IMG/VR virus record: IMGVR_UViG_3300034101_005796
Coordinates: 1-64,000 of that record
DNA from: a virus
DNA: 64,000 nt
Direction: 5' to 3' (one strand)
In this document: positions 1-64,000 of the stretch, piece by piece
Position numbering within the stretch: position 1 is the stretch's first letter
How the letters are laid out: each line of letters starts with the position of its first letter
Notes under the pieces: model-generated
What the model was told of the DNA's origin: nothing
Database searches by the model: none
What the model saw: only the letters and a program-made list of their open reading frames with translations
Program-made: the position numbers and the translations under genes

Positions 1-141
1 GCCACCACCGCCGCCGCCACCACCGCCGCCGCCACCACCGCCACCACCGCCACCACCACCGCCACCACCACCGCCACCACCACCGCCACCACCACCGCCA
101 CCACCACCGCCACCACCGCCACCACCGCCACCACCGCCGCC
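1..141 (-). repeat. GCC/ACC trinucleotide tract encoding poly-glycine
   Basis: Every triplet from base 1 to 141 is GCC or ACC, read on the minus strand as 47 consecutive glycine codons (GGC/GGT), and the tract continues past the window edge. Locally it forms near-perfect 9- and 12-bp repeats, so its length could vary by slippage. It lies inside the reading frame of the gene at 1-618. Confidence 0.95.
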
Positions 142-618
142 GCTCGACTGCGAACCTCCAGCGCCAAACTCAACTTTGGCCGGAAGCGAACGCGACGAAT
201 AAATCTCGCCGCCGACCGTATATTCTACATCCATCACACAAGCCAGATCAAGGCCCGTCTCGCCCCATAGATCTCTTGCTGCGCTATCCAGCGTCCGAAT
301 ATCCGGTTGCAGCAGGTAATAAGGATCGTCTTGCTGCGTTATCACCGTCGGCGCCGAGACGCTGGCAGAACACACCAACTCCAAATTTGCCGCATCGCGC
401 AACGACCACTTCAATTCCGACGGTTGCGCATCAATCGCCGCCCCTGTGCCGGGAAAGAAAAACACACCCAACCTAAAATTGTCTCCGGCGCGCAATCTCA
501 ATACGCCATTTTCCGTCAGCGAGCTGGCCAGATCTCTGCTGCGCAAATCGACCTGCAGGTCAATCAAGTCCCATTCCAGCGCAATCCATGGCAACCTTGC
601 TGCCGCCGCCGTGTTCAT
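1..618 (-). CDS. Tail-fibre-like protein with poly-Gly tract (3' end cut by window)
   Basis: Starts at ATG 618, just beyond the stop of the upstream fibre gene at 620, and is open to base 1 (206 codons seen). The first ~150 residues resemble the C-terminal module of that upstream protein: LPWIALEWDLIDLQVDLRSR against VPWLLETWELVDLHVLARSR, and a shared VGGEIYSS / VKGGKSYSS segment. The module is followed by GGSQSS and at least 47 glycines. Poly-glycine in phage adhesins can pack as polyglycine-II helices; whether that applies here is inference. Probably a distal tail or receptor-contact protein. The carboxyl end is unknown. Confidence 0.75.
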   Translation of the reverse strand, partial: MNTAAAARLPWIALEWDLIDLQVDLRSRDLASSLTENGVLRLRAGDNFRLGVFFFPGTGAAIDAQPSELKWSLRDAANLELVCSASVSAPTVITQQDDPYYLLQPDIRTLDSAARDLWGETGLDLACVMDVEYTVGGEIYSSRSLPAKVEFGAGGSQSSGGGGGGGGGGGGGGGGGGGGGGGGGGGGGGGGGGGGGGGGGGGGGGG

Positions 619-619
619 A

Positions 620-3600
620 TCAGGGGCGGCTCACATCGAGGTCCAGCAACACCGGGAAAGTTTTGGAGCTATACGACTTGCCGCCCTTCACCCAATCCAC
701 ATCCGCCACGCAAGCCAGCGGAGCGTTTTTCTCATTCTCCTCGGCCCATTCCAGGACCACTTCCCTCTCGGTCGCCCCCGTGGTGAAGGAAAGCTCGTAA
801 TAAGTCTGCTCCTCGACCGTCACCGCCACCGGGGGATTGCCCTCGACCACAATCAAGTCTTCCAAGTTATCCGCTTTGCGGATGGTCAGCCGCAGCTTTT
901 CGGGAGCCAACTCAAACACCGCATCGTCGCCCCCCACGAAAAAGACCACACAATTGACCGTGTCTCCGATTTTAAGGCGCAACTTCCGATCCTCGAACAT
1001 CGTGCTTTGCACCTCCCGCGATCTCGCCAGCACATGCAGATCCACCAGCTCCCAAGTCTCCAGCAACCACGGCACCCGCAAAGCCGCCGCGAAATCCCCT
1101 TCCACGACCTCGCCCAAAGCCACGTTGAACCGCACCACCGCAGGCAAAGAGACTTCAAACCCCGCGGCCTGCGCCGTAATGCTCGTGATGTAGGTGCCTG
1201 GGCGTGTTGGGCGCCCTAGCAACCGACCATCCTTGGAAAGCCGCACCCCCATCGGCAGACCCGTGGCCGTCCACACCGCCGGACTCGGCGACGACACAAA
1301 AGCCACATTTACATCCTCGCCCGTTTTCACATCAATCCCGCCGGTCGATATGGCGCTGCTTACCGTCACGGTCGTGCGCGGCAACGTCGTCACAATGCTC
1401 ACATTGGCCGTCACATTCACTTGCCGCGCGGTGGATTGCGGCGGCAACTGTGTCGCCCGCAGCGTGATCGCCGTGTTCAACGGCGTCCCGGCCGACCCCA
1501 CCAAAAAAGACCTGTCCGGCCCGTTGGCCCCATAAACTGGCGGTTCATTCTCTACCAGCCAACCAGTCGGCGCCGAAAGGATCGTCCACTCGGCCCGGTG
1601 GGTCGCCACCAGTGGGATCCGCTGCGTGGTGTTCACCACCCCGCGCCATGAAATATTATTCGCGCCAATGATGCCAGTCGGCTGCGGAGCCGCAAAAAAC
1701 AACTCCAAAGTCTCAACGTCCGGCAATCCCTTCGGTGTGGGTGCATTGTAATGCCTGCGACTCACGTAGGTCGGTCTTTGCGACGCGGAACCCCACGCTG
1801 TCATGTAAGTCGTGCGGGCCGCTATCAGCGTCCCTGTGTTGACCTTGAACGTCGCACGATACTCCACACCCGCAGCGCAAAGCGTTGAAACAGGTATAGT
1901 GCCGGGGAAAGCACTATACAAATACGAGAGAGCGTCGACCGCCGCCACGGTGCTTTCCAATGCCAGAGACCCGAGCACGCCCCCTGCTCCGGCTGGCGCA
2001 GGGATCGGTGTCGGCGCAACCGTTGAAGCAGGCTGCAGATCAACGACGCCAACCCAACTGGGAATAACGATGCTGTCGTTATTCAGGCGCATTGTCGCTG
2101 TGCCAAAAAAGGCCGGTATTGCCGCATCCACTGTCTCAGCAATAGATGAGGGAGTGGAGACATATTCGCGGCTGCGCAAAAGAACATTGATGTTAAATGT
2201 GCGTGGCGCCACATCGGGCGCATTCCACGCGCCCAACAAGATACTTGCACGCTGGGCAGAAGACGGGAAAAATGACCGCTGGCCATTCACCGTCACCTCG
2301 ACGGCATGCTGTTTTGTCTCAGCGTTTTGCCACGACAACTCACCATAGAGGGAAAAAGAAGATGGCGGAACGTCCTCGGTCCCGTAAACCGTCTCCTGCG
2401 TTCCCATCTCTCCCCATACGCGATAGAGATTGCCTAGCCGCAGGGCCGTTACGGGCCGTAGCCGTGGAGCGATCACGTTGACCGTCACTGTCGCAGCCGC
2501 CGTTGTATAGGGATTGGTCATCGTAATGGACAAGACGACATTGCCCTCCTGTTCATCAGTAAACACGCCCGAGATTGTTCTGTTATTGGGATTATACGTC
2601 AGACCCTTCGGGAGGTTGATGACCGCAAACGATGTCGCATTGCTTGCCGTAATCACGTAAGTAAATGGTTCTCCCGCTATGGCGCTGACCGTGCTAGGGC
2701 TACTTAAAACGGGGACTGGCACCGCCACCTGCACCCGCACATTAGCCGTCACTGTCGCGCCAAGGTTGGAAGCAGTTAGGGCGAACGTCTTGGTGCCGCC
2801 GTCGCCAAACACCCCAGACAAAGTGCGCGTCTGCGCATCGTAAGTAATACCCGGCTCCGTGCTGGTCCCGCTAATGCTCGTAGCATTGCTCGCCGTGGCG
2901 AGATACGAAAAGAATTGCCCGGCCGTTGCCGAAACCGCTGTCGCGCTGGTAAAGACAGGCTGCACTACGGTCGAGGTGATCACGAGCGTTTTCGTGTCGG
3001 TGGCATTTGGATTGATTGCTTGCAGTGTGACGCTGAAAGATCCTGTCGTCGTTGGCACCCCACTGATGCGAAAGGTAGTGCCATCGTAAGATAATCCGGC
3101 ACCGATGGCCGCAGTGCCAAGTGTCACCGCAAAACTTGTGGCATTGCTTCCGCTCACCTGATAGCTAAAAGGAAAACCCACCTGCGCCGCCGCCGTTAAG
3201 GGACTGGTAATCACCGGAGAGATCACCACCGCATTGATCGTTAGTGTCCTCGTGATCGATTCGTAAGCGTTGCTTGCCGTAATGGTCACTGTGCGTGTTC
3301 CCCCGGTGGACAATGTGCCAGAAAGAACTCGCGTGGTGGAGTTAAACGCCAAACCCGTGGAACCAACATCAACGCTCACAGTCGTGGCCGAGGTCGTCGT
3401 CACCGTATAAGCCAATGGCACACCTACTGTGGCGCTGATCGACAGCGAGCTAGTGATGGCTGGCACCGGCGCCGTCACAACGACCTGTATGCTCACCGTT
3501 CTCGACCCGAATCTGTTCGTGGCCGTCACGGCTATGCTCTGCGTGCCAATGGCAGTGAAAGTCCCGCTGATGCGACGGGTCGCGGCGTCAAAAGTGAATC

Positions 3601-4591
3601 CCTGCAGGTTTCCAAAGTTGGCCGTAATTGTAGAGTAATCGCTGGCTTGAACGACAAACACAAAGGGATCTCCCGCCGTCGCGGCGACTGTCGCTCCACT
3701 TATTGCCGGAACCGGAATACCTCTGGAATAATACTCAAATGTGGCGCTGCGACTGACCGTGGTCAACCCTCCCGTGATATAATACCTTGTTAAGCTCGGG
3801 CTGTTAAAGATGACCCCCTGTGTAACTTGCGGATTGACCGGAACACCATATCTTGCGGTTGCCCTGTAAAATCCCGCTTCTTGTAAGCCATAACGCGGCG
3901 CCAGCAGATACGGCCCTAAACCAGCGCGCCAACTTCCACCCCATTCCGGGCTGACATTGGCAATGAAGGAGTCCTCGTATGCCACTAGAAATGTTGGCAC
4001 ATGTCGGACGAAAGTCGTATTGCCATCAGAGACAGCGGCCTGCCATACGGATATAGGTGGCGTAACTCCTAAATGTTCGTACGCCATATCACCAGCACCA
4101 CCTTCGATACGCACCCGACCCACATAGGTAGGCAATTCAAGACCAGAAAATTCCAAATTCTCCTCGACCGCATCACGATAGATCAGCGCCCCATCGACCG
4201 CCGCTTCCGGGTCGCTGCCCACACTCAAGTAAAGAGTGCAGTTGATGGAGCTGGTCACTTCGCTAGTGGCATTCTTGATCGCGACAGTGATAGGCACAAC
4301 CTTCGACGCATTGGCTGTATTGTTTAGCGCTATCTCATTGCCGCTCCAATTATTGACCAAGATGCGCGCTTGTGCGCTAAACCGAGGAAGGCTCACCGCG
4401 GGTAAGCCCGGCACCCTGATCTCGACCCAGTGAGAACCTGTGTCTGCATTTGTCCACGAAAGGTCCACATAATACTCAAAATACGTCGGTGCCTCGAAGA
4501 GCTGGAAAACGGAGGCCTGAAAAGTGGACGGGGGGCCGAGCTTTCGAGAAACCGGGCCGAGCGTCAGGTTTGTTGGTGCTACAAGCGACAT
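620..4591 (-). CDS. Large tail fibre / baseplate protein with Ig-like (He_PIG) repeats
   Basis: About 1323 residues from ATG 4591, one base after the stop of the upstream gene; an in-frame ATG at 4633 lies inside that gene and is less likely. Residues ~290-710 hold five tandem putative-Ig (He_PIG-type) domains of ~80 residues, each with the pattern 'ATAG.P F.Y.V.AS.A ... L.Y...TR.LSG'. A sixth, divergent copy lies near residue 1150. The last ~150 residues form a module repeated in the next gene. He_PIG repeats are common in phage and bacterial surface adhesins. Likely a long extended fibre or tail-tip protein; exact role not known. Confidence 0.8.
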   Translation of the reverse strand: MSLVAPTNLTLGPVSRKLGPPSTFQASVFQLFEAPTYFEYYVDLSWTNADTGSHWVEIRVPGLPAVSLPRFSAQARILVNNWSGNEIALNNTANASKVVPITVAIKNATSEVTSSINCTLYLSVGSDPEAAVDGALIYRDAVEENLEFSGLELPTYVGRVRIEGGAGDMAYEHLGVTPPISVWQAAVSDGNTTFVRHVPTFLVAYEDSFIANVSPEWGGSWRAGLGPYLLAPRYGLQEAGFYRATARYGVPVNPQVTQGVIFNSPSLTRYYITGGLTTVSRSATFEYYSRGIPVPAISGATVAATAGDPFVFVVQASDYSTITANFGNLQGFTFDAATRRISGTFTAIGTQSIAVTATNRFGSRTVSIQVVVTAPVPAITSSLSISATVGVPLAYTVTTTSATTVSVDVGSTGLAFNSTTRVLSGTLSTGGTRTVTITASNAYESITRTLTINAVVISPVITSPLTAAAQVGFPFSYQVSGSNATSFAVTLGTAAIGAGLSYDGTTFRISGVPTTTGSFSVTLQAINPNATDTKTLVITSTVVQPVFTSATAVSATAGQFFSYLATASNATSISGTSTEPGITYDAQTRTLSGVFGDGGTKTFALTASNLGATVTANVRVQVAVPVPVLSSPSTVSAIAGEPFTYVITASNATSFAVINLPKGLTYNPNNRTISGVFTDEQEGNVVLSITMTNPYTTAAATVTVNVIAPRLRPVTALRLGNLYRVWGEMGTQETVYGTEDVPPSSFSLYGELSWQNAETKQHAVEVTVNGQRSFFPSSAQRASILLGAWNAPDVAPRTFNINVLLRSREYVSTPSSIAETVDAAIPAFFGTATMRLNNDSIVIPSWVGVVDLQPASTVAPTPIPAPAGAGGVLGSLALESTVAAVDALSYLYSAFPGTIPVSTLCAAGVEYRATFKVNTGTLIAARTTYMTAWGSASQRPTYVSRRHYNAPTPKGLPDVETLELFFAAPQPTGIIGANNISWRGVVNTTQRIPLVATHRAEWTILSAPTGWLVENEPPVYGANGPDRSFLVGSAGTPLNTAITLRATQLPPQSTARQVNVTANVSIVTTLPRTTVTVSSAISTGGIDVKTGEDVNVAFVSSPSPAVWTATGLPMGVRLSKDGRLLGRPTRPGTYITSITAQAAGFEVSLPAVVRFNVALGEVVEGDFAAALRVPWLLETWELVDLHVLARSREVQSTMFEDRKLRLKIGDTVNCVVFFVGGDDAVFELAPEKLRLTIRKADNLEDLIVVEGNPPVAVTVEEQTYYELSFTTGATEREVVLEWAEENEKNAPLACVADVDWVKGGKSYSSKTFPVLLDLDVSRP
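2470..3720 (-). repeat. Five tandem Ig-like (He_PIG) domain repeats
   Basis: Protein-level repeats of ~80 residues inside the large fibre gene. Each has a TAG.PF.Y.V core, then L.Y (or F.) ...R.(L/I)SG.., then T.TA.N. They are clear in translation but diverged in nucleotide sequence. Boundaries are approximate. Confidence 0.75.
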
Positions 4592-4592
4592 G

Positions 4593-5408
4593 CTATTTCT
4601 CTCCCGTCCCGCCGTGGCAATAGTAAGCCACATACCCGCGCGGATCCGCTACATCGTTCTGCGTGTCAAAGTATGACATCCGTATACGCAATACAAAATC
4701 GGGTCCGGTCGGTAGCTGCGCAGGCAAAGCGCCGACCACCCTATTGTAGCGAATGATGTCCGCTGTGAATGCCTCTTCCGAGGAGTTGGCATTCAAACGC
4801 GAACGCTTCATCATCACGCCGAACGTGTGTTCCGACACGACATCCGTAATGAACAGTTGCTGTTCAATCAGCGGCTCCCGCCATTCGTAACGGTCGATGT
4901 TCGGGCCCAGCGGTGATGGCTGCGACTCCGTGCGCCGCATTCCGATCTCCCACACCATATTCCACGAGACATCCGTATTGTTGCTCATGAGGCGCACGTC
5001 GAGCTGACGGCGCAGGGTGAAGGTGCTGCCCAGCGTCAGACCCTCCGGCGTAAAAGCAATCGTGTAGAGGATCCTTTCAAACGCCTTGGGATAAAAAGAG
5101 TTGGTGTTTTTGTAGCGCGTCAAGGGATACCAAAAGGAACCCGCGGAGCCGAAATACTCACCAGGCGCCACCTTTTGCGGTGGCCAACTGTTGAAGGCGG
5201 GCAGCGTAATGGTTTCGCCCGTGCCATTCTGCAGCACGCTGGTGCCCACCGGCACGGCTGGCAGCACGATTCCCGAACCACTCGTCCCAAAAGCGATCGC
5301 CGTGGCCGATCCCAAAAACGCTTCTACTGTAGCATCGTGAATCGCCGGGAGAAAACCAAGCGGGGGCGTGGGCAGTCCTTCAATCTTTTCTGTGCCTTTG
5401 ATGATCAT
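4593..5408 (-). CDS. Tail-associated protein, paralogous to end of upstream gene
   Basis: 271 residues, ATG 5408 coupled to the upstream stop by an ATGA overlap. The central part (YFGSAGSFW..., NTNSFYPKAFERILYTIAF, then a strand-rich LDVRLMS segment) resembles the last ~250 residues of the 903-residue upstream protein (FGSSASYA..., QNTFYPLEMERELWRIML, VRIRML). The module therefore looks duplicated between neighbouring genes. No enzyme motif is seen. Its place downstream of the tape measure suggests a baseplate or fibre component. Function not recognised. Confidence 0.7.
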   Translation of the reverse strand: MIIKGTEKIEGLPTPPLGFLPAIHDATVEAFLGSATAIAFGTSGSGIVLPAVPVGTSVLQNGTGETITLPAFNSWPPQKVAPGEYFGSAGSFWYPLTRYKNTNSFYPKAFERILYTIAFTPEGLTLGSTFTLRRQLDVRLMSNNTDVSWNMVWEIGMRRTESQPSPLGPNIDRYEWREPLIEQQLFITDVVSEHTFGVMMKRSRLNANSSEEAFTADIIRYNRVVGALPAQLPTGPDFVLRIRMSYFDTQNDVADPRGYVAYYCHGGTGEK

Positions 5409-8116
5409 AGTCGGATCTGCAATTTGCCTGAGGGCGTAATCAGGGCTATTTGGCCGCGTGGGTCGAACAACTCCTCGGGATCGCTTTCCAGAGAGTCATC
5501 AATATCGAAGGCCGTCAGGCGCAGGCGCAAAGCTGAAGGCAGCGGAAAGGCGACCCCATCCGACGCCTTGCCATACGCCCGCCATGATGTGCTCATCCCG
5601 CCGCTTTCACGGAGAATGGAGAGGTTCCACGCGAATGTTTCTTGCGCTGAGGACAAGCCGATGCGCGTTCTGCCCAATACAATCGGGGCCGCCGCTGGCC
5701 CCAGAAACGATTCGGAGGCAATGATCGGCACCGCCTCGCACTGCAGAAAATACTGAGCTGCATAATCCACGCGCCCCCGCCCGCGCGCCTCGTCATCAAA
5801 AAAGCTGCCCAGCATGCGGATACGCACTTCGCCACTGGCCGTCAGCGTTGCCCCAACGGGGAACTGGTCTCCGGTCAGCATAATCCGCCACAGTTCGCGC
5901 TCCATTTCCAGCGGATAAAACGTATTTTGATCTCGGAACACGCGATACAAACACCTCCCATCGTCTGCGAAAAATCCATTGGCAGGCACGTTCTGCCCCT
6001 TCCGCCCTCCCCCGCCCGGCAAAGCGAGCGGTGTGCTCGCCTGATACACCTTCGGCCGACGTGTCGACCCCGTCAACGAGGGAACAGCCGCCACCGCCGC
6101 GTAAGATGCACTGCTGCCAAAATAGGTTGTGCCGTTATATTCGATCGCCGTGCCATAATAAATGGCAGGCAGCAAATACGGCCAACGGTCTCCCTTCAAC
6201 ATCGACTCCGACCGCGCGGGCCAGCTAACGGGTTTTGCGGGCTCTTCAGGCACCGCATCTTCAACCACGCTGCCCTTTTCATCGAGCGTGGCCTTTTGCC
6301 CCATCTTTCCGATGCTTCCCGTTCCGGGCAGCAACACGCGGTAAAGCACACCGACCGGAAGAGCGTCCGGGTCTTTCGTATTCGCTGCCGCGGAATTTTC
6401 GACTTGCTGCACTTGATCCGACAAATCCGTCCCTGTCGGGTAGTTTTGCTTGATGGTGTTGCCCGGCGCAGGCACCACCACGATCTGGGAAGCCAAAGTA
6501 TTGGTGGATCCCACCGTCGCAATGTCGGGCAGCAACTCACCCACCGCAGGAAGTTGAAATCCGACGATCGGCGCTCCGCTGGCAATGCCCGTGGTGCCCG
6601 CACGCGGTATGAGTTGTTCGACAATGGCAATCCGCCGCAGCATTTCATCGAGAAGCGGTTTAAGCCCGACCACTTGCTCCTGCGTATGCTCATGCGGCTC
6701 CCAATCCCTTACCGTGGGTGCGCCCTGCACCGTAACCACAATGCCGTTGGCGGGTGGCGCGGCAGAAAATTCCAGCGTCAGTGAATTTTCATCTTCAAGG
6801 CGTGCCGTGTAAGCCGTTCCAAACGCTAAAACATTCCATTCGTCGTCGTTCGTCCGAACAATGATGTTCGCCACCGCACCGTTAAGACCATGAACCACCT
6901 CGAACTCGGTGGAAGATCCGTTGCCAAGAGTCGTCGAATACGACTGCGGCCCCGTGACCACCTGATTCGGCAGAAAAGGCACATAAGTCACCGGGTTGGT
7001 TCGTAGCCAATCCGTGCTTGGTGCCACCGCCATATCGGGCATGATCTGCGGGCGCACGATCGTCAGCGTCGTCTGCCACAGTTTCCGCGTCACCGTGCCC
7101 TCCGAGAAATCTCGGGGATTCTTGTAAAAATCGGCTTCCGCCTCAAAAGGCACGGTGATCCTTTCGCTGTCGCGCAGAGCAAAAAACAACTCCGCTCGGT
7201 CCAGCGGCAGCTCAAACGTCCAGTCTCCCGGCGGCGCGGAGTAGACGACCACCTGCAATTCTTCGACATCGCTCCCCGCCAAATCTCCCACAAATTCGAT
7301 GTGCGCGGTATCGTTGAGGGGATTTGTCACCACCACGGACCCGACCCGTCCCGTGGGAAGATCGAGCATTCTGTTGATGGCCTGCTCGATTTGACGAGGC
7401 CCATCATCGCGACTTAAAAGACCCGTTTTTGCGTATTGGCCATAGCGCAACTGATAAACGCCTTGAAAGGTTGGCGGCACATAAAACTCCTGAATCTCAT
7501 TCCAAAAATATGTGTTTGAGGGATCGGCGCCACCATTGACCAAGGTTTTGATCGTGGGCGCATTCGGCAAAACGCGATCGGCCGAGTCCGAAAATGCGTA
7601 AGGGGCTACCGTCAGCCGCAACTCATACGCCCAATGGCCATCGGTCTCCACGCCCGTGAAGCGCACGAAACTCACCGGCACCAGCCGATTCGCTGCTACC
7701 GTTAGCAACTGAGCCGCGCCGTCGCTCCTCCGAATCAGCACCCCTCCGGGAATGTCCATACACACAAAAGACGAAGCCTTGCCGGAAAGTGCATTCAACG
7801 CCGCAGAAATGTCCGCCGCCGTAGAGGTCGCCGAAAGAAACTCCGTGGTATTCACTCCGACCTGAGTGGAGGCCGTGCCGATCTTGATCCGATACAGCCC
7901 GCTGGCTGGACGCTGATCGACAGGGCCAATTCCTACCCGCAAGGCAGCGATCTCCTGCACGCGCTCGGTGAATCGGTTGTCCTTGAACTCCAGAAAGCGC
8001 AAGCTGTAGCGCAGAGCGCCCCCGGCAACCACGGGCGGAAACCGCAGCTCATCACCCGCCGCCGTCAAGCACGCGCGGCCGTTGTAAAGGTCGACGTAAA
8101 ATAGATTTCCGGTCAC
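5405..8116 (-). CDS. Large tail/baseplate protein
   Basis: 903 residues from GTG 8116, preceded by GGGGAG and by a TTGACG box 14 nt upstream of the start. The N-terminal ~450 residues are beta-rich with several similar repeats; residues ~480-520 hold a short helical 'EQVVGLKPLLDEMLRRIAIVEQ' stretch that could be a trimerising stalk. The C-terminal ~250 residues form the module also found in the next gene. Size and position fit a tail-tip or baseplate protein. No family recognised with certainty. Confidence 0.7.
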   Translation of the reverse strand: MTGNLFYVDLYNGRACLTAAGDELRFPPVVAGGALRYSLRFLEFKDNRFTERVQEIAALRVGIGPVDQRPASGLYRIKIGTASTQVGVNTTEFLSATSTAADISAALNALSGKASSFVCMDIPGGVLIRRSDGAAQLLTVAANRLVPVSFVRFTGVETDGHWAYELRLTVAPYAFSDSADRVLPNAPTIKTLVNGGADPSNTYFWNEIQEFYVPPTFQGVYQLRYGQYAKTGLLSRDDGPRQIEQAINRMLDLPTGRVGSVVVTNPLNDTAHIEFVGDLAGSDVEELQVVVYSAPPGDWTFELPLDRAELFFALRDSERITVPFEAEADFYKNPRDFSEGTVTRKLWQTTLTIVRPQIMPDMAVAPSTDWLRTNPVTYVPFLPNQVVTGPQSYSTTLGNGSSTEFEVVHGLNGAVANIIVRTNDDEWNVLAFGTAYTARLEDENSLTLEFSAAPPANGIVVTVQGAPTVRDWEPHEHTQEQVVGLKPLLDEMLRRIAIVEQLIPRAGTTGIASGAPIVGFQLPAVGELLPDIATVGSTNTLASQIVVVPAPGNTIKQNYPTGTDLSDQVQQVENSAAANTKDPDALPVGVLYRVLLPGTGSIGKMGQKATLDEKGSVVEDAVPEEPAKPVSWPARSESMLKGDRWPYLLPAIYYGTAIEYNGTTYFGSSASYAAVAAVPSLTGSTRRPKVYQASTPLALPGGGGRKGQNVPANGFFADDGRCLYRVFRDQNTFYPLEMERELWRIMLTGDQFPVGATLTASGEVRIRMLGSFFDDEARGRGRVDYAAQYFLQCEAVPIIASESFLGPAAAPIVLGRTRIGLSSAQETFAWNLSILRESGGMSTSWRAYGKASDGVAFPLPSALRLRLTAFDIDDSLESDPEELFDPRGQIALITPSGKLQIRL

Positions 8117-8140
8117 TTACTCCCCATTGCCGTCAACTCG

Positions 8141-8326
8141 TCAACTTCCGGTGCTCTCATCCGGTTCGGAAGACTGAACTCGAAAGTGCGCCGGGGAGAA
8201 ACTCATGACCTCATAGGGAAATGGCAGCTGCAGAATCGACTGCTCCTCGGCATTGAGCGCCCGCAGGCGGCGCTCCTTGTTGAGACCAAACCCATCTGAA
8301 AGCAGCAAAGAGCTTAGGTCAGCCAT
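8141..8326 (-). CDS. Small hypothetical tail-region protein
   Basis: 61 residues from ATG 8326 behind a very strong ribosome-binding site (AGGAGGAGGA, 4-5 nt spacing). The sequence is acidic at the C-terminus (EPDESTGS) with no signal peptide or membrane segment. Its TGA is embedded in the GTTGACGAGTTGACG segment ahead of the next gene. Function unknown. Confidence 0.7.
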   Translation of the reverse strand: MADLSSLLLSDGFGLNKERRLRALNAEEQSILQLPFPYEVMSFSPAHFRVQSSEPDESTGS

Positions 8327-8338
8327 GGCTTCCTCCTC

Positions 8339-9319
8339 CTAAGCAGTCCAGAATTTGCCCTCATTGGGCGTATTAAAAGCGGCCGCAAACTGCTCTTCGG
8401 CGAAAGCCGCTGCCGCACCGAGTAGCGCTGCAGGCGCCACGGTGTATCGACCCACGAGAAAAGCCAGGGTTGGATCCAACTGCCAAGGCGCCAAGTTGAA
8501 AGGGCGGTCATTTTTCTCTGCATAGTTCAGGTTCCAGAACACATTGTGCTTTACATACACTTCATGGGAGCCGCCGGGCGGTTCCACGCTCACGGCTTCT
8601 ACCTGCGACGATCCTTCGCCCTGGGGACCCAAAAAATAAATCGTGGCAATGAGCAGGTAGTCAATGCCGTCGTCCGGAGCCACCTCTCGAGCCGCCGCAA
8701 ATCCCCCGCCCGGCTGGTTCGTCCCGATATTGAGATTCTTGTCTGGCATCGTGCCGACGCGGATGAGTGGCCTTCTTCCAAGGATGTCCATCGCCTGCGT
8801 GTCGATCATCACATTGTAGTCCACCAGCTGGCCCGTCACCACGTTGCCGATCACATCGGCCGTCAGCTTATATGTCGGTCGCGCTTGCGCTATGTAGACC
8901 TGCACCTGCGACAAGCTGCGCTCGTTTTTCTCCTCCGCCCGATCCGTGACGTCCATCGTCACCGTGTCTCCCTCCAAAGAAAGCGGCGACTTCCATGACA
9001 CTCCCTTCGCCTTGAAAAAAGCCATCTCGGTCGGGACGAGGGAAAATGCGCCTTCCGGAATAGGGATGAAGGGTTCGTCCAATAAGCTGATTTCTTCTTC
9101 GGTGATATTGCCCTCATCATCACTCTTCTGCCTTTTGTAGATGGGCGCGTCGCCATTGACAAAACCCGGCCTCACTTTGATTTCCCAACCTGTGCCGCCC
9201 GTGCTCATGACCTCGGTGAACCAAGGATGTCGGAAGAACTGATTCGGAGCCTTCGCTGTATAGTAAGCCTCACTCCGCCGAGCCCCGCGACCCACTGACC
9301 TAAAATACACTTGGCTCAT
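8339..9319 (-). CDS. Hypothetical tail protein
   Basis: 326 residues from ATG 9319, which overlaps the upstream TGA as ATGA. An in-frame ATG at 9343 would add eight residues. The protein is beta-rich with many charged loops, no membrane segment and no recognised catalytic motif. It belongs to the run of tail genes after the tape measure; probably structural. Family not recognised. Confidence 0.7.
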   Translation of the reverse strand: MSQVYFRSVGRGARRSEAYYTAKAPNQFFRHPWFTEVMSTGGTGWEIKVRPGFVNGDAPIYKRQKSDDEGNITEEEISLLDEPFIPIPEGAFSLVPTEMAFFKAKGVSWKSPLSLEGDTVTMDVTDRAEEKNERSLSQVQVYIAQARPTYKLTADVIGNVVTGQLVDYNVMIDTQAMDILGRRPLIRVGTMPDKNLNIGTNQPGGGFAAAREVAPDDGIDYLLIATIYFLGPQGEGSSQVEAVSVEPPGGSHEVYVKHNVFWNLNYAEKNDRPFNLAPWQLDPTLAFLVGRYTVAPAALLGAAAAFAEEQFAAAFNTPNEGKFWTA

Positions 9320-9894
9320 GCCACGTGGAAAAAGTGACGCCATCCCAAGCCGCGCGGCCCCATGGCGTCGAGTCTTTTGGAAGTGCTGTGTCGGTAGGAA
9401 AAATAAGCAATCTGGTAAATTCTCGCAATCGGCGCTTCAGTATCAATCAAGACCAAGGGCGCATAACCGACCAGTCCTCCCTCAGAGCCCCCTCCTCTCG
9501 GGCTGTCATAAATGTCGATCCCCAGATCCTCGCTGCTCGCCCCTTCCTGTGTCCCGGCGATCATTCGACCCGTCGCTTCATCGACCCGCACCTTCAAGCA
9601 CAACCACGCCCGCGGCGCGGGGATCTGCAACTCCAGATTGGTTTGCGAGATAACCTTGCCATCAGAGCCCACGGGTTCCACCCCGTTCACATACCCTGCC
9701 GTCATAGCTGCCGTGAGGGTTTGTTGCCCCACTGCTGCGTCGACCAAATGAAAAGCACCCTGAAAAGACGCACTCGATTGGCTGCTGTAAATTGTGGTGC
9801 GCCGCCGCCGCCCGCGCCCGATCGAGCGGGAATAAAGATTGGCCCCGGCATAAACTACCGGCGCCGAAGGCCGAAGAAAAATCGGGACGATCAT
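9316..9894 (-). CDS. Hypothetical tail protein
   Basis: 192 residues from ATG 9894, two bases after the upstream TAG (TAG-TT-ATG, the same junction seen at 11376/11373). The extra upstream open frame to 10047 lies inside the neighbouring gene and is rejected. A basic IGRGRRRR run near residue 28 is followed by a mixed alpha/beta body. Likely structural; no family recognised. Confidence 0.7.
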   Translation of the reverse strand: MIVPIFLRPSAPVVYAGANLYSRSIGRGRRRRTTIYSSQSSASFQGAFHLVDAAVGQQTLTAAMTAGYVNGVEPVGSDGKVISQTNLELQIPAPRAWLCLKVRVDEATGRMIAGTQEGASSEDLGIDIYDSPRGGGSEGGLVGYAPLVLIDTEAPIARIYQIAYFSYRHSTSKRLDAMGPRGLGWRHFFHVA

Positions 9895-9896
9895 AA

Positions 9897-10616
9897 CTAG
9901 TCTGAGAAAGTATCCGGGTCGTAGATTCTTTTCTCCCAGCCGTCGGCAGAAAAAAGCCACTCTTCCAACACTTCTCTCGACGATCCAAAAATCTTGGACG
10001 TGGCCCCACTTTTTAACCATGAGTTTGCATCGCCCCCCAGATCCCAAGGCGGTCTGTCGATATACCCAAGATTGCCCAGCTTGGGATTACCCGAATACCT
10101 TTTCAACTTTAACGAGGCGCGGGGCGTGAAGTAGCTGTCCACTCCATACAGCGGATTCAGCGTGATGGACTCCCCACTCGCATTCACGCCCTTTCGCCGT
10201 CCGCTGCCTGTCGGATCTTCGATCGGAAACGTCAGCACCCCATCCACCAAGGTGCCATTGTATGTCTGCATGAGCGCGCTGATTCGCGGATGCATTGTCA
10301 GCGGTGTCTGATCCGCCCATATCTCAAGCGACAGCTTAGTGTCATTCTCATCATAACTGTCGCCGCCACCCGTTCCACCGCTGGCGGAGATTCCACCTTG
10401 GTATGTCCAGCGGATGGTTCCAAAATGGCCATCCATGGGGTCGTTTTCTTCATGGCCGACATAACTTACACCCTGAACCGGACACGAGGGTGGGGCGGTG
10501 TTAGGAGCTTCACCTACGTAGTATCCCACCATGGTGACAGTCATGGCGCCCGGCGCTTTCCACTCCATGGATTCAAGCCGTGGCGGCGGAATTGTTCCTA
10601 TAATTCGGTTACGCAT
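9897..10616 (-). CDS. Tail protein, tandem paralogue of the upstream gene
   Basis: 239 residues from ATG 10616, one base after the upstream TAA. The region DPTGSGRRKGVNASGESITL, then NPLYGVDSYF and a C-terminal EEWLFSADGWEKRIYDP, lines up with DPTGSSGRSG..., NPFYGINDFF and RRTWLLSGPGGWEPAIY in the next-door protein, so the pair arose by duplication. Function unknown; probably virion tail. Confidence 0.72.
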   Translation of the reverse strand: MRNRIIGTIPPPRLESMEWKAPGAMTVTMVGYYVGEAPNTAPPSCPVQGVSYVGHEENDPMDGHFGTIRWTYQGGISASGGTGGGDSYDENDTKLSLEIWADQTPLTMHPRISALMQTYNGTLVDGVLTFPIEDPTGSGRRKGVNASGESITLNPLYGVDSYFTPRASLKLKRYSGNPKLGNLGYIDRPPWDLGGDANSWLKSGATSKIFGSSREVLEEWLFSADGWEKRIYDPDTFSD

Positions 10617-10617
10617 C

Positions 10618-11373
10618 TTACTGAGAATAAATTGCGGGCTCCCATCCACCCGGACCACTGAGTAACCATGTTCGCCGGACCAAAAATGTAGTTCCCACCT
10701 GCTCCGCCGAGGCTCCCACATAAAGCCAGTTTCGGTCGTTTTGACCACCCACCACCGCCGAGCCGGGTGGATCGTCGATTGTTCCAACCTTGTCAAATAG
10801 GCTGGTCAGCTGCCCCTTATTCATTGGCTCCTCCTCGATATGGGTTGCTCCTATATCAAAGAAGTCATTGATTCCGTAAAACGGGTTAAGATTACTCACA
10901 GAATCTCCGTCTTTGGTCAAGCCGCTGCGGCCCGAAGATCCCGTGGGATCTTCAGCTTCCCAAATCACTTCGCCTCGCACCACGCGCCCGTAGCGCTTTC
11001 CTGTCTCCGGGTTTCGGTATCCGATCCATTTTCCGAATTCAATGTGCGATGTGATAGGCGATCTGTTTACCGACGCCTGCACCGTGCTAGAGGTCCCACT
11101 TCCCGCATACTGCGCGTAGGAATCGGCTGTTACGGACTCGTAGCGCCATTGATAAAAAGCCGAACCTTCCTCGAAGCTCGCCGTGGCACTGACCAAGGCT
11201 AAGCCACCCAGTGTGTCAGCGGCGGGAACAAGATCCACGGGCGGACCGCCACCTTGCCATTGCCATCGCTGTTTGATGTTGCGAAACCTCACGCCGCGCT
11301 TGCTGCCGCCGTCTGAGACTGCCGCCAAGAGACGGTTGCTCGTCCCGCCGCCACTAAGTGTCATGGTTGCCAT
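10618..11373 (-). CDS. Tail protein, tandem paralogue of the downstream gene
   Basis: 251 residues from ATG 11373, two bases after the tape-measure stop (TAG-TT-ATG). The longer open frame to 11412 would start inside the tape measure and is not chosen. It shares the DPTG / NP(F/L)YG / GGWE-IY framework with the downstream gene. Immediately after the tape measure is the usual site of distal-tail proteins, so a Dit-like or hub role is possible but unproven. Confidence 0.72.
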   Translation of the reverse strand: MATMTLSGGGTSNRLLAAVSDGGSKRGVRFRNIKQRWQWQGGGPPVDLVPAADTLGGLALVSATASFEEGSAFYQWRYESVTADSYAQYAGSGTSSTVQASVNRSPITSHIEFGKWIGYRNPETGKRYGRVVRGEVIWEAEDPTGSSGRSGLTKDGDSVSNLNPFYGINDFFDIGATHIEEEPMNKGQLTSLFDKVGTIDDPPGSAVVGGQNDRNWLYVGASAEQVGTTFLVRRTWLLSGPGGWEPAIYSQ

Positions 11374-11375
11374 AA

Positions 11376-14300
11376 CTATTCGAGAGTTTCCCCCGCTTGC
11401 GTTCTGGCCCATTGCGCCATCTCCTGCTCCCTGTTGTTCATCTGCTGCAAGAAGTCCTTCTGCTGCTTGGCGATTTCCTGCAACTTTTTGATTTCAGCAG
11501 AGGGATCATTCACCAAACCTCCGAAGCCCGCCGCGCCGCCAACGCTCGCTAAGTCGGACATCCTCGGTTGCTTAGTTTCCTCGATGTTCTTGGCCGCACG
11601 CTCCATGTCCACCTGGAATCCCGCTAAACTTTTAGCGTTGGCAGCGTTCTCCTCGGGCGAGAGATTGGGGTTGCTTACCGTCTTCCCGATTTCGCGAGCT
11701 CGCTCCTCCTTGAGTGCTTCATCTTCCAGCGCATCAGCCGCTTCTTTGGCGCCGCGACGATCCGTGCCGAAGTTTTCCTGCACCCGCAAGGCTTGGATCT
11801 GAGCCTGCCGATTCATGTCCGATACCACCTTGGCCTGACTTTCCTGTGCTGCCACCTGCTCGGCTTGAATCTCGTCTGCACTTCGGCCACCCCCGCCCAC
11901 CGCCGCCAACTGCACCTCCGCCGCGCGGACGGCGGCTTGGGCTTGTTGCGCCTGCTCCTTGTTGCCCGGCGCCACGTTCGCCGCCGCTTCCCTTGCCTCC
12001 TCCAACTCCTTCAAGGCATCTGCCCTAAACTGTAAACGCCATTCTTGATTGGCCTTGGATTGCAGATCAATAAGCGCCGCATCCAAAGCTTCCACATCTT
12101 CCAAGCCCGTCATCTCAAGGGCGACTTCCACAATGCGCTGTTCATCCTCCGTCGCGGTCCCTGCCAACACCTTGTCGACCTTGGGCCGAAGCTCGTTTTG
12201 AATCACTTCCGGATCTTCTGTCTTCAAATTCAAATCGACGGCAGCGTCCGCTGTGGCCTTTTGAGCTTGTTCCAAATCGCGCTGCGCTTCATTGGCCGTT
12301 AGGTTCGGCTTCTCCTCCAAATAGTCCTCGGCTCGGACTTCGGCGTTTTTCACCCGCTCCTGCGCCTCGTCAAACGCCGCCGCATTACCCTCCTTCACCG
12401 GCGCCGCCGCCACTTTCTGCGCTCGTTCCAAAGCCTGTGCCGCCTTGAGTTGCGCCTGCAACTCCTCCTGTGCCACTTGCGCGCCGGTTTTTTTCAGCTG
12501 CGCGATCATCGTTTCGTTGCGCAGTCTTTGCATGGAGAACTCCGCTTCCGCTTCGGCTACCGCTTGCCCTTGCAACAGATTGGCATTGGATTCATCGGTT
12601 TGTATGGCGCGCGGCAAATTGGATTTTTCCAAGCCCTCATCACGGCGGAATTCCAACTGTTGAATAGCCGCGCCGCTCGTCTGCTCTGCTCCGCCGATGG
12701 AATTGGTTAGCTCAATGACCGCGTTGAGCAACGCCTGCGCCGCCGTGCGCTGGTCGGCCGATGGCCCGCCTTCCTCATTTGCTTGCCGGATACCGTCTTG
12801 ATTGCTGTCGATAAATTCATCGGGACCAGCGGTATTGGCCAGCACTTTGGTCGCTTCTGTCTCGGCATCGCGAAGCAACTGCCGCTGCGCGATTTGCGCA
12901 CTCGTCCTCGTAACGTCATTATCATCCGTCGGCGCCTTACGCTCGATCTCCTGCAACGCCGCAAACGCCGCGCGCAAAGAGTCCGTTTGCCCCGCCGCTC
13001 CGGCTTGTGTCCTTTGATTGATTAAATCCTGCCGCTCTTGTTCTGCTTGTCGTATTTGTTGATCAGTAACACCTCGCCCGCCCGCCGCAATGGCACTTTG
13101 CACATCGCCAAAACTGCGGGCGCTGCCAGATTGTTCCTCTTTTTGGCCGCGCAATGCTCTTAGCTGTTCATCTTTTTGGGCTATCGCGGCGTCTAACTCC
13201 TTCTGGCTTGAAGAAGCCCCAAACTCCGGCCTTTCAGTCTTCACCTCCGCGATCGCGCGGCGCCCAGTGTCTATTTTCTGGCTGGCTTTTTCGGCATCTT
13301 GCCGCTTCTTTGCGCTATCATCCTTGAGAACCTGCAAAGCCTCCTTGCTTCCCGCCCCCATCTGCGCCGCCGCCAAGCGCGCATCTTCCGCAATTTCCCT
13401 CTCCAGTTTGGCCCGCTCGCGCGCCTCCTGCGTGCGCTTCGCATCCAGCGCCAGCGCCGCTTGATTGATCGAAAGAATTTGCTGCGCGAAGCCTTGAATC
13501 TGCGTCAGGCCACTTTCCGCATCACTCACCCCTTGCTCGGCCGCCGCCAACACATCTTCCCGCCGTTGGCCCTCGATACCGAACGTAACGTCCGGCGCCG
13601 CCATGCCGCGCGTTCCATCCGGATTGATCCCGTAGTATTTGTCGCGATCTTGCCGCGCGGTGTCGCGCCGCTGCTTCGCATCCGCCAGATTTTTCTGGGC
13701 CGCCGCGACGGCTTCTTTTGCGGAACTTTTGGCCTTGTCCAAATCCTCCGGCGTCTGCACCGCTGCGGCGGAACTCGCCAATGATCCCGCCGTTTGTCCT
13801 GTTTGGGCGCGCGATTGCTGCAACTCTCTGTTGAGAGATGCCACTTGCTGTCGCGCTTGAATCGCCTTGGTCGCCAACATCACCAATCCTGACGCCACCA
13901 GCACCAAGCCTCCACTCAAGCCGGTCATCAGCCCTGCCCAGGCGCGCGCCGTGCCCATCATGCCCACCATCGCCGCCTGTGCCACGCGCGTTTGGATAAT
14001 AAAGCCGATGATCGCCTTGCTCGCGCCCAACAGCGAAACAGCCAGAATCGTGAGCACCGCCGCCGCCACGGTGCCCAGTGCCTTGAAAACGCCCTGCACC
14101 ACCCCCATCTGGCCGACAGTCGCTAAGAAATTGCCGAGGGCTTCTTTGACCCCCTGCACACCGCTCATCATCACGGCCCAAGGACCGGCTGCCGCTTCTT
14201 GCAAGGCGGCGCCGAATTTCTGGAAACCAAGGGCCGCCCTCCCGCCCGCTTCATTGGCCTCCTTGAACATATCGCCAATTTTGGCATCACTGGCCATCTG

Positions 14301-14954
14301 CTGATTCGAGAGCTGTTGCTGCAGCCCCTCGACGGTAGAGGCCAATTCCTGCGCCGCACCTTTGGCTTTCGCTGTATCCGCCGCGAGGAGGCGCATGGCT
14401 TCACTGGCCGGAGCGCCCGATTGGGCCAGATCGGCGATCTTACGCGCCGTTTGATCCGAAATAGCTCCCATTTCCGCCAGCTGGTTGGCGGCCGTGGCCA
14501 CCCCGTCCCCGCCGCTTTTCAACGCCCCCGCCAATCCGCCCATCGCCCCCGCCACGGCATCGACCGGCGCCCCCGTCGCCGCGGCGACATCCTGCACCTG
14601 CTGCAACGCCGCCGTGGAATTGAAGGCGCCCTTCGAAAGCGCTTGCAGGTTCAAAGCCGCCTTGCCCAAAGCCTCAAAGGCAAAGGGACTGCGCTGCGCC
14701 TCGGCGGTCAACTCGGCAACTTTCTTTCGGGCGGCGTCGGCGCTGCCTAGCAGTGTTTTGAAAAGGGCCGTCAGCCTATTGGCCTCACCCGAAGCCTGCA
14801 AGGCTGCCTGCATTTTCTCCGCATTGAGCGCCGCCCCCGCCATCGCCTTCACAAAAGCCGTCGCGCCGATCGTCAGGGCCGCCATCGGCCCCACCGTGTC
14901 GTTCAACAGCTGCTTGATATTAAAGCCTCCTCGGGGTGGTGGATTTACCGCCAT
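11376..14954 (-). CDS. Tail length tape-measure protein
   Basis: 1192 residues, the second-longest helical gene here. The N-terminus has the typical tape-measure pattern (AEKMQAALQASGEANRLTAL, FKTLLGSADAARKKVAELT) and a hydrophobic stretch near residues 290-370 with three or four membrane-like segments. The rest is a long Ala/Glu/Gln/Lys-rich coiled coil to the C-terminus. It should span the tail lumen and set tail length, then help DNA pass the cell envelope. Start ATG 14954, right after the putative tail assembly chaperone. A long-tailed (sipho- or myo-type) virion is implied. Confidence 0.93.
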   Translation of the reverse strand: MAVNPPPRGGFNIKQLLNDTVGPMAALTIGATAFVKAMAGAALNAEKMQAALQASGEANRLTALFKTLLGSADAARKKVAELTAEAQRSPFAFEALGKAALNLQALSKGAFNSTAALQQVQDVAAATGAPVDAVAGAMGGLAGALKSGGDGVATAANQLAEMGAISDQTARKIADLAQSGAPASEAMRLLAADTAKAKGAAQELASTVEGLQQQLSNQQMASDAKIGDMFKEANEAGGRAALGFQKFGAALQEAAAGPWAVMMSGVQGVKEALGNFLATVGQMGVVQGVFKALGTVAAAVLTILAVSLLGASKAIIGFIIQTRVAQAAMVGMMGTARAWAGLMTGLSGGLVLVASGLVMLATKAIQARQQVASLNRELQQSRAQTGQTAGSLASSAAAVQTPEDLDKAKSSAKEAVAAAQKNLADAKQRRDTARQDRDKYYGINPDGTRGMAAPDVTFGIEGQRREDVLAAAEQGVSDAESGLTQIQGFAQQILSINQAALALDAKRTQEARERAKLEREIAEDARLAAAQMGAGSKEALQVLKDDSAKKRQDAEKASQKIDTGRRAIAEVKTERPEFGASSSQKELDAAIAQKDEQLRALRGQKEEQSGSARSFGDVQSAIAAGGRGVTDQQIRQAEQERQDLINQRTQAGAAGQTDSLRAAFAALQEIERKAPTDDNDVTRTSAQIAQRQLLRDAETEATKVLANTAGPDEFIDSNQDGIRQANEEGGPSADQRTAAQALLNAVIELTNSIGGAEQTSGAAIQQLEFRRDEGLEKSNLPRAIQTDESNANLLQGQAVAEAEAEFSMQRLRNETMIAQLKKTGAQVAQEELQAQLKAAQALERAQKVAAAPVKEGNAAAFDEAQERVKNAEVRAEDYLEEKPNLTANEAQRDLEQAQKATADAAVDLNLKTEDPEVIQNELRPKVDKVLAGTATEDEQRIVEVALEMTGLEDVEALDAALIDLQSKANQEWRLQFRADALKELEEAREAAANVAPGNKEQAQQAQAAVRAAEVQLAAVGGGGRSADEIQAEQVAAQESQAKVVSDMNRQAQIQALRVQENFGTDRRGAKEAADALEDEALKEERAREIGKTVSNPNLSPEENAANAKSLAGFQVDMERAAKNIEETKQPRMSDLASVGGAAGFGGLVNDPSAEIKKLQEIAKQQKDFLQQMNNREQEMAQWARTQAGETLE

Positions 14955-14977
14955 AACTCACAAATGCAGTCAACAGA

Positions 14978-15787
14978 TCAGGTCGCCCCTTGCGTCACCA
15001 TGCGTTCGATCACCTCTTCCCAATACCTCACCTGCGCATGCGCCAGTGCCTCCTTGGGACTTTTCTTCTCTTCCTCGGCGATTGTTAGAGCTTTGGCGGC
15101 AATCTTCTCGCCCCGCGCCTTGACCATCTGCTCCATTCGCAAGTCATCCATCGGCGTCCAAAGATTCACCTTGGCGCCATCGCATTTCGCCATGGCCACA
15201 TTCATCCACACCAACTCTCCGATCGGCATGTTCCAAGCTGTCGCCGGGGCATGGCCGTGGCGGCAGAACAGCGCCACTTGCTCCATGGCATCGTCCAAAT
15301 CCCTGTCCGTGGCCCTCTCCCCGCTGAGGGTTTGGCACTCCCGATACTTGGCCGCGATGGCTTGTGCTTCCTCCCCCTCCAAAAAAGGCAACAGCTGTTG
15401 GTAAGCCTCCCCCAATTTTTTATACGAGCTGCCGATCCCCTGCCAAGTTTTAGGCGGTGCGTTGTATTCCTTGATGTAGGCCACAAACTTCGTCATTTCC
15501 TTTTCCACGGAAAAGCGACTGAAGCGCAGCCACCATAGCCAATGCCACCACAAGGAATACTTTGGCTTGATCCGCGGCCGTTGTGGGTAGTCCGTGCAGC
15601 AAACCCTTGCCGCCAACCACACGTCCCACAAAGTGGCTCCCCCGAGCAGCACCCGAGAGTTCCACTGCTCCAGCTGCAGCTTATGCCAAAACGTAAACGG
15701 CTTGAGCCGGTAGCCTAAAATGCGATGGCGACCGTCATGAAAGAGGCTTTCCGCCAGCCGCTCATCGACGATGAACCGAGCATCCAC
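14978..15787 (-). CDS. Putative tail assembly chaperone
   Basis: 269 residues from GTG 15787, three bases after the upstream stop; the nearby ATG is out of frame. The protein is helical and Trp-rich in its centre (LWWHWLWWLRFSRF), without membrane-type length. It sits exactly between the tail-tube candidate and the tape measure, where tailed phages keep their chaperone genes. The assignment rests on position only, and no slippery frameshift sequence was found. Confidence 0.5.
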   Translation of the reverse strand: MDARFIVDERLAESLFHDGRHRILGYRLKPFTFWHKLQLEQWNSRVLLGGATLWDVWLAARVCCTDYPQRPRIKPKYSLWWHWLWWLRFSRFSVEKEMTKFVAYIKEYNAPPKTWQGIGSSYKKLGEAYQQLLPFLEGEEAQAIAAKYRECQTLSGERATDRDLDDAMEQVALFCRHGHAPATAWNMPIGELVWMNVAMAKCDGAKVNLWTPMDDLRMEQMVKARGEKIAAKALTIAEEEKKSPKEALAHAQVRYWEEVIERMVTQGAT

Positions 15788-15790
15788 GCA

Positions 15791-16117
15791 CTATGCTGGC
15801 AAGCCCCGGCCTTCTGCCGAGAACCGGCTGAAATCTTCATTGCTGCGCTCAATAGTCACGCTGGTGACTTTGCCAGCCGCGCCCGCCACCGAAATTTCTC
15901 CCCCAAGTGCAGGACCTGCTGCGTCGGTGCTATACCCGCTCACGCTGAGTGCAATACTTTCCTTACCCATCAGCACGGCCACGACATTCCCTTCTGAATC
16001 CTTGGCGCGAGACAATGTGCCGAAAGATCGTTCGGCGGAAGCCGACGTGGGATGTGAAATTCCTCCACAAGTTGCGTTAACACCAGTCGTTGAAGCTCCA
16101 AGTTGCATTATAGCCAT
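15791..16117 (-). CDS. Putative small tail tube protein
   Basis: 108 residues from ATG 16117 behind a strong AGGAGG site. Mostly beta-type sequence ending VTSVTIERSNEDFSRF, which looks like small tail-tube subunits. The strong initiation signal suggests high expression, as expected for a tube subunit. Shorter than most tube proteins, so the call is tentative. Confidence 0.5.
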   Translation of the reverse strand: MAIMQLGASTTGVNATCGGISHPTSASAERSFGTLSRAKDSEGNVVAVLMGKESIALSVSGYSTDAAGPALGGEISVAGAAGKVTSVTIERSNEDFSRFSAEGRGLPA

Positions 16118-16132
16118 AATTTTACCTCCTGA

Positions 16133-16411
16133 TTAAAATTCAAAGTCGATTGATTCGGTGGTTGTTTTTGTAGCGTCTTCGTTAGACATCTCTACCCGAG
16201 AGCGAATGGTGCTGGCATTCAAAGCTGACAGACCGCTCCCTAAGGTCGTGGTCGCCGTCGTCGTTTCAGCGCCGGAATAGATTACGTCCACCAAACTGCC
16301 GCCCTCCCCCACCACTTCAACTTCTGAGGAATACCTCTTGTTGATGGTTTCCCTTATCCCTTGATCCAGAAAATCTAGAGTTGCGCCGCGGCGAATCAGT
16401 GCTTGTGCCAT
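16133..16411 (-). CDS. Hypothetical virion protein
   Basis: 92 residues from ATG 16411. A TTGACA box, which includes the stop of the upstream GNAT gene, lies 15 nt before the start. After a helical N-terminus (LDFLDQGIRETINKRY) it is Thr/Ser-rich and beta-like, ending ESIDFEF. The 'SNED' motif near the C-terminus also occurs in the next gene. Function unknown. Confidence 0.62.
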   Translation of the reverse strand: MAQALIRRGATLDFLDQGIRETINKRYSSEVEVVGEGGSLVDVIYSGAETTTATTTLGSGLSALNASTIRSRVEMSNEDATKTTTESIDFEF

Positions 16412-16428
16412 AATGCTTAGACGCCGTG

Positions 16429-16869
16429 TCAACCCATCGCCTTGCGAAAATACAACGCCTCCTTGCCACCCCATCGCTCCGCCGGACTATACAGCTTGAA
16501 GCCCGCCCGGATCAGGCTGTTCGCACTGGCCAGATTTGCCGCCACCACATACGTCACCACCTCCTTCAGTCCCAGCCGCCGCGCCATTCGCACCCGCGCA
16601 TGAACCAGCCGCCGCTGACGCCCCTGCCCACGGTGCCCCGCCACCACCCCCGCACGCGACAAATACCCCAGCCCCCGATTGTAATCCGCGCCGCACACTT
16701 TGAGGCCCGCAAAGGCCACCGGCTTGCCCTTCTCCTCATCAATCCACCAATACGCCCCCTCCGGTTTCACCCGCCAATCCCCCGGAAAACATTGTGCATC
16801 CAGCTCCACAATCAGATCATGCACCCAAGCGGCGCACTCCTCCGGCGTTGCTACCAATCGCAGGCCCAT
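16429..16869 (-). CDS. GNAT-family N-acetyltransferase
   Basis: 146 residues. The acetyl-CoA pyrophosphate-binding segment of the GNAT fold is visible as LSRAGVVAGHRGQGRQRRL (R/Q-x-x-G-x-G), followed by the usual VVAANLASANSLIRAGFKLY C-terminal motif. It transfers an acyl group to an amine; the substrate cannot be told. It lies with a winged-helix and a phosphoesterase gene inside the structural operon, which suggests a host-takeover or virion-modification module. Start ATG 16869 has a TTGACA box 13 nt upstream. Confidence 0.85.
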   Translation of the reverse strand: MGLRLVATPEECAAWVHDLIVELDAQCFPGDWRVKPEGAYWWIDEEKGKPVAFAGLKVCGADYNRGLGYLSRAGVVAGHRGQGRQRRLVHARVRMARRLGLKEVVTYVVAANLASANSLIRAGFKLYSPAERWGGKEALYFRKAMG

Positions 16870-16884
16870 GCGGGCCGCGTCCTG

Positions 16885-17307
16885 TCAAGCCAGCCGGATG
16901 TCCTTCTTGCGAAACGCCGACATGCTGCACTCCTTCCGCCCCGTCGTCTCCCAATCAATCACCATCCGGTCGCTCTTCACCGACACGATCTTGCCCTTGG
17001 TCCCCCGCTTGCGCGACACCACCGGCATCCCCGCTTTAGGCTCCATCGCCTTTGGCGCCACCTTCGGCGCGTTCGCTGCCATCTGGCTCACCTTCCGGTA
17101 GCCCGTGCGGCGAACAAAGCGGCCATCTTCCCACACCTTGAAATCCCGGAACTCGATGGTTCCCGCCTTGATGCCAGGATTGAGCACCTCGCGCACCCGC
17201 TCCGGCGAGCATTCCACCTGCTCCGCAATCTCGTCTCGTGTGCTCCAACCCTTCGGCCAGGCATAAGCCGAAACATTCATCCGGTTTACTTCGGCTTTCC
17301 AGTTCAT
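16885..17307 (-). CDS. Winged-helix DNA-binding protein with KOW-like C-terminus
   Basis: 140 residues, ATG overlapping the upstream TGA as ATGA. Residues ~18-70 read as a winged helix (WSTRDEIAEQVECSPERVRE, then IKAGTIEFRDFKV). The last ~50 residues (GKIVSVKSDRMVIDWETTG) resemble a small SH3/KOW barrel. Probably binds DNA or transcription machinery. Located between a phosphoesterase and a GNAT gene in the late operon. Confidence 0.65.
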   Translation of the reverse strand: MNWKAEVNRMNVSAYAWPKGWSTRDEIAEQVECSPERVREVLNPGIKAGTIEFRDFKVWEDGRFVRRTGYRKVSQMAANAPKVAPKAMEPKAGMPVVSRKRGTKGKIVSVKSDRMVIDWETTGRKECSMSAFRKKDIRLA

Positions 17308-18308
17308 GCTAAAACAATCGGCGCTGTGATCGTGCGACCTCTCTTCGAGTCGAAGAGAAAATATGTCTGCTGCGGCGGCTCATAGGAGGCCTTGATGCTG
17401 ATCGCGTAAGCATTGTAGCCGATCAGCGAGCCATTGCTCACCCACTTCGGATTCTGCTGTTGCGTGTGCCAGTGCCCGAAACAATCCAGATCCGCCACGC
17501 GTGCTTTGTTCCAAGAAGCAATCGCCTTCTCCGTCGGGATCGTCAGCCCGCCGATCCCGCCCTGATACTTCAGTCCGTCCCCATGGTGAAACCGCAACGT
17601 CTTGCCAAACAGCTCCACGTAATTGAAATACGAATCCGCCACCTGCCACTCCACCCCTTCCTGCATCCGCTGCGACATCACCTTGTAAAGCAACCACTCG
17701 TAGCTGTTACGAAACCCCGTGGCATGCCTCGGCTTCTTCGTCGTCCGCCCGTGGTTGCCGTAGCAACACGGGATCAGAACCCGCGCGAAATTTTGCCGCA
17801 AAGAGGCAATCCCCCGCGACACCCGCTCCATTACCCACAAAATCGTCTCCGTCGGACTCAGCGCATTTGTCTCCGCCAGTTCCTCGTGGATATACCCGCT
17901 CATCAAATCGCCGCCTAAAAACAGCACGCACGTGTCGATCTCCGCACCGTTGCGCTCGATCTCCGTCAGCCGCACCACACTGTTGAAAAACTTCTCGATC
18001 CGGGCCTCCGCCACGCGCAGGTCGAAATGATTCAGCCCATTGGTCGAATCCGCCGTCACTTGCTCTTCCACGTGCCAATCACTCGCCAAAGCCACCGCCA
18101 CCGCCTCGCACTTCGCCGTCTTCTTCACCGCCAACGGCTTCTGCGAAGGCTTCGCCGCATTCAACGCATCGACCACCCCCAGCTGCTCCTCTAATTCCTT
18201 GATCCGCTCCAGCCCGGCCGTAATCTGCCGCTTGTAATCCGACACCACACTGCGATGCGCGTGCTCCGCGCTCTCCCGCGCAATCGCTCCCCAGTTATCT
18301 TTGGGCAT
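17304..18308 (-). CDS. Calcineurin-like metallophosphoesterase
   Basis: 334 residues. The metallophosphoesterase signature is present in order: SDWH (D-x-H), GGDLMSG (GD), GNHGR (GNH), HHGD and GHWH (GHxH). It should bind two metal ions and hydrolyse phosphodiester or phosphomonoester bonds; many phage members act as nucleases. The first ~50 residues form a short coiled coil. Start ATG 18308 has a TTGACA box 13 nt upstream, itself half of an inverted repeat TGACAC-n7-GTGTCA. Unusual between connector and tail genes. Confidence 0.88.
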   Translation of the reverse strand: MPKDNWGAIARESAEHAHRSVVSDYKRQITAGLERIKELEEQLGVVDALNAAKPSQKPLAVKKTAKCEAVAVALASDWHVEEQVTADSTNGLNHFDLRVAEARIEKFFNSVVRLTEIERNGAEIDTCVLFLGGDLMSGYIHEELAETNALSPTETILWVMERVSRGIASLRQNFARVLIPCCYGNHGRTTKKPRHATGFRNSYEWLLYKVMSQRMQEGVEWQVADSYFNYVELFGKTLRFHHGDGLKYQGGIGGLTIPTEKAIASWNKARVADLDCFGHWHTQQQNPKWVSNGSLIGYNAYAISIKASYEPPQQTYFLFDSKRGRTITAPIVLA

Positions 18309-18402
18309 GACACCCTTACAGTGTCAACCCCCACGCCCCCGTGGTATAAAGAAGTGCCCCAATCGGCGGGGGTGCAGATGAAACAGCCTCTTTTGGCAAA
18401 CA

Positions 18403-18825
18403 TTAAATACGCTCTACGCCGAAAGAAATCCGCAGCACATCGCCCTGCGAGCGATCTTTGCGCACGGTGCTCGTTCCCCGCATGACCATAAAGCTCGGCC
18501 ACGCCGTCATTTCCGCCGATCCAGCCTCCCTCATGTCCTCAATCGCATCCGCCGTCCCGAAATAAAGCCCGATCTGGCGGATTCTCTCCTTGCTCGCCTC
18601 CACTTCCCCCGCATCATCCAGCTGGGCCACACTCACCACGTCCACCTCGACGAAACCCGCATAGGCATTCGGCAAAATAAACCGCTCCTCCTCGGCCCGC
18701 ACCACCACAAAAGATCCCGGTCGATCTGCCGTCGTCCGCCCCGCCAGCACCGGCACCCCCAACTCCGGCTCCAAGGGCTTCAAGGCCCCCACCACCATGG
18801 CCTCGATGTCGTAGCGCGCGCTCAT
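18403..18825 (-). CDS. Putative tail terminator / minor tail protein
   Basis: 140 residues from ATG 18825, one base after the upstream TAA. Mixed alpha/beta with a final segment DVLRISFGVERI. Its place two genes after the capsid matches the head-tail completion genes of lambda-like phages. Function from position only. The 94 bases after it hold a small inverted repeat (CCACG-ccc-CGTGG) and no gene. Confidence 0.45.
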   Translation of the reverse strand: MSARYDIEAMVVGALKPLEPELGVPVLAGRTTADRPGSFVVVRAEEERFILPNAYAGFVEVDVVSVAQLDDAGEVEASKERIRQIGLYFGTADAIEDMREAGSAEMTAWPSFMVMRGTSTVRKDRSQGDVLRISFGVERI

Positions 18826-18826
18826 G

Positions 18827-19198
18827 TTACCAATCCCCGCTGCTGTCATTCCTCGACGCCAGATTCAGCGTCACCGTCGCCCCTTGCCACGTCACACTCG
18901 CGATCCGGTAAGTCACTTCCTTCCACTTCACCAACCACCCGTCCTTGACTTCCGGACTGCCAAAGCCCAGCCCGATCGCACCCTCCTGCAACGGCGCCGC
19001 CTCGCACTCCAGGACAAAGTTCACTTCCTCCACACGCCCGCCGGGCCGGTATTCCCCGCTTAGATCGCGCGGCATCTCGATCGCCCGCGCCTCACGCCAC
19101 ATTTCCTCCGCGCCCGCCTTCCACACCCGCGCCTTGGCCGTGCTCAGCATTTGAAAAGCCGCCTCATCCGCCGCCGCCATCGCCTCGTCGAACAACAT
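18827..19198 (-). CDS. Putative head-tail connector protein
   Basis: 123 residues from ATG 19198, with a TTGACG box 13 nt upstream. The N-terminus is helical, the rest beta (EVNFVLECEAAPLQ, WLVKWKEVTYRIASV). It lies directly downstream of the capsid and its terminator, so a head-closure role is likely. No family recognised by motif. Confidence 0.45.
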   Translation of the reverse strand: MLFDEAMAAADEAAFQMLSTAKARVWKAGAEEMWREARAIEMPRDLSGEYRPGGRVEEVNFVLECEAAPLQEGAIGLGFGSPEVKDGWLVKWKEVTYRIASVTWQGATVTLNLASRNDSSGDW

Positions 19199-19230
19199 AC
19201 CGCCACCCCGCCGTCAACCCCACAAACAGA

Positions 19231-19260
19231 AACCCCCGGCAACTCGCGCTGCCGGGGGTT
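19231..19260 (-). terminator. Rho-independent terminator after the capsid gene
   Basis: Perfect 11-bp stem (AACCCCCGGCA / TGCCGGGGGTT) with an 8-nt loop. On the minus strand it is followed by TTTCTGTTTG. It sits 22 bases past the capsid stop and probably sets the high capsid-to-tail transcript ratio. Confidence 0.88.
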
Positions 19261-19282
19261 CGTTGCAGGATGGTGAAACTTC

Positions 19283-20263
19283 TTAGGCCGTGTAGCCCGT
19301 CTTGATCAAAGTGCCTGCGCACTCGTTGACCACATGCTCGTCGTTGTGCTGGCGAACGCGAACCACGTTGGAACGGCGGTTCTCGTCGCGATAGCTCTCG
19401 ACGACATATTGGAACTCAGCGTCTTCCTGCCAGTAGAAGATACGGCCGGCACCGCCCATCTCGGGAGCGCCTTGCATGACGCAGCCCACCCAAATATAAT
19501 CATCGCCCCAGATATAGGACAACTTGTTGTCGGTGACCGACTGACCCTTGCTGGCTGTCGACTCGACCGCCTCGGCAATCATCAGATTCTGGATCGGAGC
19601 GCTGTCTTGGAAGATGTCCAGGAACACGCCCTTGGTGATGATCTTGCCGCCGCTGTCGCCGCCGAAGACATACTCACGGAGCTTCTGGCTGCGACGAACG
19701 CGCTTCCAGATGTTGCGGGAAAGGATGATCGTGTTGACCATCTCGCCACGCTTGTGAGTCCTCGCGATTGCTTCCTCGATGTCACGGGCCACATCCAGAG
19801 TGGCGATGTTCGCCTCGGTGTAAGCCACCGCGGCATCCGCCTTGCCCCAGATCGACTCGTTCATCACTTTGGAAGCCACACGCTTCTCTTGCGCGCGGAG
19901 GATGTTGGAAAGAACGAGGCGCGTCGAAACGCTTTCCGCGTCGAAGAAACGCCCCAGATCCGCCTGATCGCTGTCATCGACCACTTCGGTCAAACCGCGA
20001 TCTTGGCAGGCAAACGAAGCCTTCTCATAGCTACGATCGACTTCTTTGTAAGCCGTGCGCGGTGCGCGCAGGGTGATGTCGCTGCTGGTCGAAGCCAACA
20101 GTTGGCCACTGCCCTTGAGGATCTTGCGATACTCGCCGGTTTTGGTTCCCACGCCGAACGGCGTGAACACCTTGTCGGCGATGAAGAATTTTTCGGCCTC
20201 CAAAGCCTCTTGCACAACGACCTGAAGCTCAGGCCGGATTTCTGCGTCTGTGTTGCGATACAT
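19283..20263 (-). CDS. Major capsid protein (HK97 fold)
   Basis: 326 residues from ATG 20263 behind AAGGAGGAT. The order protease/scaffold - decoration - this gene - terminator - connectors matches lambda C-Nu3-D-E. The sequence has the lambda gpE-like layout: a helical N-arm (LQVVVQEALEAEKFF), an E-loop-like segment, a long spine helix (FFDAESVSTRLVLSNILRAQ) and a C-terminal domain ending RVRQHNDEHVVNECAG. It builds the icosahedral shell. Strong ribosome-binding site and dedicated terminator fit high expression. Confidence 0.85.
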   Translation of the reverse strand: MYRNTDAEIRPELQVVVQEALEAEKFFIADKVFTPFGVGTKTGEYRKILKGSGQLLASTSSDITLRAPRTAYKEVDRSYEKASFACQDRGLTEVVDDSDQADLGRFFDAESVSTRLVLSNILRAQEKRVASKVMNESIWGKADAAVAYTEANIATLDVARDIEEAIARTHKRGEMVNTIILSRNIWKRVRRSQKLREYVFGGDSGGKIITKGVFLDIFQDSAPIQNLMIAEAVESTASKGQSVTDNKLSYIWGDDYIWVGCVMQGAPEMGGAGRIFYWQEDAEFQYVVESYRDENRRSNVVRVRQHNDEHVVNECAGTLIKTGYTA

Positions 20264-20284
20264 AATTTTATCCTCCTTCGATGA

Positions 20285-20641
20285 TTAGAGCGGGTAGACC
20301 TCGATGATCTCGCCGTCGGCCACAGCCGATCCCAGGGCGATGCCGAAGTTGCTTCCGGCGCCGTCGGTTGTGACCTTGCCGTTTGCCGCACGCTTGACGA
20401 TGGCTCCCGGAGTCACCGCGCCGCCCGCGGTCACTTCAAAGCTGCCGCCGCCGTTGGTCAGATTGACCTTCACGACTTCCGTGCCGTTTTTCGTTTTGTA
20501 GTCGGTCACCCCGATTTCGATGTCGGAGGCACCGGCCACTTCCAGTTTGCGGTCGCTGTTGAGTTTGACGCGGATGTTACCCGCGACCCCAGACGAGCTT
20601 GCCGCCACAAAGCTGTCTGCACTGTCATTGATGGTTGCCAT
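20285..20641 (-). CDS. Head decoration protein (DUF2190-like)
   Basis: 118 residues, small and beta-rich, ending in an SAVADGEIIEVYPL strand, as in capsid decoration proteins of the DUF2190/gpD type. Strong AAGGAGG site. It sits immediately upstream of the capsid gene. It would trim the outside of the expanded head. Confidence 0.68.
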   Translation of the reverse strand: MATINDSADSFVAASSSGVAGNIRVKLNSDRKLEVAGASDIEIGVTDYKTKNGTEVVKVNLTNGGGSFEVTAGGAVTPGAIVKRAANGKVTTDGAGSNFGIALGSAVADGEIIEVYPL

Positions 20642-20661
20642 AATCTTTTTCCTCCTTGGGT

Positions 20662-21423
20662 TTAGGCGTCGGCCAGTTTGACGATCCCGCGATGAGCGTT
20701 GTGCTCCGCATAAGCGCGCGGGTTATCCTTCATCGTGAAGCGGATCGCGTTCGCGCGGGCCGTCGTCTTGGTTTGTCCCTTTCCCTCCAGTTCGGTCGCT
20801 TTGGCCGAAACCAGACGGTCAAATTCCGTCACCTTCTCGTCGCCTTCCGGCGCGTTGAACATCCGCACGCTCTCCGTTCCCGGAGTCGCCGCCTTGATCC
20901 CCTGCAGGCGAATCGTGCGCTGCAAAGCATCATTCTGCGCCGTCAGCGCGGTCATCTTCTGTTCGAGAACGTCGAACGCCGTCAGGATCTCCGCCTTCTC
21001 GGCATCTTCCGCCTTCGCGCTCAGAGCGCTTTCGAGTTCCACCACGCGCTTGCGCAGTTCGCTGAAAGAAGCACCTTCACCAACCGAAGCACCGGCCGGA
21101 ACCGCAGCAGCCTCACCGGCTTCGCCCGCACCTTCCGCTTCGCCTTCGGCCCCTTCACCGGCTTCGGCTTCGACGGCGGCATTGTAAGCCTCGATGGCTG
21201 CGTTGACCTCGTCGCGGCTGATGCCTTGATCGGCCAATTCTGCATCGCTCATCGAAGCCAGCTCTTGCAGCTCCTCGGCGGTGATCGGAGTGTTGGCCTC
21301 GATCAATGCGTCGATCTCGGCTTGACGGTTGGAGACGTCCGTGACGGTCGCCTTGAGTTCATTCAGCGCGGCGAGCACATCGGCAATCGTCGGCTCCTGC
21401 TGGTTCTGCTGGTTCTTATCCAT
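20662..21423 (-). CDS. Internal in-frame start: scaffold protein (Nu3-like)
   Basis: An in-frame ATG at 21423 (MDKNQQNQQEP) has its own CGAGGA site and a TTGACA box 20 nt upstream, exactly at the junction of protease and scaffold. Initiation here would give a 253-residue scaffold without protease. Nested scaffold starts are known in lambda; here it is inferred from the signals. Confidence 0.6.
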   Translation of the reverse strand: MDKNQQNQQEPTIADVLAALNELKATVTDVSNRQAEIDALIEANTPITAEELQELASMSDAELADQGISRDEVNAAIEAYNAAVEAEAGEGAEGEAEGAGEAGEAAAVPAGASVGEGASFSELRKRVVELESALSAKAEDAEKAEILTAFDVLEQKMTALTAQNDALQRTIRLQGIKAATPGTESVRMFNAPEGDEKVTEFDRLVSAKATELEGKGQTKTTARANAIRFTMKDNPRAYAEHNAHRGIVKLADA

Positions 21424-21948
21424 AGAATTTTCCTCGTGCGGTGTGTCAACCACTCGCTTGTCCTCAAAAAGCCCCTGCGGGTTCGCTGCGGGCATTGCCA
21501 CGCAGTCGACGGCTAGGAGTTCTTCGCACCGCGCCGCTTTCTTCCCGCCTTTCACTTTCTCGCCCTGCGGAGGACCGGCGAACGCCGCCGATAGCCCGAA
21601 GCAATCCGGCATACGCTCCGCTCTCTCCATCAACTTGTCGTATTCCTCGTGCGACTTTAAGAGGTGCCAATCCGCCACCACCTTGTCGCCCTCCCTTCTA
21701 AAACCCTCCAAGTATCCGCAAATGCTCTGCAACGCCTGCGGATCCTTGTGATTGAGCTTTACCTGCACCCTACCCTTGGCATTGCCACAGGTCACAATCT
21801 GCTCGAGCGTCTTGTCATCCACCTCCAGGTCATGACCGCGCGCCGTCACCCCGCCCGTGATCACCGCCGCGCCGCGAATGATGCCTGCCTCACGATCCAC
21901 CCGCCCCGAAAGGCCGCGCGTGGCAAAAGAAAAAACCGAGTTGTTCAT
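20662..21948 (-). CDS. Prohead protease fused to internal scaffold
   Basis: 428 residues from ATG 21948 (a GTG at 21960 is possible). Residues ~1-170 look like a phage head-maturation protease, with a candidate catalytic His in VKLNHKD and Ser in FGLSAAF. The rest is a scaffold: an acidic Ala/Glu-rich linker followed by a coiled coil (LRKRVVELESALSAKAED). This matches the lambda C/Nu3 plan, where the scaffold is also made from an internal start. It should cut the scaffold and possibly other head proteins. A TTGACA box lies 16 nt upstream of the start. Confidence 0.82.
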   Translation of the reverse strand: MNNSVFSFATRGLSGRVDREAGIIRGAAVITGGVTARGHDLEVDDKTLEQIVTCGNAKGRVQVKLNHKDPQALQSICGYLEGFRREGDKVVADWHLLKSHEEYDKLMERAERMPDCFGLSAAFAGPPQGEKVKGGKKAARCEELLAVDCVAMPAANPQGLFEDKRVVDTPHEENSMDKNQQNQQEPTIADVLAALNELKATVTDVSNRQAEIDALIEANTPITAEELQELASMSDAELADQGISRDEVNAAIEAYNAAVEAEAGEGAEGEAEGAGEAGEAAAVPAGASVGEGASFSELRKRVVELESALSAKAEDAEKAEILTAFDVLEQKMTALTAQNDALQRTIRLQGIKAATPGTESVRMFNAPEGDEKVTEFDRLVSAKATELEGKGQTKTTARANAIRFTMKDNPRAYAEHNAHRGIVKLADA

Positions 21949-22025
21949 ACAACTCGGCACCGCTTGTCAAAGGCGCGCGGGCTGGGCGCGTCCTTTGAAA
22001 TCTCCAATCTGAAATCTTAAATCCC

Positions 22026-22343
22026 TCAGGGCTTGCGCTCTTCCAAGCGCAACCGCTCCTCATGATCCGACACCGTATGCGTCATCGCCTGCACCGCCGC
22101 ATCCATCTTCGCTGCCCACCACACCGTTGCGGCCAACTGAATGACCACCGCCACAAGGATCGAATTGAACGTCGCCTTGAGAAACCTCGTCGTCTGATCC
22201 CGCTCCCTCAAAGTGACACGGATCTCGTGCGTCTCCCGTTGGAGATGATCCAAAGTCTCAGAGATCCGCGACAGCGCCGTGCTGTGGCGCTCCAGTTCCT
22301 TGTCGTGGTGATCAATCCGGTGTCCGTGGTCATCGCTGCTCAT
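22026..22343 (-). CDS. Small coiled-coil membrane protein
   Basis: 105 residues. Charged heptad-like helices (ERHSTALSRISETLDHLQRE) flank one membrane segment at ~56-77 (FNSILVAVVIQLAATVWWAA). The architecture resembles XhlA-like hemolysin/holin accessories, but it lies among head genes rather than with the lysis cassette. Function unknown. The 77 bases downstream carry no gene. Confidence 0.6.
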   Translation of the reverse strand: MSSDDHGHRIDHHDKELERHSTALSRISETLDHLQRETHEIRVTLRERDQTTRFLKATFNSILVAVVIQLAATVWWAAKMDAAVQAMTHTVSDHEERLRLEERKP

Positions 22344-22350
22344 GGTAAAA

Positions 22351-22653
22351 CTACATCAAAGGCTGCTGATCGTTACGTCCCATCATCGCCTTCATCCGCT
22401 GCACCAGACTGCGGCGGCGCATGATTTTTTCCTGCTCCACATTCCCATAAGCCGCCGCCATCGAATTCGGATCGGCCCCCCCCGTCTCATTGGCCATATA
22501 CTGCCCCATATCATTCCGCGGCCGCGCATCGGCAAACGCGATCATGCCGGGACGCAGCGCGGACAGACTGCAAGTGCAGCTGCCCGCGCTGTAAGGCTTC
22601 TTGCCGGGAACCGGCCTACAGCCTTTCCAGCAACGCTTTTTGCCCCGCTTCAT
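22351..22653 (-). CDS. Hypothetical head-region protein
   Basis: 100 residues, ATG sharing an A with the upstream TAA (TAATG). Basic N-terminus with three cysteines (RCWKGCRPVP, SCTC) that could bind a metal, and a Met/Arg-rich C-terminus. No family recognised. Confidence 0.55.
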   Translation of the reverse strand: MKRGKKRCWKGCRPVPGKKPYSAGSCTCSLSALRPGMIAFADARPRNDMGQYMANETGGADPNSMAAAYGNVEQEKIMRRRSLVQRMKAMMGRNDQQPLM

Positions 22654-23180
22654 TAGCCAATGCGTCCACCAGTGGCCACGCGAGCGCCCACACGCAGAGC
22701 GCGGCGGAGGCGGGTAAACACGTTGGTTGTGTTGCCCACTTCAGCAGCACCAGCACGAAAGGCCTGCTTGCCCGCCTGCAATCCCTGCTGGCCTTTGCTC
22801 ATCGCAGTGTTCTTGGCATCCGTGAATGCCTGCCCGTAAGCAGCGCGGCGGCTGACACCCGTCTGCAGCGATCCCGGAGCGACATTAGCCGGAGCGGCCG
22901 AGCGAGTGCTGATAGACCGAGGACTACCCGGTTCCATGCTTCCGAGTGGCAGCAAATTGCGCTGGCCATAGCGACCCATGATCGCTTGGTCCGCGCGGAA
23001 AGCTCCGTAACCCGCGCCGCCCACCGCGGCACCAGCGGCCCCGACTTTCAAACCGGTGCCCAGAGCGGAGCCCTCGTCGTCTTGGTAATAGCGCCCATCC
23101 GGTCCCCGATAGGTGGCAAAGAGTTTCGCGTCGAGTTTAGCTTCCAGAGCTACCAGCTTGCTTTTGATCATGTCGTTCAT
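22653..23180 (-). CDS. Hypothetical virion protein related to the giant upstream protein
   Basis: 175 residues from ATG 23180. A short helix-rich start leads into a Gly/Ala hairpin-like hydrophobic segment (GLKVGAAGAAVGGAGYGAFR), then a basic Ala/Gly/Arg region. The same style of segment recurs many times in the 1586-residue protein just upstream, so it may share its role or be a split-off module. A TTGACT box, containing the upstream stop, lies 20 nt before the start. Confidence 0.55.
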   Translation of the reverse strand: MNDMIKSKLVALEAKLDAKLFATYRGPDGRYYQDDEGSALGTGLKVGAAGAAVGGAGYGAFRADQAIMGRYGQRNLLPLGSMEPGSPRSISTRSAAPANVAPGSLQTGVSRRAAYGQAFTDAKNTAMSKGQQGLQAGKQAFRAGAAEVGNTTNVFTRLRRALRVGARVATGGRIG

Positions 23181-23202
23181 AAGTCTTTCAGAAATGTTTT
23201 AG

Positions 23203-26200
23203 TCAACTTGCGGAAGGAAACATCGGGATAATGACCCGCTTATTTTGTTGCGCCTTCTGGTAGCCCGAGTAGATGCCGCGGCGCTTGACCAGAGTTTTCA
23301 CTTGGCCGATCCGGCGCCCCACCAAAATACCTCCGGCACCCGTGGCCAGCGCACCCAAGACTCCCGCGCCGATCAGCACTTTACGCTGACCATCCTTGGT
23401 TTCATGCCAATCGGCTTGACGGCGGTAACGCGGACGCGCCCCCGGCGCAAACACGCGAGCACTCCGGCCGCGCGGATCTCGCACATCCCAGCCCACCATC
23501 GCCGCATCGTAGTCCAGGCTGATTCGCTTTAGGCGAGCACTCAGCCCGACACTGCGGTTGACCTGCTTCATTAACGACAAGCGGGACCGGTTGATCTTTT
23601 CGCCCACATCGTCCACCGTGCGCGTGTAAGACTTGGCCCAGCGCGGCGCGCGGGGGTTGATCTTGCCGCTCCGGTAGATCAAGCCATGCGCCAACAACCC
23701 GGCGCCCATGCCTCCGACCGCCACGGCATTACGGAACCAGCCTTTCTCCCACTCGCGCTTCTTCGTCTTTTGCCCGGATGCCACTTCCCCCAAATCTTGC
23801 GCCAAGCCACCCGCACGGCGCGCATAACGCCAGCCGGTTGTTGCCTCGCGCTGCGCCGCGCCGATAAAGGCCGGTAAGGTGACATCTACCGCTTTTTTGT
23901 CGCGTCCGACCAACTCCTCGCCACGGGTGTAATCCCAGAATCCCGACGCGCGCCCCGTTTTCTTGTTGCGGGCATAAATATCCAATTCCGTGACTGAAGC
24001 CGCACTGGCAAATCCGTAACGCTTCCGCAGCATGGCCAAAGTGGCGCGCGCCGCCTTGCGTTCACCGCGCGACCACTTCTTTGTGTCGGACCCGATCCTC
24101 TGCAAGCGTTTGCCACGCTCCAAGATCGGTTTCATCTTAGGATCACGCTTCTGGCCGATCGGCTTGAGTGCCATGTTGCGATCCGCGCGCAGTTTCATGG
24201 CCTCCGTCGCGCGAGGGCCGGGCGGAGGCACGATGACCTTCGGATTCCGCACCCCGTAACGGCTGCGCGTGTAATCCATCGGCAGCACGTTCACTCCACC
24301 GCCCTGCCTGCTCAGAACTTTGGCCGAAGGCTTGCCGGTATTGTCGATGGTCCGCACACCCCAAGATGTGCCGGTCGAATACGCTTCTTTGATTTTACGG
24401 GGCGCATCGCCACGGGTCGCGGAAGGAGCGGGTAACGCCAGCACGCGATTCGTGCGGCGGCTGCCTGCATACACATCGGCCGGGCGCATGCCGGTGCGAT
24501 TCAGTATTTCCCCATACTTGCGATCCGCTTCACGAAACGAACGATGCGCCATGTATCCGGCCGCTGCCGCCGGAACCACCACCGCACCCGTTACCAACAA
24601 AGTGTTGCGCACTTGCCGCTGTTCCGGCGTCAGACCCTGCGCCATCGTCTGAAACTCATGCCTGGCCTCGAAAGGCAGCACCCGCAACAAAGTCTTCACC
24701 CTCTGCCGGATTGACCCCCGCGCGTTCTCCTTTTTCAAAATCTCTTTGATCGCCGGAGTTTGCCGCAGGCTCCGGATCTCGGCGGTAGACCCAACGCGGC
24801 TTCGGTTTTGCGCCAAATGCTGACGAAGCCAAGGCTCAAAGCCCGCTCTGCCATGCTTATAGTCTCCCCAACTCATCGCACGCGCTTTCATATTCATTTG
24901 AATGAGCCTTTGCTCCGCCTCACAATTCCAGCGCTTCAAAGCCGCACCTTTCGGCGTCAGCTTGCCGTCTTTGCTGGTCGGTCCCTGCATTCCTCCCATG
25001 CGGGCGCAGAAAGAAGCACGGCGCTTCGCTGCCTTGCTGCCCGGCTTCAGTTTGCTCGGCTCGGTCGTGACGGGACGCTTCAGCTTACTCCCATGCTCCC
25101 GGTTGTATTGCTGGCGGAAGCGATCATTCAGCCCACCCGTCCGCGCATGACGCTTCTTGTTGTAGCCGGAAAACGGCTTTTCAGAAAATTCCGTGCGAGG
25201 ACGCCCGACCCATAGCTGCCCAAACTCAGGCGCAACAACAACAATATTACCGTTTTTTTTCAGCTTATTTGCAATCCGTTGCTTTGCTACGTCATGCAAA
25301 TTCTTACGCGCGCGAACGGAAAGCTCCACCAACTCCGAGGCCGACGACATCGCCCACTCCGGACGCGGGCGGGTCGGGTAATAGCTTTTCCCCTGCAAAC
25401 CAGCTCGAAACGCCGCTTTCGTCTCCCGCAACGTGTTGACCGGATGCAAGAGATTGTAGAGCCCGCCCTTGGCCTCGCGATAAATTCTGCCCACATCCGC
25501 ATACATGCGGGTGGACTCGCGCACCGATTTCTGTGTTTCCCCGGCTTTGGTGGCGACCCCACCAACCTGACGCGCCGTGCTCTTGATCGTTTTCTCGACT
25601 CGTAAAGCCTGCCTACGCACATCACGATCGGCTTTGCGGATTACGCGCACCGCCGCTTTTCCGCCCCGCAATCCGATCATTGTGCCCGCGACGGCTCCGG
25701 CCGCTGCCGTGCCGGTCAAAATAGCTGTCGTGGCCAGATTGCGCTTCTTTTCTTGCTCAAACATAATGGCCGAAAGTTCCTTTTTCTTGCGGAACGCCGC
25801 ACGAAAACCACCGCTGCCCAACATGCCGTCATCAATCACCGTGCCGATCCGGTCAATCTTGGCCGGAATATCGCGGCTCGTCTGCGAGACTTGGGAAGAC
25901 GCTTTGCGGATGCTCCGCAACGTGGCCTTAGCAGACCGCGCAACAGCGGGCGCCTCTTTCTCGATCGCCGTAGCCACCTGCGGAATCTTACGGCGGGCGA
26001 TTTTGTAGAGATTGTGCGTGCGCAATCCCGCGTAGCCCGCCAATCCCAACACGCCCAAACTCGCCGCCAACTGCGCCGCATCGCGCACCTTGCTCAACGT
26101 GTCGCGCTTTTGCTTAATGATCACATTTTCTGAAAACTCCACCGCCGACAACCCGTGCATCCGCTTCAAGTCCTTGCGGATATTGCGGATACTATCCACT

Positions 26201-27963
26201 TGCTGCCCTTCGTCCGCTCCGGTCCCGGCTCCATAAGCACCACCAGCGACACCACCGATCGCTGCCGCGCGCGCCGGACCCACCTGACGAATCCACATGG
26301 CCGGTCGCCATTCTTTGCTCATACCCCTAATGGCCTGCTTTACTACGGGCACTCGCCGCGCTGCCAGCCCACCGGCAACGCCCAAAGTCCCGCCGACAAT
26401 CGCTCCGCCCACCGCCGCCCGTTTGGTAAACGCCGCGCCCTCCTTGTTATCCGGATCTCCCAAAATCGAACTCCCCAGCAACGAGCCGCCGCCGACAATC
26501 GCGCCACCCGCCGCTGCTCCGCCCGCCGCCGTGCGCGCCGCCGTCCGCAGACGAACCCCGCGCCGGAGCAAAGGCAAAATTCCCAATGCCGCACCAGATG
26601 CCGCACCCGACAGCCCCGCCATCACGTAAGGGTTCATCTGCCGCTTCTTCTCGGCAAACTCGATGGACGAAAATGAAGCGACCAGCTTGTCGTCCCCCGC
26701 ACGGCGCACGTTCAGTTTGCCATCTTCCTCATGAATAAGCAGGCGATCTCCTTCGGTTTTATACTTTTTGCTGTAAGTTTTGTGGACTCCATCAGTCCAG
26801 CCCCAATTCACATAAGAGTTGTGACCTTGTTTTTTTAGCCACTTTGCCGCCGCTTTTTGACGCGGATCGTCGGGCATACGCGCAGTAGCTTTTTTCCATT
26901 GGGCAGCCGACATCTTTTTCTCGGCCAACTCCGTCACCTTCCGCGCATCCGACATCTTCAAAAACTTCTTCCGTAAAATCCGGTAAGCGCCATAACCCGC
27001 CGCTCCCGCGCCGATCACGGCCGGAGCCGCTTCCGACCTTGCCGCCCATGGTTGCCGCGCTCCATAAACATCGCGCCCCGTCTTTTGCGTCACCGCTCGG
27101 ACGCCGATCACACTGCCCGCACCGGCCAAGGCTCCCACGGCCAAGCGCGCTTTCAGAGGCAAGCGTCCGCGCCCCAGCACTGCACCCGCCGCCGTGCCAG
27201 CAATGCCAGCCCGCAAAATGTTGGAATCCCGCTTGGCAATATCCTTCTGCCGATTCTCGATCACATAGCGGTCATGGGCTATCTGTCCGGTCAGGGGAAT
27301 CCCCGCCTCACGGCCAATGGGATCCATCCTCCTTTGCTTGGCCAAATTCTCGCGGCGACTCATCGCCACCACCCCCCTGTCAATTCGGCTGAACTGCTTC
27401 TTCTGAATGTCGCCCAAGGGAACCGGCTTCCAGCGCCAGTCCCTTGAGGTTGCCATAAAGGTGTCTTGCGGCGGCTTGCCTTTGAGTAACCCGCGCGCTT
27501 CTTTTGCCGCAATCCCGCCACGAAGCGGGGCAGTTGTTGTTGTTGCTCCAATAGCGTTACTGACAGCTCGATCTCGCCTTTTCAAAGCGCCCCGCGCCAC
27601 CGCGACAATCCGCGCCTGCTCGCGCGGACGGTGAGTAGCATAATTGGCAGCTATCTTTGGATTTGATGCAACCCAAGTCAGGGACTTGCTTCCAATAGCT
27701 TCACGCACTTCTTTTTCACTTTCTGGATAAACCGCTGGCGCGCGATCTCCCTGCCCCCACTTCGACCTAAACCTTCCCCGCGCGAGGTTTTCCACTTCTT
27801 TTTTGTTGGTCCCACGAAACAACAACGGCAGCTTAGATTCCCTCCGATCCCCCGGAAGATAGCCGTCTAACTGCTTGCTCAACTTCCCACCCCGCGTCTG
27901 CTTCTTCAGCTTCCCGTAGTAATGGCGCCAGACCGATTTTGCTAATGGAGTTAGTTCGCTCAT
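23203..27963 (-). CDS. Giant modular virion protein (candidate ejected polyprotein, DUF6321 module)
   Basis: 1586 residues from ATG 27963 (ATGA overlap; ATG 27978 would add five). Very basic. Residues ~45-130 (LLFRGTNKKEVE ... TWVASNPKIAANYA ... IVAVARG) vaguely resemble an ADP-ribosyltransferase-like domain. At least six Gly/Ala-rich membrane-hairpin segments follow (~255-290, 450-500, 520-540, 570-585, 750-775, 1120, 1545-1565). Residues ~935-1015 match DUF6321 (TGGLNDRFRQQYNREHGSKL ... SFCARMGGM ... LKRWNC). A short motif E-(L/F)-(A/S)-E-K punctuates modules near 350, 440, 614 and 930. The place after the portal suggests an internal head protein delivered with DNA. Confidence 0.6.
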   Translation of the reverse strand: MSELTPLAKSVWRHYYGKLKKQTRGGKLSKQLDGYLPGDRRESKLPLLFRGTNKKEVENLARGRFRSKWGQGDRAPAVYPESEKEVREAIGSKSLTWVASNPKIAANYATHRPREQARIVAVARGALKRRDRAVSNAIGATTTTAPLRGGIAAKEARGLLKGKPPQDTFMATSRDWRWKPVPLGDIQKKQFSRIDRGVVAMSRRENLAKQRRMDPIGREAGIPLTGQIAHDRYVIENRQKDIAKRDSNILRAGIAGTAAGAVLGRGRLPLKARLAVGALAGAGSVIGVRAVTQKTGRDVYGARQPWAARSEAAPAVIGAGAAGYGAYRILRKKFLKMSDARKVTELAEKKMSAAQWKKATARMPDDPRQKAAAKWLKKQGHNSYVNWGWTDGVHKTYSKKYKTEGDRLLIHEEDGKLNVRRAGDDKLVASFSSIEFAEKKRQMNPYVMAGLSGAASGAALGILPLLRRGVRLRTAARTAAGGAAAGGAIVGGGSLLGSSILGDPDNKEGAAFTKRAAVGGAIVGGTLGVAGGLAARRVPVVKQAIRGMSKEWRPAMWIRQVGPARAAAIGGVAGGAYGAGTGADEGQQVDSIRNIRKDLKRMHGLSAVEFSENVIIKQKRDTLSKVRDAAQLAASLGVLGLAGYAGLRTHNLYKIARRKIPQVATAIEKEAPAVARSAKATLRSIRKASSQVSQTSRDIPAKIDRIGTVIDDGMLGSGGFRAAFRKKKELSAIMFEQEKKRNLATTAILTGTAAAGAVAGTMIGLRGGKAAVRVIRKADRDVRRQALRVEKTIKSTARQVGGVATKAGETQKSVRESTRMYADVGRIYREAKGGLYNLLHPVNTLRETKAAFRAGLQGKSYYPTRPRPEWAMSSASELVELSVRARKNLHDVAKQRIANKLKKNGNIVVVAPEFGQLWVGRPRTEFSEKPFSGYNKKRHARTGGLNDRFRQQYNREHGSKLKRPVTTEPSKLKPGSKAAKRRASFCARMGGMQGPTSKDGKLTPKGAALKRWNCEAEQRLIQMNMKARAMSWGDYKHGRAGFEPWLRQHLAQNRSRVGSTAEIRSLRQTPAIKEILKKENARGSIRQRVKTLLRVLPFEARHEFQTMAQGLTPEQRQVRNTLLVTGAVVVPAAAAGYMAHRSFREADRKYGEILNRTGMRPADVYAGSRRTNRVLALPAPSATRGDAPRKIKEAYSTGTSWGVRTIDNTGKPSAKVLSRQGGGVNVLPMDYTRSRYGVRNPKVIVPPPGPRATEAMKLRADRNMALKPIGQKRDPKMKPILERGKRLQRIGSDTKKWSRGERKAARATLAMLRKRYGFASAASVTELDIYARNKKTGRASGFWDYTRGEELVGRDKKAVDVTLPAFIGAAQREATTGWRYARRAGGLAQDLGEVASGQKTKKREWEKGWFRNAVAVGGMGAGLLAHGLIYRSGKINPRAPRWAKSYTRTVDDVGEKINRSRLSLMKQVNRSVGLSARLKRISLDYDAAMVGWDVRDPRGRSARVFAPGARPRYRRQADWHETKDGQRKVLIGAGVLGALATGAGGILVGRRIGQVKTLVKRRGIYSGYQKAQQNKRVIIPMFPSAS

Positions 27964-28139
27964 GCCGCTTGCCCCCATCGGTGAATAAACATCTGCATCG
28001 CATTACGAAGCTGCTGCAAATCCCGCCGCGCAATGGCCAGATCCATCGTCAGCCGATCAGCGCGGTCCACGAGGGACCGCAACTCATTCATCGCTGCCGT
28101 TTGCTCGGACGTTTCCGCTGTTTGGATTTCCGCCTCCAT
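27960..28139 (-). CDS. Small coiled-coil protein overlapping the portal end
   Basis: 59 residues from ATG 28139, which lies 56 bases inside the 3' end of the portal gene in another frame; the stop overlaps the next start as ATGA. All-helical sequence (MNELRSLVDRADRLTMDLAI, then ARRDLQQLRNAMQMF). The longer open frame upstream is portal shadow. Unknown function, possibly a head assembly accessory. Confidence 0.55.
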   Translation of the reverse strand: MEAEIQTAETSEQTAAMNELRSLVDRADRLTMDLAIARRDLQQLRNAMQMFIHRWGQAA

Positions 28140-29844
28140 TGCTTTGCTCCACTTGCGGGCGCTTCTCTGGCACCAGCGACTCCGCCTTGGCCCGTGGCAC
28201 GCCATAGACATAGACAAGGCTCTGGATCGCGCTTTCCCGCTCCAACCGGCCCTCGGCATGGGCCGTGAGCACATCAATCAACTGCGCGGCGGTCTTTTCC
28301 CCGACCTTGCCAACCAAGCCCTTGACCGGAGGCGGAGGCATTTCCGGAGGCATATTGATCGCCGCCAACATTTGCGTAGCGTTGGCCATGCTCGGCACGA
28401 TTAGCTCGATCGGCACGACCGATTCCGCCGCGACTTCCTGCAACTGCTTGACCTCGCGGGCCAGCGTCCGCGCCACTTCCATGTTGCTCGATCCGTCGAT
28501 CTCCTCGATCACCTTGCCGCGCGGAATAATGCCGTTCTGCAGCAAAAGCATCTGCTCCTGCACATAGTTGCCGGTGTCGCCCGTCAGCCGCGCGCCGAAA
28601 TTCCATGCTCCCGCCTGCCAGAGCGGATGCGGCGTGATCTTGCCCATGGCAATGGCCCGCTCCAGCACCAGATCCCGCACTTTGTTCAACACCTTGTCCA
28701 CGAGCAAATGCTGGTATTGCTGGATCGTCCGCCATGCCTGCATCACCTCGATTCTGGCCGTTACCCCGCCCAAAAGCGCCATATTGTAGCAAAACCCAAA
28801 GGGCAAATTCAGCCCCAAGGCCATCTCGCGGATCAGGATTTCCACAAACTGAATCAGGTTTCCGGAGGGGCGCCCCGTGCTGCCGGGGAAGGTGATTTCT
28901 TCGCCCTCTTGCAACCTTTTGACCATTCCCGCCTGCACCTCGAAAGCATTCGGCCCGCTCGTTGAGCCGGTCTTGGTCATCCAATCCAACCCGCTGCCGG
29001 TCGGGGCGCTATCCTTGCGCCGGATGAAGCCCGCAAACGCGGCCGCAAATTTCATGGCCATTTTTTCAAAGCCGAACAACTCATGAACGTCCCGAGCGTG
29101 CGGCAAGAGTGGCGACAGCCAGCTATCCCCGTGGTATTGATCCGCCCGCGTCGGACGGAACAGATGCAAAAACATCTCCGGCGGCACCACCCCCGCACCC
29201 AGCCCGAAATCGAACGTCTCCTTCGTGTATTGCGCCATGCGCGAACGCTTGTAAATCTCGTAGCCCGCCACGCGGCCCAGATCGTCCAAGAGGATGCCGT
29301 TCACGTTGCGCTCCTCGGCCTTCACCTGATCCGGCCCGCCAATCCGGTCAGCCTCGATTGGTTGCAAGCGGATCTCGTCCCCATCGGGAATCACGATCCA
29401 CCCGTATTCACCATCCCGCGCCGTGGCCCGAAAGCCCAACTGCACCAGCTCGGCCAGACGAAAGCGGCCCGTCAAATCCGCCCGTCCGCACCAATCATGG
29501 AAATAGTCCTGGTATTCTTGGTCGATGTCCGAATCCCCCGTGCGACTCTGATACGTGATCGCGCCGCACGTGTATTGCGTCAGCTTTTCCAGCACCCCAC
29601 GGATGAAGCAAAACTTCTCCTCCATGTCCCGCGCTTCCCAGATCCGATTGATCCGCTGACGTTGCTTGCGCTGCGTTTCCGGCGATCCCTGCCGCGTCTT
29701 GCCGCCCGAATAACCGCGCTGCTCCTTGTTCCAATCCCCCCGCTCGAACTCCTGCAACCAGTGTTTCGACACCATCCGCCGCAAGCCCGCCTCCGGCGAG
29801 ACAGCGGCAATCGCCTTGTCCAGAAATGTGATTTTGGGATCCAT
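28084..29844 (-). CDS. Portal protein (lambda gpB-like)
   Basis: 586 residues. The lambda-type portal layout is visible: an N-terminal RQRINRIWEARDMEEKF clip, a GFRATARDGE(Y) segment, DSWLSPLLPHARDVHELFGF, and the conserved RPSGNLIQFVEILIREMALG ... NLPFGFCYNM region, with a helical C-terminus. The dodecameric ring gates DNA entry. TGATG overlap with the upstream gpW-like gene. It is separated by more than 20 kb from the terminase, unlike lambda. Confidence 0.9.
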   Translation of the reverse strand: MDPKITFLDKAIAAVSPEAGLRRMVSKHWLQEFERGDWNKEQRGYSGGKTRQGSPETQRKQRQRINRIWEARDMEEKFCFIRGVLEKLTQYTCGAITYQSRTGDSDIDQEYQDYFHDWCGRADLTGRFRLAELVQLGFRATARDGEYGWIVIPDGDEIRLQPIEADRIGGPDQVKAEERNVNGILLDDLGRVAGYEIYKRSRMAQYTKETFDFGLGAGVVPPEMFLHLFRPTRADQYHGDSWLSPLLPHARDVHELFGFEKMAMKFAAAFAGFIRRKDSAPTGSGLDWMTKTGSTSGPNAFEVQAGMVKRLQEGEEITFPGSTGRPSGNLIQFVEILIREMALGLNLPFGFCYNMALLGGVTARIEVMQAWRTIQQYQHLLVDKVLNKVRDLVLERAIAMGKITPHPLWQAGAWNFGARLTGDTGNYVQEQMLLLQNGIIPRGKVIEEIDGSSNMEVARTLAREVKQLQEVAAESVVPIELIVPSMANATQMLAAINMPPEMPPPPVKGLVGKVGEKTAAQLIDVLTAHAEGRLERESAIQSLVYVYGVPRAKAESLVPEKRPQVEQSNGGGNPNSGNVRANGSDE

Positions 29845-30089
29845 CAGAACTCAATCCTCGAAAAGTCCGCCACCGCCGTGTAATCCGCCGCGCTCGCATT
29901 CCGCGTCCGCAGCACCCGGTTCGCCGCCTGCAGCCGGTCCCGCACCTCCCGCAAGTCCTTGGTGTAGCTCTTGCTCCCGATCTGCTGGGAGGAAAGCGGG
30001 GTCGCCAGCTTCTTCAAAGCATCAATCTCGGCAGCCAACTCCCCCCCACTGTAGGTCGCATAGATTTCCACCCAATCGCTCGCCGCCAT
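29844..30089 (-). CDS. gpW-like head-tail joining protein
   Basis: 81 residues, starting ATG 30089 behind GGAGGGAA and a TTGACA box 14 nt upstream. Helix - short hairpin - helix pattern (LAAEIDALKKLAT, SSQQIGSKSYT, KDLREVRDRLQAAN) is the gpW layout, and it precedes the portal as W does in lambda. It should stabilise the packaged head for tail joining. Confidence 0.68.
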   Translation of the reverse strand: MAASDWVEIYATYSGGELAAEIDALKKLATPLSSQQIGSKSYTKDLREVRDRLQAANRVLRTRNASAADYTAVADFSRIEF

Positions 30090-30105
30090 GTTCCCTCCGC
30101 GCCTG

Positions 30106-30309
30106 TCAATTTACTGTCACTAACCAATACCCTTTTTCCCAACACCCACAGTGGGAGGCACGATGGCTTGGCTGCGCGGTCACGTTGCCATGATACAGTT
30201 TGCTCTTACACGACGGGCATCTTGCCACATAAATCCGAACCGGGCCTTGCACCCGACATTTGACGTTATGCGAGTATTCGCATTCCAAGGTTGGTATTTC
30301 GCTTTGCAT
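30106..30309 (-). CDS. Small cysteine-rich (zinc-ribbon-like) protein
   Basis: 67 residues from ATG 30309, one base after the upstream TAA. Cysteines at LECEY, KCRV, ARCPSCKSK and HCGCW, together with histidines, suggest one or two zinc sites. No known family. It sits between a DUF5672 operon and the gpW-like gene. Confidence 0.58.
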   Translation of the reverse strand: MQSEIPTLECEYSHNVKCRVQGPVRIYVARCPSCKSKLYHGNVTAQPSHRASHCGCWEKGYWLVTVN

Positions 30310-30310
30310 C

Positions 30311-30499
30311 TTAATTATTCTGGGAGATACCGCGTTGCCCCAACGCCTCCAGAGTAGTCGCAGTAGTCGCAAGCATGATTGAAAGTGCCCCCTCCGCTCT
30401 TTTTACGGCCTCGGCAAGTTTGGGGTCTTGATCAGTCATGACGCGCAAATCGTCGAACGCGCCGATGACATCCCGAATCTCTTTTTCATACGGTTTCAT
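30311..30499 (-). CDS. Small helical hypothetical protein
   Basis: 62 residues from ATG 30499 (ATGA overlap with the upstream stop). Largely helical and acidic (MKPYEKEIRDVIGAFDDL). No membrane segment. Unknown function. Confidence 0.6.
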   Translation of the reverse strand: MKPYEKEIRDVIGAFDDLRVMTDQDPKLAEAVKRAEGALSIMLATTATTLEALGQRGISQNN

Positions 30500-31155
30500 A
30501 AAATTCGCCTCACCCGCTCCTGACACCACTCCGATTTCCCGTGAAACCCGAAGCTCTGCTCATGCCTCCACTCGGGAAACTCCGGCACCTCGTTCTCGTA
30601 GCTGAACCGGATCGCTGTTCCGATGTCCGCCACCCTGATTCCTTCCCGATCCAGCACCTCGCGCAAACGCGAATTGCGGGTGAACCACACATCGCTCGGC
30701 TCCCCGTTGTAGAAATTCCGGTTCTCCCACAAGAGACGGCGGAACCTCCGGCTCTGCAACGAACACCCGCCGTTGCCCACCCGATCCCCGCCTTCCGGCA
30801 CCAACCTCGGAGGCCACGGCGCTCCGATATAGTCGTAATCCAGAAAGCCCGGCTCCCACCGCTCGATATGGACAGGAAACCCGTCTGTCTCGATATGCAG
30901 CACATGAGGCGTCTCGAAATAACGGTGCAGCTCATACGCTTGGAACCGCTGCCCCTCCTGCCAATCGCACTTCGGCACAAAAACCTGACGCCCCGCCACC
31001 GGCACGCTCGGAGCCTCGCTCGATAAATGCACCACATCCCCAAACCGAATCCGTTCCGTCACCCAATTCACGATCCGCGCCGACAAATTCGGATCATGCG
31101 CCGGATTGAAGATCAACAGCGTCACCGTGGGCAGTTTCAGATCAGGGACGGACAT
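30496..31155 (-). CDS. DUF5672 family (glycosyltransferase-like) protein
   Basis: 219 residues from ATG 31155; an in-frame ATG at 31164 is also possible, and both overlap the upstream FkbM gene. The DUF5672 hallmark is clear: HVLHIETDGF, FLDYDYIGAPWP and GNGGCSLQSRRF, as in GT-A-like sugar-transfer proteins. With the FkbM methyltransferase and GT9 enzyme it probably alters a host surface glycan or a virion glycan. Confidence 0.85.
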   Translation of the reverse strand: MSVPDLKLPTVTLLIFNPAHDPNLSARIVNWVTERIRFGDVVHLSSEAPSVPVAGRQVFVPKCDWQEGQRFQAYELHRYFETPHVLHIETDGFPVHIERWEPGFLDYDYIGAPWPPRLVPEGGDRVGNGGCSLQSRRFRRLLWENRNFYNGEPSDVWFTRNSRLREVLDREGIRVADIGTAIRFSYENEVPEFPEWRHEQSFGFHGKSEWCQERVRRIL

Positions 31156-31711
31156 AGACCTCATCTTGTCCGTCTGTCTCCACCATGCGGTAGCCCTGCC
31201 AACCCATCCACTGCCGGATCTCCTCCGCATACGGATTGCGGTAATGCTGCCACCCCATCTCCACACAAATCAGCCACGGACGGCTCGCCAGCCCCTTGAT
31301 CACGTGCCACTCGGAACCCTCTGTGTCGATGGCCAGCAACTCGATGTCACCCCGATCATAGAAATCCACGGTGCGACAAATCACCGTGACCCTATTGCTC
31401 GGCTCATTGCCCACGCTCGCGCGCGGACTTGCCACTCCGTCCAGATACGAGCTGCATCCGTCATCCCGCAGCAAGCGCGCACCGCGCTGATCGCTCAAGG
31501 CCACCTCATGCACCGTTACTTTGCCGCCGGTCCCGAAAAACTGCCGCAACTCCTCGGCATAATACGGATGCGGCTCGAAAAGCTCCACCCGCTCCGCGTC
31601 ACCGATCAAGGGCGCCACATGCACCTGATTCGGATGGTTCGCCCCGACCTCCCACACCACGCGCGGCATAGGCAAACCCTGTTCCCGCAACACTCGCGCC
31701 AGTTCGATCAT
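31142..31711 (-). CDS. FkbM-family methyltransferase
   Basis: 189 residues. Class I SAM-methyltransferase motifs: VWEVGANHPN (motif I), VELFEPHP (motif II), then IELLAIDTEGSEWHVIKG, the FkbM signature. FkbM enzymes usually O-methylate sugars or polyketides. The neighbouring glycosyltransferase-like genes make a sugar target likely. Confidence 0.88.
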   Translation of the reverse strand: MIELARVLREQGLPMPRVVWEVGANHPNQVHVAPLIGDAERVELFEPHPYYAEELRQFFGTGGKVTVHEVALSDQRGARLLRDDGCSSYLDGVASPRASVGNEPSNRVTVICRTVDFYDRGDIELLAIDTEGSEWHVIKGLASRPWLICVEMGWQHYRNPYAEEIRQWMGWQGYRMVETDGQDEVYVRP

Positions 31712-31989
31712 ACCCTCCGAAAATCACAGCCCCGTGCCGCCGCCATATTGGCCATAGCATACTCGTAAGCCTCCCGCGTTCCCCACACCGCCGCCCACAG
31801 CACCAGACACGGCGCCACCAGATAGCCCCCATCTCTGACCCGCAACTCCCGCAACGGCTCCAATTCCAGCCTGTGCGTCATCGGCACCTTCCAACCGGTG
31901 CGTCTCGCGGGTGTTCTTGCGGGAGTTGCGGGTGTCTTTTTCACCGATTTCCACCCGAACCGCTTGGGTCTTTTCGCTAAAAATTTCAT
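31708..31989 (-). CDS. Hypothetical protein
   Basis: 93 residues from ATG 31989 (ATGA overlap). Strongly basic N-terminus (KFLAKRPKRFGWKSVKK, then TPARTPARR) followed by a hydrophobic helix (YLVAPCLVLWAAVWGTREAY) that could sit in a membrane. The C-terminal methionine/alanine segment is short. Unknown function. Confidence 0.55.
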   Translation of the reverse strand: MKFLAKRPKRFGWKSVKKTPATPARTPARRTGWKVPMTHRLELEPLRELRVRDGGYLVAPCLVLWAAVWGTREAYEYAMANMAAARGCDFRRV

Positions 31990-32160
31990 GGTTGCTTCAT
32001 CTGTCCCTTTGTCATCTTCGTCAGACACCAGCCCGTCTCGACGCGGTAGATCCGCAAATGCCGGAACCGCTTGCCCCGGTGCCGCCGCACAAACCCGCGC
32101 GCGTGAATGGCCTGTGCCAACGTCGGATACACCGCTTTCTCATGGTTCGCTTGGCTCATA
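31986..32160 (-). CDS. Small basic hypothetical protein
   Basis: 57 residues from ATG 32160, overlapping the upstream gene by 21 bases and the downstream start as ATGA. Rich in Arg/His (FVRRHRGKRFRHLRIYRVET), so probably binds nucleic acid. No family recognised. Confidence 0.55.
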
Positions 32161-32439
32161 GGCAACACAGATCCCGCTTCCGTCACGGACACCCACCTTC
32201 TGCACAAGCCCCATGGCTTTGAGTTCCGAAAACCGCCCTGACACCTGATTCATCATGCAACCCCACGCTTTCGACAATTCACGGCACGTGAGGCCGTTCG
32301 ATCCGGACGCTCGAATGCTTTCCAAGACCCGCGCGCGTTGCTGTGCTCTTTGCGGCACGCACCTTTTCAAAGCCGCCAAACTCTCGGGGTTGCCCCTGTG
32401 CCGTCCGGCACAAATGTCAAAGAGTGGCCCGTAGTTCAT
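32140..32439 (-). CDS. Winged-helix protein
   Basis: 99 residues from ATG 32439 (ATGA overlap). Residues ~33-95 form a winged helix: RARVLESIRASGSNGLTCRE, WGCMMNQVSGRFSELKAMGL, then a wing ending GICVAYEP. Such domains occur in phage regulators acting on DNA. Target unknown. Confidence 0.65.
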   Translation of the reverse strand: MNYGPLFDICAGRHRGNPESLAALKRCVPQRAQQRARVLESIRASGSNGLTCRELSKAWGCMMNQVSGRFSELKAMGLVQKVGVRDGSGICVAYEPSEP

Positions 32440-32783
32440 TGTGAATCTTGCGCCTCCACCGCCGCCTTGGCCTTGGCGATCATCTCGATCGGCGCCAACC
32501 CCTTCTCCATGTCGCACCACTCGCTCGGCTTCATCAGCCCGCTGGCCAGCGCGATCTTGCGCGCCGGGATATGTTTCGCCTTCCGCAGACGCTCCACCTC
32601 GCGTCCCGCCAAGACCCGATCGGCCTCCTCGCCAAACAGGCTTCCTTTCGTCGCACAACGCTTGCAGTCCTCCTCGGGGCGCACATAAACCCCGCTCTCG
32701 TCATTCTCTCCGTCCCAGAATCCCCATGAGGCGTGAATCACGCCCATCCCATCGCACTCCGGACACGTGGCCTGCTTGCTCAT
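32436..32783 (-). CDS. Zinc-finger protein with HTH-like C-terminus
   Basis: 115 residues from ATG 32783 (ATGA overlap). CPECDGMG near the start and CKRCATKG ~40 residues later form a four-cysteine zinc site like that of DnaJ. The C-terminal half (LASGLMKPSEWCDMEKGLAP) resembles an HTH_3 fold. Probably nucleic-acid binding. The longer open frame upstream is shadow. Confidence 0.6.
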   Translation of the reverse strand: MSKQATCPECDGMGVIHASWGFWDGENDESGVYVRPEEDCKRCATKGSLFGEEADRVLAGREVERLRKAKHIPARKIALASGLMKPSEWCDMEKGLAPIEMIAKAKAAVEAQDSQ

Positions 32784-33820
32784 AGATACTTCCGCACCTC
32801 CCGCACAATCCGCTCCGGTTCGATCTGCCCCAACGCCTCGCACTTGCCGGTGATCGAACACGGACCATCCGGCGGATACGGGCCGCCCCGTCCGTGCCAG
32901 TAGCACGGCGCGCAACGCAACACTCCCGTCAAAGCCCGCACTGTCGGCGCATACGCCGTGCGCGCCTGCCACGGGAACGGCCCGTAGAGAGCGATGGTCG
33001 GCAACCGCAACGCCCCCGCCAGATGCGCGATGGCGCTATCCGGCGCCAGCACCACCTCGCACTGCTCCAAGACCGCCGCCGATTGACCGAACAGATCGGC
33101 CTGTGACGCCACATTCAAAATCAACGGATGGTTCGCCTCCAACTGCACCGTCCCCGGCGCCCCGAACAACGCAATCTCCGTATCTCCCTTCTCCAGCAAT
33201 CGCCGGATCACCTCCACCAACAACTCCTTCGGATACGTCCGCGCGGGACTCGATGCCATCAACTGCACGCCGACCCGCTTGCCTTTCTTCGGAAACTCCA
33301 ACTCCGCCCACGCCCGATCTTCGTCCCGCACGGCAAAGCTGACCTCCTTGCCCTCGGTCAATTCCACCTTCGCCGCCTCGGCAAATAAATCCACCGCATG
33401 AATTTCCGGCTTTTCCGCAAACTCGATCACCCCCTCCAACCAGATTTCCCGATCATACGGCATGACCTCCGCCAACGGCATCGGATACGGGCGCCACTCC
33501 ACAGGAACCCCCGACAACGCCTCGCGGTATTTCGCATGACAGCACACCGTTACGTTCTTTCCCGCCGCCACCAACGTCCGCAAAAGCGGCGTCAAAAACA
33601 AAATGTCTCCAAACCCCCCACTGCGCGTTACCAAGACCGTCTCCGCGTCTTTCAAATCTCTCATCTCCAATTCCAAATCTCTGTCTCGCATCCGCCCGAC
33701 TAACCCCATCATCAGCAAATGCCCAAGGGTCGGATCCTCGACCACATAGGACTCCCCGCCCCGAAACTTCAGCCCGTGCGCCTCATAGTCCCGCAGCACT
33801 GTAACGATCCGACCATTCAT
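32780..33820 (-). CDS. GT9-family glycosyltransferase (ADP-heptose:LPS heptosyltransferase-like)
   Basis: 346 residues from ATG 33820 (ATGA overlap). GT-B fold with GT9 features: VTRSGGFGDILFLTPLLRTL at the start of the first Rossmann half, VGVQLMASSPARTYP in the middle, then LFGAPG and the sugar-nucleotide site VLAPDSAIAHLAGAL. These enzymes add heptose or related sugars to lipopolysaccharide. In a phage this may change the receptor (superinfection exclusion) or glycosylate virions. Confidence 0.85.
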   Translation of the reverse strand: MNGRIVTVLRDYEAHGLKFRGGESYVVEDPTLGHLLMMGLVGRMRDRDLELEMRDLKDAETVLVTRSGGFGDILFLTPLLRTLVAAGKNVTVCCHAKYREALSGVPVEWRPYPMPLAEVMPYDREIWLEGVIEFAEKPEIHAVDLFAEAAKVELTEGKEVSFAVRDEDRAWAELEFPKKGKRVGVQLMASSPARTYPKELLVEVIRRLLEKGDTEIALFGAPGTVQLEANHPLILNVASQADLFGQSAAVLEQCEVVLAPDSAIAHLAGALRLPTIALYGPFPWQARTAYAPTVRALTGVLRCAPCYWHGRGGPYPPDGPCSITGKCEALGQIEPERIVREVRKYL

Positions 33821-34059
33821 AGACGTTTGCTCCTCTGCCATACGTGAATCTGGCGCTCCGCGTTCTCTGAATACCCCAGATACCGCCCACTCCGGTCGGC
33901 ATCCACGACTACCGAACGCAACAACTCCGCCTCCCGCTCGGCATACGGCCCCGCCAGCATCGTATAACCCTGCCGCCGCAGTTCCTTCGGATCCTGCACC
34001 CGCAAATGCGTCCACAGCTTGTCGGCGGACGGCAAGGGTAGCTCTTTCGCAGGCGCCAT
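33817..34059 (-). CDS. Small hypothetical protein
   Basis: 80 residues from ATG 34059, which shares an A with the upstream TGA (TGATG). Mixed alpha/beta (KLWTHLRVQDPKELRRQGYT), no known domain. It is coupled to the GT9 gene, so may assist it. Confidence 0.55.
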   Translation of the reverse strand: MAPAKELPLPSADKLWTHLRVQDPKELRRQGYTMLAGPYAEREAELLRSVVVDADRSGRYLGYSENAERQIHVWQRSKRL

Positions 34060-34172
34060 CACGATGCGCACCCCCTCACCAGCATGATGATCGCCGCCAG
34101 CACACCCCAGAACGCCAGCAGATACACCAGCGCGACCAGCAGAATTAGCCGTTTCTGCCATGCCCGTGTCAT
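34059..34172 (-). CDS. 37-residue single-pass membrane protein
   Basis: ATG 34172 (ATGA overlap with the upstream stop) to TGA 34059, which overlaps the next start as TGATG. After MTRAWQKR it is a single hydrophobic helix of ~24 residues (LILLVALVYLLAFWGVLAAI) ending RGCAS. The exact fit between overlapping starts and stops on both sides supports a real gene. Possibly a membrane toxin, holin-like or anchor peptide. Confidence 0.65.
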   Translation of the reverse strand: MTRAWQKRLILLVALVYLLAFWGVLAAIIMLVRGCAS

Positions 34173-34429
34173 TTGCCGCGCTCCTCCTTCGCCGCCTCCA
34201 TCAAAGTCGCCAGATGCAGCGCCCCCTCGACCAGCTCCGAGAGCGTTGTCTCCGCGCTCTCCCGCACCAACAGCCCGGTCAAAGCCGCAGCCGCAAACGT
34301 GTCAAACGCCGTGGCTCGGCGCCGCGAACGCCGCTGGCCTTGCCACCACGGACGGTAATTCGCCGCCGCTGGAATCTCGCTGCTTGCCGCTTGCGCGGCC
34401 CGTTTGGTTGTCTTTTTTCTTGTGGTCAT
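34169..34429 (-). CDS. Basic hypothetical protein
   Basis: 86 residues from ATG 34429 behind CAAGGA. Lys/Arg-rich first half (MTTRKKTTKRA, RRSRRRA), then a helical half (LSELVEGALHLATLMEAAKE). A 24-bp element shared with the next gene lies 11 nt upstream of the start. Unknown function. Confidence 0.6.
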   Translation of the reverse strand: MTTRKKTTKRAAQAASSEIPAAANYRPWWQGQRRSRRRATAFDTFAAAALTGLLVRESAETTLSELVEGALHLATLMEAAKEERGK

Positions 34430-34440
34430 CGTCCTTGGAG

Positions 34441-34464
34441 TGGGGCCATTTCGGTAGACTTTTT
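34441..34464 (-). promoter_or_regulatory. Duplicated 24-bp leader element, copy 1
   Basis: On the plus strand it runs TGGGGCCATTTCGGTAGACT plus TTTT, identical to 34692-34715. It ends 11 nt before the start codon of the gene at 34429 and overlaps the stop of the upstream gene. It contains an ATG that would open a 7-codon frame ending in TGA over the gene's own ATG. Could be an operator, RNA-binding or uORF-type control element. Confidence 0.6.
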
Positions 34465-34681
34465 AGTTCACCCCGCAGCACTCGATTTTCGGAACCACCA
34501 TCACGGTGAAACAGACCCGCCCCGATTCCTTGGACGGGGCGCAGACCAACCCTTCCTGATCCAGACTTACAGAGAGAGTGACCGCTTCGGGGATGCTCAG
34601 ACACGCCACCGCCGACTCCGTTTGCCCGACCGCCGCCAGCACTTCCCGCAACACCCCCTGCACGTAATTATGAACCGTCAT
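34463..34681 (-). CDS. Hypothetical protein, first gene of the late strand
   Basis: 72 residues from ATG 34681 behind AAGGG. Beta-rich with two C-terminal cysteines (IECCGVN). First gene on the minus strand, diverging from the Cro-like gene. The 24-bp repeat sits 10 nt upstream of the start. Unknown function. Confidence 0.6.
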   Translation of the reverse strand: MTVHNYVQGVLREVLAAVGQTESAVACLSIPEAVTLSVSLDQEGLVCAPSKESGRVCFTVMVVPKIECCGVN

Positions 34682-34691
34682 ACCCTTGCGC

Positions 34692-34715
34692 TGGGGCCAT
34701 TTCGGTAGACTTTTT
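34692..34715 (-). promoter_or_regulatory. Duplicated 24-bp leader element, copy 2
   Basis: Exact copy of 34441-34464 at nearly the same distance (10 nt) from a start codon. Here it can also fold as CGGTA-n9-TACCG with the following bases. It lies in the divergent control region between the late genes and the Cro-like regulator. Confidence 0.6.
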
Positions 34716-34729
34716 TACCGGACGGCGCC

Positions 34730-34758
34730 TTGACTTGCTACCTTTGCGCGTTAGCTTT
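34730..34758 (+). promoter_or_regulatory. Candidate sigma-70 promoter, possibly leaderless
   Basis: TTGACT at 34730-34735 and TAGCTT or AGCTTT at 34752-34758, 16-17 bp apart. The start codon at 34764 falls about where transcription would begin, so the mRNA could be leaderless; no ribosome-binding site is seen. Confidence 0.5.
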
Positions 34759-34763
34759 TCCGC

Positions 34764-34982
34764 ATGACCAAACCCACCCCCCGGACGGACGCCCTCATGC
34801 GCAAGCTCGACCGGCTCCTCAAGACCGAACGCGGCCTCACCACCCAACTGGCCCGCTACCTCCGGCCCGACAACCCCCGATCCGCCACCATCCGCATCTG
34901 CGAATACGTCGGACGGCGCAAAACCCCGAACGGCGAAACCCTCCTGGCCATCGTCGAATGGATGGACGGACGGCGCTCCTGA
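34764..34982 (+). CDS. Cro-like small helix-turn-helix regulator
   Basis: 72 residues. The helix-turn-helix part reads TTQLARYLRPDN, then RICEYVGRRKTPNGETLLAI, ending VEWMDGRRS; this is the pattern of small XRE/Cro-type proteins. It is the first gene of the rightward transcript and diverges from the late operon, the classic place for a lysis-lysogeny switch protein. No full-length CI-like repressor is seen beside it. Confidence 0.65.
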   Translation: MTKPTPRTDALMRKLDRLLKTERGLTTQLARYLRPDNPRSATIRICEYVGRRKTPNGETLLAIVEWMDGRRS

Positions 34983-35014
34983 CCCCGTTTTTTTTTGGTT
35001 GGACGGAGTTATTT

Positions 35015-35032
35015 TTACTTATTCATAAGTAA
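35015..35032. promoter_or_regulatory. 18-bp palindrome, candidate operator
   Basis: TTACTTATTCATAAGTAA is a perfect 8+2+8 inverted repeat just after the Cro-like gene and before the GCGC-rich repeats. It is AT-rich in GC-rich surroundings. A candidate binding site for the adjacent regulator. Confidence 0.6.
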
Positions 35033-35041
35033 GATTCCGGC

Positions 35042-35240
35042 GCGCGTTGCTTGGGATGCGCGCAATCCCTAAAGGGTGAGCATCACCAGAGCGTGCGCGC
35101 GCTTTTGTAAGCGTGCGCGCGTTGCTTGGGATGCGCGCAATCCCTAAAGGGTGAAGCATCACCAGAGCGTGCGCGCGCTTTTGTAAGCGTGCGCGCGTTG
35201 CTTGGGATGCGCGCAATCCCTAAAGGGTGAAGCAACGCGC
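35042..35240. repeat. 75/76-bp tandem repeat, ~2.6 copies
   Basis: Unit starts at GTTGCTTGGG (35046, 35121, 35197); copies 1 and 2 differ by one base. Each full unit holds GGGAT-n7-ATCCC, CCCT-AA-AGGG and a 12-bp hairpin around a TTGT loop (35093-35120, 35169-35196). The hairpins overlap, so only some can form at once. It lies ~55 bp upstream of the next gene. Could be iterons, a protein-binding array or a tandem RNA leader. Confidence 0.85.
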
Positions 35241-35293
35241 GCGCATTTTTGCGCTTGCGCGTTGCTACGCTTTCGCGTAGTCTTTTCTTTGCT

Positions 35294-36283
35294 ATGGTAA
35301 CAGAGCAAACGACAACGAAACGCGCCGCTAATGGCGCCCGCGCCGGACGTAAATCCGGCAACGCATGGGAATTGATCACGCGCGAATCCGCGCGCGACCG
35401 CGCCGCATTTATTCGCGGCGCCATGCGGAAAGTGAAACTCAACAACGCCCCGCGCGCCGCGCGCGATTTCACGCACGGCGGAGCCGTGCCGCATCTTATT
35501 GGCTTGGATGACATAGCCGGAAAGGTCGCGCATCGCGCGACAACGCGCGCGGAGGCGAACCGCATCACGCTTCCTTTCGCGGAGGCGAAAGAGGAAGCGC
35601 GCGGCGCGGCGGCGGAAATCGTCGCGGCGCTTTGCGCGCCGGAAGGTGACGAAAAGGTCACGGAGGCGGCGCGCGAAACGCTCGCGCGCTTCAAAGTCTC
35701 GCCGGATGCCGCGCCGCATGGCGCCGCATTTCTTGGGGCGGCGCGCGCGGTGGATCGCATGGGGCGGAAGATGTCGCATGGCGACACGTTGCCGGAAGAC
35801 TACGCGCATGGCGCGGAATCCCGCGACGACCTGCCGGAAGCGGCGCGCGCTTTCGCGCTTCGCGGCGCCTATGACAAGGCGCGCGCGCTCGTGCGGCGCG
35901 CGTTTCTCGTGCATGGCTGCCACGTTCGCACGATTCAAGAGACGCGCAAAGGGCGCGCGATAGGCGGCGCGCTTCGTAAAGAGCGCGCGGCACTCCGCCG
36001 CGATTTGCGCTTTGTCCGCCGCGCCTTTGCCTATAAGCGCGCGGTGATCACCTCCGGCGCGCCCTCTGGTCGCATCGCGTTCACGCTTCGCATCGCCTCT
36101 GGCGTCTCGCCGGAAGGGAGCGGCGCGAAGGTTCGCGGCGATTGGAGCCTCCGCGACAAGGGCGGAAAGGGCGCGCCGCGCCGCGCGCGCGCCGCTTGGG
36201 CGAATATGCTCCGCGACTACCGAGCCACGGCGGCACGCTTGAATCTGCCCGAATTGGTCGCGGCGGATTTGCTCCGCGCCTAA
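35294..36283 (+). CDS. Hypothetical protein in GCGC-rich island
   Basis: 329 residues from ATG 35294. Ala and Arg are written almost only as GCG and CGC, unlike neighbours that favour GCC, so the gene is packed with GCGC/CGCG. The frame ends eight bases before a strong plus-strand terminator, which supports this strand over the open minus frames. The protein is basic and helical with no recognised domain (C-terminus NMLRDYRATAARLNLPELVA). Codon use suggests recent acquisition or selection on the DNA itself. The repeat array forms its leader. Confidence 0.6.
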   Translation: MVTEQTTTKRAANGARAGRKSGNAWELITRESARDRAAFIRGAMRKVKLNNAPRAARDFTHGGAVPHLIGLDDIAGKVAHRATTRAEANRITLPFAEAKEEARGAAAEIVAALCAPEGDEKVTEAARETLARFKVSPDAAPHGAAFLGAARAVDRMGRKMSHGDTLPEDYAHGAESRDDLPEAARAFALRGAYDKARALVRRAFLVHGCHVRTIQETRKGRAIGGALRKERAALRRDLRFVRRAFAYKRAVITSGAPSGRIAFTLRIASGVSPEGSGAKVRGDWSLRDKGGKGAPRRARAAWANMLRDYRATAARLNLPELVAADLLRA

Positions 36284-36290
36284 CTCACAG

Positions 36291-36322
36291 AGGGCGCGCG
36301 GGATTTTCCCGCGCGCCCTTTT
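36291..36322 (+). terminator. Strong rho-independent terminator
   Basis: 13-bp perfect stem AGGGCGCGCGGGA / TCCCGCGCGCCCT with a 3-nt loop, followed by TTT on the plus strand. It closes the GCGC-island gene. Confidence 0.93.
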
Positions 36323-36560
36323 GCTTAATAATTTTCACCGTCCGAGGTTTTTTGTTTCACCGGACTGCCCTGTGGGGCCGTCCGGTGAGGCAAAAGCCGT
36401 CCGCCGGATCGTCTCCGGCGTAATGGCTCCCTTGTCTCTGTCGCGGTCTTGGTTCCCGCCTTTCCCGCGTTCTGTCCGCAACCCATGTGGGTTGCGGGGT
36501 CACGCGACAACCGCGCCGCCCGTGCTTTTGTAAGCACGGCGCGCAATAGGAGGTAACACA
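36323..36560 (+). promoter_or_regulatory. Structured 5' leader of the next gene (four hairpins)
   Basis: No gene in this ~240-nt stretch. Hairpins: 36358-36387 (CACCGGAC / GTCCGGTG enclosing GCCC / GGGC), 36403-36419 (GCCGGA / TCCGGC), 36477-36496 (CGCAACCC-ATGT-GGGTTGCG) and 36520-36539 (CCGTGCTT-TTGT-AAGCACGG). The last is the recurrent TTGT hairpin and sits nine bases before the AGGAGG site. Confidence 0.65.
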
Positions 36561-37319
36561 ATGGCTAAAGCCACCAAGACCTCTCCGACCGCCGTTCTGC
36601 AGGCTTCGGAGATTCAATCCATGCAGCAGGAGCAGCGCGTCGAACTCTTTGTCCAACGTGACAACATCGTCCGCCGCGCGTTCTCCGAACTCGGCAAGCT
36701 CATGACATTCATCGCCCGGCACGTTGCCAAAGGCGAGACTGTCGAACAGGTCTTGTCCGCCGCCGGAGTCCACCGCTCCACGATCAGCAACGCGAAGTTC
36801 GCCGCCGATGCTTTCGCCTTCGTCGAAGACGGAACCATCTCGGAAGCGCGCTACGACACGCTGACGTTCACCGAGTGCCGCGCCATCCGCAAGTTCCGGT
36901 CGATGGACACACTCAAGGCTGTCCTCAAGGCCAAAAACTACCGCGAGGAACTTGAGTGCGTCGCCGACAATGGCTGCACGATCGCCGAGCACAAGCAGCG
37001 CGAAGCCGACAAGGCCGCGCTGATCGACAAGGCCAACTCCGCCGAGTCGACCACCGAGACCGCGACCGCCGAGACTCCAACCGAGTCCGGCAAAACCGAG
37101 AAGTCCGGCAAGAAGGGCAAAGCCGATGTTCCCGCGAACGTCGTCAAACTGCCCGCCGCCGAAGGCATCTCCCAAGCCGACCTTGTGTCCGCCGCGATGG
37201 CGCACATCAAAGGCTTGAACGAGATCCTGCCGCGACTCCAGGATGCCACGCCCGTCATGGATGCCCTGCGCTCCATCGTCGAAGGCACCGGCTCCAAAAA
37301 GGCCAAAAAAGCTGCCTAA
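36561..37319 (+). CDS. Putative DNA-binding protein with HTH
   Basis: 252 residues from ATG 36561 with a strong AGGAGGT site. Residues ~60-110 (GETVEQVLSAAGVHRSTISN, then a recognition-helix-like AKFAADAF) look like a helix-turn-helix. A low-complexity Thr/Glu/Lys linker follows, then a C-terminal helical segment ending KKAKKAA. It stands alone between two structured non-coding stretches, so it may act on them. Family unknown. Confidence 0.6.
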   Translation: MAKATKTSPTAVLQASEIQSMQQEQRVELFVQRDNIVRRAFSELGKLMTFIARHVAKGETVEQVLSAAGVHRSTISNAKFAADAFAFVEDGTISEARYDTLTFTECRAIRKFRSMDTLKAVLKAKNYREELECVADNGCTIAEHKQREADKAALIDKANSAESTTETATAETPTESGKTEKSGKKGKADVPANVVKLPAAEGISQADLVSAAMAHIKGLNEILPRLQDATPVMDALRSIVEGTGSKKAKKAA

Positions 37320-37345
37320 CCGCGCCGTCCACTACGCCGCGACCC

Positions 37346-37390
37346 GAGGCACGGGGGGAACGCCAACCCCCGTGCCTCCCACTTTTTTTC
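37346..37390 (+). terminator. Rho-independent terminator
   Basis: Stem GAGGCACGGGGG / CCCCCGTGCCTC (12 bp, 37346-37378), then CCACTTTTTTTC. It ends the gene at 36561-37319. Confidence 0.92.
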
Positions 37391-37682
37391 ACGGCGCCGT
37401 CCGTGATTTTCCCTTTCCTCGCTGAAAAGGTGGGACGCCACCAATATCGGAAGCCTCGTCGAACAAGCGCGCGCGTGTTCGGAGGATTACCCGACGAGGA
37501 ACACACTTTTGACACGGCTCCGTCCGTGGATTTCGCCGGTAACCCCGGCCACATTTCCTGCGTTCCACCATCTACGCAGAACAAATGTGCATGGGCCGCG
37601 CCAATCGGCGCGTTTGCACAGGGCCATCCTCCGGTGGGGGAGGATGGCCCACCTCTTTTGTCACCCCCGTCAGGCATTTCCC
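37391..37682 (+). ncRNA. Candidate structured non-coding RNA region
   Basis: No convincing gene. Packed inverted repeats: GGTGG-gacg-CCACC (37429-37442); CCTCGTCG / CGACGAGG with inner GAACA / TGTTC (37454-37499); GCCGG / CCGGC (37535-37549); TGCGT / ACGCA (37559-37578); TGTGCA / TGCACA enclosing CGCGCC-aatc-GGCGCG (37586-37620); GGGCCATCCTC / GAGGATGGCCC (37621-37650). A tail ACGGC(G/T)CCGTCCGTG follows two hairpins (37391, 37514). Either one long structured RNA or several short terminator-ended RNAs. Confidence 0.5.
37621..37660 (+). terminator. Terminator-like hairpin
   Basis: GGGCCATCCTC-ccggtggg-GAGGATGGCCC (11 bp), then ACCTCTTTTGTC. The T-tract is short. It ends the hairpin string before the TTGT leader. 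Confidence 0.65.
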
Positions 37683-37683
37683 C

Positions 37684-37749
37684 GACTTTTGTAAGTCCGT
37701 TTGTTCTCGCGGGCTTATCTCCACGTAGAGAACGCAACCATCCAACACT
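37684..37749 (+). promoter_or_regulatory. TTGT-hairpin leader, copy A
   Basis: GACTT-TTGT-AAGTC (37684-37697), then GTTCTC / GAGAAC (37703-37708 with 37728-37733). The loop of the second hairpin contains GGGCTTAT, able to pair with GTAAGTCC of the first. The same layout with changed stem bases occurs at 39872-39925. No Shine-Dalgarno sequence precedes the ATG. Confidence 0.65.
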
Positions 37750-37950
37750 ATGAGCAAACACTCGTTCCTCACTTCGTCACTCACTCCCCAAGTGCTTGTC
37801 GAAGGCCAGCCCGTGTCGGCCAAAGCCATGCAGTATTCCACGGGTTCCGTCGGCTACAACCTCAACGGCAAAATCACTCTGCCCAACGGCATCCGCCTCC
37901 AAGTCTCCGGCAATGCCGTCGTTATCGGCAGCAAGGAGTGGTCGGCCTGA
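37750..37950 (+). CDS. Small hypothetical protein
   Basis: 66 residues. Beta-type sequence with a hydrophobic core (GYNLNGKITLPNGIRLQVSG). The start is fixed by the leader layout shared with the gene at 39940; neither has a ribosome-binding site. It has its own terminator. Function unknown. Confidence 0.65.
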   Translation: MSKHSFLTSSLTPQVLVEGQPVSAKAMQYSTGSVGYNLNGKITLPNGIRLQVSGNAVVIGSKEWSA

Positions 37951-37956
37951 TCTTGC

Positions 37957-38015
37957 GGGACGGGGCGGCGCGCTGAAGCGCGAATAATACCAACGCCCCG
38001 TCCCCTCCTCTTTTT
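37957..38015 (+). terminator. Two-tier terminator
   Basis: Outer stem GGGACGGGGCG / CGCCCCGTCCC (37957-37967 with 37994-38004) encloses a small GCGC-TGAA-GCGC hairpin and is followed by CTCCTCTTTTT. The next small gene starts on the very next base. Confidence 0.88.
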
Positions 38016-38117
38016 ATGAAACCCATCCGTATCGTCCTGCACGTGGCCGTCTTGCTAATCAAGCCGAGCACGTGGAAATTCCAGCTCGCGGGCATTTACC
38101 GCGAGTTTCACCCGTGA
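38016..38117 (+). CDS. Possible 33-residue peptide
   Basis: ATG 38016 directly after the terminator T-run, to TGA 38117, which overlaps the next GTG start (GTGA). Hydrophobic-basic start MKPIRIVLHVAVLLIK. It is the first member of a chain of tiny overlapping genes; the overlap supports it, the lack of a ribosome-binding site does not. Confidence 0.4.
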   Translation: MKPIRIVLHVAVLLIKPSTWKFQLAGIYREFHP

Positions 38118-38287
38118 CGGCCATACCCGTCCGGATTCCCTCACCCTCGGTCTTCACGCTTCGCCGCGTGTTGAACGAGCGGATCTGCCACCTTTGGCCC
38201 GTGCGCCATAGCCGCGACCGCAACAAGCGCGACTATGCCCGGGAAACCATCCGCCAGTTTGTCGGAATCATCCGCCAACTGTCCTGA
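38114..38287 (+). CDS. Small basic hypothetical protein
   Basis: 57 residues from GTG 38114 (GTGA overlap). Arg-rich, ending YARETIRQFVGIIRQL. A longer frame upstream would run into the terminator and is rejected. Unknown function. Confidence 0.45.
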   Translation: MTAIPVRIPSPSVFTLRRVLNERICHLWPVRHSRDRNKRDYARETIRQFVGIIRQLS

Positions 38288-38322
38288 TTCATCCGCCAAC
38301 AACCCAAAATCACCCGCTAACT

Positions 38323-38460
38323 ATGAAATTCCGTCCCTACAACCTCGCCCGTCTCGTCACCGCCAAAGCCCTGCGCCCCCTGCCCAAGTCCGAGCGCAAG
38401 CGCCGTCCCTACCGCCCCCTCACGTGGCAACCCTTCCGTATCCTGCTCGTAGGTATATGA
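38323..38460 (+). CDS. Small basic hypothetical protein
   Basis: 45 residues, ATG 38323 to TGA 38460, overlapping the next start as ATGA. Highly basic (KSERKRRPYRP). Unknown function; the overlap is the main support. Confidence 0.5.
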   Translation: MKFRPYNLARLVTAKALRPLPKSERKRRPYRPLTWQPFRILLVGI

Positions 38461-38690
38461 AATACGAATTCTGCAGCACCGCCATCGGCTACTGGACGCG
38501 CACGCGCACCATCGAAGCCGAATCGCTCGATGAAGCGCGCCGCAAACTCGACCATGATGATGAGACAGTCGAATACGAAGACGACTTGGAATCAGCCGAA
38601 TGCACCAGCGAGCAACTGACCGCCATCTGTGCCGATGGAAAAACGCACTTCATCGGACACGAGGGCAACGTAGTCGCCACCATTCCATGA
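38457..38690 (+). CDS. Small acidic hypothetical protein
   Basis: 77 residues. An N-terminal half like the common 'feature length' phage proteins (EFCSTAIGYWTRTRTIEAES, then LDEARRKL), then an acidic stretch (DHDDETVEYEDDLESAE). Coupled by ATGA at both ends. Unknown function, possibly an inhibitor of a host protein. Confidence 0.65.
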   Translation: MKYEFCSTAIGYWTRTRTIEAESLDEARRKLDHDDETVEYEDDLESAECTSEQLTAICADGKTHFIGHEGNVVATIP

Positions 38691-38866
38691 AACGCGTTCT
38701 GCCCCCCGCGCCTTTCGTGCGCAACAGCCACGGCGACAATCTCTGGCCTGCCGAAGTCTATATGCGCCTCTGGGCGCCACCGGAGCCGCGGCGCCTCAAC
38801 GCCTTCCAGCGTTGGCTCCGGCGCCGCCGCATCAGCCGTCTGAGATTTCAAATTTCAAATCCATGA
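38687..38866 (+). CDS. Small basic hypothetical protein
   Basis: 59 residues, ATGA overlaps on both sides. Arg-rich C-terminus (FQRWLRRRRISRLRFQISN). Unknown function. Confidence 0.55.
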   Translation: MKRVLPPAPFVRNSHGDNLWPAEVYMRLWAPPEPRRLNAFQRWLRRRRISRLRFQISNP

Positions 38867-39219
38867 CAACATTCACCGACATCGAAGTAGTCAAAGACAA
38901 CATTCGGCTCGTGTGGGAACACATCGGCGAAGGGTGGAACGGCGACTACAATGCCGAAGATCCCAATGACAAGCCTCTCCTGCGCTTCTCAATCGACTGG
39001 CGCAACAACGGCGATTGGGAAGGACTCGATGATGCTTCTTACTGCACGGGGCTACCCACCGACACCAGTCCCACCACGCTGCGCGAGTATGCCGATAGCA
39101 TCATAGCCAGCTTGAGCAGCACCAAAGAACAACCAACCGGACACAAACGCACCTTGGAGCGTTGGTCTTGGGTTGGGATTGAGGATGCCAACCTCCCCCA
39201 AGCCACCAACAACTCATGA
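38863..39219 (+). CDS. Hypothetical protein
   Basis: 118 residues, ATGA overlaps on both sides. A conserved-looking centre EGWNGDYNAEDPNDKPLLRF suggests a compact acidic fold. No catalytic motif. Unknown function. Confidence 0.68.
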   Translation: MTTFTDIEVVKDNIRLVWEHIGEGWNGDYNAEDPNDKPLLRFSIDWRNNGDWEGLDDASYCTGLPTDTSPTTLREYADSIIASLSSTKEQPTGHKRTLERWSWVGIEDANLPQATNNS

Positions 39220-39467
39220 CCTGCCCTTCCTGCGCTCGCCGCATGGAGCAAGGCCGCGCCGACCTCGGCTTGGCCCTGTGCCTCTCCTGCGCCCAAACCC
39301 GCCCCGTCACCCGCTATCGCGGCGCCATGATCTACGGACACAAGACTGCCGGTGCCGTCTGCCTCATGTCGCCTGACGAATTTTCCCGCTACAAAAAACT
39401 CACCAACCGAAAAGGACAATCCAGCGTCCTGCGCAACGTGCTGGTCGCCGCCGGACGCGCCTTATGA
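39216..39467 (+). CDS. Zinc-ribbon protein
   Basis: 83 residues. CPSCARRM and CLSCAQTR, ~20 residues apart, form a four-cysteine zinc ribbon at the N-terminus. The C-terminal half is basic (YKKLTNRKGQSSVLRN). Probably binds nucleic acid or a polymerase. ATGA overlap upstream. Confidence 0.68.
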   Translation: MTCPSCARRMEQGRADLGLALCLSCAQTRPVTRYRGAMIYGHKTAGAVCLMSPDEFSRYKKLTNRKGQSSVLRNVLVAAGRAL

Positions 39468-39471
39468 ATTT

Positions 39472-39630
39472 ATGGAAAACGCAACCCAAAAGCTATTGAG
39501 CGAGCTATACGCTGCCCTCTCCGTGATCGTCTTGACCAAAGGCATCCGACATTTCCTTCAGGAACACGATCCCAAAGCGTGGCAGCAGTGCAACAAGGCG
39601 CGCAACGCCTACTTGACCCGCCACCAATGA
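39472..39630 (+). CDS. Small helical hypothetical protein
   Basis: 52 residues from ATG 39472; ends overlapping the next start as ATGA. All helical (LLSELYAALSVIVLTKGIRH). Unknown function. Confidence 0.58.
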   Translation: MENATQKLLSELYAALSVIVLTKGIRHFLQEHDPKAWQQCNKARNAYLTRHQ

Positions 39631-39848
39631 AAGTCACCCGCGCCATCCGCGACAGCCTGCTCGCCATCGTGGACGATCAGCCGATCTCCCTCAGAGCGCC
39701 GTCCCGCTTTTTCACCATCAAGCGCCTGCAATTCGCCTTGGACTACCAAGGTTATTACGCCGGTTGCCGCTACCGCTATTACCCCGACCTCTTGCCCTCC
39801 GGCCAATTCCGTGGCTGGCGCCTCCAAGAACGGGTTTTCGGTAAGTAG
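39627..39848 (+). CDS. Small hypothetical protein
   Basis: 73 residues, ATGA overlap upstream. Tyr/Arg-rich second half (YQGYYAGCRYRYYPDLLPSG). Last gene before a TTGT leader. Unknown function. Confidence 0.6.
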   Translation: MKVTRAIRDSLLAIVDDQPISLRAPSRFFTIKRLQFALDYQGYYAGCRYRYYPDLLPSGQFRGWRLQERVFGK

Positions 39849-39871
39849 TCACCCGCTCCAGATCCAGCCCC

Positions 39872-39939
39872 GACTTTTGTAAGTCCGCTCGCGTTCGCGG
39901 CTTACCCCGTTGTTTTCCGAACGCGCTTTCCACAAACAC
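39872..39939 (+). promoter_or_regulatory. TTGT-hairpin leader, copy B
   Basis: GACTT-TTGT-AAGTC (39872-39885), then an 8-bp hairpin CGCGTTCG / CGAACGCG (39890-39897 with 39918-39925) whose loop has GGCTTAC, complementary to GTAAG.CC of the first hairpin. It lines up with copy A base for base apart from compensated stem changes. No Shine-Dalgarno before ATG 39940. Confidence 0.65.
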
Positions 39940-40815
39940 ATGATCGACACCATCGCCTCAAAGGTGCTCGTCGTTAAGCCGACCATTTCCATGGTGGGCA
40001 AATCCGTAACTGACGAGAATATCACCACCGAAGTGCAGTCCGAGCACAGCATCGGACGCGACGGCGGCGCTTGGGTAAAGAAGCTCTACCCGTCCAAAGA
40101 CGGCAAGCCTTCGCCCCTCGCCGCCATCCAAAGTATCGTCACCCAAGCCCGCAAGTTCCACGGGATGCAGACATTGCGCTCCTCCTTCGGCGACTTGCTG
40201 CCCTCCGTGGCCTACTCCGACTACAACGCCCGCATGGAGGACTACCGCCGCAAGTTCGACGACGAAGCCGACTACTTTGCCGTCCGCTTCCCGCAGATCC
40301 TCGCCGAGTGCGCCGAAGTGCTCAACGGCACCTTCGACCGCGCCAACTACCCAAGCGAACACAACGTCCGCTCACGCTTCAGCTTCTCCTTGGCCACCGC
40401 GCCGCTGCCCCGCAGCTCGGACATGCTGGTGAAATACCTCGGCCAAGAGCAAACCGCCGCCGTCCAGGCTAACCTCGCCCGTCAGGTTGAGATCGCCGCC
40501 CAAAACGGCGTCAAACAGGCCATGGAACGCGTGCTTACACAGGTCGCCCACATCACCGATGTCCTGACTCGTCCCAGCACGAAAATCTACGACAGCCTCA
40601 TCGAAAACCTCGCGGAACTGCTCAAGCTCGTTCCGGCCTTTAACCTGACCAACGACCCGACCCTTGCCAGCCTCGTCCATCGCTGCCAATCCGACTTGCT
40701 CGTTGCCCCCGACATCCTCCGCGAAAGCGCCGTCAACCGCAATATCATCGCCAACAAAGGCAAAATCATCGCCGACACCTTCGGCGGTCTTGGCAACCGC
40801 AAGCTCGCGGCATGA
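39940..40815 (+). CDS. DUF3150-like hypothetical protein
   Basis: 291 residues from ATG 39940; a TTG start at 39910 would cut into the leader stem and is not chosen. Helical protein of roughly the length of DUF3150 proteins, which often sit near AAA ATPase genes in phages. Here the Ycf35/Ycf46 module follows directly. The C-terminal part (NRNIIANKGKIIADTFGGLG) is conserved-looking. Assignment by layout, not by a decisive motif. Confidence 0.6.
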   Translation: MIDTIASKVLVVKPTISMVGKSVTDENITTEVQSEHSIGRDGGAWVKKLYPSKDGKPSPLAAIQSIVTQARKFHGMQTLRSSFGDLLPSVAYSDYNARMEDYRRKFDDEADYFAVRFPQILAECAEVLNGTFDRANYPSEHNVRSRFSFSLATAPLPRSSDMLVKYLGQEQTAAVQANLARQVEIAAQNGVKQAMERVLTQVAHITDVLTRPSTKIYDSLIENLAELLKLVPAFNLTNDPTLASLVHRCQSDLLVAPDILRESAVNRNIIANKGKIIADTFGGLGNRKLAA

Positions 40816-41006
40816 ATTGCATCATCCGGCGACTTCTGCAGGAAGCCGACCTTCTTCTCACTGACGGCGACTCGCTGGAAAGCCTCGCCGTTCAGTGGGG
40901 CGAAGACGATTCCACCTACCTCTGGGCCTCGCAAGTGCGCGCCCTTCTTCACCAAACCTCTTATGTCACACGTAGCCAAAATCCAACTTCAGATCACCGA
41001 CCTTGA
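40812..41006 (+). CDS. Small acidic hypothetical protein
   Basis: 64 residues, ATGA overlap with the upstream stop; overlaps the next gene by 44 bases. LLQEADLLLTDGDSLESLAV suggests a helical acidic protein. Unknown function. Confidence 0.5.
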   Translation: MNCIIRRLLQEADLLLTDGDSLESLAVQWGEDDSTYLWASQVRALLHQTSYVTRSQNPTSDHRP

Positions 41007-41400
41007 CGCCCTCGGCGCGGCCTGCCGCGAACTCGGCCTCACCCTCGTCCGTGACCAGAAATCCTACAACTGGTTCGGCACCCATGTCGGCGACTATCCG
41101 TTGCCGCAAGGTTTCACCCAGCACGACCTCGGCCATTGCCAACACGCCATCAAAGTCCCCGGCACCACTTGGGAAATCGGCGTGGCCCGTGCCCGTGGTC
41201 ACAACCACTACACCCTGCTCTTCGACTTCTACGGCGCCCAAGGCCGACCGATCAGCAACGCCATCGGCGGCAACGAAGGAACCAAACTCAAACGGGCCTA
41301 CGCCACCCAAGCCGCCATCCAACAGGCCAAGAAGCAAGGCTGGACCTACACCCGCCGCGACCTCAACGGCAAAACCAAACTCACCATCAATGTCCCATAG
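40963..41400 (+). CDS. DUF1257 (Ycf35-like) protein
   Basis: 145 residues. The DUF1257/Ycf35 pattern is clear: MSHVAKIQLQITDLDALGAA at the start, a GLTLVRDQKSYNWFG strand pair, DLGHCQHAIKVPG, then LLFDFYGAQG. Ycf35 homologues occur in cyanobacteria, plastids and phages; the biochemical role is unknown. It forms a cluster with DUF2997 and a Ycf46-type ATPase, as in many genomes. Confidence 0.88.
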   Translation: MSHVAKIQLQITDLDALGAACRELGLTLVRDQKSYNWFGTHVGDYPLPQGFTQHDLGHCQHAIKVPGTTWEIGVARARGHNHYTLLFDFYGAQGRPISNAIGGNEGTKLKRAYATQAAIQQAKKQGWTYTRRDLNGKTKLTINVP

Positions 41401-41707
41401 CGATCAAGCCATCACCAACCGCGAAGTTGCCAATGTTTTTCTCAAACATGAGGCCGAATACGACCGCGCGGATGTGACCCTGCCCGAACAACTCGTCCGC
41501 GACATTGCCGACGACCTGCTCGCCCTTCACGACCTGATCAAAGTCTACAACGCAGTCTATATGCTCGACGAAAAGCCGTTCGCCTTTCTGCCGCACCACG
41601 AAGCCAACCAAATCCAATACTTCATGCGGCGGTTCCGGAACTCCGGCGGCTGGAAACTCATCTCTCCATCCATCTATCCGTGGCGGCAAACCGCGCAACT
41701 CCCATGA
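41390..41707 (+). CDS. Hypothetical protein in Ycf35/Ycf46 cluster
   Basis: 105 residues from ATG 41390, overlapping the DUF1257 gene by 11 bases; ends overlapping the DUF2997 start. Acidic helical N-half (VTLPEQLVRDIADDLLALHD), aromatic C-half. Unknown function; its place suggests it belongs to the module. Confidence 0.6.
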   Translation: MSHSDQAITNREVANVFLKHEAEYDRADVTLPEQLVRDIADDLLALHDLIKVYNAVYMLDEKPFAFLPHHEANQIQYFMRRFRNSGGWKLISPSIYPWRQTAQLP

Positions 41708-41886
41708 AAACCATCGAAATCACCATCGACGAATCCGGCAAAACCACTGTCGAAGCCCAAGGCTTCACCGGATCCTCCTGCACCGATGCCACCAAAGCCA
41801 TCGAGCAAGCCCTCGGCGCCGTCTCCCATGACACCAAAAAACCCGAATACTACCAGCAAGCGCGCACCGCGCAAACAATCGGCTAA
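41704..41886 (+). CDS. DUF2997 protein
   Basis: 60 residues. MKTIEITIDESGKTTVEAQG, then FTGSSCTDATKAIEQALG, is the DUF2997 pattern. The family nearly always neighbours DUF1257; the single Cys in GSSC may matter. Role unknown; presumed partner of the DUF1257 and ATPase proteins. ATGA-coupled. Confidence 0.85.
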   Translation: MKTIEITIDESGKTTVEAQGFTGSSCTDATKAIEQALGAVSHDTKKPEYYQQARTAQTIG

Positions 41887-42031
41887 ACTTCAAGCCGAAG
41901 CCTTGGCCGCACAAGTCTATATGTGGTGTCACGCCGACGTTGTTAATGAGGACGGCCATCCCACTCAAGAAATGCTCGATCATCGCGTTTCCGCCGCGCA
42001 CCGCCTCTGTCTCTACATTGCTCAACTATGA
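41828..42031 (+). CDS. Small hypothetical protein overlapping DUF2997
   Basis: 67 residues from ATG 41828, overlapping the 3' end of DUF2997 by 59 bases in another frame. Basic start (NTTSKRAPRKQSAKLQ), then a helical part with VYMWCHADVV. Ends ATGA with the next gene. Unknown function. Confidence 0.55.
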   Translation: MTPKNPNTTSKRAPRKQSAKLQAEALAAQVYMWCHADVVNEDGHPTQEMLDHRVSAAHRLCLYIAQL

Positions 42032-42261
42032 CCCTCACCATCACCACCGAAGGGGACATCGTAACTCTCTACGATGACCGCTTACATAAGTTGAATCTCG
42101 GGCGCATGACCATGCGCCGCGCTTCCCACGTGGAATTCAACGCCGCCTCGCAACAGTGGGAAGTCTCCCTGCCCGACCATACGGGCGAAGCCCTCTTCAC
42201 CCACCCCGACCGCGCCACCTGCCTTGCATGGGAACGGGAGTATTTCACCGAACGACTATGA
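42028..42261 (+). CDS. Small hypothetical protein
   Basis: 77 residues, ATGA overlaps on both sides. Beta-rich (SHVEFNAASQQWEVSLPD). Unknown function. Confidence 0.6.
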   Translation: MTLTITTEGDIVTLYDDRLHKLNLGRMTMRRASHVEFNAASQQWEVSLPDHTGEALFTHPDRATCLAWEREYFTERL

Positions 42262-42455
42262 CGCTCTCCTTCATTGCCGCCAACCCGCATCGCCATCCGG
42301 CGCTGCTGTTCCCTAAACGCTACAGCCAACGCATCTACGAATTGATGCACATCTACAACTGCGATCACTCCGACGCCGAAGGTATCGCCATCGTTGAATA
42401 CTGCGAACTCGGCCACATACCCAAACCACAAACCGATGAAATCCCGTATCATTAA
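42258..42455 (+). CDS. Small hypothetical protein
   Basis: 65 residues, ATGA upstream; overlaps the ATPase start by 20 bases. Helical (YSQRIYELMHIYNCDHSDAE). Unknown function. Confidence 0.58.
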   Translation: MTLSFIAANPHRHPALLFPKRYSQRIYELMHIYNCDHSDAEGIAIVEYCELGHIPKPQTDEIPYH

Positions 42456-43935
42456 CTACCTCAAAGCCGGATACCCCGGCCTCGCCTTGCAATCGCACGA
42501 AGAGCATCGCTGCCAAGCCATGCTCCGCTCCGTGGCCGACGAACTCGGCTACAACCTCCATTCGTGGAGCATCACCACCGGACGCACCGATGTCACGACC
42601 GGCGCCGGATTCGGCGAGGACGGCAATCCCGTCGAAGTCCTCGACGGCATCATAGCAGCACCGGAGAAAACCCTCTGCATCCTCAACGACTACCACCACT
42701 TCCTCGACCAGCCCAATCCGGTCATCTTTCGCAAGCTGAAGGAAGTGCTCTGGCACGCCAAAGCCTCGCAGAAATCCATCCTGCTCCTCGCCCCGACCAT
42801 AAAACTCCCGCCCGATCTGGAGAAGATGATGGTGTTGCTCGATTTCGAGCTTCCCTCCAAGGACGAGCTGACCAGCGTGATCGACAGCTTATGTAAGTCG
42901 AACGAACGCCCCCTACCCGATCCCGATACGCTCGGCAAGGTGCTCGATGCGCTCTCCGGCCTCACTACGAACGAGGCGGAGGATGCTCTCGCCCTCGCCA
43001 TCATCGAAACCGGCACCTTCGATACCGGCATCATCACCCGCGAGAAAGCCAACGCCGTGAAGAAGAATGGCCTGCTGGAAATCATCGCATCCAAGCTGAC
43101 CCTCGATGACATCGGCGGCCTCGATGTCCTCAAGACCGACCTTCTGAGCAAGCGTAACCTCTTCACTCCTCAAGCCCGCGACTACGGCCTCGACAGCCCG
43201 CGCGGCTTTCTTGCCGTAGGCCAAGCAGGCACCGGCAAATCGCTCACCGCCCAAGCCTGCGGCAGCATCTTCGGCATCCCGCTCCTGCGTCTCGATGCCA
43301 GTAACATCTTCGCTTCCCATGTCGGCGAATCCGAGCGCAACTGGCGCACCGCCTTCGCCACCGCCCGCGCCGTTGCTCCCTGCGTGTTCTGGATCGACGA
43401 AGTGGATGGCCTCACCTCCGGCGCGAAGTCCTCCGGCGAAACCGATGGCGGCACGACCAACCGCGTCTTCAAATCCATCCTGCAAGACATGCAATACAAC
43501 GCCCAGGGGATCTTCTTCGTCTTCACCGCCAACGACATTGACGCCATTCCCGATCCGCTCATCGACCGCCTCGACGTTTGGGCCGTTGACTTGCCCAATA
43601 CCGCCGAACGCCAAGCCATCTGGCGCATCCACATCGCCAAACGCAAACGCGAACCCGACACCTTCGACCTCGCCCAGCTCGCCGACCAGACCGAAGGCTT
43701 CAGCGGTCGCCAGATCGAGCAAGCGTGGCTCAAGGCCATGACCCTCGCCTTCAACGACCAGCGCGAACCCGAAACCTCCGACTGTCTCGCCGCCCTGACC
43801 AAGATCACCCCGACCAGCCTCACCATGGCCGACCAGATCGAAACCCGCCGCCGCCGTCTCGCCGGTAAAGCGACCAACGCTTCCACCCCCACCGCCAACA
43901 CCAAAACCAACAACATCCGCAAACTCGCCGCATGA
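42436..43935 (+). CDS. Ycf46-type AAA+ ATPase
   Basis: 499 residues from ATG 42436; the upstream in-frame start lies inside the previous gene. The N-terminal ~230 residues match the Ycf46 domain (YLKAGYPGLALQSHEEHRCQ, ILNDYHHFL, RKLKEVLWHAKASQKSILLL). The AAA+ core has Walker A GQAGTGKS, Walker B CVFWIDEVD, a TAND sensor-1 and a DPLIDRLD arginine-finger region. Likely an oligomeric remodelling ATPase working with the DUF1257/DUF2997 proteins. Ycf46 is known from plastids, cyanobacteria and phages. Confidence 0.9.
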   Translation: MKSRIINYLKAGYPGLALQSHEEHRCQAMLRSVADELGYNLHSWSITTGRTDVTTGAGFGEDGNPVEVLDGIIAAPEKTLCILNDYHHFLDQPNPVIFRKLKEVLWHAKASQKSILLLAPTIKLPPDLEKMMVLLDFELPSKDELTSVIDSLCKSNERPLPDPDTLGKVLDALSGLTTNEAEDALALAIIETGTFDTGIITREKANAVKKNGLLEIIASKLTLDDIGGLDVLKTDLLSKRNLFTPQARDYGLDSPRGFLAVGQAGTGKSLTAQACGSIFGIPLLRLDASNIFASHVGESERNWRTAFATARAVAPCVFWIDEVDGLTSGAKSSGETDGGTTNRVFKSILQDMQYNAQGIFFVFTANDIDAIPDPLIDRLDVWAVDLPNTAERQAIWRIHIAKRKREPDTFDLAQLADQTEGFSGRQIEQAWLKAMTLAFNDQREPETSDCLAALTKITPTSLTMADQIETRRRRLAGKATNASTPTANTKTNNIRKLAA

Positions 43936-44309
43936 AAGATCAACTCACCAACATCGAATCCCTGCTCTCAACCCGCGCAACCGACAAGTCCGACGAAGAA
44001 CAGAAACAACTGTATAGCTTGCTGATGCAGTTCTTTGTCGATCATCCCGTTGGCGACTACACAGCGCGCTACTCCGACGGGCGCCAACAATTAGGCATTC
44101 CTATCGACTACCTTTATGGTCGTTTTGATCCCAAGACAAATCACTTCCACGACGACGATGCCGAATGGCAGCAAGCCGTCGAGAACTTTGTCAAAGCCTT
44201 CAACACCTTTGCTCGCCTCTGGTCAAAGAAACGTCAGCAACTCTTGCTCAAAGATATGGCGAAATCCTTGATCAGTCACGTGAACGCCATCGAAACCGTC
44301 ACACAGTAA
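43932..44309 (+). CDS. Hypothetical protein
   Basis: 125 residues, ATGA-coupled to the ATPase. Helical with a central FFVDHPVGDYTARYSDGRQQ segment. Possibly a partner of the ATPase by position. No known domain. Confidence 0.62.
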   Translation: MKDQLTNIESLLSTRATDKSDEEQKQLYSLLMQFFVDHPVGDYTARYSDGRQQLGIPIDYLYGRFDPKTNHFHDDDAEWQQAVENFVKAFNTFARLWSKKRQQLLLKDMAKSLISHVNAIETVTQ

Positions 44310-44310
44310 C

Positions 44311-44571
44311 ATGACCAACACCGAAGACATCACCGACGCCTTGGATCGACTCGTTCGCGTAGTCGAAGGCTGGACGCTCCATCCGCGTTACAAATACCAC
44401 TACGTCACCGTCCCAGCCAGTGACGTGATCGGCTGCGCCCGCCTCTGCGTGGAGCCAGACAGTTACATCTCCGACGATCCCACCTCCCAAGCCCTGCGCG
44501 AACTCCTGCGCAAAGGCTACCGCTGGATCAGAACCGATGGCGAATACGCCGTGTTTGAGAAAATGTTATGA
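44311..44571 (+). CDS. Small hypothetical protein
   Basis: 86 residues, one base after the upstream stop; ends ATGA with the next gene. Alpha/beta (ALRELLRKGYRWIRTDGEYA). Unknown function. Confidence 0.62.
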   Translation: MTNTEDITDALDRLVRVVEGWTLHPRYKYHYVTVPASDVIGCARLCVEPDSYISDDPTSQALRELLRKGYRWIRTDGEYAVFEKML

Positions 44572-44933
44572 AACCAAACAAACCCATCACCCGCATCTTT
44601 TATCTGGTCGCCACCAGTGCCGGATACTACGGGCACGGCGCCGACCTTATGGAAGCGGCCAGCAACGCAAGAGCCAGCACCTACAAAGGCCGCAGGCTCA
44701 AGAAAACCATGTATGACAAGCCCCTCATCGTCTCGGGCTGGATCAACCACCAGACCGAAGACTGCCAATACCAGCACATTGCGGAGGACGCCAAGCGCGC
44801 TCACATCACGCTCAATGGCTACGAGCACGGCGACTACATTCCCCCGTTCATCGGCAGTTGGTGCCAAGTGATCGCATGGGGAAAACTGCAAAAGCTCGAC
44901 ATGAGCAAATATCCCGAAGTGGTAATTCGATGA
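44568..44933 (+). CDS. Hypothetical protein
   Basis: 121 residues, ATGA overlaps on both sides. Alpha/beta with an aromatic C-half (GDYIPPFIGSWCQVIAWGKL). Unknown function. Confidence 0.62.
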   Translation: MKPNKPITRIFYLVATSAGYYGHGADLMEAASNARASTYKGRRLKKTMYDKPLIVSGWINHQTEDCQYQHIAEDAKRAHITLNGYEHGDYIPPFIGSWCQVIAWGKLQKLDMSKYPEVVIR

Positions 44934-45250
44934 ACAAATACTCACAACACACTCCTGGCCCTTGGTGGATAGACGACAACGGATTCGTTGCGTCCGGTTC
45001 GGGCGACGATTACAAAACGATTGCCGACCCGCGCTGCATGGAACCGCGTGGAAATGAAGCGGAGATCGACGCAAACGCTGACCTCATCGCCGCTGCGCCT
45101 GATCTGTTAGTAGAACTCAAAGGGCTACTCGAAGTATTCACAGCGTATATCGACACCGAGGACGTTGCCAACGCCGATATTGTGGAAGCTGTTCGGGCTG
45201 CCGCCGCAGCAATCGCCGCAGCCGAAGGGAGAGGCAAACCGAGCGCATAA
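44930..45250 (+). CDS. Conserved phage protein of the HTPGPW type
   Basis: 106 residues. The widely spread phage pattern is present: QHTPGPWWIDDNGFV at the start and EIDANADLIAAAPDLLVELK in the middle. Such proteins are common in early regions of temperate phages; role unknown. ATGA-coupled to the gene before. C-terminus Ala-rich helix. Confidence 0.78.
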   Translation: MNKYSQHTPGPWWIDDNGFVASGSGDDYKTIADPRCMEPRGNEAEIDANADLIAAAPDLLVELKGLLEVFTAYIDTEDVANADIVEAVRAAAAAIAAAEGRGKPSA

Positions 45251-45254
45251 CAAA

Positions 45255-45563
45255 ATGACCACCCCCGAATTCCACGAAGCCTTGCGCAAGTGCGACTTCT
45301 ACCGCACCGGCACCGGAGGAGGGTGTGATGCCCTGATTCGCACGTTCCCCGACGATGCGCGAATCATCCTCACCTGCGCCGAAGATCCCTCTGTGCCCGA
45401 AGCCGACGAGGATGTTTGCATTGGCTACATCGGCGCCGACCACGGCCCGTCTCTCACGCCACGGCAAGGCAGTTATCTGGCCTGGACAACCACCGCCGAC
45501 GAAGCCCTGCGCTTTGCGCGCAACCTGTCTTACTGCCCCGAAGGCGCGCCGTTTCTTCTATGA
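45255..45563 (+). CDS. Hypothetical protein
   Basis: 102 residues from ATG 45255; ends ATGA with the next gene. Acidic, with an N-terminal CDFYRTGTGGGCDALIRTFP segment. Unknown function. Confidence 0.62.
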   Translation: MTTPEFHEALRKCDFYRTGTGGGCDALIRTFPDDARIILTCAEDPSVPEADEDVCIGYIGADHGPSLTPRQGSYLAWTTTADEALRFARNLSYCPEGAPFLL

Positions 45564-45790
45564 CTGACAAACAATGGGTCAAAGACGCCGAGAAAGCATT
45601 TCTTGGCAAAACCATCGTGGGCGTCCGCTACATGACCCAAGCGGAATGCGACGAAATGGGATGGCGCAGCCGCCCACTCGTCTTGGCCCTCAACGATGGA
45701 AACCTCATCTGGCCGTCTCGCGACGATGAAGGCAACGATGCCGGTGCCTTGTTCTGCAATGACGAACCCGGATGCTTCCCCGTGCTTTGA
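45560..45790 (+). CDS. Small acidic hypothetical protein
   Basis: 76 residues, ATGA-coupled. NLIWPSRDDEGNDAGALFC indicates a small beta fold often seen in phage early proteins. Unknown function. Confidence 0.62.
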   Translation: MTDKQWVKDAEKAFLGKTIVGVRYMTQAECDEMGWRSRPLVLALNDGNLIWPSRDDEGNDAGALFCNDEPGCFPVL

Positions 45791-46041
45791 GAACGATCAA
45801 ATTCAATACCTTCCACCCCGACATGAGCGACCGCATGGCCGAAACGGCGGCGCTGGTTGCTTTGGGTAGAATCAACAAGGAGATCGCCGATGAGATGGGA
45901 GTCAGCATCAAGACCGTGCAGAAGTTCCGCGAAATGATCAATTACCGCTTTGGCACCCGCAACACGGCAGACATAACGCGCCTCGCCATTTGGCTTGGTA
46001 TCATCAATTTGGATGAAGCCGACGATCCGCGTTGGCATTGA
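45787..46041 (+). CDS. Small LuxR-type helix-turn-helix protein
   Basis: 84 residues if TTG 45787 is used (TTGA overlap); ATG 45823 is an alternative. VALGRINKEIADEMGVSIKT, then VQKFREMINYRFG, is a GerE/LuxR-type helix-turn-helix without a receiver domain. A likely transcription regulator. Confidence 0.68.
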   Translation: MRTIKFNTFHPDMSDRMAETAALVALGRINKEIADEMGVSIKTVQKFREMINYRFGTRNTADITRLAIWLGIINLDEADDPRWH

Positions 46042-46849
46042 AGGCGCGCGCCCGGTTGTCCTTGCCGAAATACGGCGGCGCAATACGCCGGTCTTGGTCA
46101 GCGCCAATAGCTTGTGGAATGACCGCAGCCGCCAATGGCGGCAAACGTGGCGGGCCTATGCCGATCTGGATGTCGCGCTGGACTCCGGCGGATTTGTCGC
46201 CATGCACCGCTACGGGCGATTCCGGTGGACCGCAGAGCAATACGCGCATCTTGCCGCCGCCATGCAGCCGACATGGTGGGCGCAAATGGACTTTTGCTGC
46301 GAACCTGAGATTGCCAGCTCGCGTTCACAGGTGTTTGAGCGTATCGACCGAACAGCGCAGGCTTTGCACCAGTGCCGTCAAGCGGCGGTCATGCATGGAG
46401 CACAATCTCCATTGGTCGTTCTGCAGGGTTGGCATCCATCCGACTATGTTAGTGGCCCTGCGTTCGACGATCCTTCTTTCGTCTGGCCCTCTCTGGTCGG
46501 TGTGGGAAGCGTATGCCGCCGCGCGTTGCATGGAGCGTCTGGCTTGCTCGCCGTGATTGGTGCGATTGATCGGGCCTTGCCGGACTATGTGCGTTTGCAC
46601 TTCTTTGGCGTAAAAGGCGCGGCGCTGTCCTATCTGCGCGACCATCCTCGTTTTGCCTCAATGGACTCGATGGCATGGAGCATGGCGGCGCGCTGGGATG
46701 CCCTCAAGCGCAAGCGTTCTTGCGATGCCCATTGGCGAGCCATGCATCTTCGGCAATGGCTCGAACGGCAACATCAGCTTTCCCATTCCACACAACTCCA
46801 ACTACCTCTATGCAACAAGAAATCCGCGTCCAACTTGACGTTTCCGTGA
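46013..46849 (+). CDS. DpdA-like 7-deazaguanine transglycosylase (TGT-like)
   Basis: 278 residues from ATG 46013. The TGT hallmark LDSGGF is present, followed by AQMDFCCEPEIA, VVLQGWHPSDY, GVGSVCRR, LHFFGVKGAAL and DSMAWSMAAR. This is the pattern of phage DpdA-type proteins, which swap guanine in DNA for a 7-deazaguanine base and so block restriction enzymes. No preQ0-synthesis gene is seen in the window, so the base would have to come from the host. Whether it acts on DNA or tRNA is not shown by sequence alone. Confidence 0.82.
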   Translation: MKPTIRVGIEGARPVVLAEIRRRNTPVLVSANSLWNDRSRQWRQTWRAYADLDVALDSGGFVAMHRYGRFRWTAEQYAHLAAAMQPTWWAQMDFCCEPEIASSRSQVFERIDRTAQALHQCRQAAVMHGAQSPLVVLQGWHPSDYVSGPAFDDPSFVWPSLVGVGSVCRRALHGASGLLAVIGAIDRALPDYVRLHFFGVKGAALSYLRDHPRFASMDSMAWSMAARWDALKRKRSCDAHWRAMHLRQWLERQHQLSHSTQLQLPLCNKKSASNLTFP

Positions 46850-47061
46850 CCGTGGATGCCAAGCATTCCGATGCCAAAGTGCGCGAAATCGTGGAAAGCG
46901 GCATCCGCAATGCTTGGCCCAACAACTACAAGTATATCCGCGACCTTCGCTATGCCGAAGAACGACACATCTACCAAGGCAAGCGAATCAGGTGGCAGAC
47001 CATCTTCTCCGCAGAAATCCGTCCCTCACCGCGCGGGACACCATCTTTGACCAATCCATGA
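46810..47061 (+). CDS. Hypothetical protein
   Basis: 83 residues, overlapping the DpdA-like gene by 40 bases; ends ATGA with the next gene. Beta-strand start (EIRVQLDVSVTVDAKHSD), helical middle. Unknown function. Confidence 0.58.
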   Translation: MQQEIRVQLDVSVTVDAKHSDAKVREIVESGIRNAWPNNYKYIRDLRYAEERHIYQGKRIRWQTIFSAEIRPSPRGTPSLTNP

Positions 47062-47570
47062 CCACACCACCCTTCCCGCACGGACGCGCTCTGTGCCTTT
47101 ACAACGTGCCGAAGCAAGAAGTCCTCGACTGCAACGTGCAGCCCTTCATCGAACGGATGACCCCCTACGTGCTCAATCCCGAACCCGACCTCGTGGACAC
47201 CTTCGCCGTGCTCATCGACGGCTACAACGACGTGGACGACGAAATCTACACCATCCCCGAGATCCGCGCCTACTGGCAGGAACTCGACCGGCGCTGGCCC
47301 TACATCTTCTTCTTCGGCAGCGTGCTGGCCGAGATGCCGCAGATGGTCGCGTGGTGCTGCCACAACAACCTCAACTCCTACAAACGGCCCGGCTGCCTGA
47401 GCACCATGATCGACTACGACAAACCCGAACTCATCCACTGGCTGCACCAGCATTGGCCACCCATGAACTGCCTCTTCGAGCTGGCCTACCCCGACCCCGC
47501 CCAACGCGAATACGCCATCTTCGAACGCACCCGACAAATCTTCCGTGCCTTCAACATAGAATTCCCATGA
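47058..47570 (+). CDS. Hypothetical protein
   Basis: 170 residues, ATGA overlaps on both sides. Alpha/beta with a high share of aromatic residues (RWPYIFFFGSVLAEMPQMVA) and an acidic IDGYNDVDDEIYT motif. No domain recognised, though the sequence looks well ordered. Confidence 0.65.
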   Translation: MTTPPFPHGRALCLYNVPKQEVLDCNVQPFIERMTPYVLNPEPDLVDTFAVLIDGYNDVDDEIYTIPEIRAYWQELDRRWPYIFFFGSVLAEMPQMVAWCCHNNLNSYKRPGCLSTMIDYDKPELIHWLHQHWPPMNCLFELAYPDPAQREYAIFERTRQIFRAFNIEFP

Positions 47571-47755
47571 AATTCGACAACCCTTGGGATCCCGAGGATT
47601 CCGACCGCCTCATCTGGCAAGCCCTGACTCTTGCCATGGACGCCGTGCTCTCCCTGCGCGTGGTCCGCGGCCTGCTCGCCATCAACCCCTTCGCCGATGC
47701 CGTCGAAGCGGCCCCAGCGATCAAGCCCAAACGCAAACGCCGTGAATCAGCTTGA
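47567..47755 (+). CDS. Small hypothetical protein
   Basis: 62 residues, ATGA-coupled. One hydrophobic helix and a basic tail (KPKRKRRESA). Unknown function. Confidence 0.58.
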   Translation: MKFDNPWDPEDSDRLIWQALTLAMDAVLSLRVVRGLLAINPFADAVEAAPAIKPKRKRRESA

Positions 47756-48008
47756 TTTTGCATGGCTTGCTGCCGAACGGCGGCGGCGCTTGTATGAGGA
47801 TCGCGATTACTTTGCCGTATATCGCATCGGCAAAACTATGCACGAATTCGTAGCCAACGTGTTAGCTCGTGACGAAGCAGATGCCGTAAACATTGCAAAA
47901 AGACAAATCTACTTTCGTCCGGTTCAAGGGCGCACCTATTTGCGATCCACACGTATCGGCTTGAGCGGCTACGCCGCAGCGCTCCTCAAGTCCAACTTCC
48001 AAAAGTGA
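47742..48008 (+). CDS. Hypothetical protein
   Basis: 88 residues from GTG 47742, overlapping the gene before by 14 bases. Basic helical start (AWLAAERRRRLYEDRDYFAV), then KTMHEFVANVLARDEADAVN, an arrangement like small 'RIGKT' phage proteins. Last gene before the isolated minus-strand gene. Unknown function. Confidence 0.58.
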   Translation: MNQLDFAWLAAERRRRLYEDRDYFAVYRIGKTMHEFVANVLARDEADAVNIAKRQIYFRPVQGRTYLRSTRIGLSGYAAALLKSNFQK

Positions 48009-48009
48009 A

Positions 48010-48029
48010 GCGGGCGCCGAAGCGCCCGC
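48010..48029 (-). terminator. Terminator of the isolated minus-strand gene
   Basis: Perfect 8-bp stem GCGGGCGC-cgaa-GCGCCCGC; on the minus strand it is followed by TTCACTTTT. It may also slow plus-strand transcription, though without a T-run on that side. Confidence 0.78.
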
Positions 48030-48054
48030 CACACCTCTCGTCCCCACAAGAGTA

Positions 48055-48378
48055 TTACTCGGCGGCTACATCCACATCGTTAGCCGACACCGTGAAATTG
48101 AAGGTAAACGACGTAGCAAATTCGTTGTTCGTCGGATTGATCGCACCAATGGTCCGACTGACGGTCATGCGAGACGGACGATTCGCCGCCGGAATCGCAG
48201 TGAAGGTTGTGTGAAACCGGTGAAGGAGCGCGTAAATGAATTTGCGACTATCGCCCGTTACTTCGTCGGCCTCCGCCGCCGTCAGTTCGGGAAACGCCGC
48301 AATCGGAATCGAAAGTGTCGTGCCATTTTCCGAGTAACTAGTTCCGAAAAATACCGTTGGTGCAGGATTGAAAGCCAT
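48055..48378 (-). CDS. Isolated minus-strand gene, possible late/virion protein
   Basis: 107 residues from ATG 48378 behind AAAAGGGAAGAGG and a TTGACA box 13 nt upstream, the same box seen before late genes. It is alone on the minus strand inside the plus-strand early block and has its own terminator. The segment AFPELTAAEADEVTGDSRKF and a beta-rich C-half ending FTFNFTVSANDVDV suggest a small structural protein. Looks like a separately controlled 'moron'-type gene. Family not named. Confidence 0.65.
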   Translation of the reverse strand: MAFNPAPTVFFGTSYSENGTTLSIPIAAFPELTAAEADEVTGDSRKFIYALLHRFHTTFTAIPAANRPSRMTVSRTIGAINPTNNEFATSFTFNFTVSANDVDVAAE

Positions 48379-48400
48379 GCCTCTTCCCTTTTGTCAACCT

Positions 48401-48616
48401 ATGGAAACCACAACCACCCAAACCACCGCCAAAATCAACAGTAGCCTGCTTTGCCGATCCAAGGTCAAAGCCTACCTCTTGGATCACGCCAAGAAGTCCC
48501 GCCACCACAAGTTCACCCGCGTCAGCGCGGCCACCCTCGACAAGCTGGAAGCCGTCATCCGGCAAGCCTGCCGCCGCCATGTCGGTGATCACCCTTCCAG
48601 CGGAACTACTCTCTGA
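48401..48616 (+). CDS. Histone-fold-like SKVK protein
   Basis: 71 residues from ATG 48401. SKVKAYLLDHAKKSRHHKFT, then RVSAATLDKLEAVIRQACRR, fits the short bacterial and phage histone-like proteins with a VASKVK motif and a following long helix. These are predicted to bind DNA as dimers, but most are untested. Its start lies 22 nt from that of the divergent gene at 48378. Confidence 0.6.
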   Translation: METTTTQTTAKINSSLLCRSKVKAYLLDHAKKSRHHKFTRVSAATLDKLEAVIRQACRRHVGDHPSSGTTL

Positions 48617-48974
48617 TGCAGCGCGGATTGGGCCACTTGTCTTCTCCGCGTTCCGAGACGAGCTAAACACCAACACTCGTTTTCGCAAACGATGGAAAAA
48701 GCAGTGGCATCGAGCTGCCAAGCATCCGCTCTACCCATCTTGGACCATGAAATACCTGCACTGCTCAGGCATTGAAGTCATGCACTGCGGTCATCCTACC
48801 GCTCTCCGGCCTTGGTATGCCTACCTTCCGGATGGAACCAGAGTAATTCACGGCGATTTTTATGCTTTCCGCCACCTTGAAGACTGCCGAGTAGCAGCCT
48901 TCGTTTTCTGGTGGAACCAACTATGCCAACAAAAACAGCAGAACCGAAAGCCCCGGCTAAAGCCGCAGGCTTGA
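48579..48974 (+). CDS. Hypothetical protein
   Basis: 131 residues from ATG 48579, overlapping the histone-like gene by 38 bases and the next gene by 52. Mixed fold with aromatic centre (GHPTALRPWYAYLPDGTRVI). Unknown function. Confidence 0.6.
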   Translation: MSVITLPAELLSDAARIGPLVFSAFRDELNTNTRFRKRWKKQWHRAAKHPLYPSWTMKYLHCSGIEVMHCGHPTALRPWYAYLPDGTRVIHGDFYAFRHLEDCRVAAFVFWWNQLCQQKQQNRKPRLKPQA

Positions 48975-49585
48975 AAAAAGTGAACCTCGGCGGCATCGCC
49001 ACCAAGTCCAGTAGCAAGACCAAGACGGAATACCCCGTCCTCCCTGACCCCAACGGTGATGTCGCCAAACTCGTGGCCGACATCCGCCGCGAAACCGCCG
49101 AAATGGAAGCCCTCGAAGGCAGCCTCGACATCAAGAAAGCCGAGCTGCGAGGCCAAGCCCAAGAGTATTACTTCGAGCATTACTCCGGCAAACACGACAT
49201 CGCCTCGTCCATCGAGGCCCGTGCCGACAACGAAGCCGTGCTGGTCAGTTTCTCCAGCCGCTACAAAACCATCACCGACGAGTCCTCCCTCATCGACACC
49301 ATCGGCGAAGACCGCACCGCGCGCTTCTTCCGGCAGTCGTTCGAACTCAAGGTGGACGGAGACAAGATCCCCGAAAGCGAGGCGGAAAACCTCATCGAAG
49401 AGTTGAGCGCCCTGTTCGCCCGATTCAATGCCGGTGATGCCCTGACCGCCAAATCGGTGATCAAGCCCACGGCGGAATTCCACACCGCGCGCCACACCGC
49501 GCTGTCGGTGGACGAAAACCGCGCCGTCGACCTGATCTGCCCGATCATCGCCTCGGTCAAAACCAAGGGCCGCAAGAAAGACTGA
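48923..49585 (+). CDS. Hypothetical phage protein
   Basis: 220 residues from ATG 48923 (ATG 48911 is possible). Lys/Ala-rich start, a coiled coil (LVADIRRETAEMEALEGSLD), then a mixed domain with YKTITDESSLIDTIGEDRTA. Sits before the ligase-like gene, so perhaps part of DNA metabolism. No domain named. Confidence 0.65.
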   Translation: MPTKTAEPKAPAKAAGLKKVNLGGIATKSSSKTKTEYPVLPDPNGDVAKLVADIRRETAEMEALEGSLDIKKAELRGQAQEYYFEHYSGKHDIASSIEARADNEAVLVSFSSRYKTITDESSLIDTIGEDRTARFFRQSFELKVDGDKIPESEAENLIEELSALFARFNAGDALTAKSVIKPTAEFHTARHTALSVDENRAVDLICPIIASVKTKGRKKD

Positions 49586-49588
49586 CCC

Positions 49589-50194
49589 ATGACCCTCCCC
49601 TCCTACCCAGCCCGCCCCATCAACGGCGGGCCGTTGGAGCGGGCGCGCCCTAAATCGGGGCATTGGACTTACGAACCCAAGCTGAACGGCTGGCGCGCGT
49701 TAGTCCATGCCCCGACCGGGCGCATGTGGAACCGGCACGGCGAGAGGCTGTCTATCGAAGACTGCTTCAAGCCGGTGCTGGACACGCTCGCCAAAGCCGA
49801 CGTTCCCGAATGGCTCGACTGCGAAGCCTTGGAACGCCGCCTCAACCTCGGACGCGGCAGCCTCGTCGTATTCGACTACATCCCGTCCGGAACAGACCGG
49901 ATCACCCCTTACGAAAAGCGTAAAGCCAAACTGGAAGCCGCCATGAAAACCCTGCCCAACTGGCACCCATGGCAATTCGGCCCTCCGGTGCAATCTGCCC
50001 TCTACACCATCGAAGGCTACATCCCTGAAGTCATCGACGAACTCTACCTCAACCTAAAATTTGAAAACCAAGCCCTTGATGCCGACCTCTACGAAGGACT
50101 CGTCGCCAAGCGCACCAACTCACCCTACCCCGTCCAACAACGCTCGTCCTCCGAAGAAACCACCTTCTGGGTCAAGCACCGCTGGGCATTCTAA
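49589..50194 (+). CDS. ATP-dependent ligase-like nucleotidyltransferase
   Basis: 201 residues. Nucleotidyltransferase motifs in order: YEPKLNGWRAL (motif I, K-x-N-G where most DNA ligases have K-x-D-G), RHGERLS, EWLDCEALE (motif III), YEGLVAKR (motif IV) and TFWVKHRW (motif V). The lysine would be adenylated. It ends right after motif V, so there is no OB-fold domain. May seal nicks in phage DNA or act on RNA; the short form and Asn in motif I leave activity open. Confidence 0.78.
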   Translation: MTLPSYPARPINGGPLERARPKSGHWTYEPKLNGWRALVHAPTGRMWNRHGERLSIEDCFKPVLDTLAKADVPEWLDCEALERRLNLGRGSLVVFDYIPSGTDRITPYEKRKAKLEAAMKTLPNWHPWQFGPPVQSALYTIEGYIPEVIDELYLNLKFENQALDADLYEGLVAKRTNSPYPVQQRSSSEETTFWVKHRWAF

Positions 50195-50196
50195 CT

Positions 50197-50391
50197 ATGC
50201 AACAACAACACGAATGGTGGGTTTTCTCCACCGCATTAAGAGAAGGATGGCTCATGCTCTACTGCAATAAGACAGGGACTACAGGATCAGTGCGTGATCC
50301 GTCCAAAGAGGAATGGGCCAAAGCTTACGACGCACCTAGCACACCTTACCGGTGGCACGATGCATCCCGTGTCATCGTAGACAAACCATGA
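50197..50391 (+). CDS. Small hypothetical protein
   Basis: 64 residues, two bases after the ligase stop. Trp-rich (HEWWVFSTALREGWLMLYCN). Ends ATGATGA with the next gene. Unknown function. Confidence 0.58.
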   Translation: MQQQHEWWVFSTALREGWLMLYCNKTGTTGSVRDPSKEEWAKAYDAPSTPYRWHDASRVIVDKP

Positions 50392-50675
50392 TGACAGCCG
50401 CCGACCTCTCCTCTCTTGCCGACGATCTGGAAAAGCGCTGCGAGAATGTCGATCAACTCGACTTCCTCGTTTCACTGATCGCGTGGCTTTCAGACCAAAC
50501 AGCCGATGCGCGCTCTTGCACCCTGTTGCCGGAAACATTCAAGCTGCTATCCGACCACTTCTATGAGATGGCCGATAGCTTTGGCGCCGCCGACGAAGAA
50601 GAAGTCGCCGATGCGCTTCGCAACCTCCACGCCATCCTCGGCGCCAAGTATTGCAAGGCCGTGGGACGCGCATGA
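50388..50675 (+). CDS. Acidic helical hypothetical protein
   Basis: 95 residues from ATG 50388 (ATGATGA, so 50391 is equally possible). Helical and acidic (LADDLEKRCENVDQLDFLVS). Unknown function. Confidence 0.6.
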   Translation: MMTAADLSSLADDLEKRCENVDQLDFLVSLIAWLSDQTADARSCTLLPETFKLLSDHFYEMADSFGAADEEEVADALRNLHAILGAKYCKAVGRA

Positions 50676-50860
50676 ACATCCGACGCCCGAAGCCACCGCT
50701 TGAATTCGTTCCCGCACCACCACCCAAGGTGAACAAGGGCAAGGCCGTCTTCTACATGCTCTTCGGAGGATTCTGCATGCTGATCGACAACAGCGTGACC
50801 TTAGTTTTCTTCATCGGCCTGTATATTTTCGCCTATGGCCTGCGACTAAAACTCTCATGA
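50672..50860 (+). CDS. Small membrane protein
   Basis: 62 residues, ATGA-coupled on both sides. Proline-rich start, then two hydrophobic segments (AVFYMLFGGFCMLI and SVTLVFFIGLYIFAYGL). Unknown function; possibly superinfection exclusion. Confidence 0.6.
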   Translation: MNIRRPKPPLEFVPAPPPKVNKGKAVFYMLFGGFCMLIDNSVTLVFFIGLYIFAYGLRLKLS

Positions 50861-51606
50861 ACCAATCTCCTATGAAACCCATAACCATCCTGCCGACCAG
50901 CGATGCGTTACAGTGGCGCAAGAGCGTCACCGTGCCGTCTGGTCCCATCCTCGAAGCCATGACGTTTAGCTCCAAGGATCAAACCCGCTACGTCCTCCAA
51001 GGCGTCTACTTCGACAAAGACAGCATTGTCGCTACCGACGGACGCAAACTCTACCACCGCACCGGCCTCAAGCTGGAACCGGTGGCCGATAGCATCCTGC
51101 CCGCCGAACACGACGTTCGCGGCTTCCTCGGCGCCCACGATTACGTGCGCATCGAAACCAGCAAGGACAAGCGGCACTTCCGCCTCACCAATACCCTGGG
51201 CGAGAAAGTCGTCAAAGCCATCGAGGGGAACTTCCCCAACTACAAACAGGTGATGCCCGACATCAACACGTGCGTCTACCTGTCCTACGAGGCCGAAGCG
51301 CTACTCCGGGCGCTCAAGGCATTGCCCAAAACACCCAAAGGTGCCTCCGTGACGCTCACTGTCCGTAATGGACTGAGCGCAGTTTCCGCCGTGGCGCCGA
51401 ACGAAAAGGGTAAGGCCAAAACCTACACTGAGTCGTTCTTCGCTCGCGCCAACGGCGACCTCACCATCCTGCTCAACCGGGAGTGGTTCACCGCAGCCGT
51501 CAAACAGGGGTTCGACACCGCCTACCTCAAAGACGCCGAAAGTCCCATCTTGCTCGTCAAGGCGGAGACAAAGTATGTTCAAATGCCGATGAAGCAAGGA
51601 GCATGA
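50857..51606 (+). CDS. Sliding-clamp-like (DnaN-like) protein
   Basis: 249 residues. The clamp signature is present as RYVLQGVYFDKDSIVATDGR, KLYHRTG, later YVRIETSKDKRHFRLTNTLG and AIEGNFPNYKQVMPD, as in the beta-clamp domains. It is shorter than bacterial DnaN (about 370), so it holds roughly two of three domains. It should encircle DNA and hold the polymerase. No phage polymerase is seen here, so it may serve the host enzyme. Confidence 0.82.
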   Translation: MNQSPMKPITILPTSDALQWRKSVTVPSGPILEAMTFSSKDQTRYVLQGVYFDKDSIVATDGRKLYHRTGLKLEPVADSILPAEHDVRGFLGAHDYVRIETSKDKRHFRLTNTLGEKVVKAIEGNFPNYKQVMPDINTCVYLSYEAEALLRALKALPKTPKGASVTLTVRNGLSAVSAVAPNEKGKAKTYTESFFARANGDLTILLNREWFTAAVKQGFDTAYLKDAESPILLVKAETKYVQMPMKQGA

Positions 51607-51609
51607 TCC

Positions 51610-51819
51610 ATGACTGAAAAACAACAACAACGCTACCAAGAGCTGACCGACAACTTCATGCAAGGCTTCTCCAAGCACCGCGATGCTCTCCTCCGCATCA
51701 TCCAAAACCGTGAAGCGCGGCCTTCGGATACCGATCTCATCGTGTCCATGGCTCTGTATATGCACGGGGAGCTTGACCGCTGGGAGGCCCAACAAATAGA
51801 CAAGCTGCCGCCGCCATGA
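51610..51819 (+). CDS. Small helical hypothetical protein
   Basis: 69 residues, three bases after the clamp stop; ends ATGA with the next gene. Helical, Gln-rich. Unknown function. Confidence 0.6.
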   Translation: MTEKQQQRYQELTDNFMQGFSKHRDALLRIIQNREARPSDTDLIVSMALYMHGELDRWEAQQIDKLPPP

Positions 51820-52142
51820 CGTTGAACGCCTTTCTGGCCTTGAGACGCGGAAAGCTTACATCATCTGATAAGTCTGCTTGGCGATCCTTCGCCAATCGTA
51901 ATTATCACATTCAATGGTTCAGCGAGGGCGAGGAAGACGAGCTTGGTTTGTTCGTCGGCGGCGTGGAGATGCCGTTCAGAGTATGTGAAGAGGTGAAATT
52001 CAATAGCATTCCGCTGTGCATTCGCCACGGTTTTGAACCAACAGATATTCCAAGGGCTTGGAAAATACTGAGAATGGGATCCGCTCGTCACTGCATGTAT
52101 CGCTTGCAAGATGTAGATGGTGATGTGCATTGTGCCTTGTAA
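51816..52142 (+). CDS. Hypothetical protein, last gene of the plus block
   Basis: 108 residues, ATGA-coupled. Beta-rich (LGLFVGGVEMPFRVCEEVKF). Codon use is less GC-biased than that of neighbours. Ends ~60 bases before the block terminator. Unknown function. Confidence 0.6.
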   Translation: MTLNAFLALRRGKLTSSDKSAWRSFANRNYHIQWFSEGEEDELGLFVGGVEMPFRVCEEVKFNSIPLCIRHGFEPTDIPRAWKILRMGSARHCMYRLQDVDGDVHCAL

Positions 52143-52200
52143 GCATCAACGCCACTTTGGCTAACACGCGCGCGAGTGCGCGTGCTGTTGCCATAGCAGC

Positions 52201-52229
52201 CCCCGATCCGCAAGGGTCGGGGGTTTTTT
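52201..52229 (+). terminator. Terminator closing the plus-strand block
   Basis: Stem CCCCGATCC-gcaa-GGGTCGGGG (GNRA-type loop), then TTTTTT. A CACGCGC / GCGCGTG hairpin lies just before it. Two GGTTATCCGCT repeats (52249, 52277) fill the gap to the terminase stop. Confidence 0.93.
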
Positions 52230-52290
52230 GCTTTTATGCCATTTTGCTGGTTATCCGCTTTTTTTACACTGCTCTGGGTTATCCGCTACC

Positions 52291-54102
52291 TCACACGGCC
52301 TGCAGCTTCAGCGCGCCCTGTGCGTTGGCATACTTCTCGTGATCTTCTACGATCACCCCTGCACAAAGCGCATCCACCACCTGCATGGCCTCGCAGTCGA
52401 GCAAGTGGTTGTCTTTCCGCACCTGCTTCCAAATCACCTGATACCGGCCGGTGCGCGGATTCTGCTTCATGATCTTGATCTCTGCATTCAAATGCTTCGT
52501 GTATTCCTGGGGGATGTCGCCGTGCACATGCCACCTCCTCGGCTCGGCATGACGCATGACCGCCAGAATGTCCTTCACGGGGTCATTAGCCCAATAGACA
52601 TACCGCGCGCGATTGTTGCGCTCGCTCTGCTGGACCGTGCCGAGAAATGGATCGCGCCACTGGACCGGCGAAACCAACCGTTGCACCCTGTTCCCATTGG
52701 GTAAACTGTGGACAAATCCCTGCTTGCTGCTGCCCCACGCCCCGCGCCAATCACGATCCGTAATCCATTTGCACACGAGATTCGTCTGATCCGCACAGTC
52801 GATCATGACCAGATTCGGATTCACCTCATACTTCGTCTGCAACTGGTCGCACTCCTCAATCGTTTCCACGTAGCCCGCATACAAGAGCCAGCTCTCGCCG
52901 GTCTTGCTCCACGAACGGACAACCACCCAGAAACCCGGACGCTGCACGTCGATGGTCATCAGGGCCACCCGATCGCGCTGCATGTCGGCGGGCACGTAAG
53001 CCTCCGTTGGCACCGGATCTTCATCGTAGGCATTCTCGCCATCCCAAGGTTCGGCCAGCGTCGAGTTCACAAAGTTCTGGCGACCATCCAAGGTCGCCTT
53101 GCTCTGCAGCCACCGCACCGCCAAATTCCCCCACCTCGTCTGCTTCCATGGCGCGTAAAGCGCGCTCAAATGGTAACTGCGGCGACTTTTCTCGGCCTGC
53201 GGATTACTCGCGCGCCACTCACCTCCTAAAAGCATCCCTGGCTTATAGACATCCGTGATCTTCTGCTCGCACTCTTGGCACACGTAGTGCGTGTTGCGGC
53301 GCACTTTCTCCATATCCCAATCGCCTCCAGTTTTGGCCTCCTCCGGCTCTTTGTCCCACCATCTCACCTGCTTCCACTGCAACCGGATCATGGCTTTGCA
53401 GTGCGGGCACGGCACCCAGTAATACCTCGCATCCCCCTTGATAAACTCCTGCCAAATTTCCCCGTAGAAAATCGTCGGGGTCGAGGTCTTGACCCTTTTG
53501 GGAAACGTAAACGACTTCGTGCGCTCCTCGGCGTTTTTAAGGGCACCGGCCTCCCTGTCGTTGCGCAGACCAAATTTATCGCACTCGTCCATCAGAACGC
53601 AGCCGCAAGGACGGGAAGAAATCTGGCTGGCCGAGTTCGAACCCACGAAAAATAAGGCCGAGCGGGCAAATCTCTGCTCACGCGTCGTCCACAGGATCCG
53701 GTTGCTCGGCTTCAGATCCGCCAAAGGACGGCAATCATCCACCCACGGCATCCACCGGTTCCTCGAAAAGCTGCCTCCCAGCTCCTTGTCGGGCATCACC
53801 CAAAGCGTGTCGCGCGGATCGTTCACCAACAACCAACTCGTCCCCGCCATCACAATGGTTGTCTTGGCCACCTGTGCCGCGAAACACAGCGTCAAATCCT
53901 CGATCTGCTTGTCCTTGAACCCCTCCAACGGCTCGCGCGCATACGGCGTCAGCGTTGTCGAGTAGGCCCCTTCGTTGTCTCCCCGCACATAGCAATTCCG
54001 CTCCGCCCACTTCCATACCGGCTCATCCGGCGCCGGAGCCAGCGTGTCACGGCAAAACTGCTCCAGCCGGTCAATCGACTCGTTATGCCAGGACCTGCTC
54101 AT
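52291..54102 (-). CDS. Terminase large subunit (GpA family)
   Basis: 603 residues from ATG 54102; an in-frame start at 54120 lies further inside TerS. GpA-type features: an ATPase half with FAAQVAKTTIVMAGTSWLL (degenerate Walker A) and CVLMDECDK (Walker B), a zinc ribbon CPHC ... CQEC near residues 238-285, and a nuclease half with LMTIDVQRPGFWVVVRSWS and MIDCADQ. It pumps DNA into the head and cuts the concatemer. Unusual: it is far from the portal and transcribed towards the early block. Overlaps TerS by 20 bases. Confidence 0.92.
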   Translation of the reverse strand: MSRSWHNESIDRLEQFCRDTLAPAPDEPVWKWAERNCYVRGDNEGAYSTTLTPYAREPLEGFKDKQIEDLTLCFAAQVAKTTIVMAGTSWLLVNDPRDTLWVMPDKELGGSFSRNRWMPWVDDCRPLADLKPSNRILWTTREQRFARSALFFVGSNSASQISSRPCGCVLMDECDKFGLRNDREAGALKNAEERTKSFTFPKRVKTSTPTIFYGEIWQEFIKGDARYYWVPCPHCKAMIRLQWKQVRWWDKEPEEAKTGGDWDMEKVRRNTHYVCQECEQKITDVYKPGMLLGGEWRASNPQAEKSRRSYHLSALYAPWKQTRWGNLAVRWLQSKATLDGRQNFVNSTLAEPWDGENAYDEDPVPTEAYVPADMQRDRVALMTIDVQRPGFWVVVRSWSKTGESWLLYAGYVETIEECDQLQTKYEVNPNLVMIDCADQTNLVCKWITDRDWRGAWGSSKQGFVHSLPNGNRVQRLVSPVQWRDPFLGTVQQSERNNRARYVYWANDPVKDILAVMRHAEPRRWHVHGDIPQEYTKHLNAEIKIMKQNPRTGRYQVIWKQVRKDNHLLDCEAMQVVDALCAGVIVEDHEKYANAQGALKLQAV

Positions 54103-54724
54103 AAACCTTCTGCCCGTCACTAATCGCCCGCTCGATGTCCTGCCGGATGATCTCCGCCGCCGTCACATCATCGGCCGGAGCAACCTTGGGCGCGATCACC
54201 GCCGGTAGACCACGCAAACGCGCCAGCAGCGCCCCCCAGCCCTTCCCAAACATCTCGCGCGCCACATCAAAGGGAATCAGCACCCGCGCCTTCTCCTTGA
54301 TCTCCAAGACCATCTTCTCCGAAGCCATGCGGCCTTCTTTGGCTTTGTTGTAGGTCTGGATCAAAAGTGGCAGCTTCTCCACCGCATCCGCCGCAATCGC
54401 GCTCTCCACAAGATACTTGGCCTGCTCCTCGATCTCGATGGACGCCTTCAACGAAGCCTCCATCTGCGTCAGACTCCGCCGCCGTGGCCTCCGAGGCGTG
54501 TGCACAGCCTCAGAAGGAATGCTTGCTTCCCCTTCAGACCGTTTGCTTCGAAAACCCACGCCACCCCTCGCGTTCGCCAACCTCCACTCCCGCGCCGCCT
54601 CCAAGCTATCCACCGGGCAACCTTTCTGATTCTTCATCCTCGAAACGTAAGCCACACTGGTCCCCCAATCGGCCGCAATCTCTGCCAAAGTGACCCTTCC
54701 CCCCTCTGTAGACTCCTTCTCCAT
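54083..54724 (-). CDS. Terminase small subunit (Nu1-like)
   Basis: 213 residues. An N-terminal helix-turn-helix (TLAEIAADWGTSVAYVSRMK) like the Nu1 DNA-binding domain, a Lys/Arg/Ser linker, then a long helical part. It should bind the packaging site and recruit the large subunit, with which it overlaps. Start ATG 54724. Confidence 0.82.
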   Translation of the reverse strand: MEKESTEGGRVTLAEIAADWGTSVAYVSRMKNQKGCPVDSLEAAREWRLANARGGVGFRSKRSEGEASIPSEAVHTPRRPRRRSLTQMEASLKASIEIEEQAKYLVESAIAADAVEKLPLLIQTYNKAKEGRMASEKMVLEIKEKARVLIPFDVAREMFGKGWGALLARLRGLPAVIAPKVAPADDVTAAEIIRQDIERAISDGQKVYEQVLA

Positions 54725-54725
54725 A

Positions 54726-55028
54726 ACCGCCCCATCCCGCTCCTCAACTTAACTTGTCAACCAGTTCACTGGTCACAGGTTAATGTAAGGGTCGCTTCGC
54801 TGAAACCTGACGCTTTTGCAGGTTAATAGATTCCTTTACCATGGTGGTGGGCAAAATTACTTACCCTTCTTAGGCAAAGCTCATAAGTCCCCCCATATAC
54901 TACTTCACTCCTTGTTTTCAGAAAACATACAGGAAAAGCCTAAGTAAGTTAAGGATACGAGATTGCATTGTATCGTATTCTTGAAGCAAGATAGCTAAAG
55001 AGGATCGCAAGGAGAAGCGCAAGGAGCG
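54726..55028 (-). promoter_or_regulatory. AT-rich control region upstream of terminase; possible cos
   Basis: No convincing gene in 303 bases. Inverted repeats: ACCAGT-tc-ACTGGT (~54757), GTTTTC-a-GAAAAC (54914-54926) and ATACGA / TCGTAT around 54955-54982. Two or three very short frames with start signals (e.g. MFSENKE) are probably not real. Lambda keeps cos just upstream of its terminase, so this is the best place for a packaging site and the terminase promoter. Inference. Confidence 0.4.
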
Positions 55029-56378
55029 CTAATTAGTTCGTAAGCGAACGCCCCGAAGCCAGTATTGAGGCTGCCTATTTCGGTGCTGAACTACTCTGAT
55101 CTGTGGGTTGCGCTCATAGAGAGCGCGAAAGAAATACTCCCTAGTGCGATGGGCAAACTGATGAGCGTCCAAAAACTCAGAAAAAGCCTCCATAACTGCA
55201 TCTTTGCTTTCCTCATGATCACCGTCGAAATCAAGGCTTTCAGAGACGAAACACTGGACAGGATCGTTGGAAAGCTGGAATCTGCGAATGGCGTTATTGC
55301 TCTCCTCTCCGCCATAAGGCGCCGAAACTCCCTCCAGAATGGCGCGCAGGCCCTCAACAGCCCAGTAGAGGATGTAGTCCTTCTGGGCAACCAGCTTGTC
55401 CTTGAGGGTTCGATCTATTGCCTCCGGCTTCTTACCAAAGGCCAAGAAGCGCGCGCGGCGCAGTTCTGCGTCTGTGCCGTGCTTGAATCGAGGCATGACG
55501 TTTGAGAGGAACAGATGCTTACACGTGCTATTCATCGTGAACGGCTTTCCGTAAATGCTGCGCGCTACAATGCTTTCACCTGAGATAAGCTGTTTGAATG
55601 TTCCCGACTCATCGACTTCTACGGTGTCCAATTCAGTCCCGAGATTAACCATGGCCCTTTCCAGAGTCGGAAGTGAATAAGAGCCAGGGCCGGAGCTGCA
55701 TATCTGCGACAAAGAGAGCTTTCGCACCAGCACATCGTCGTCGAATGCAGAGACTATGGCCTCTGCCAGAGTGCTCTTACCCGTGCCACCCGGCCCGTAG
55801 CAAATGAGGAACACCTCATGCTGCTTGCAGTCTGGGAAGAGACAATAGCCAGCAAACCACTGCAAGAGCGACTTGTCCTTGACGTTGTGAAGAGTCGCGT
55901 TGAGGGCTTCCTCAAAAATTGGTGATTCCGCATTTGCGTGATAATTCGAGGGCAGACAACCCGTGAAGAGATAGCTGGGATCGTGAGGAAGCACTTCGAC
56001 CCCCTCAGGGGAAACACGCAACACCCCATTATTTACGTTCACAAGCACCTTGCCGTCGTCGTCAAAGATGATAGCTCCGCGCAACTTTTCATTCTTCACC
56101 TGCCGTGCTGCTTCAACGGCATTTAGCACGTTGGCGGCCAACCTCGCACTTCGATGTGCGAGCGGCAAAATATCGTAGACCGTGCTGACATACTGCTTGC
56201 GGCGAGAGGGGCGCCAGGCCTTACCGTCATACTCAAACCAATCGTCTTCATACACCATGATCGGTGGGATCTTGAGCATGAGACTCTGATAAATCTGATG
56301 CTCATCAAATCGGTCCTTACCGGCACCCGTGATCTGGATTAGCGGATTCTCGCCGCGCGGCTTTATTTTGTTTGCCAT
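55029..56378 (-). CDS. SF3 helicase (P4-alpha/D5-like C-terminal primase-helicase)
   Basis: 449 residues from ATG 56378 behind AAGGAGG. Walker A YGPGGTGKSTL near residue 195, then a Walker B-like AMVNLGTELDT and a sensor-type HLFLSNVMPRF, as in phage/plasmid SF3 helicases (DUF5906 type). The N-terminal part is the usual D5_N-like region. It should unwind the phage origin. Overlaps the primase gene by 16 bases. Codon use is less GC-rich than the structural block. Confidence 0.87.
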   Translation of the reverse strand: MANKIKPRGENPLIQITGAGKDRFDEHQIYQSLMLKIPPIMVYEDDWFEYDGKAWRPSRRKQYVSTVYDILPLAHRSARLAANVLNAVEAARQVKNEKLRGAIIFDDDGKVLVNVNNGVLRVSPEGVEVLPHDPSYLFTGCLPSNYHANAESPIFEEALNATLHNVKDKSLLQWFAGYCLFPDCKQHEVFLICYGPGGTGKSTLAEAIVSAFDDDVLVRKLSLSQICSSGPGSYSLPTLERAMVNLGTELDTVEVDESGTFKQLISGESIVARSIYGKPFTMNSTCKHLFLSNVMPRFKHGTDAELRRARFLAFGKKPEAIDRTLKDKLVAQKDYILYWAVEGLRAILEGVSAPYGGEESNNAIRRFQLSNDPVQCFVSESLDFDGDHEESKDAVMEAFSEFLDAHQFAHRTREYFFRALYERNPQIRVVQHRNRQPQYWLRGVRLRTN

Positions 56379-57427
56379 TTTCGCCTCCTTGCTTTTTGGC
56401 CATTGAGATAATGGTGCCGCAAAAATTCACGTAAATCCGTTGAAGTGATGCCCCAATCATGTTTCATCCAATCGTTGAAATCTTTCACTCCGTCTGATCC
56501 CACTTTGAAACAGAAGAAGTGGATCGCGCGGCAGCGCAGAGCCAATGCACCGCTCAACGAATCCGAGCGCTGCCACGCCAATCCGGCTTCATCTGCATCG
56601 GCAAAAATGAATGCCTGCGTCTCAGGGGACCACTCATAGTCCAGAATACGACGCCACGCCGTAGCCCCTCGTATACCAACAATCGCCACACCTTTAAGCG
56701 GTGTCTTGAAGGCGGCGACAGCATCATAAAACGCAATAGCATCCCACTGCCCCTCCAAAACAACCAATGCGTGACAGTGAATGATGTCACCGATGACAAA
56801 TGGCCACGAACCAATCCCCTGCGGCTCGAAACGATACCGCCCCTTGAGCTTCGGAGTATGGACATGATAACCCGCAAGAAAGCGGCCTGTGGTTCCGCTA
56901 TTTGGTATTTCTACGGCGAAAGCCTCGCACCTCTTCCCACGATAAACCGGCAAGCCCATCAATCCGCGCTCGGCCATATCACAAATAGTGGCGGATTCGA
57001 AACCACGCCATTCGGCAATTCGCTTTTGCTCCGCCTCGGAATTACGCAAACACTTCACGCCTTCCTCCCATAGCGACAACCCCTCTCCCGTGAGTGGCAC
57101 GACCTCAGTTTCATCTTGCGGCAGCGGACGCTTCTCCGGCTCAAGCCACACAATTCCCTCGGATGAGCACAGCGACTTTTTTGCATCCGCGAGCGACACA
57201 TTCCGCGTCCTCATCCAATAGTCAAAAACATCCCCTGCGGCATCACACCCAAAGCACTTGAAACGATCACCAGCGTGACTTGCGGTGATATAGAAGGAAG
57301 GCGTGCGTTCGCTGTGAAATGGGCACAAAGCCGCAAACCTTGATCCCCCGGATCGACGTATCTTGACGCCATCACGGGTGAGAATGTCTCGGAGTGAGAC
57401 CCTGCGTTTAAGCTCGGATAATTCCAT
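56363..57427 (-). CDS. DNA primase (CHC2 zinc finger + TOPRIM)
   Basis: 354 residues. The CHC2 zinc finger is visible as CPFHSERTPSFYI ... FKCFGC, the TOPRIM domain as LVVLEGQWDAI (Glu) and FIFADADEAG (DxD). It lacks the DnaB-binding C-terminus of DnaG. With the SF3 helicase downstream it forms the phage replication initiation pair. Confidence 0.9.
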   Translation of the reverse strand: MELSELKRRVSLRDILTRDGVKIRRSGGSRFAALCPFHSERTPSFYITASHAGDRFKCFGCDAAGDVFDYWMRTRNVSLADAKKSLCSSEGIVWLEPEKRPLPQDETEVVPLTGEGLSLWEEGVKCLRNSEAEQKRIAEWRGFESATICDMAERGLMGLPVYRGKRCEAFAVEIPNSGTTGRFLAGYHVHTPKLKGRYRFEPQGIGSWPFVIGDIIHCHALVVLEGQWDAIAFYDAVAAFKTPLKGVAIVGIRGATAWRRILDYEWSPETQAFIFADADEAGLAWQRSDSLSGALALRCRAIHFFCFKVGSDGVKDFNDWMKHDWGITSTDLREFLRHHYLNGQKARRRKWQTK

Positions 57428-57448
57428 TCTTGTGGGGACAGATTGTTG

Positions 57449-58060
57449 TTAGTGGAAGACTTCCATATTTCTTGTTTGCACGATTCTTGAGGCCATCAGA
57501 CCGGCCTCGTAACCCTTGCGCGCCGCCAGCGCCGCATCATGGGCGCAACGCGTCGCGATCATGGGGACTATGTCATCTCCCAGCCACGACAACTCCTCGG
57601 GCACCACTTCGTCCTGCCGCGCCCTCCAGCACACCAATTCCCGCATTGTCATGGCCGCCAGTTGCGACCTCATGGCCTGAGCCTCCTCAAAAGATCCGCA
57701 GCGAACGCGCCACCGCATTTTACCCTTTGCTACGCGCACATTGTATTTGCCGCGCGCTGAATCAAACCAGATGCCGCTACGTGAATAGCAACCCTCCACC
57801 AGATTGCGGCGGCGGCAATCGGTTTTATCCCCATTCGCAAAGACCACTCGCCCGCAAGCCTTGGGCCACAAGAGCGTGGTCAGCATCACCTTCTCGGAAG
57901 CGCAATAAATTCCCCGTGCGATGTTCCAATACCAGCGCCGCGATGCGACCAACTCTGCATCAGCCGCATCCACCCGCCCCACCATCGCGCACCGGCCCCG
58001 CAGCGGAAATTCCGCCACGCCGCCCACCTTGTAATCTATAGCCGTGAGTTCAGCGGGCAT
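57449..58060 (-). CDS. Degenerate HNH protein with AP2-like DNA-binding domain
   Basis: 203 residues from ATG 58060; the longer frame above is not used. An HNH-type segment reads LVASRRWYWNIARGIYC ... FANGDKTDCRRRNLVEG, but the first catalytic His is absent (VMLTTLLWP), so cutting activity is doubtful. An AP2-like stretch (GIWFDSARGKYNVRVAKGKM) follows. Phage AP2-HNH proteins are usually homing endonucleases; this may be a remnant reused as a DNA-binding protein. Confidence 0.72.
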   Translation of the reverse strand: MPAELTAIDYKVGGVAEFPLRGRCAMVGRVDAADAELVASRRWYWNIARGIYCASEKVMLTTLLWPKACGRVVFANGDKTDCRRRNLVEGCYSRSGIWFDSARGKYNVRVAKGKMRWRVRCGSFEEAQAMRSQLAAMTMRELVCWRARQDEVVPEELSWLGDDIVPMIATRCAHDAALAARKGYEAGLMASRIVQTRNMEVFH

Positions 58061-58268
58061 TGAGCACCCCATCCATGTCAGCGCGCGCCTCATCAAAGAC
58101 CCGCGCCAATTCATTGGCAGCTGCCGTCCGTCCCGCTTGCACGACCCGCTCGGCATCATCTGCGCTCAACTCATCCACAAGCAAAGCGCCCATCTCGGCA
58201 AATACCTGCCTTACGCGCCGCACGGCCTCCAACCGCTTCGACGCGCGCACGATCTCCTGCTCGCTCAT
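58050..58268 (-). CDS. Small helical hypothetical protein
   Basis: 72 residues, ATGA-coupled upstream. All helical and charged (SKRLEAVRRVRQVFAEMGAL). Unknown function. Confidence 0.62.
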   Translation of the reverse strand: MSEQEIVRASKRLEAVRRVRQVFAEMGALLVDELSADDAERVVQAGRTAAANELARVFDEARADMDGVLNAR

Positions 58269-58960
58269 ACCTCGACCGCTCCTTTCGCCGAAGCCACTCG
58301 CGTCTCCACCTCATGATAGAGATCCACGATCTTCTTCACGCCCTTCATCCAATGCTCCTGATCCTCCACCGGCAGATCCAAGACCGCCGTGCGGCCACCG
58401 ATCCGCCGTGCCCACGATTCAAACGCCCAATCCAACTCATCGAGGAAGCCCAAGCCGCCACTCTTCTTGCCCGAATCCTCATCCATCTCCGAATCCGTGA
58501 CCACCTCCCCTCGCTCGATCGAACGCTTCAACGCCCGCGGCGACAGCTCATGATCCACGACACGCTGCGCCCATCGCTCCTGCAACTCATGGCCCTTGAA
58601 CTCCACCGACAAAATCACCAAATGCTCCGCCGTCAGTCCCGTCCACGTGTCGAACGGCAACTCCGCCTGCGCCAACGCCAACGCCCGCCGCGCCTCCGCG
58701 AGCGGCAACTCCAACTGAGCCAGGATCTCCTTCGTGTGCTCCTCACCATGCCACGCCATCGTCGCCTTCACCGCGCTGCCGAAACACAGCTCAAAATGAT
58801 CCCCCAGCATCTTCAACGAGCGCAACAACTGAGCGCACTCCTCCACGCCCATTGGCTCAAAAAAACGCAACCCGCGCGGCGTCAGTTCAAATTTCCTTTG
58901 ACCCTCCGGACTCGGAAGCAACAGCTCCAATCCGCCTGCATTGTTTTGTTCGGTATCCAT
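58265..58960 (-). CDS. Hypothetical protein
   Basis: 231 residues from ATG 58960. Helical middle with LTAEHLVILSVEFKGHELQE and LSPRALKRSIERGEVVT, reminiscent of ParB/KorB-type HTH regions, and an acidic SEMDEDSGK linker. Possibly a DNA-binding regulator; family not named. Confidence 0.6.
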   Translation of the reverse strand: MDTEQNNAGGLELLLPSPEGQRKFELTPRGLRFFEPMGVEECAQLLRSLKMLGDHFELCFGSAVKATMAWHGEEHTKEILAQLELPLAEARRALALAQAELPFDTWTGLTAEHLVILSVEFKGHELQERWAQRVVDHELSPRALKRSIERGEVVTDSEMDEDSGKKSGGLGFLDELDWAFESWARRIGGRTAVLDLPVEDQEHWMKGVKKIVDLYHEVETRVASAKGAVEV

Positions 58961-58965
58961 AAAAA

Positions 58966-59322
58966 TTAGTCCCGGCGCATCTCCATCCAATCCGTTGAGC
59001 GGCGCACCTCCTCGGCCAACAAATGTTCATCCACGCCCAGATACTCCGCCGTCTGTTGTGTCGTTTTCAGCAGCGACCGCCGCATAAACACCCACACCCG
59101 CAACGCCAGTGCCACCGAGAAAGCCGCCAGCCTCGGCTCCCGCGCGCCCGACAAGCGCACAATCAGCTTGTTCATCAGCCACGCATTGTAATTACGCGCC
59201 TCCGCGCGCAGCCGCCGCTCATGCAACTCCACCACCCGCTCCGCCAAGTCCTGCCGGAAACCGAATCGTGCGCGCAAATCCGCGACCTTCCGCTCATGAT
59301 CCTGTGGGTCGATGATGTCCAT
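58966..59322 (-). CDS. Hypothetical protein, paralogue of the upstream gene
   Basis: 118 residues. FGFRQDLAERVVELHERRLR ... NAWLMNKLIVRLSG ... AEYLGVDEHLL matches FGFDRETAVALAKWDELEAR ... SDWLLNKVLQRLAA ... AEFLGISEGL of the upstream protein. A short version of the same fold, probably DNA-binding (HTH-like end). Function unknown. Confidence 0.65.
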   Translation of the reverse strand: MDIIDPQDHERKVADLRARFGFRQDLAERVVELHERRLRAEARNYNAWLMNKLIVRLSGAREPRLAAFSVALALRVWVFMRRSLLKTTQQTAEYLGVDEHLLAEEVRRSTDWMEMRRD

Positions 59323-59323
59323 A

Positions 59324-60073
59324 TCAGTTCCAGCCGAAGACCCGATGCCGCCAATGATTGCCCGTCTGCGCCCGCCGGAACGACTCCACCGCCCCCGGCG
59401 TCTTCATGTGCAGACCCTCACTGATTCCTAAAAACTCCGCCGCCTTTCGCACCTCCTTCGAGAGATTCTGCCGCGTCGTCGCCAGCGCTTGCGCCGCCGA
59501 CATCTGCGTGCGACAAGGAACCCGCCGCATCCGCCGCGACCCATTCTCCTCCGTGACATGCCGCATGATCCAGACTTCCGGCACTGAGAGCGCAAAGGCC
59601 ACCGCCACCGACGCCACCTTGGCATTTGTTGCTGCCGCAAGCCGCTGCAACACCTTGTTGAGCAACCAATCCGAATAAGCCAACCCCCGAGGCCGCGCCT
59701 CCAGCTCATCCCATTTCGCCAGCGCCACCGCCGTCTCCCGATCAAAGCCAAACTGCTCCTGCAGCTCATCCGCCAGCGAATCCAAAGCCGCCGCCATATC
59801 CACCACGTAGGAAGCCCTCGACGAATTCGCGACATCCTCATCCAGCCCTGCATCCGACCGCGCCGCCACCTCCCCATGCACCAAGGCCAGCTTCTCCGCC
59901 GCCGACAGCTCATACCACCGATCCGCCACCTTCCCGTAGGACGGACTCAGCAGCACCAAATCCCGCTCCTCCCGCGGCAATTCATCCAGCCACTCCAGCA
60001 TCCGCGCCTCCGCGATACGCCGCATCCCCTCCGCGCGCGCCTCATAAGGCAACTCCGATGACACCATATTCAT
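59324..60073 (-). CDS. Hypothetical protein, long paralogue
   Basis: 249 residues, ATGA-coupled upstream. The C-terminal half is the domain shared with the next gene. The N-terminal half is helical (MRRIAEARMLEWLDELPREE). The ending TTRQNLSKEVRKAAEFLGIS looks like a helix-turn-helix. Function unknown. Confidence 0.65.
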   Translation of the reverse strand: MNMVSSELPYEARAEGMRRIAEARMLEWLDELPREERDLVLLSPSYGKVADRWYELSAAEKLALVHGEVAARSDAGLDEDVANSSRASYVVDMAAALDSLADELQEQFGFDRETAVALAKWDELEARPRGLAYSDWLLNKVLQRLAAATNAKVASVAVAFALSVPEVWIMRHVTEENGSRRMRRVPCRTQMSAAQALATTRQNLSKEVRKAAEFLGISEGLHMKTPGAVESFRRAQTGNHWRHRVFGWN

Positions 60074-60246
60074 CGCAACCCCTGCGCCTCCTCACGCACC
60101 CGTCGCTTGGCCATCCCCCGTTGTTGCGCCGCCGCCGCCTGCCCACCACGGGATCCGATACGTTTACAACACTCACGGAAAGGCAGACGCGTTTGCCGCA
60201 TCATCTCCTGCACCGCCGACAGCCAATGCCTGCGCACATCCCTCAT
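60070..60246 (-). CDS. Small basic hypothetical protein
   Basis: 58 residues from ATG 60246 (ATGA overlap). Arg-rich C-terminus (RGMAKRRVREEAQGLR). Unknown function; perhaps DNA-binding. Confidence 0.55.
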   Translation of the reverse strand: MRDVRRHWLSAVQEMMRQTRLPFRECCKRIGSRGGQAAAAQQRGMAKRRVREEAQGLR

Positions 60247-60404
60247 GGCCGATCCTCCGGAGAAAACCAACGCCGCCGCCGCTCTTGCTCGATGCCCTGA
60301 TGGCGTCCCCGATGCAGACCCATGTCATACGCCGAAAAAATGCACAACGCCCCCGCCGCGCCAATGGCCAGAGCGAGCAAAAGAACCGCGAGATAGTCGC
60401 TCAC
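60243..60404 (-). CDS. 53-residue single-pass membrane protein
   Basis: GTG 60404 to TGA 60243, which overlaps the next start (ATGA). A hydrophobic helix LAVLLLALAIGAAGALCIF is followed by a basic tail (QEERRRRW-like). Short enough to be missed by gene callers. First gene of the leftward block next to the attachment site. Confidence 0.5.
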   Translation of the reverse strand: MSDYLAVLLLALAIGAAGALCIFSAYDMGLHRGRHQGIEQERRRRWFSPEDRP

Positions 60405-60450
60405 GGCCGCCCCCTCCGAGGAATTCTGTTCAGAGGTCCTAAGGGCCGAA

Positions 60451-60622
60451 GTGCTGCACTTTTCCCCTTGCGCGCTGCACTAACAGGGTGAGGCGAGGGT
60501 CGGAATCGAACCGACGCAACGGGGGGCATCATTTTTATTCGGGATAACATTTGCATATTTCTCTGTGGATTTAGTTGTTTGCGGGGGTATCTGAGTCTAT
60601 GTTTGCTGCACAGTGCTGCACT
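60451..60622. other. attP: Phage attachment region with integrase arm-site repeats
   Basis: GTGCTGCACT occurs at 60451-60460 and 60613-60622, with shorter GCTGCAC copies at 60474-60480 and 60604-60611. These flank the tRNA-like core and lie upstream of the integrase, as arm-type binding sites do. No gene in 60405-60645. Confidence 0.7.
60490..60520 (-). other. tRNA 3'-end fragment (att core)
   Basis: On the minus strand: T-stem GTCGG, loop TTCGATT, stem CCGAC, then CCTCGCC and TCA. This is a tRNA T-arm plus 3' acceptor strand, with no anticodon or D-arm before it. Phages that integrate into tRNA genes carry exactly such a piece to restore the gene. The tRNA identity cannot be told. Confidence 0.8.
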
Positions 60623-60645
60623 GCTAACGCAGTTTTAGACTCCTC

Positions 60646-61683
60646 ATGGCCTCGCTCTACCGTCGTCCCCGCTCGCCCTATTACTACCTCTCGTTTTTCG
60701 AGGCTGGTCTGCGGCGGCACATCAGCACCGGCTTGCGCGCCGACGACGCCGCCGACCGGCGCCGCGCCGAAGCGCTTCTGGCCAAATACACCTACGCCGA
60801 AAAACTCGCGCCTCCCGGCGGCCACGCTCTCGGCAGCGGATGGGATTGGGTGCCCTCCTTCATCGAATCCATAGCGCGCGCCCCGCGCACCCTTGAGGCC
60901 TACGAGCTGCGTTGGCGGAATCTTTCGCTGTATCTCCGCGAGCAAAAGCTCGCGCATCCGCGCGCCCTTCGCCATGAGCATGCTCAGGCGTATCTCCGTT
61001 GGCGCACGGCGCACAAAAGGCCCGCTGGCAAACACATTGCCCACAACACCGCCACTGGGGAGGTCAAGATGCTCAAGACCTTGCTCAACGAGGCCAAAGT
61101 CCGGGGCTTGGTTGATCGCAACGTCTTCGATTCCTTCCGCGCCCGCTACGACGCCATCGCTGAGAAGCCCGAGATCAACGAGGCCGAGCAAGGTCTTATT
61201 GAGACCGCGCTCCTCACTCAGCCCACGTGGATGCGCCGTGCCTTCCGCATCAGTATGGCCACCGGCTGCCGCCTGCGGGAGACCCGCATTGACCTCCGCA
61301 CCCAAGTCGACTTGGAGCGTGCCACCCTCCACTTTCCTGCGCCCAAAGGCGGGCGCCGCCGCGCCTACAGCATTCCGCTGCCGCAAAGCCTGCGCACGCT
61401 CTTCGAGGAGTTGTTGCAAGCGGGCACGCGCTACACCGTCGACTTCCCCGAGTGCCCGTCGAAGGACTGGCGCTTCTTCTTCGATTCCTTGGATTTGCCG
61501 CACCATTGTTTTCATTGTTGCCGCGTCACCTTCATCACCCGACTCGCTCGAGCAAACGTGCCGCTCTCGGTGGCCATGCGTCTGGTGAATCATGCGTCGG
61601 AGACGATTCACAAAATTTATCAGCGCGTGAACGTCGACGACTTGCGCGTTTGGGCGGCGCAACTGGAATCGGCGCAGCATTAG
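60646..61683 (+). CDS. int: Tyrosine-family integrase
   Basis: 345 residues. An N-terminal SAM-like core-binding domain (YELRWRNLSLYLREQKLAHP) and a catalytic domain with the first Arg in ATGCRLRETR, His-x-x-Arg in HCCRVTF, His in LVNHAS and the nucleophile in KIYQRV. It recombines the phage core with a host tRNA gene. It lies next to the att region. Its last 149 bases overlap the excisionase gene on the other strand. Confidence 0.92.
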   Translation: MASLYRRPRSPYYYLSFFEAGLRRHISTGLRADDAADRRRAEALLAKYTYAEKLAPPGGHALGSGWDWVPSFIESIARAPRTLEAYELRWRNLSLYLREQKLAHPRALRHEHAQAYLRWRTAHKRPAGKHIAHNTATGEVKMLKTLLNEAKVRGLVDRNVFDSFRARYDAIAEKPEINEAEQGLIETALLTQPTWMRRAFRISMATGCRLRETRIDLRTQVDLERATLHFPAPKGGRRRAYSIPLPQSLRTLFEELLQAGTRYTVDFPECPSKDWRFFFDSLDLPHHCFHCCRVTFITRLARANVPLSVAMRLVNHASETIHKIYQRVNVDDLRVWAAQLESAQH

Positions 61684-61927
61684 CCTGCGCCGCCACCCGC
61701 GCCGCCGCCTTCACTTGCTCCCGGCGCCAAGCCTCGAAATCCTCGCGGAAAATCCACTGGCCGACCTTAGGGAAGCCCGGCTGCAACGAGATGGTGCGCG
61801 CCGCGTCGTATGACAAACTTATCGCCGCGGCAAAGCCCGCCAAACGCACCGGTTTGTTTTCCGCCCACCGAAGAAGAGCTTGCTCCTCGTCATGTGGTGG
61901 CAATTTTTTACGAAGCTGCTTGTTCAT
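61535..61927 (-). CDS. Excisionase-like (MerR-type winged helix) protein, antisense to int
   Basis: 130 residues from ATG 61927; the frame above it is not used. EEQALLRWAENKPVRLAGFA, AAISLSYDAARTIS, then FPKVGQWIFREDFEAWRRE, follows the pattern of excisionases and MerR-like HTH proteins. The C-terminal ~45 residues (Pro/Ala/Arg-rich) lie over the integrase 3' end, so the two mRNAs are complementary there. It should bind att DNA and favour excision. Confidence 0.68.
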   Translation of the reverse strand: MNKQLRKKLPPHDEEQALLRWAENKPVRLAGFAAAISLSYDAARTISLQPGFPKVGQWIFREDFEAWRREQVKAAARVAAQANAAPIPVAPPKRASRRRSRADKFCESSPTHDSPDAWPPRAARLLERVG

Positions 61928-62124
61928 GAGGGCGCGCGAATTTACGGCATTTGGCAGGCATTGCTCGCACGATTCCGCCAAAATTGAGCACGATTGCGCC
62001 GAGCGTTTACGGCGTATGGGGGAAACTCCCCAATGACTAATGTTTCGCGCTCGGTATTCTCGGCGGGGGCACTCATGTCTGCGCTTTGTAATAAATCCGC
62101 ACTCGCGCCAACGCAAGCGGAAAA
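61928..62124. promoter_or_regulatory. Divergent control region between excisionase and RHH regulator
   Basis: Nested repeats: TTTACGGC(A/G)T(T/A)TGG at 61941 and 62006, GCACGATT(C/G)CGCC at 61967 and 61988 (21 bp apart, two helical turns). A GGGG / CCCC mini-hairpin follows. Probable binding sites for the RHH protein or excisionase. No gene is seen here. Confidence 0.55.
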
Positions 62125-62388
62125 ATGCAGAAAAAATTTGACCCGCCTACACGTCCGTCCGACAGTTCACTTGTGAGCAGTCACCCCCAAGACGACCTCT
62201 GCACCGAGACCCTGACCATCCGCATTGACCAGCGCACCTTGCAGCGCATCGAAGCCCTAGCCGGGGCTAACGGACTGAAGCGTTCCGAATACATTCGCGA
62301 TATTTTGCGAATAGCAGCCGAGAATCGCCTTAAAATCACTTACGGCCTCGAGAGCTTTCAGCTCCCCACCTTGAAACCGGCCGATTAA
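62125..62388 (+). CDS. Ribbon-helix-helix regulator
   Basis: 87 residues. LTIRIDQRTLQRIEALAGAN, then GLKRSEYIRDILRIAAEN, is the Arc/CopG ribbon-helix-helix pattern. It probably controls the divergent promoter it shares with the excisionase. Its TAA overlaps the stop of the convergent endolysin gene. Confidence 0.78.
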   Translation: MQKKFDPPTRPSDSSLVSSHPQDDLCTETLTIRIDQRTLQRIEALAGANGLKRSEYIRDILRIAAENRLKITYGLESFQLPTLKPAD

Positions 62389-62990
62389 CCCGTCCAATCC
62401 GCGTTCTTCCCCCGCACATCCACGTGCGTGAAGGTGCGGTATTTCCCGATCCCGCCCTTGAAAACACCCTCCTTGCGCATCTGGGTGAGAATTTTGTGCA
62501 GGGTAATCGGCGACCCGGCGAGATCCAGCGCCGCCCCCTTCGTATGGTAGGAGTTACTGGCGGCTCCAGACAGTGCTCTATTGTAAGCAGGACTCCGGTA
62601 GGCCGAGTTGATTTTGAGCGGCTTGCCCAGCCGGTGCCGGGCCTCGTCGGCCACCCGCACCACCGCCACCAGAGAAGGCCAGAACTCGCGCGGGGGATCG
62701 GTGTTGATCTTGAGCCGCGCATCCCGCGCCCCACGATAGAACACCTCTTGCGCCGTAAAATAGCGCACGCCCGCCTTATCCAGCAGTGCTTGAAATTCTT
62801 CCTTTGGAATCAGCGATGGTTTTGCGCTTTTTGGCTTCTTGTTGGAGTCGGGTTTGGGCGGCGGCGAGGACTTCGCCACAATCGGAGAGTGACAATGCTC
62901 GCACCAGCGCAAGGGCGATGGCTCTTCGGTCGTCCTCTGGCCATTTGGCGAGGCCGCGAATAAGTGTTTCAACCATGTCAGAAAGTTCAT
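62385..62990 (-). CDS. Peptidase M15 endolysin
   Basis: 201 residues from ATG 62990. The M15/VanY zinc site is visible: SAYRSPAYN, SYHTKGAALD (H..D) and THVDVRG (His). It should cut peptide bonds in peptidoglycan. The first ~75 residues are Pro/Lys-rich with CEHC, and lie over a second frame that also looks coding, so translation may start later. No signal peptide, so it relies on the holin. Confidence 0.88.
   Translation of the reverse strand: MNFLTWLKHLFAASPNGQRTTEEPSPLRWCEHCHSPIVAKSSPPPKPDSNKKPKSAKPSLIPKEEFQALLDKAGVRYFTAQEVFYRGARDARLKINTDPPREFWPSLVAVVRVADEARHRLGKPLKINSAYRSPAYNRALSGAASNSYHTKGAALDLAGSPITLHKILTQMRKEGVFKGGIGKYRTFTHVDVRGKNADWTG
62776..62976 (-). CDS. Possible gene nested in the endolysin 5' part
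   Basis: 66 residues in another frame: MVETLIRGLAKWPEDDRRAI, then ALALVRALSLSDCGEVLAAA. It looks like an ordered helical protein, more so than the Pro/Lys-rich endolysin N-terminus it covers. Either two overlapping genes exist or the endolysin starts downstream. Confidence 0.45.
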   Translation of the reverse strand: MVETLIRGLAKWPEDDRRAIALALVRALSLSDCGEVLAAAQTRLQQEAKKRKTIADSKGRISSTAG

Positions 62991-62994
62991 CTCC

Positions 62995-63171
62995 TTAGAA
63001 TTCGACGCGCCCACGCAGTCCGAGGAACGTCAACCCCTTGCGGCCGACGCGAATCGCCGGTTGCAGAGAGGCCAGCAATCTCACCAGCACGGGCCTCCGA
63101 TCTACGCGGGCAGGCTTGGTAAAAATCGCCCGCAACATCGTCGCGTCGATTTGGTAAAGTCGCTCCTTCAT
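62995..63171 (-). CDS. Small hypothetical protein of the lysis cassette
   Basis: 58 residues from ATG 63171 (ATGA overlap). Basic, with RRPVLVRLLASLQPAIRVGR. No clear membrane helix or lipobox. Unknown function. Confidence 0.58.
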   Translation of the reverse strand: MKERLYQIDATMLRAIFTKPARVDRRPVLVRLLASLQPAIRVGRKGLTFLGLRGRVEF

Positions 63172-63386
63172 TCCGGCAGGACGATTTGTTCCACCGTGCC
63201 AGCGGCGCCTTTCTCCGCCGCCCCCCATGGGCGCCAAAACATGACGAACCACACCTGCTTATCGAAGTCTGCTCCGCCGGTCATCTGCCACCCGCTTTTC
63301 CCCAGCGGCAACCCGTCACCCTTCATAGAAGGCATCGAGGCGCACCCCGCCAGCAAAGCGGCAGCCAGCACAAAAAAGAGCCGCAT
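63168..63386 (-). CDS. Lipoprotein (possible outer-membrane spanin)
   Basis: 72 residues from ATG 63386, two bases after the holin stop. MRLFFVLAAALLAGCASMPS is a lipoprotein signal with the LAGC lipobox. It lies between holin and endolysin, where spanins occur, although its C-half (WQMTGGADFDKQVWFVMFWR) is not Pro-rich like Rz1. A lipid-anchored envelope protein in any case. Confidence 0.75.
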   Translation of the reverse strand: MRLFFVLAAALLAGCASMPSMKGDGLPLGKSGWQMTGGADFDKQVWFVMFWRPWGAAEKGAAGTVEQIVLPE

Positions 63387-63388
63387 GG

Positions 63389-63577
63389 CTATTTTTCCCG
63401 ACGGAAGACCTCGTAAAGAGAGACGGCCGCGATAGCTGCTGCCGCAATGGCCGACCATTGCTCAGGGTCCAGCTTCCAGCCCACGGCAGCCGTCAGCGTA
63501 GCCAGCCCCGCCCAGGTCGAGCGTTCTTTCAGTTTTCCGAGGATCGCATTGATGATGATCATGCCCACCAGCGGCAT
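63389..63577 (-). CDS. Holin
   Basis: 62 residues. Two hydrophobic segments (STWAGLATLTAAVGWKL and WSAIAAAAIAAVSLYEVF) and a basic C-terminus RREK, the style of small phage holins. It should open the inner membrane for the endolysin encoded downstream. Start ATG 63577; ATG 63562 is also possible. Confidence 0.78.
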   Translation of the reverse strand: MPLVGMIIINAILGKLKERSTWAGLATLTAAVGWKLDPEQWSAIAAAAIAAVSLYEVFRREK

Positions 63578-63586
63578 GTCAAAGGC

Positions 63587-64000
63587 CTACGGCGCCAGCT
63601 GTGCCCCGGCCTCCTGAGAAGCCGTTTCGTAGGTCACGGGCGGTTCGGGCCAGCCACTTTTGGGGCTTGGGTCCAGCGAAGAGGCCAGAAGAATCCCCTC
63701 CAGCCACGTCTTCATAGCCGTCATGGCAGGTCCGAGAGTCTGGCCGCTCGTTACCAAAGCCATTTCAAGCCTCTGAAGGCCGATGATCTGCAGGATCGTC
63801 AGGAATCGGGAAGTCCACTGCTCTGCGGTGTAGGTGAGATCGGTGACGGTCCATGTGCGCGTCACGGTCTGCGCTTCGACGTTCACGACATCCGATTGAG
63901 AGAGGGCTTGGGTTTCGGGATCGTAGGCAGGAACTTCGCTTTCGATCACGGTCATTTCAAGAAGCTCTGGATCAAGGCCCACGACTGACTCATCGTCAAT
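63587..64000 (-). CDS. Tail-type protein, 5' end outside the window
   Basis: 138 codons are seen, open to the right edge; a GTG at 63982 is probably internal. The C-terminal part YTAEQWTSRFLTILQIIGLQ, then LEMALVTSGQTLGPAMTAMK, is helical. The frame is in phase with the gene leaving base 1, so both could be parts of one glycine-rich tail protein if the sequence is circular. Otherwise a separate tail gene before the holin. Confidence 0.6.
   Translation of the reverse strand: MDDESVVGLDPELLEMTVIESEVPAYDPETQALSQSDVVNVEAQTVTRTWTVTDLTYTAEQWTSRFLTILQIIGLQRLEMALVTSGQTLGPAMTAMKTWLEGILLASSLDPSPKSGWPEPPVTYETASQEAGAQLAP

Follow-up and report, generated by a model that had tools for sequence, protein, structure and literature searches.

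Leaders and genes at the locus

The window, which is the whole stretch of 64,000 nucleotides analysed, belongs to a phage contig in IMG/VR that is 66,892 bases long and encodes portal, terminase and primase. GACTTTTGTAAGTC is present twice in the window, at 37684-37697 and 39872-39885, and CCGACTTTTGTAAGTCCG is also found in two copies, compared with 0.05 expected. An earlier reading made from the letters only (the sequence-only reading) had described homologous leaders upstream of two genes, and both were found at the positions it gave. The parts of the two leaders and the genes behind them are as follows, where S1 and S2 are the two helices of a pseudoknot and P1 is a 5' hairpin.

37684-37690, + strand: leader 1, 5' pyrimidine-rich tract GACTTTT; GACTT is the 5' arm of P1, with its partner AAGTC at 37693-37697
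37691-37699, + strand: leader 1, S1 5' strand, GTAAGTCCG
37703-37708, + strand: leader 1, S2 5' strand, GTTCTC
37710-37718, + strand: leader 1, S1 3' strand, CGGGCTTAT
37728-37733, + strand: leader 1, S2 3' strand, GAGAAC
37734-37749, + strand: leader 1, linker up to the AUG, 16 nt, G-poor, without Shine-Dalgarno sequence
37750-37950, + strand: p66, a 66-amino-acid ORF with no Pfam, PHROG or NCBIfam match
39872-39878, + strand: leader 2, 5' tract GACTTTT with the 5' arm of P1
39879-39887, + strand: leader 2, S1 5' strand, GTAAGTCCG
39890-39897, + strand: leader 2, S2 5' strand, CGCGTTCG
39898-39905, + strand: leader 2, S1 3' strand, CGGCTTAC
39918-39925, + strand: leader 2, S2 3' strand, CGAACGCG
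39926-39939, + strand: leader 2, linker up to the AUG, 14 nt, G-free, without Shine-Dalgarno sequence
39940-40815, + strand: p291, a 291-amino-acid protein, remote relative of DUF3150

S1 of leader 1 consists of nine pairs (37691-37699 with 37710-37718), two of which are G-U. The nine pairs that the sequence-only reading had counted in each leader are thus correct for leader 1 and slightly generous for leader 2, whose S1 has eight pairs and one bulge (39879-39887 with 39898-39905). CGGCTTAC of leader 2 has one base fewer than CGGACTTAC of its counterpart G003b in a related contig, and the rest of both leaders is identical. The second hairpin of that reading, said to have different bases and the same pairing in the two leaders, has its arms at the sites given and is the S2 of our list.

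Distant relatives of p291 match PF11348, and one of them adjoins ATP-binding and VWA genes. An AAA ATPase gene (phrog_8638; 42436-43935, + strand) lies downstream of the DUF3150-like p291 gene. The region from 37300 to 40000 of the window shows no sigma-70-like promoter.

Just upstream of leader 1, about 75 nt (37586-37660) comprise a TGTGCATGGGCCGCGCC..GGCGCGTTTGCACA hairpin followed by a terminator-like hairpin of 12 pairs with the tail ACCTCTTTT. Between the window phage and the related contigs G006 and G007 this stretch shows strong conservation, although the identity of the flanking proteins is just about 40%; in the terminator-like stem the sequence changes while the pairing is kept. It is possibly a small RNA or an attenuator. 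Elsewhere in these phages, about 10 genes in each have a TTGAC that starts 19-22 nt upstream of the ATG (10, 11, 10, 11 and 10 in the window, G002, G003, G006 and G007), where other distances predict about 2; genes of the window with this motif include 13832-14951, 16135-16402, 17309-18302 and 48057-48378, all on the - strand. At this distance from the ATG the motif is too near for a normal -35 box; it is perhaps an initiation signal of the host. The window also has a DpdA-like (queuine tRNA-ribosyltransferase-like) gene at 46013-46849 (+ strand), suggesting by its resemblance 7-deazaguanine DNA modification, and a glycosyltransferase family 9 (heptosyltransferase-like) gene at 32780-34015 (- strand).

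Pseudoknot geometry and covariation in related phages

An exact scan of IMG/VR for CCGACTTTTGTAAGTCCG returned three contigs, G001, G002 and G003, and the second leader of G002 is a one-mismatch copy of the same sequence. The small protein encoded behind the G001 leader has relatives that led to two further contigs, G006 and G007. Their leader has a wholly different S1, and reads GCCGCACGG-ATC-GTGTTCG-CCGTGCGGC-CTCAACTGACAAC-CGAACAC-AGGAG-N9-ATG. When 556 kb were scanned by geometry only, the known leaders were recovered and a second copy was found de novo in each of G006 and G007, namely GCAACGCGA-TCG-GTGTTCG-TCGCGTTGC-...-CGAACAC and GCAACGTGG-CC-GGTGTTC-A-CCGCGTTGC-...-GAACACC. The total is 11 leaders, 10 of them distinct, in six phages (the window phage and five related IMG/VR contigs); every phage has two except G001, whose contig is truncated and has one. 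A stricter geometry scan, which also required an ATG 10-19 nt downstream, covered 365 kb of these phages, where it picked up 10 of the 11 leaders, and 1.59 Mb of unrelated sequence, where it gave 4 chance matches. The leader left out was the bulged leader 2 of the window.

The sequence-only reading had raised a possible pseudoknot between the loop of the second hairpin and the first, and this proved to be a classic H-type pseudoknot in all 11 leaders and the conserved core of the element. In all 10 distinct leaders S1 has 9-10 bp, L1 2-3 nt, S2 6-8 bp, L2 0-1 nt and L3 8-13 nt, so that the helices are interleaved, L1 is short, 0-1 nt separates the helices and L3 is long enough for S1. In every leader, 14-18 nt separate the end of the pseudoknot from the AUG. 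Every S1 and S2 position pairs across the leaders, with the bulge in leader 2 of the window as the sole exception. In the distant relatives nearly the whole of S1 is changed and full pairing is kept; the sequence of S1 is nearly free. In G002a one base is inserted in each S1 strand, and the two insertions compensate to form a 10-pair helix. Two elements are constant: the GUUC/GAAC core of S2 (10/10 leaders) and CTTTY immediately 5' of S1, which is common to all leaders and is preceded by GA only in the subgroup of the window.

Eight leaders could be compared column by column. In these, 97.6% of the cells pair, and a slide of one column in either direction reduces this to about a third. Changes on both sides occur in 11 of the 16 pairs (7/9 in S1 and 4/7 in S2), although the six contigs are related and the changes are therefore not all independent events. 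The covariation score was 0.563 compared with 0.227 ± 0.036 in shuffles, and none of the 500 shuffles reached it. This comparison across related leaders also supports the covariation claimed for the second hairpin. Dinucleotide shuffling of everything 3' of the first strand produced an unbulged pseudoknot of the same geometry at most once per 20,000 shuffles for each leader. Owing to its bulge, leader 2 itself fails this test; the near-identical G003b passes. Nested folding energies are unremarkable (z of -1.0 and -1.5 for the two leaders of the window), and the case therefore rests on comparison. By a rough Dirks-Pierce-like estimate that leaves out coaxial stacking, the pseudoknot is worth -12.8 to -23.4 kcal/mol. 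The same rough estimate places it ahead of the best nested fold in 7 of 9 leaders, but not in the two of the window. Judged by comparison, the pseudoknot is real and under selection, with letters that differ and pairing that is the same in five related phages.

Outside this group, IMG/VR pattern scans beyond the kin contigs gave mostly chance matches. A GTDB scan with the hairpin pattern found nothing, and one with the S2 pattern gave 45 matches, none with an S1 partner of more than 6 pairs and none credible. The candidate L233 has an S1 of 9 pairs and was not counted, as it reads as one long hairpin ahead of a 26-amino-acid ORF. Searches of GenBank phages with p291, p58 and the leader DNA were all negative. 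Covariance models cannot represent the two helices of a pseudoknot together, and ordinary folding tools are blind to pseudoknots. Translation-controlling pseudoknots are few in bacteria and phages and easily missed; here nested folding gave nothing, while geometry and comparison revealed a clear family.

Genes behind the element and its possible action

Leader 1 sits before p66 in the window, G002 and G003 and before a different small protein, p58, in G001, G006 and G007. Leader 2 sits before p291 in the window, G002 and G003 and before p212 in G006 and G007. The p291 gene of G006 begins about 12 nt past the preceding gene and has no leader, and none is found at the p212 junction in the window, G002 and G003; the module is therefore optional. 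It is portable, and stands directly before start codons at different genes in different phages. Profile comparison of p66 and p58 detected no homology, and the model of p58, predicted to be four-stranded beta, has no confident match to a known fold; autoregulation by a product common to both is therefore not evident. Small proteins like p58 (SGKTLVVATSGGN..GLNAYI), likewise predicted to be four-stranded beta, occur in 26 IMG/VR contigs (L172-L197).

Copy 2 is intercistronic, its S1 beginning 11, 30, 30, 30 or 82 nt past the preceding stop codon. Because of this position and the constant spacing to the AUG, action on translation initiation is favoured. The invariant GUUC/GAAC core and the CUUUY tract suggest, from sequence conservation, a specific partner. 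We tentatively propose, with slightly less than even confidence, that the leaders are translational operators whose pseudoknot is read by a common, probably phage-encoded RNA-binding factor. The leader RNA would form an H-type pseudoknot whose end lies 14-18 nt before the AUG, at the upstream edge of the 30S site, and would serve as a portable cis-acting site for translation initiation of the gene behind it. The factor would recognise the pseudoknot together with the S2 core and the 5' CUUUY tract and would govern how ribosomes load on both target genes, in the manner of T4 gp32 and its leader pseudoknot. We infer that the element acts on translation, that a factor binds it and that the effect is to repress and not to activate.

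In the subgroup of the window, the weak 5' hairpin P1 (GACTT/AAGTC) competes with S1, could pre-empt it, and may slow folding. The two-state switch of the sequence-only reading is possible in this subgroup only and did not hold as a general feature. P1 has five pairs that show no variation in seven leaders, and thus offers no covariation evidence; it is worth just -1.4 to -3.7 kcal/mol; and it has no counterpart in G006 and G007, where CTTTCC alone is kept 5' of S1. What is conserved of GACTTTT may be a pyrimidine tract and not one arm of a hairpin. We also considered that one state might mask the AUG, and this was not seen: in most leaders the predicted openness of -12 to +12 hardly differs between occupied and free stems, and since nested and pseudoknotted states leave the AUG alike, simple masking is unlikely.

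The leaders could instead be activating docking (standby) elements that recruit the 30S subunit and protein S1 beside an unstructured start without Shine-Dalgarno sequence, with P1 as an early inactive fold. We consider this doubtful, and it has precedents: the tisB pseudoknot is needed for binding of 30S and protein S1 (PMC7708055), and timP switches into an active pseudoknot (PMC11228461; PMC11295053). The linker is indeed G-poor and without Shine-Dalgarno sequence in 9 of the 10 distinct leaders, including, as had been noted, those of both window genes, and AGGAG is present only in the G006a/G007a type. That type retains the pseudoknot despite its AGGAG. A Shine-Dalgarno sequence is likewise missing from the majority of the other early genes in these phages, and these have no pseudoknot. 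Shine-Dalgarno-like matches are not enriched in the phage (13 of 37 conserved genes compared with 11.7 in shuffles), so their absence at these two genes is ordinary, and the step of the sequence-only reading from this absence to a structure that drives initiation is weak. The clade-specific S2 core also suggests a specific partner, and P1, the proposed inactive fold, is missing from G006 and G007. On sequence evidence we judge a protein-read operator most likely and a docking element for 30S and protein S1 second.

An RNase barrier or processing signal, which would fix the lifetime of the downstream part of a polycistronic mRNA, is improbable. It would suit a stable structure with a nearly free S1 sequence and the intercistronic position of copy 2, but would need neither the tight 14-18 nt spacing to the AUG nor the invariant S2 core. 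The put RNAs of phage HK022 are antiterminators that modify RNA polymerase. By analogy, put-like RNAs might be suggested by the two copies in each genome, which in the subgroup of the window have two hairpins apiece, and by the terminator-like hairpin just upstream of copy 1; with a constant AUG spacing, a copy 2 that lies 11-82 nt past a stop codon, and a conserved fold that is a pseudoknot and not two hairpins, we regard this as very improbable. DNA operator palindromes bound by a repressor, with incidental RNA pairing, were rejected as the least probable reading: the S1 and S2 strands are inverted repeats in DNA and GACTT...AAGTC is palindromic, but the two copies of G006 differ in S1, each perfectly self-complementary, so that one protein would hardly read both, and the interleaved arms match the exact geometry of a pseudoknot.

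If the leaders serve as a shared operator, they define a small post-transcriptional regulon of this phage, and the regulator could be sought directly. The wider picture, a transplantable pseudoknot operator with a nearly free S1 that defines a two-gene post-transcriptional regulon in the phage clade, is read by a putative phage RNA-binding protein and has moved between genes in evolution, is possible though rather unlikely. The leader set is also a clean natural series for the effect of a pseudoknot near the 30S footprint on initiation without Shine-Dalgarno sequence.

Comparison with known translational pseudoknots

The operator of E. coli rpsO alternates between two hairpins and a pseudoknot; the pseudoknot covers the ribosome binding site, and S15 binds the pseudoknot. 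In it, as cited in PMC11295053, a leader pseudoknot controls initiation, which resembles what we propose here; the leaders match no Rfam 15 family at gathering score.

Like tisB, the leaders combine a 5' UTR pseudoknot with a single-stranded stretch (PMC7708055). However, the tisB standby site is about 100 nt upstream of a sequestered ribosome binding site on a processed mRNA, whereas the start here is near and is not sequestered. The mutually exclusive folds of timP, one of them a pseudoknot (PMC11228461), resemble P1 and S1 in the leaders of the window. The timP mRNA has a sequestered ribosome binding site and an antitoxin sRNA, and nothing equivalent was seen in our phages; the distant relatives have no P1, and no conserved competing fold that alters access to the start site was found.

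The closest phage precedent in kind is gene 32 of T4 and RB69, where, as here, a translational pseudoknot in the mRNA leader lies 5' of a less structured stretch with the start site (PMC535899). The T4 pseudoknot of about 28 nt is followed by a stretch of more than 40 nt with UUAAA repeats, in contrast to the 14-18 nt found here. Unlike T4 gene 32, the element occurs twice in a genome, and nothing resembling an SSB is evident among the products behind it, p66 being unassigned, p291 DUF3150-like and p58 a four-stranded beta protein without confident fold match. Translational pseudoknots are a kind already known, and the element is a new, clade-restricted example of them, not previously catalogued.
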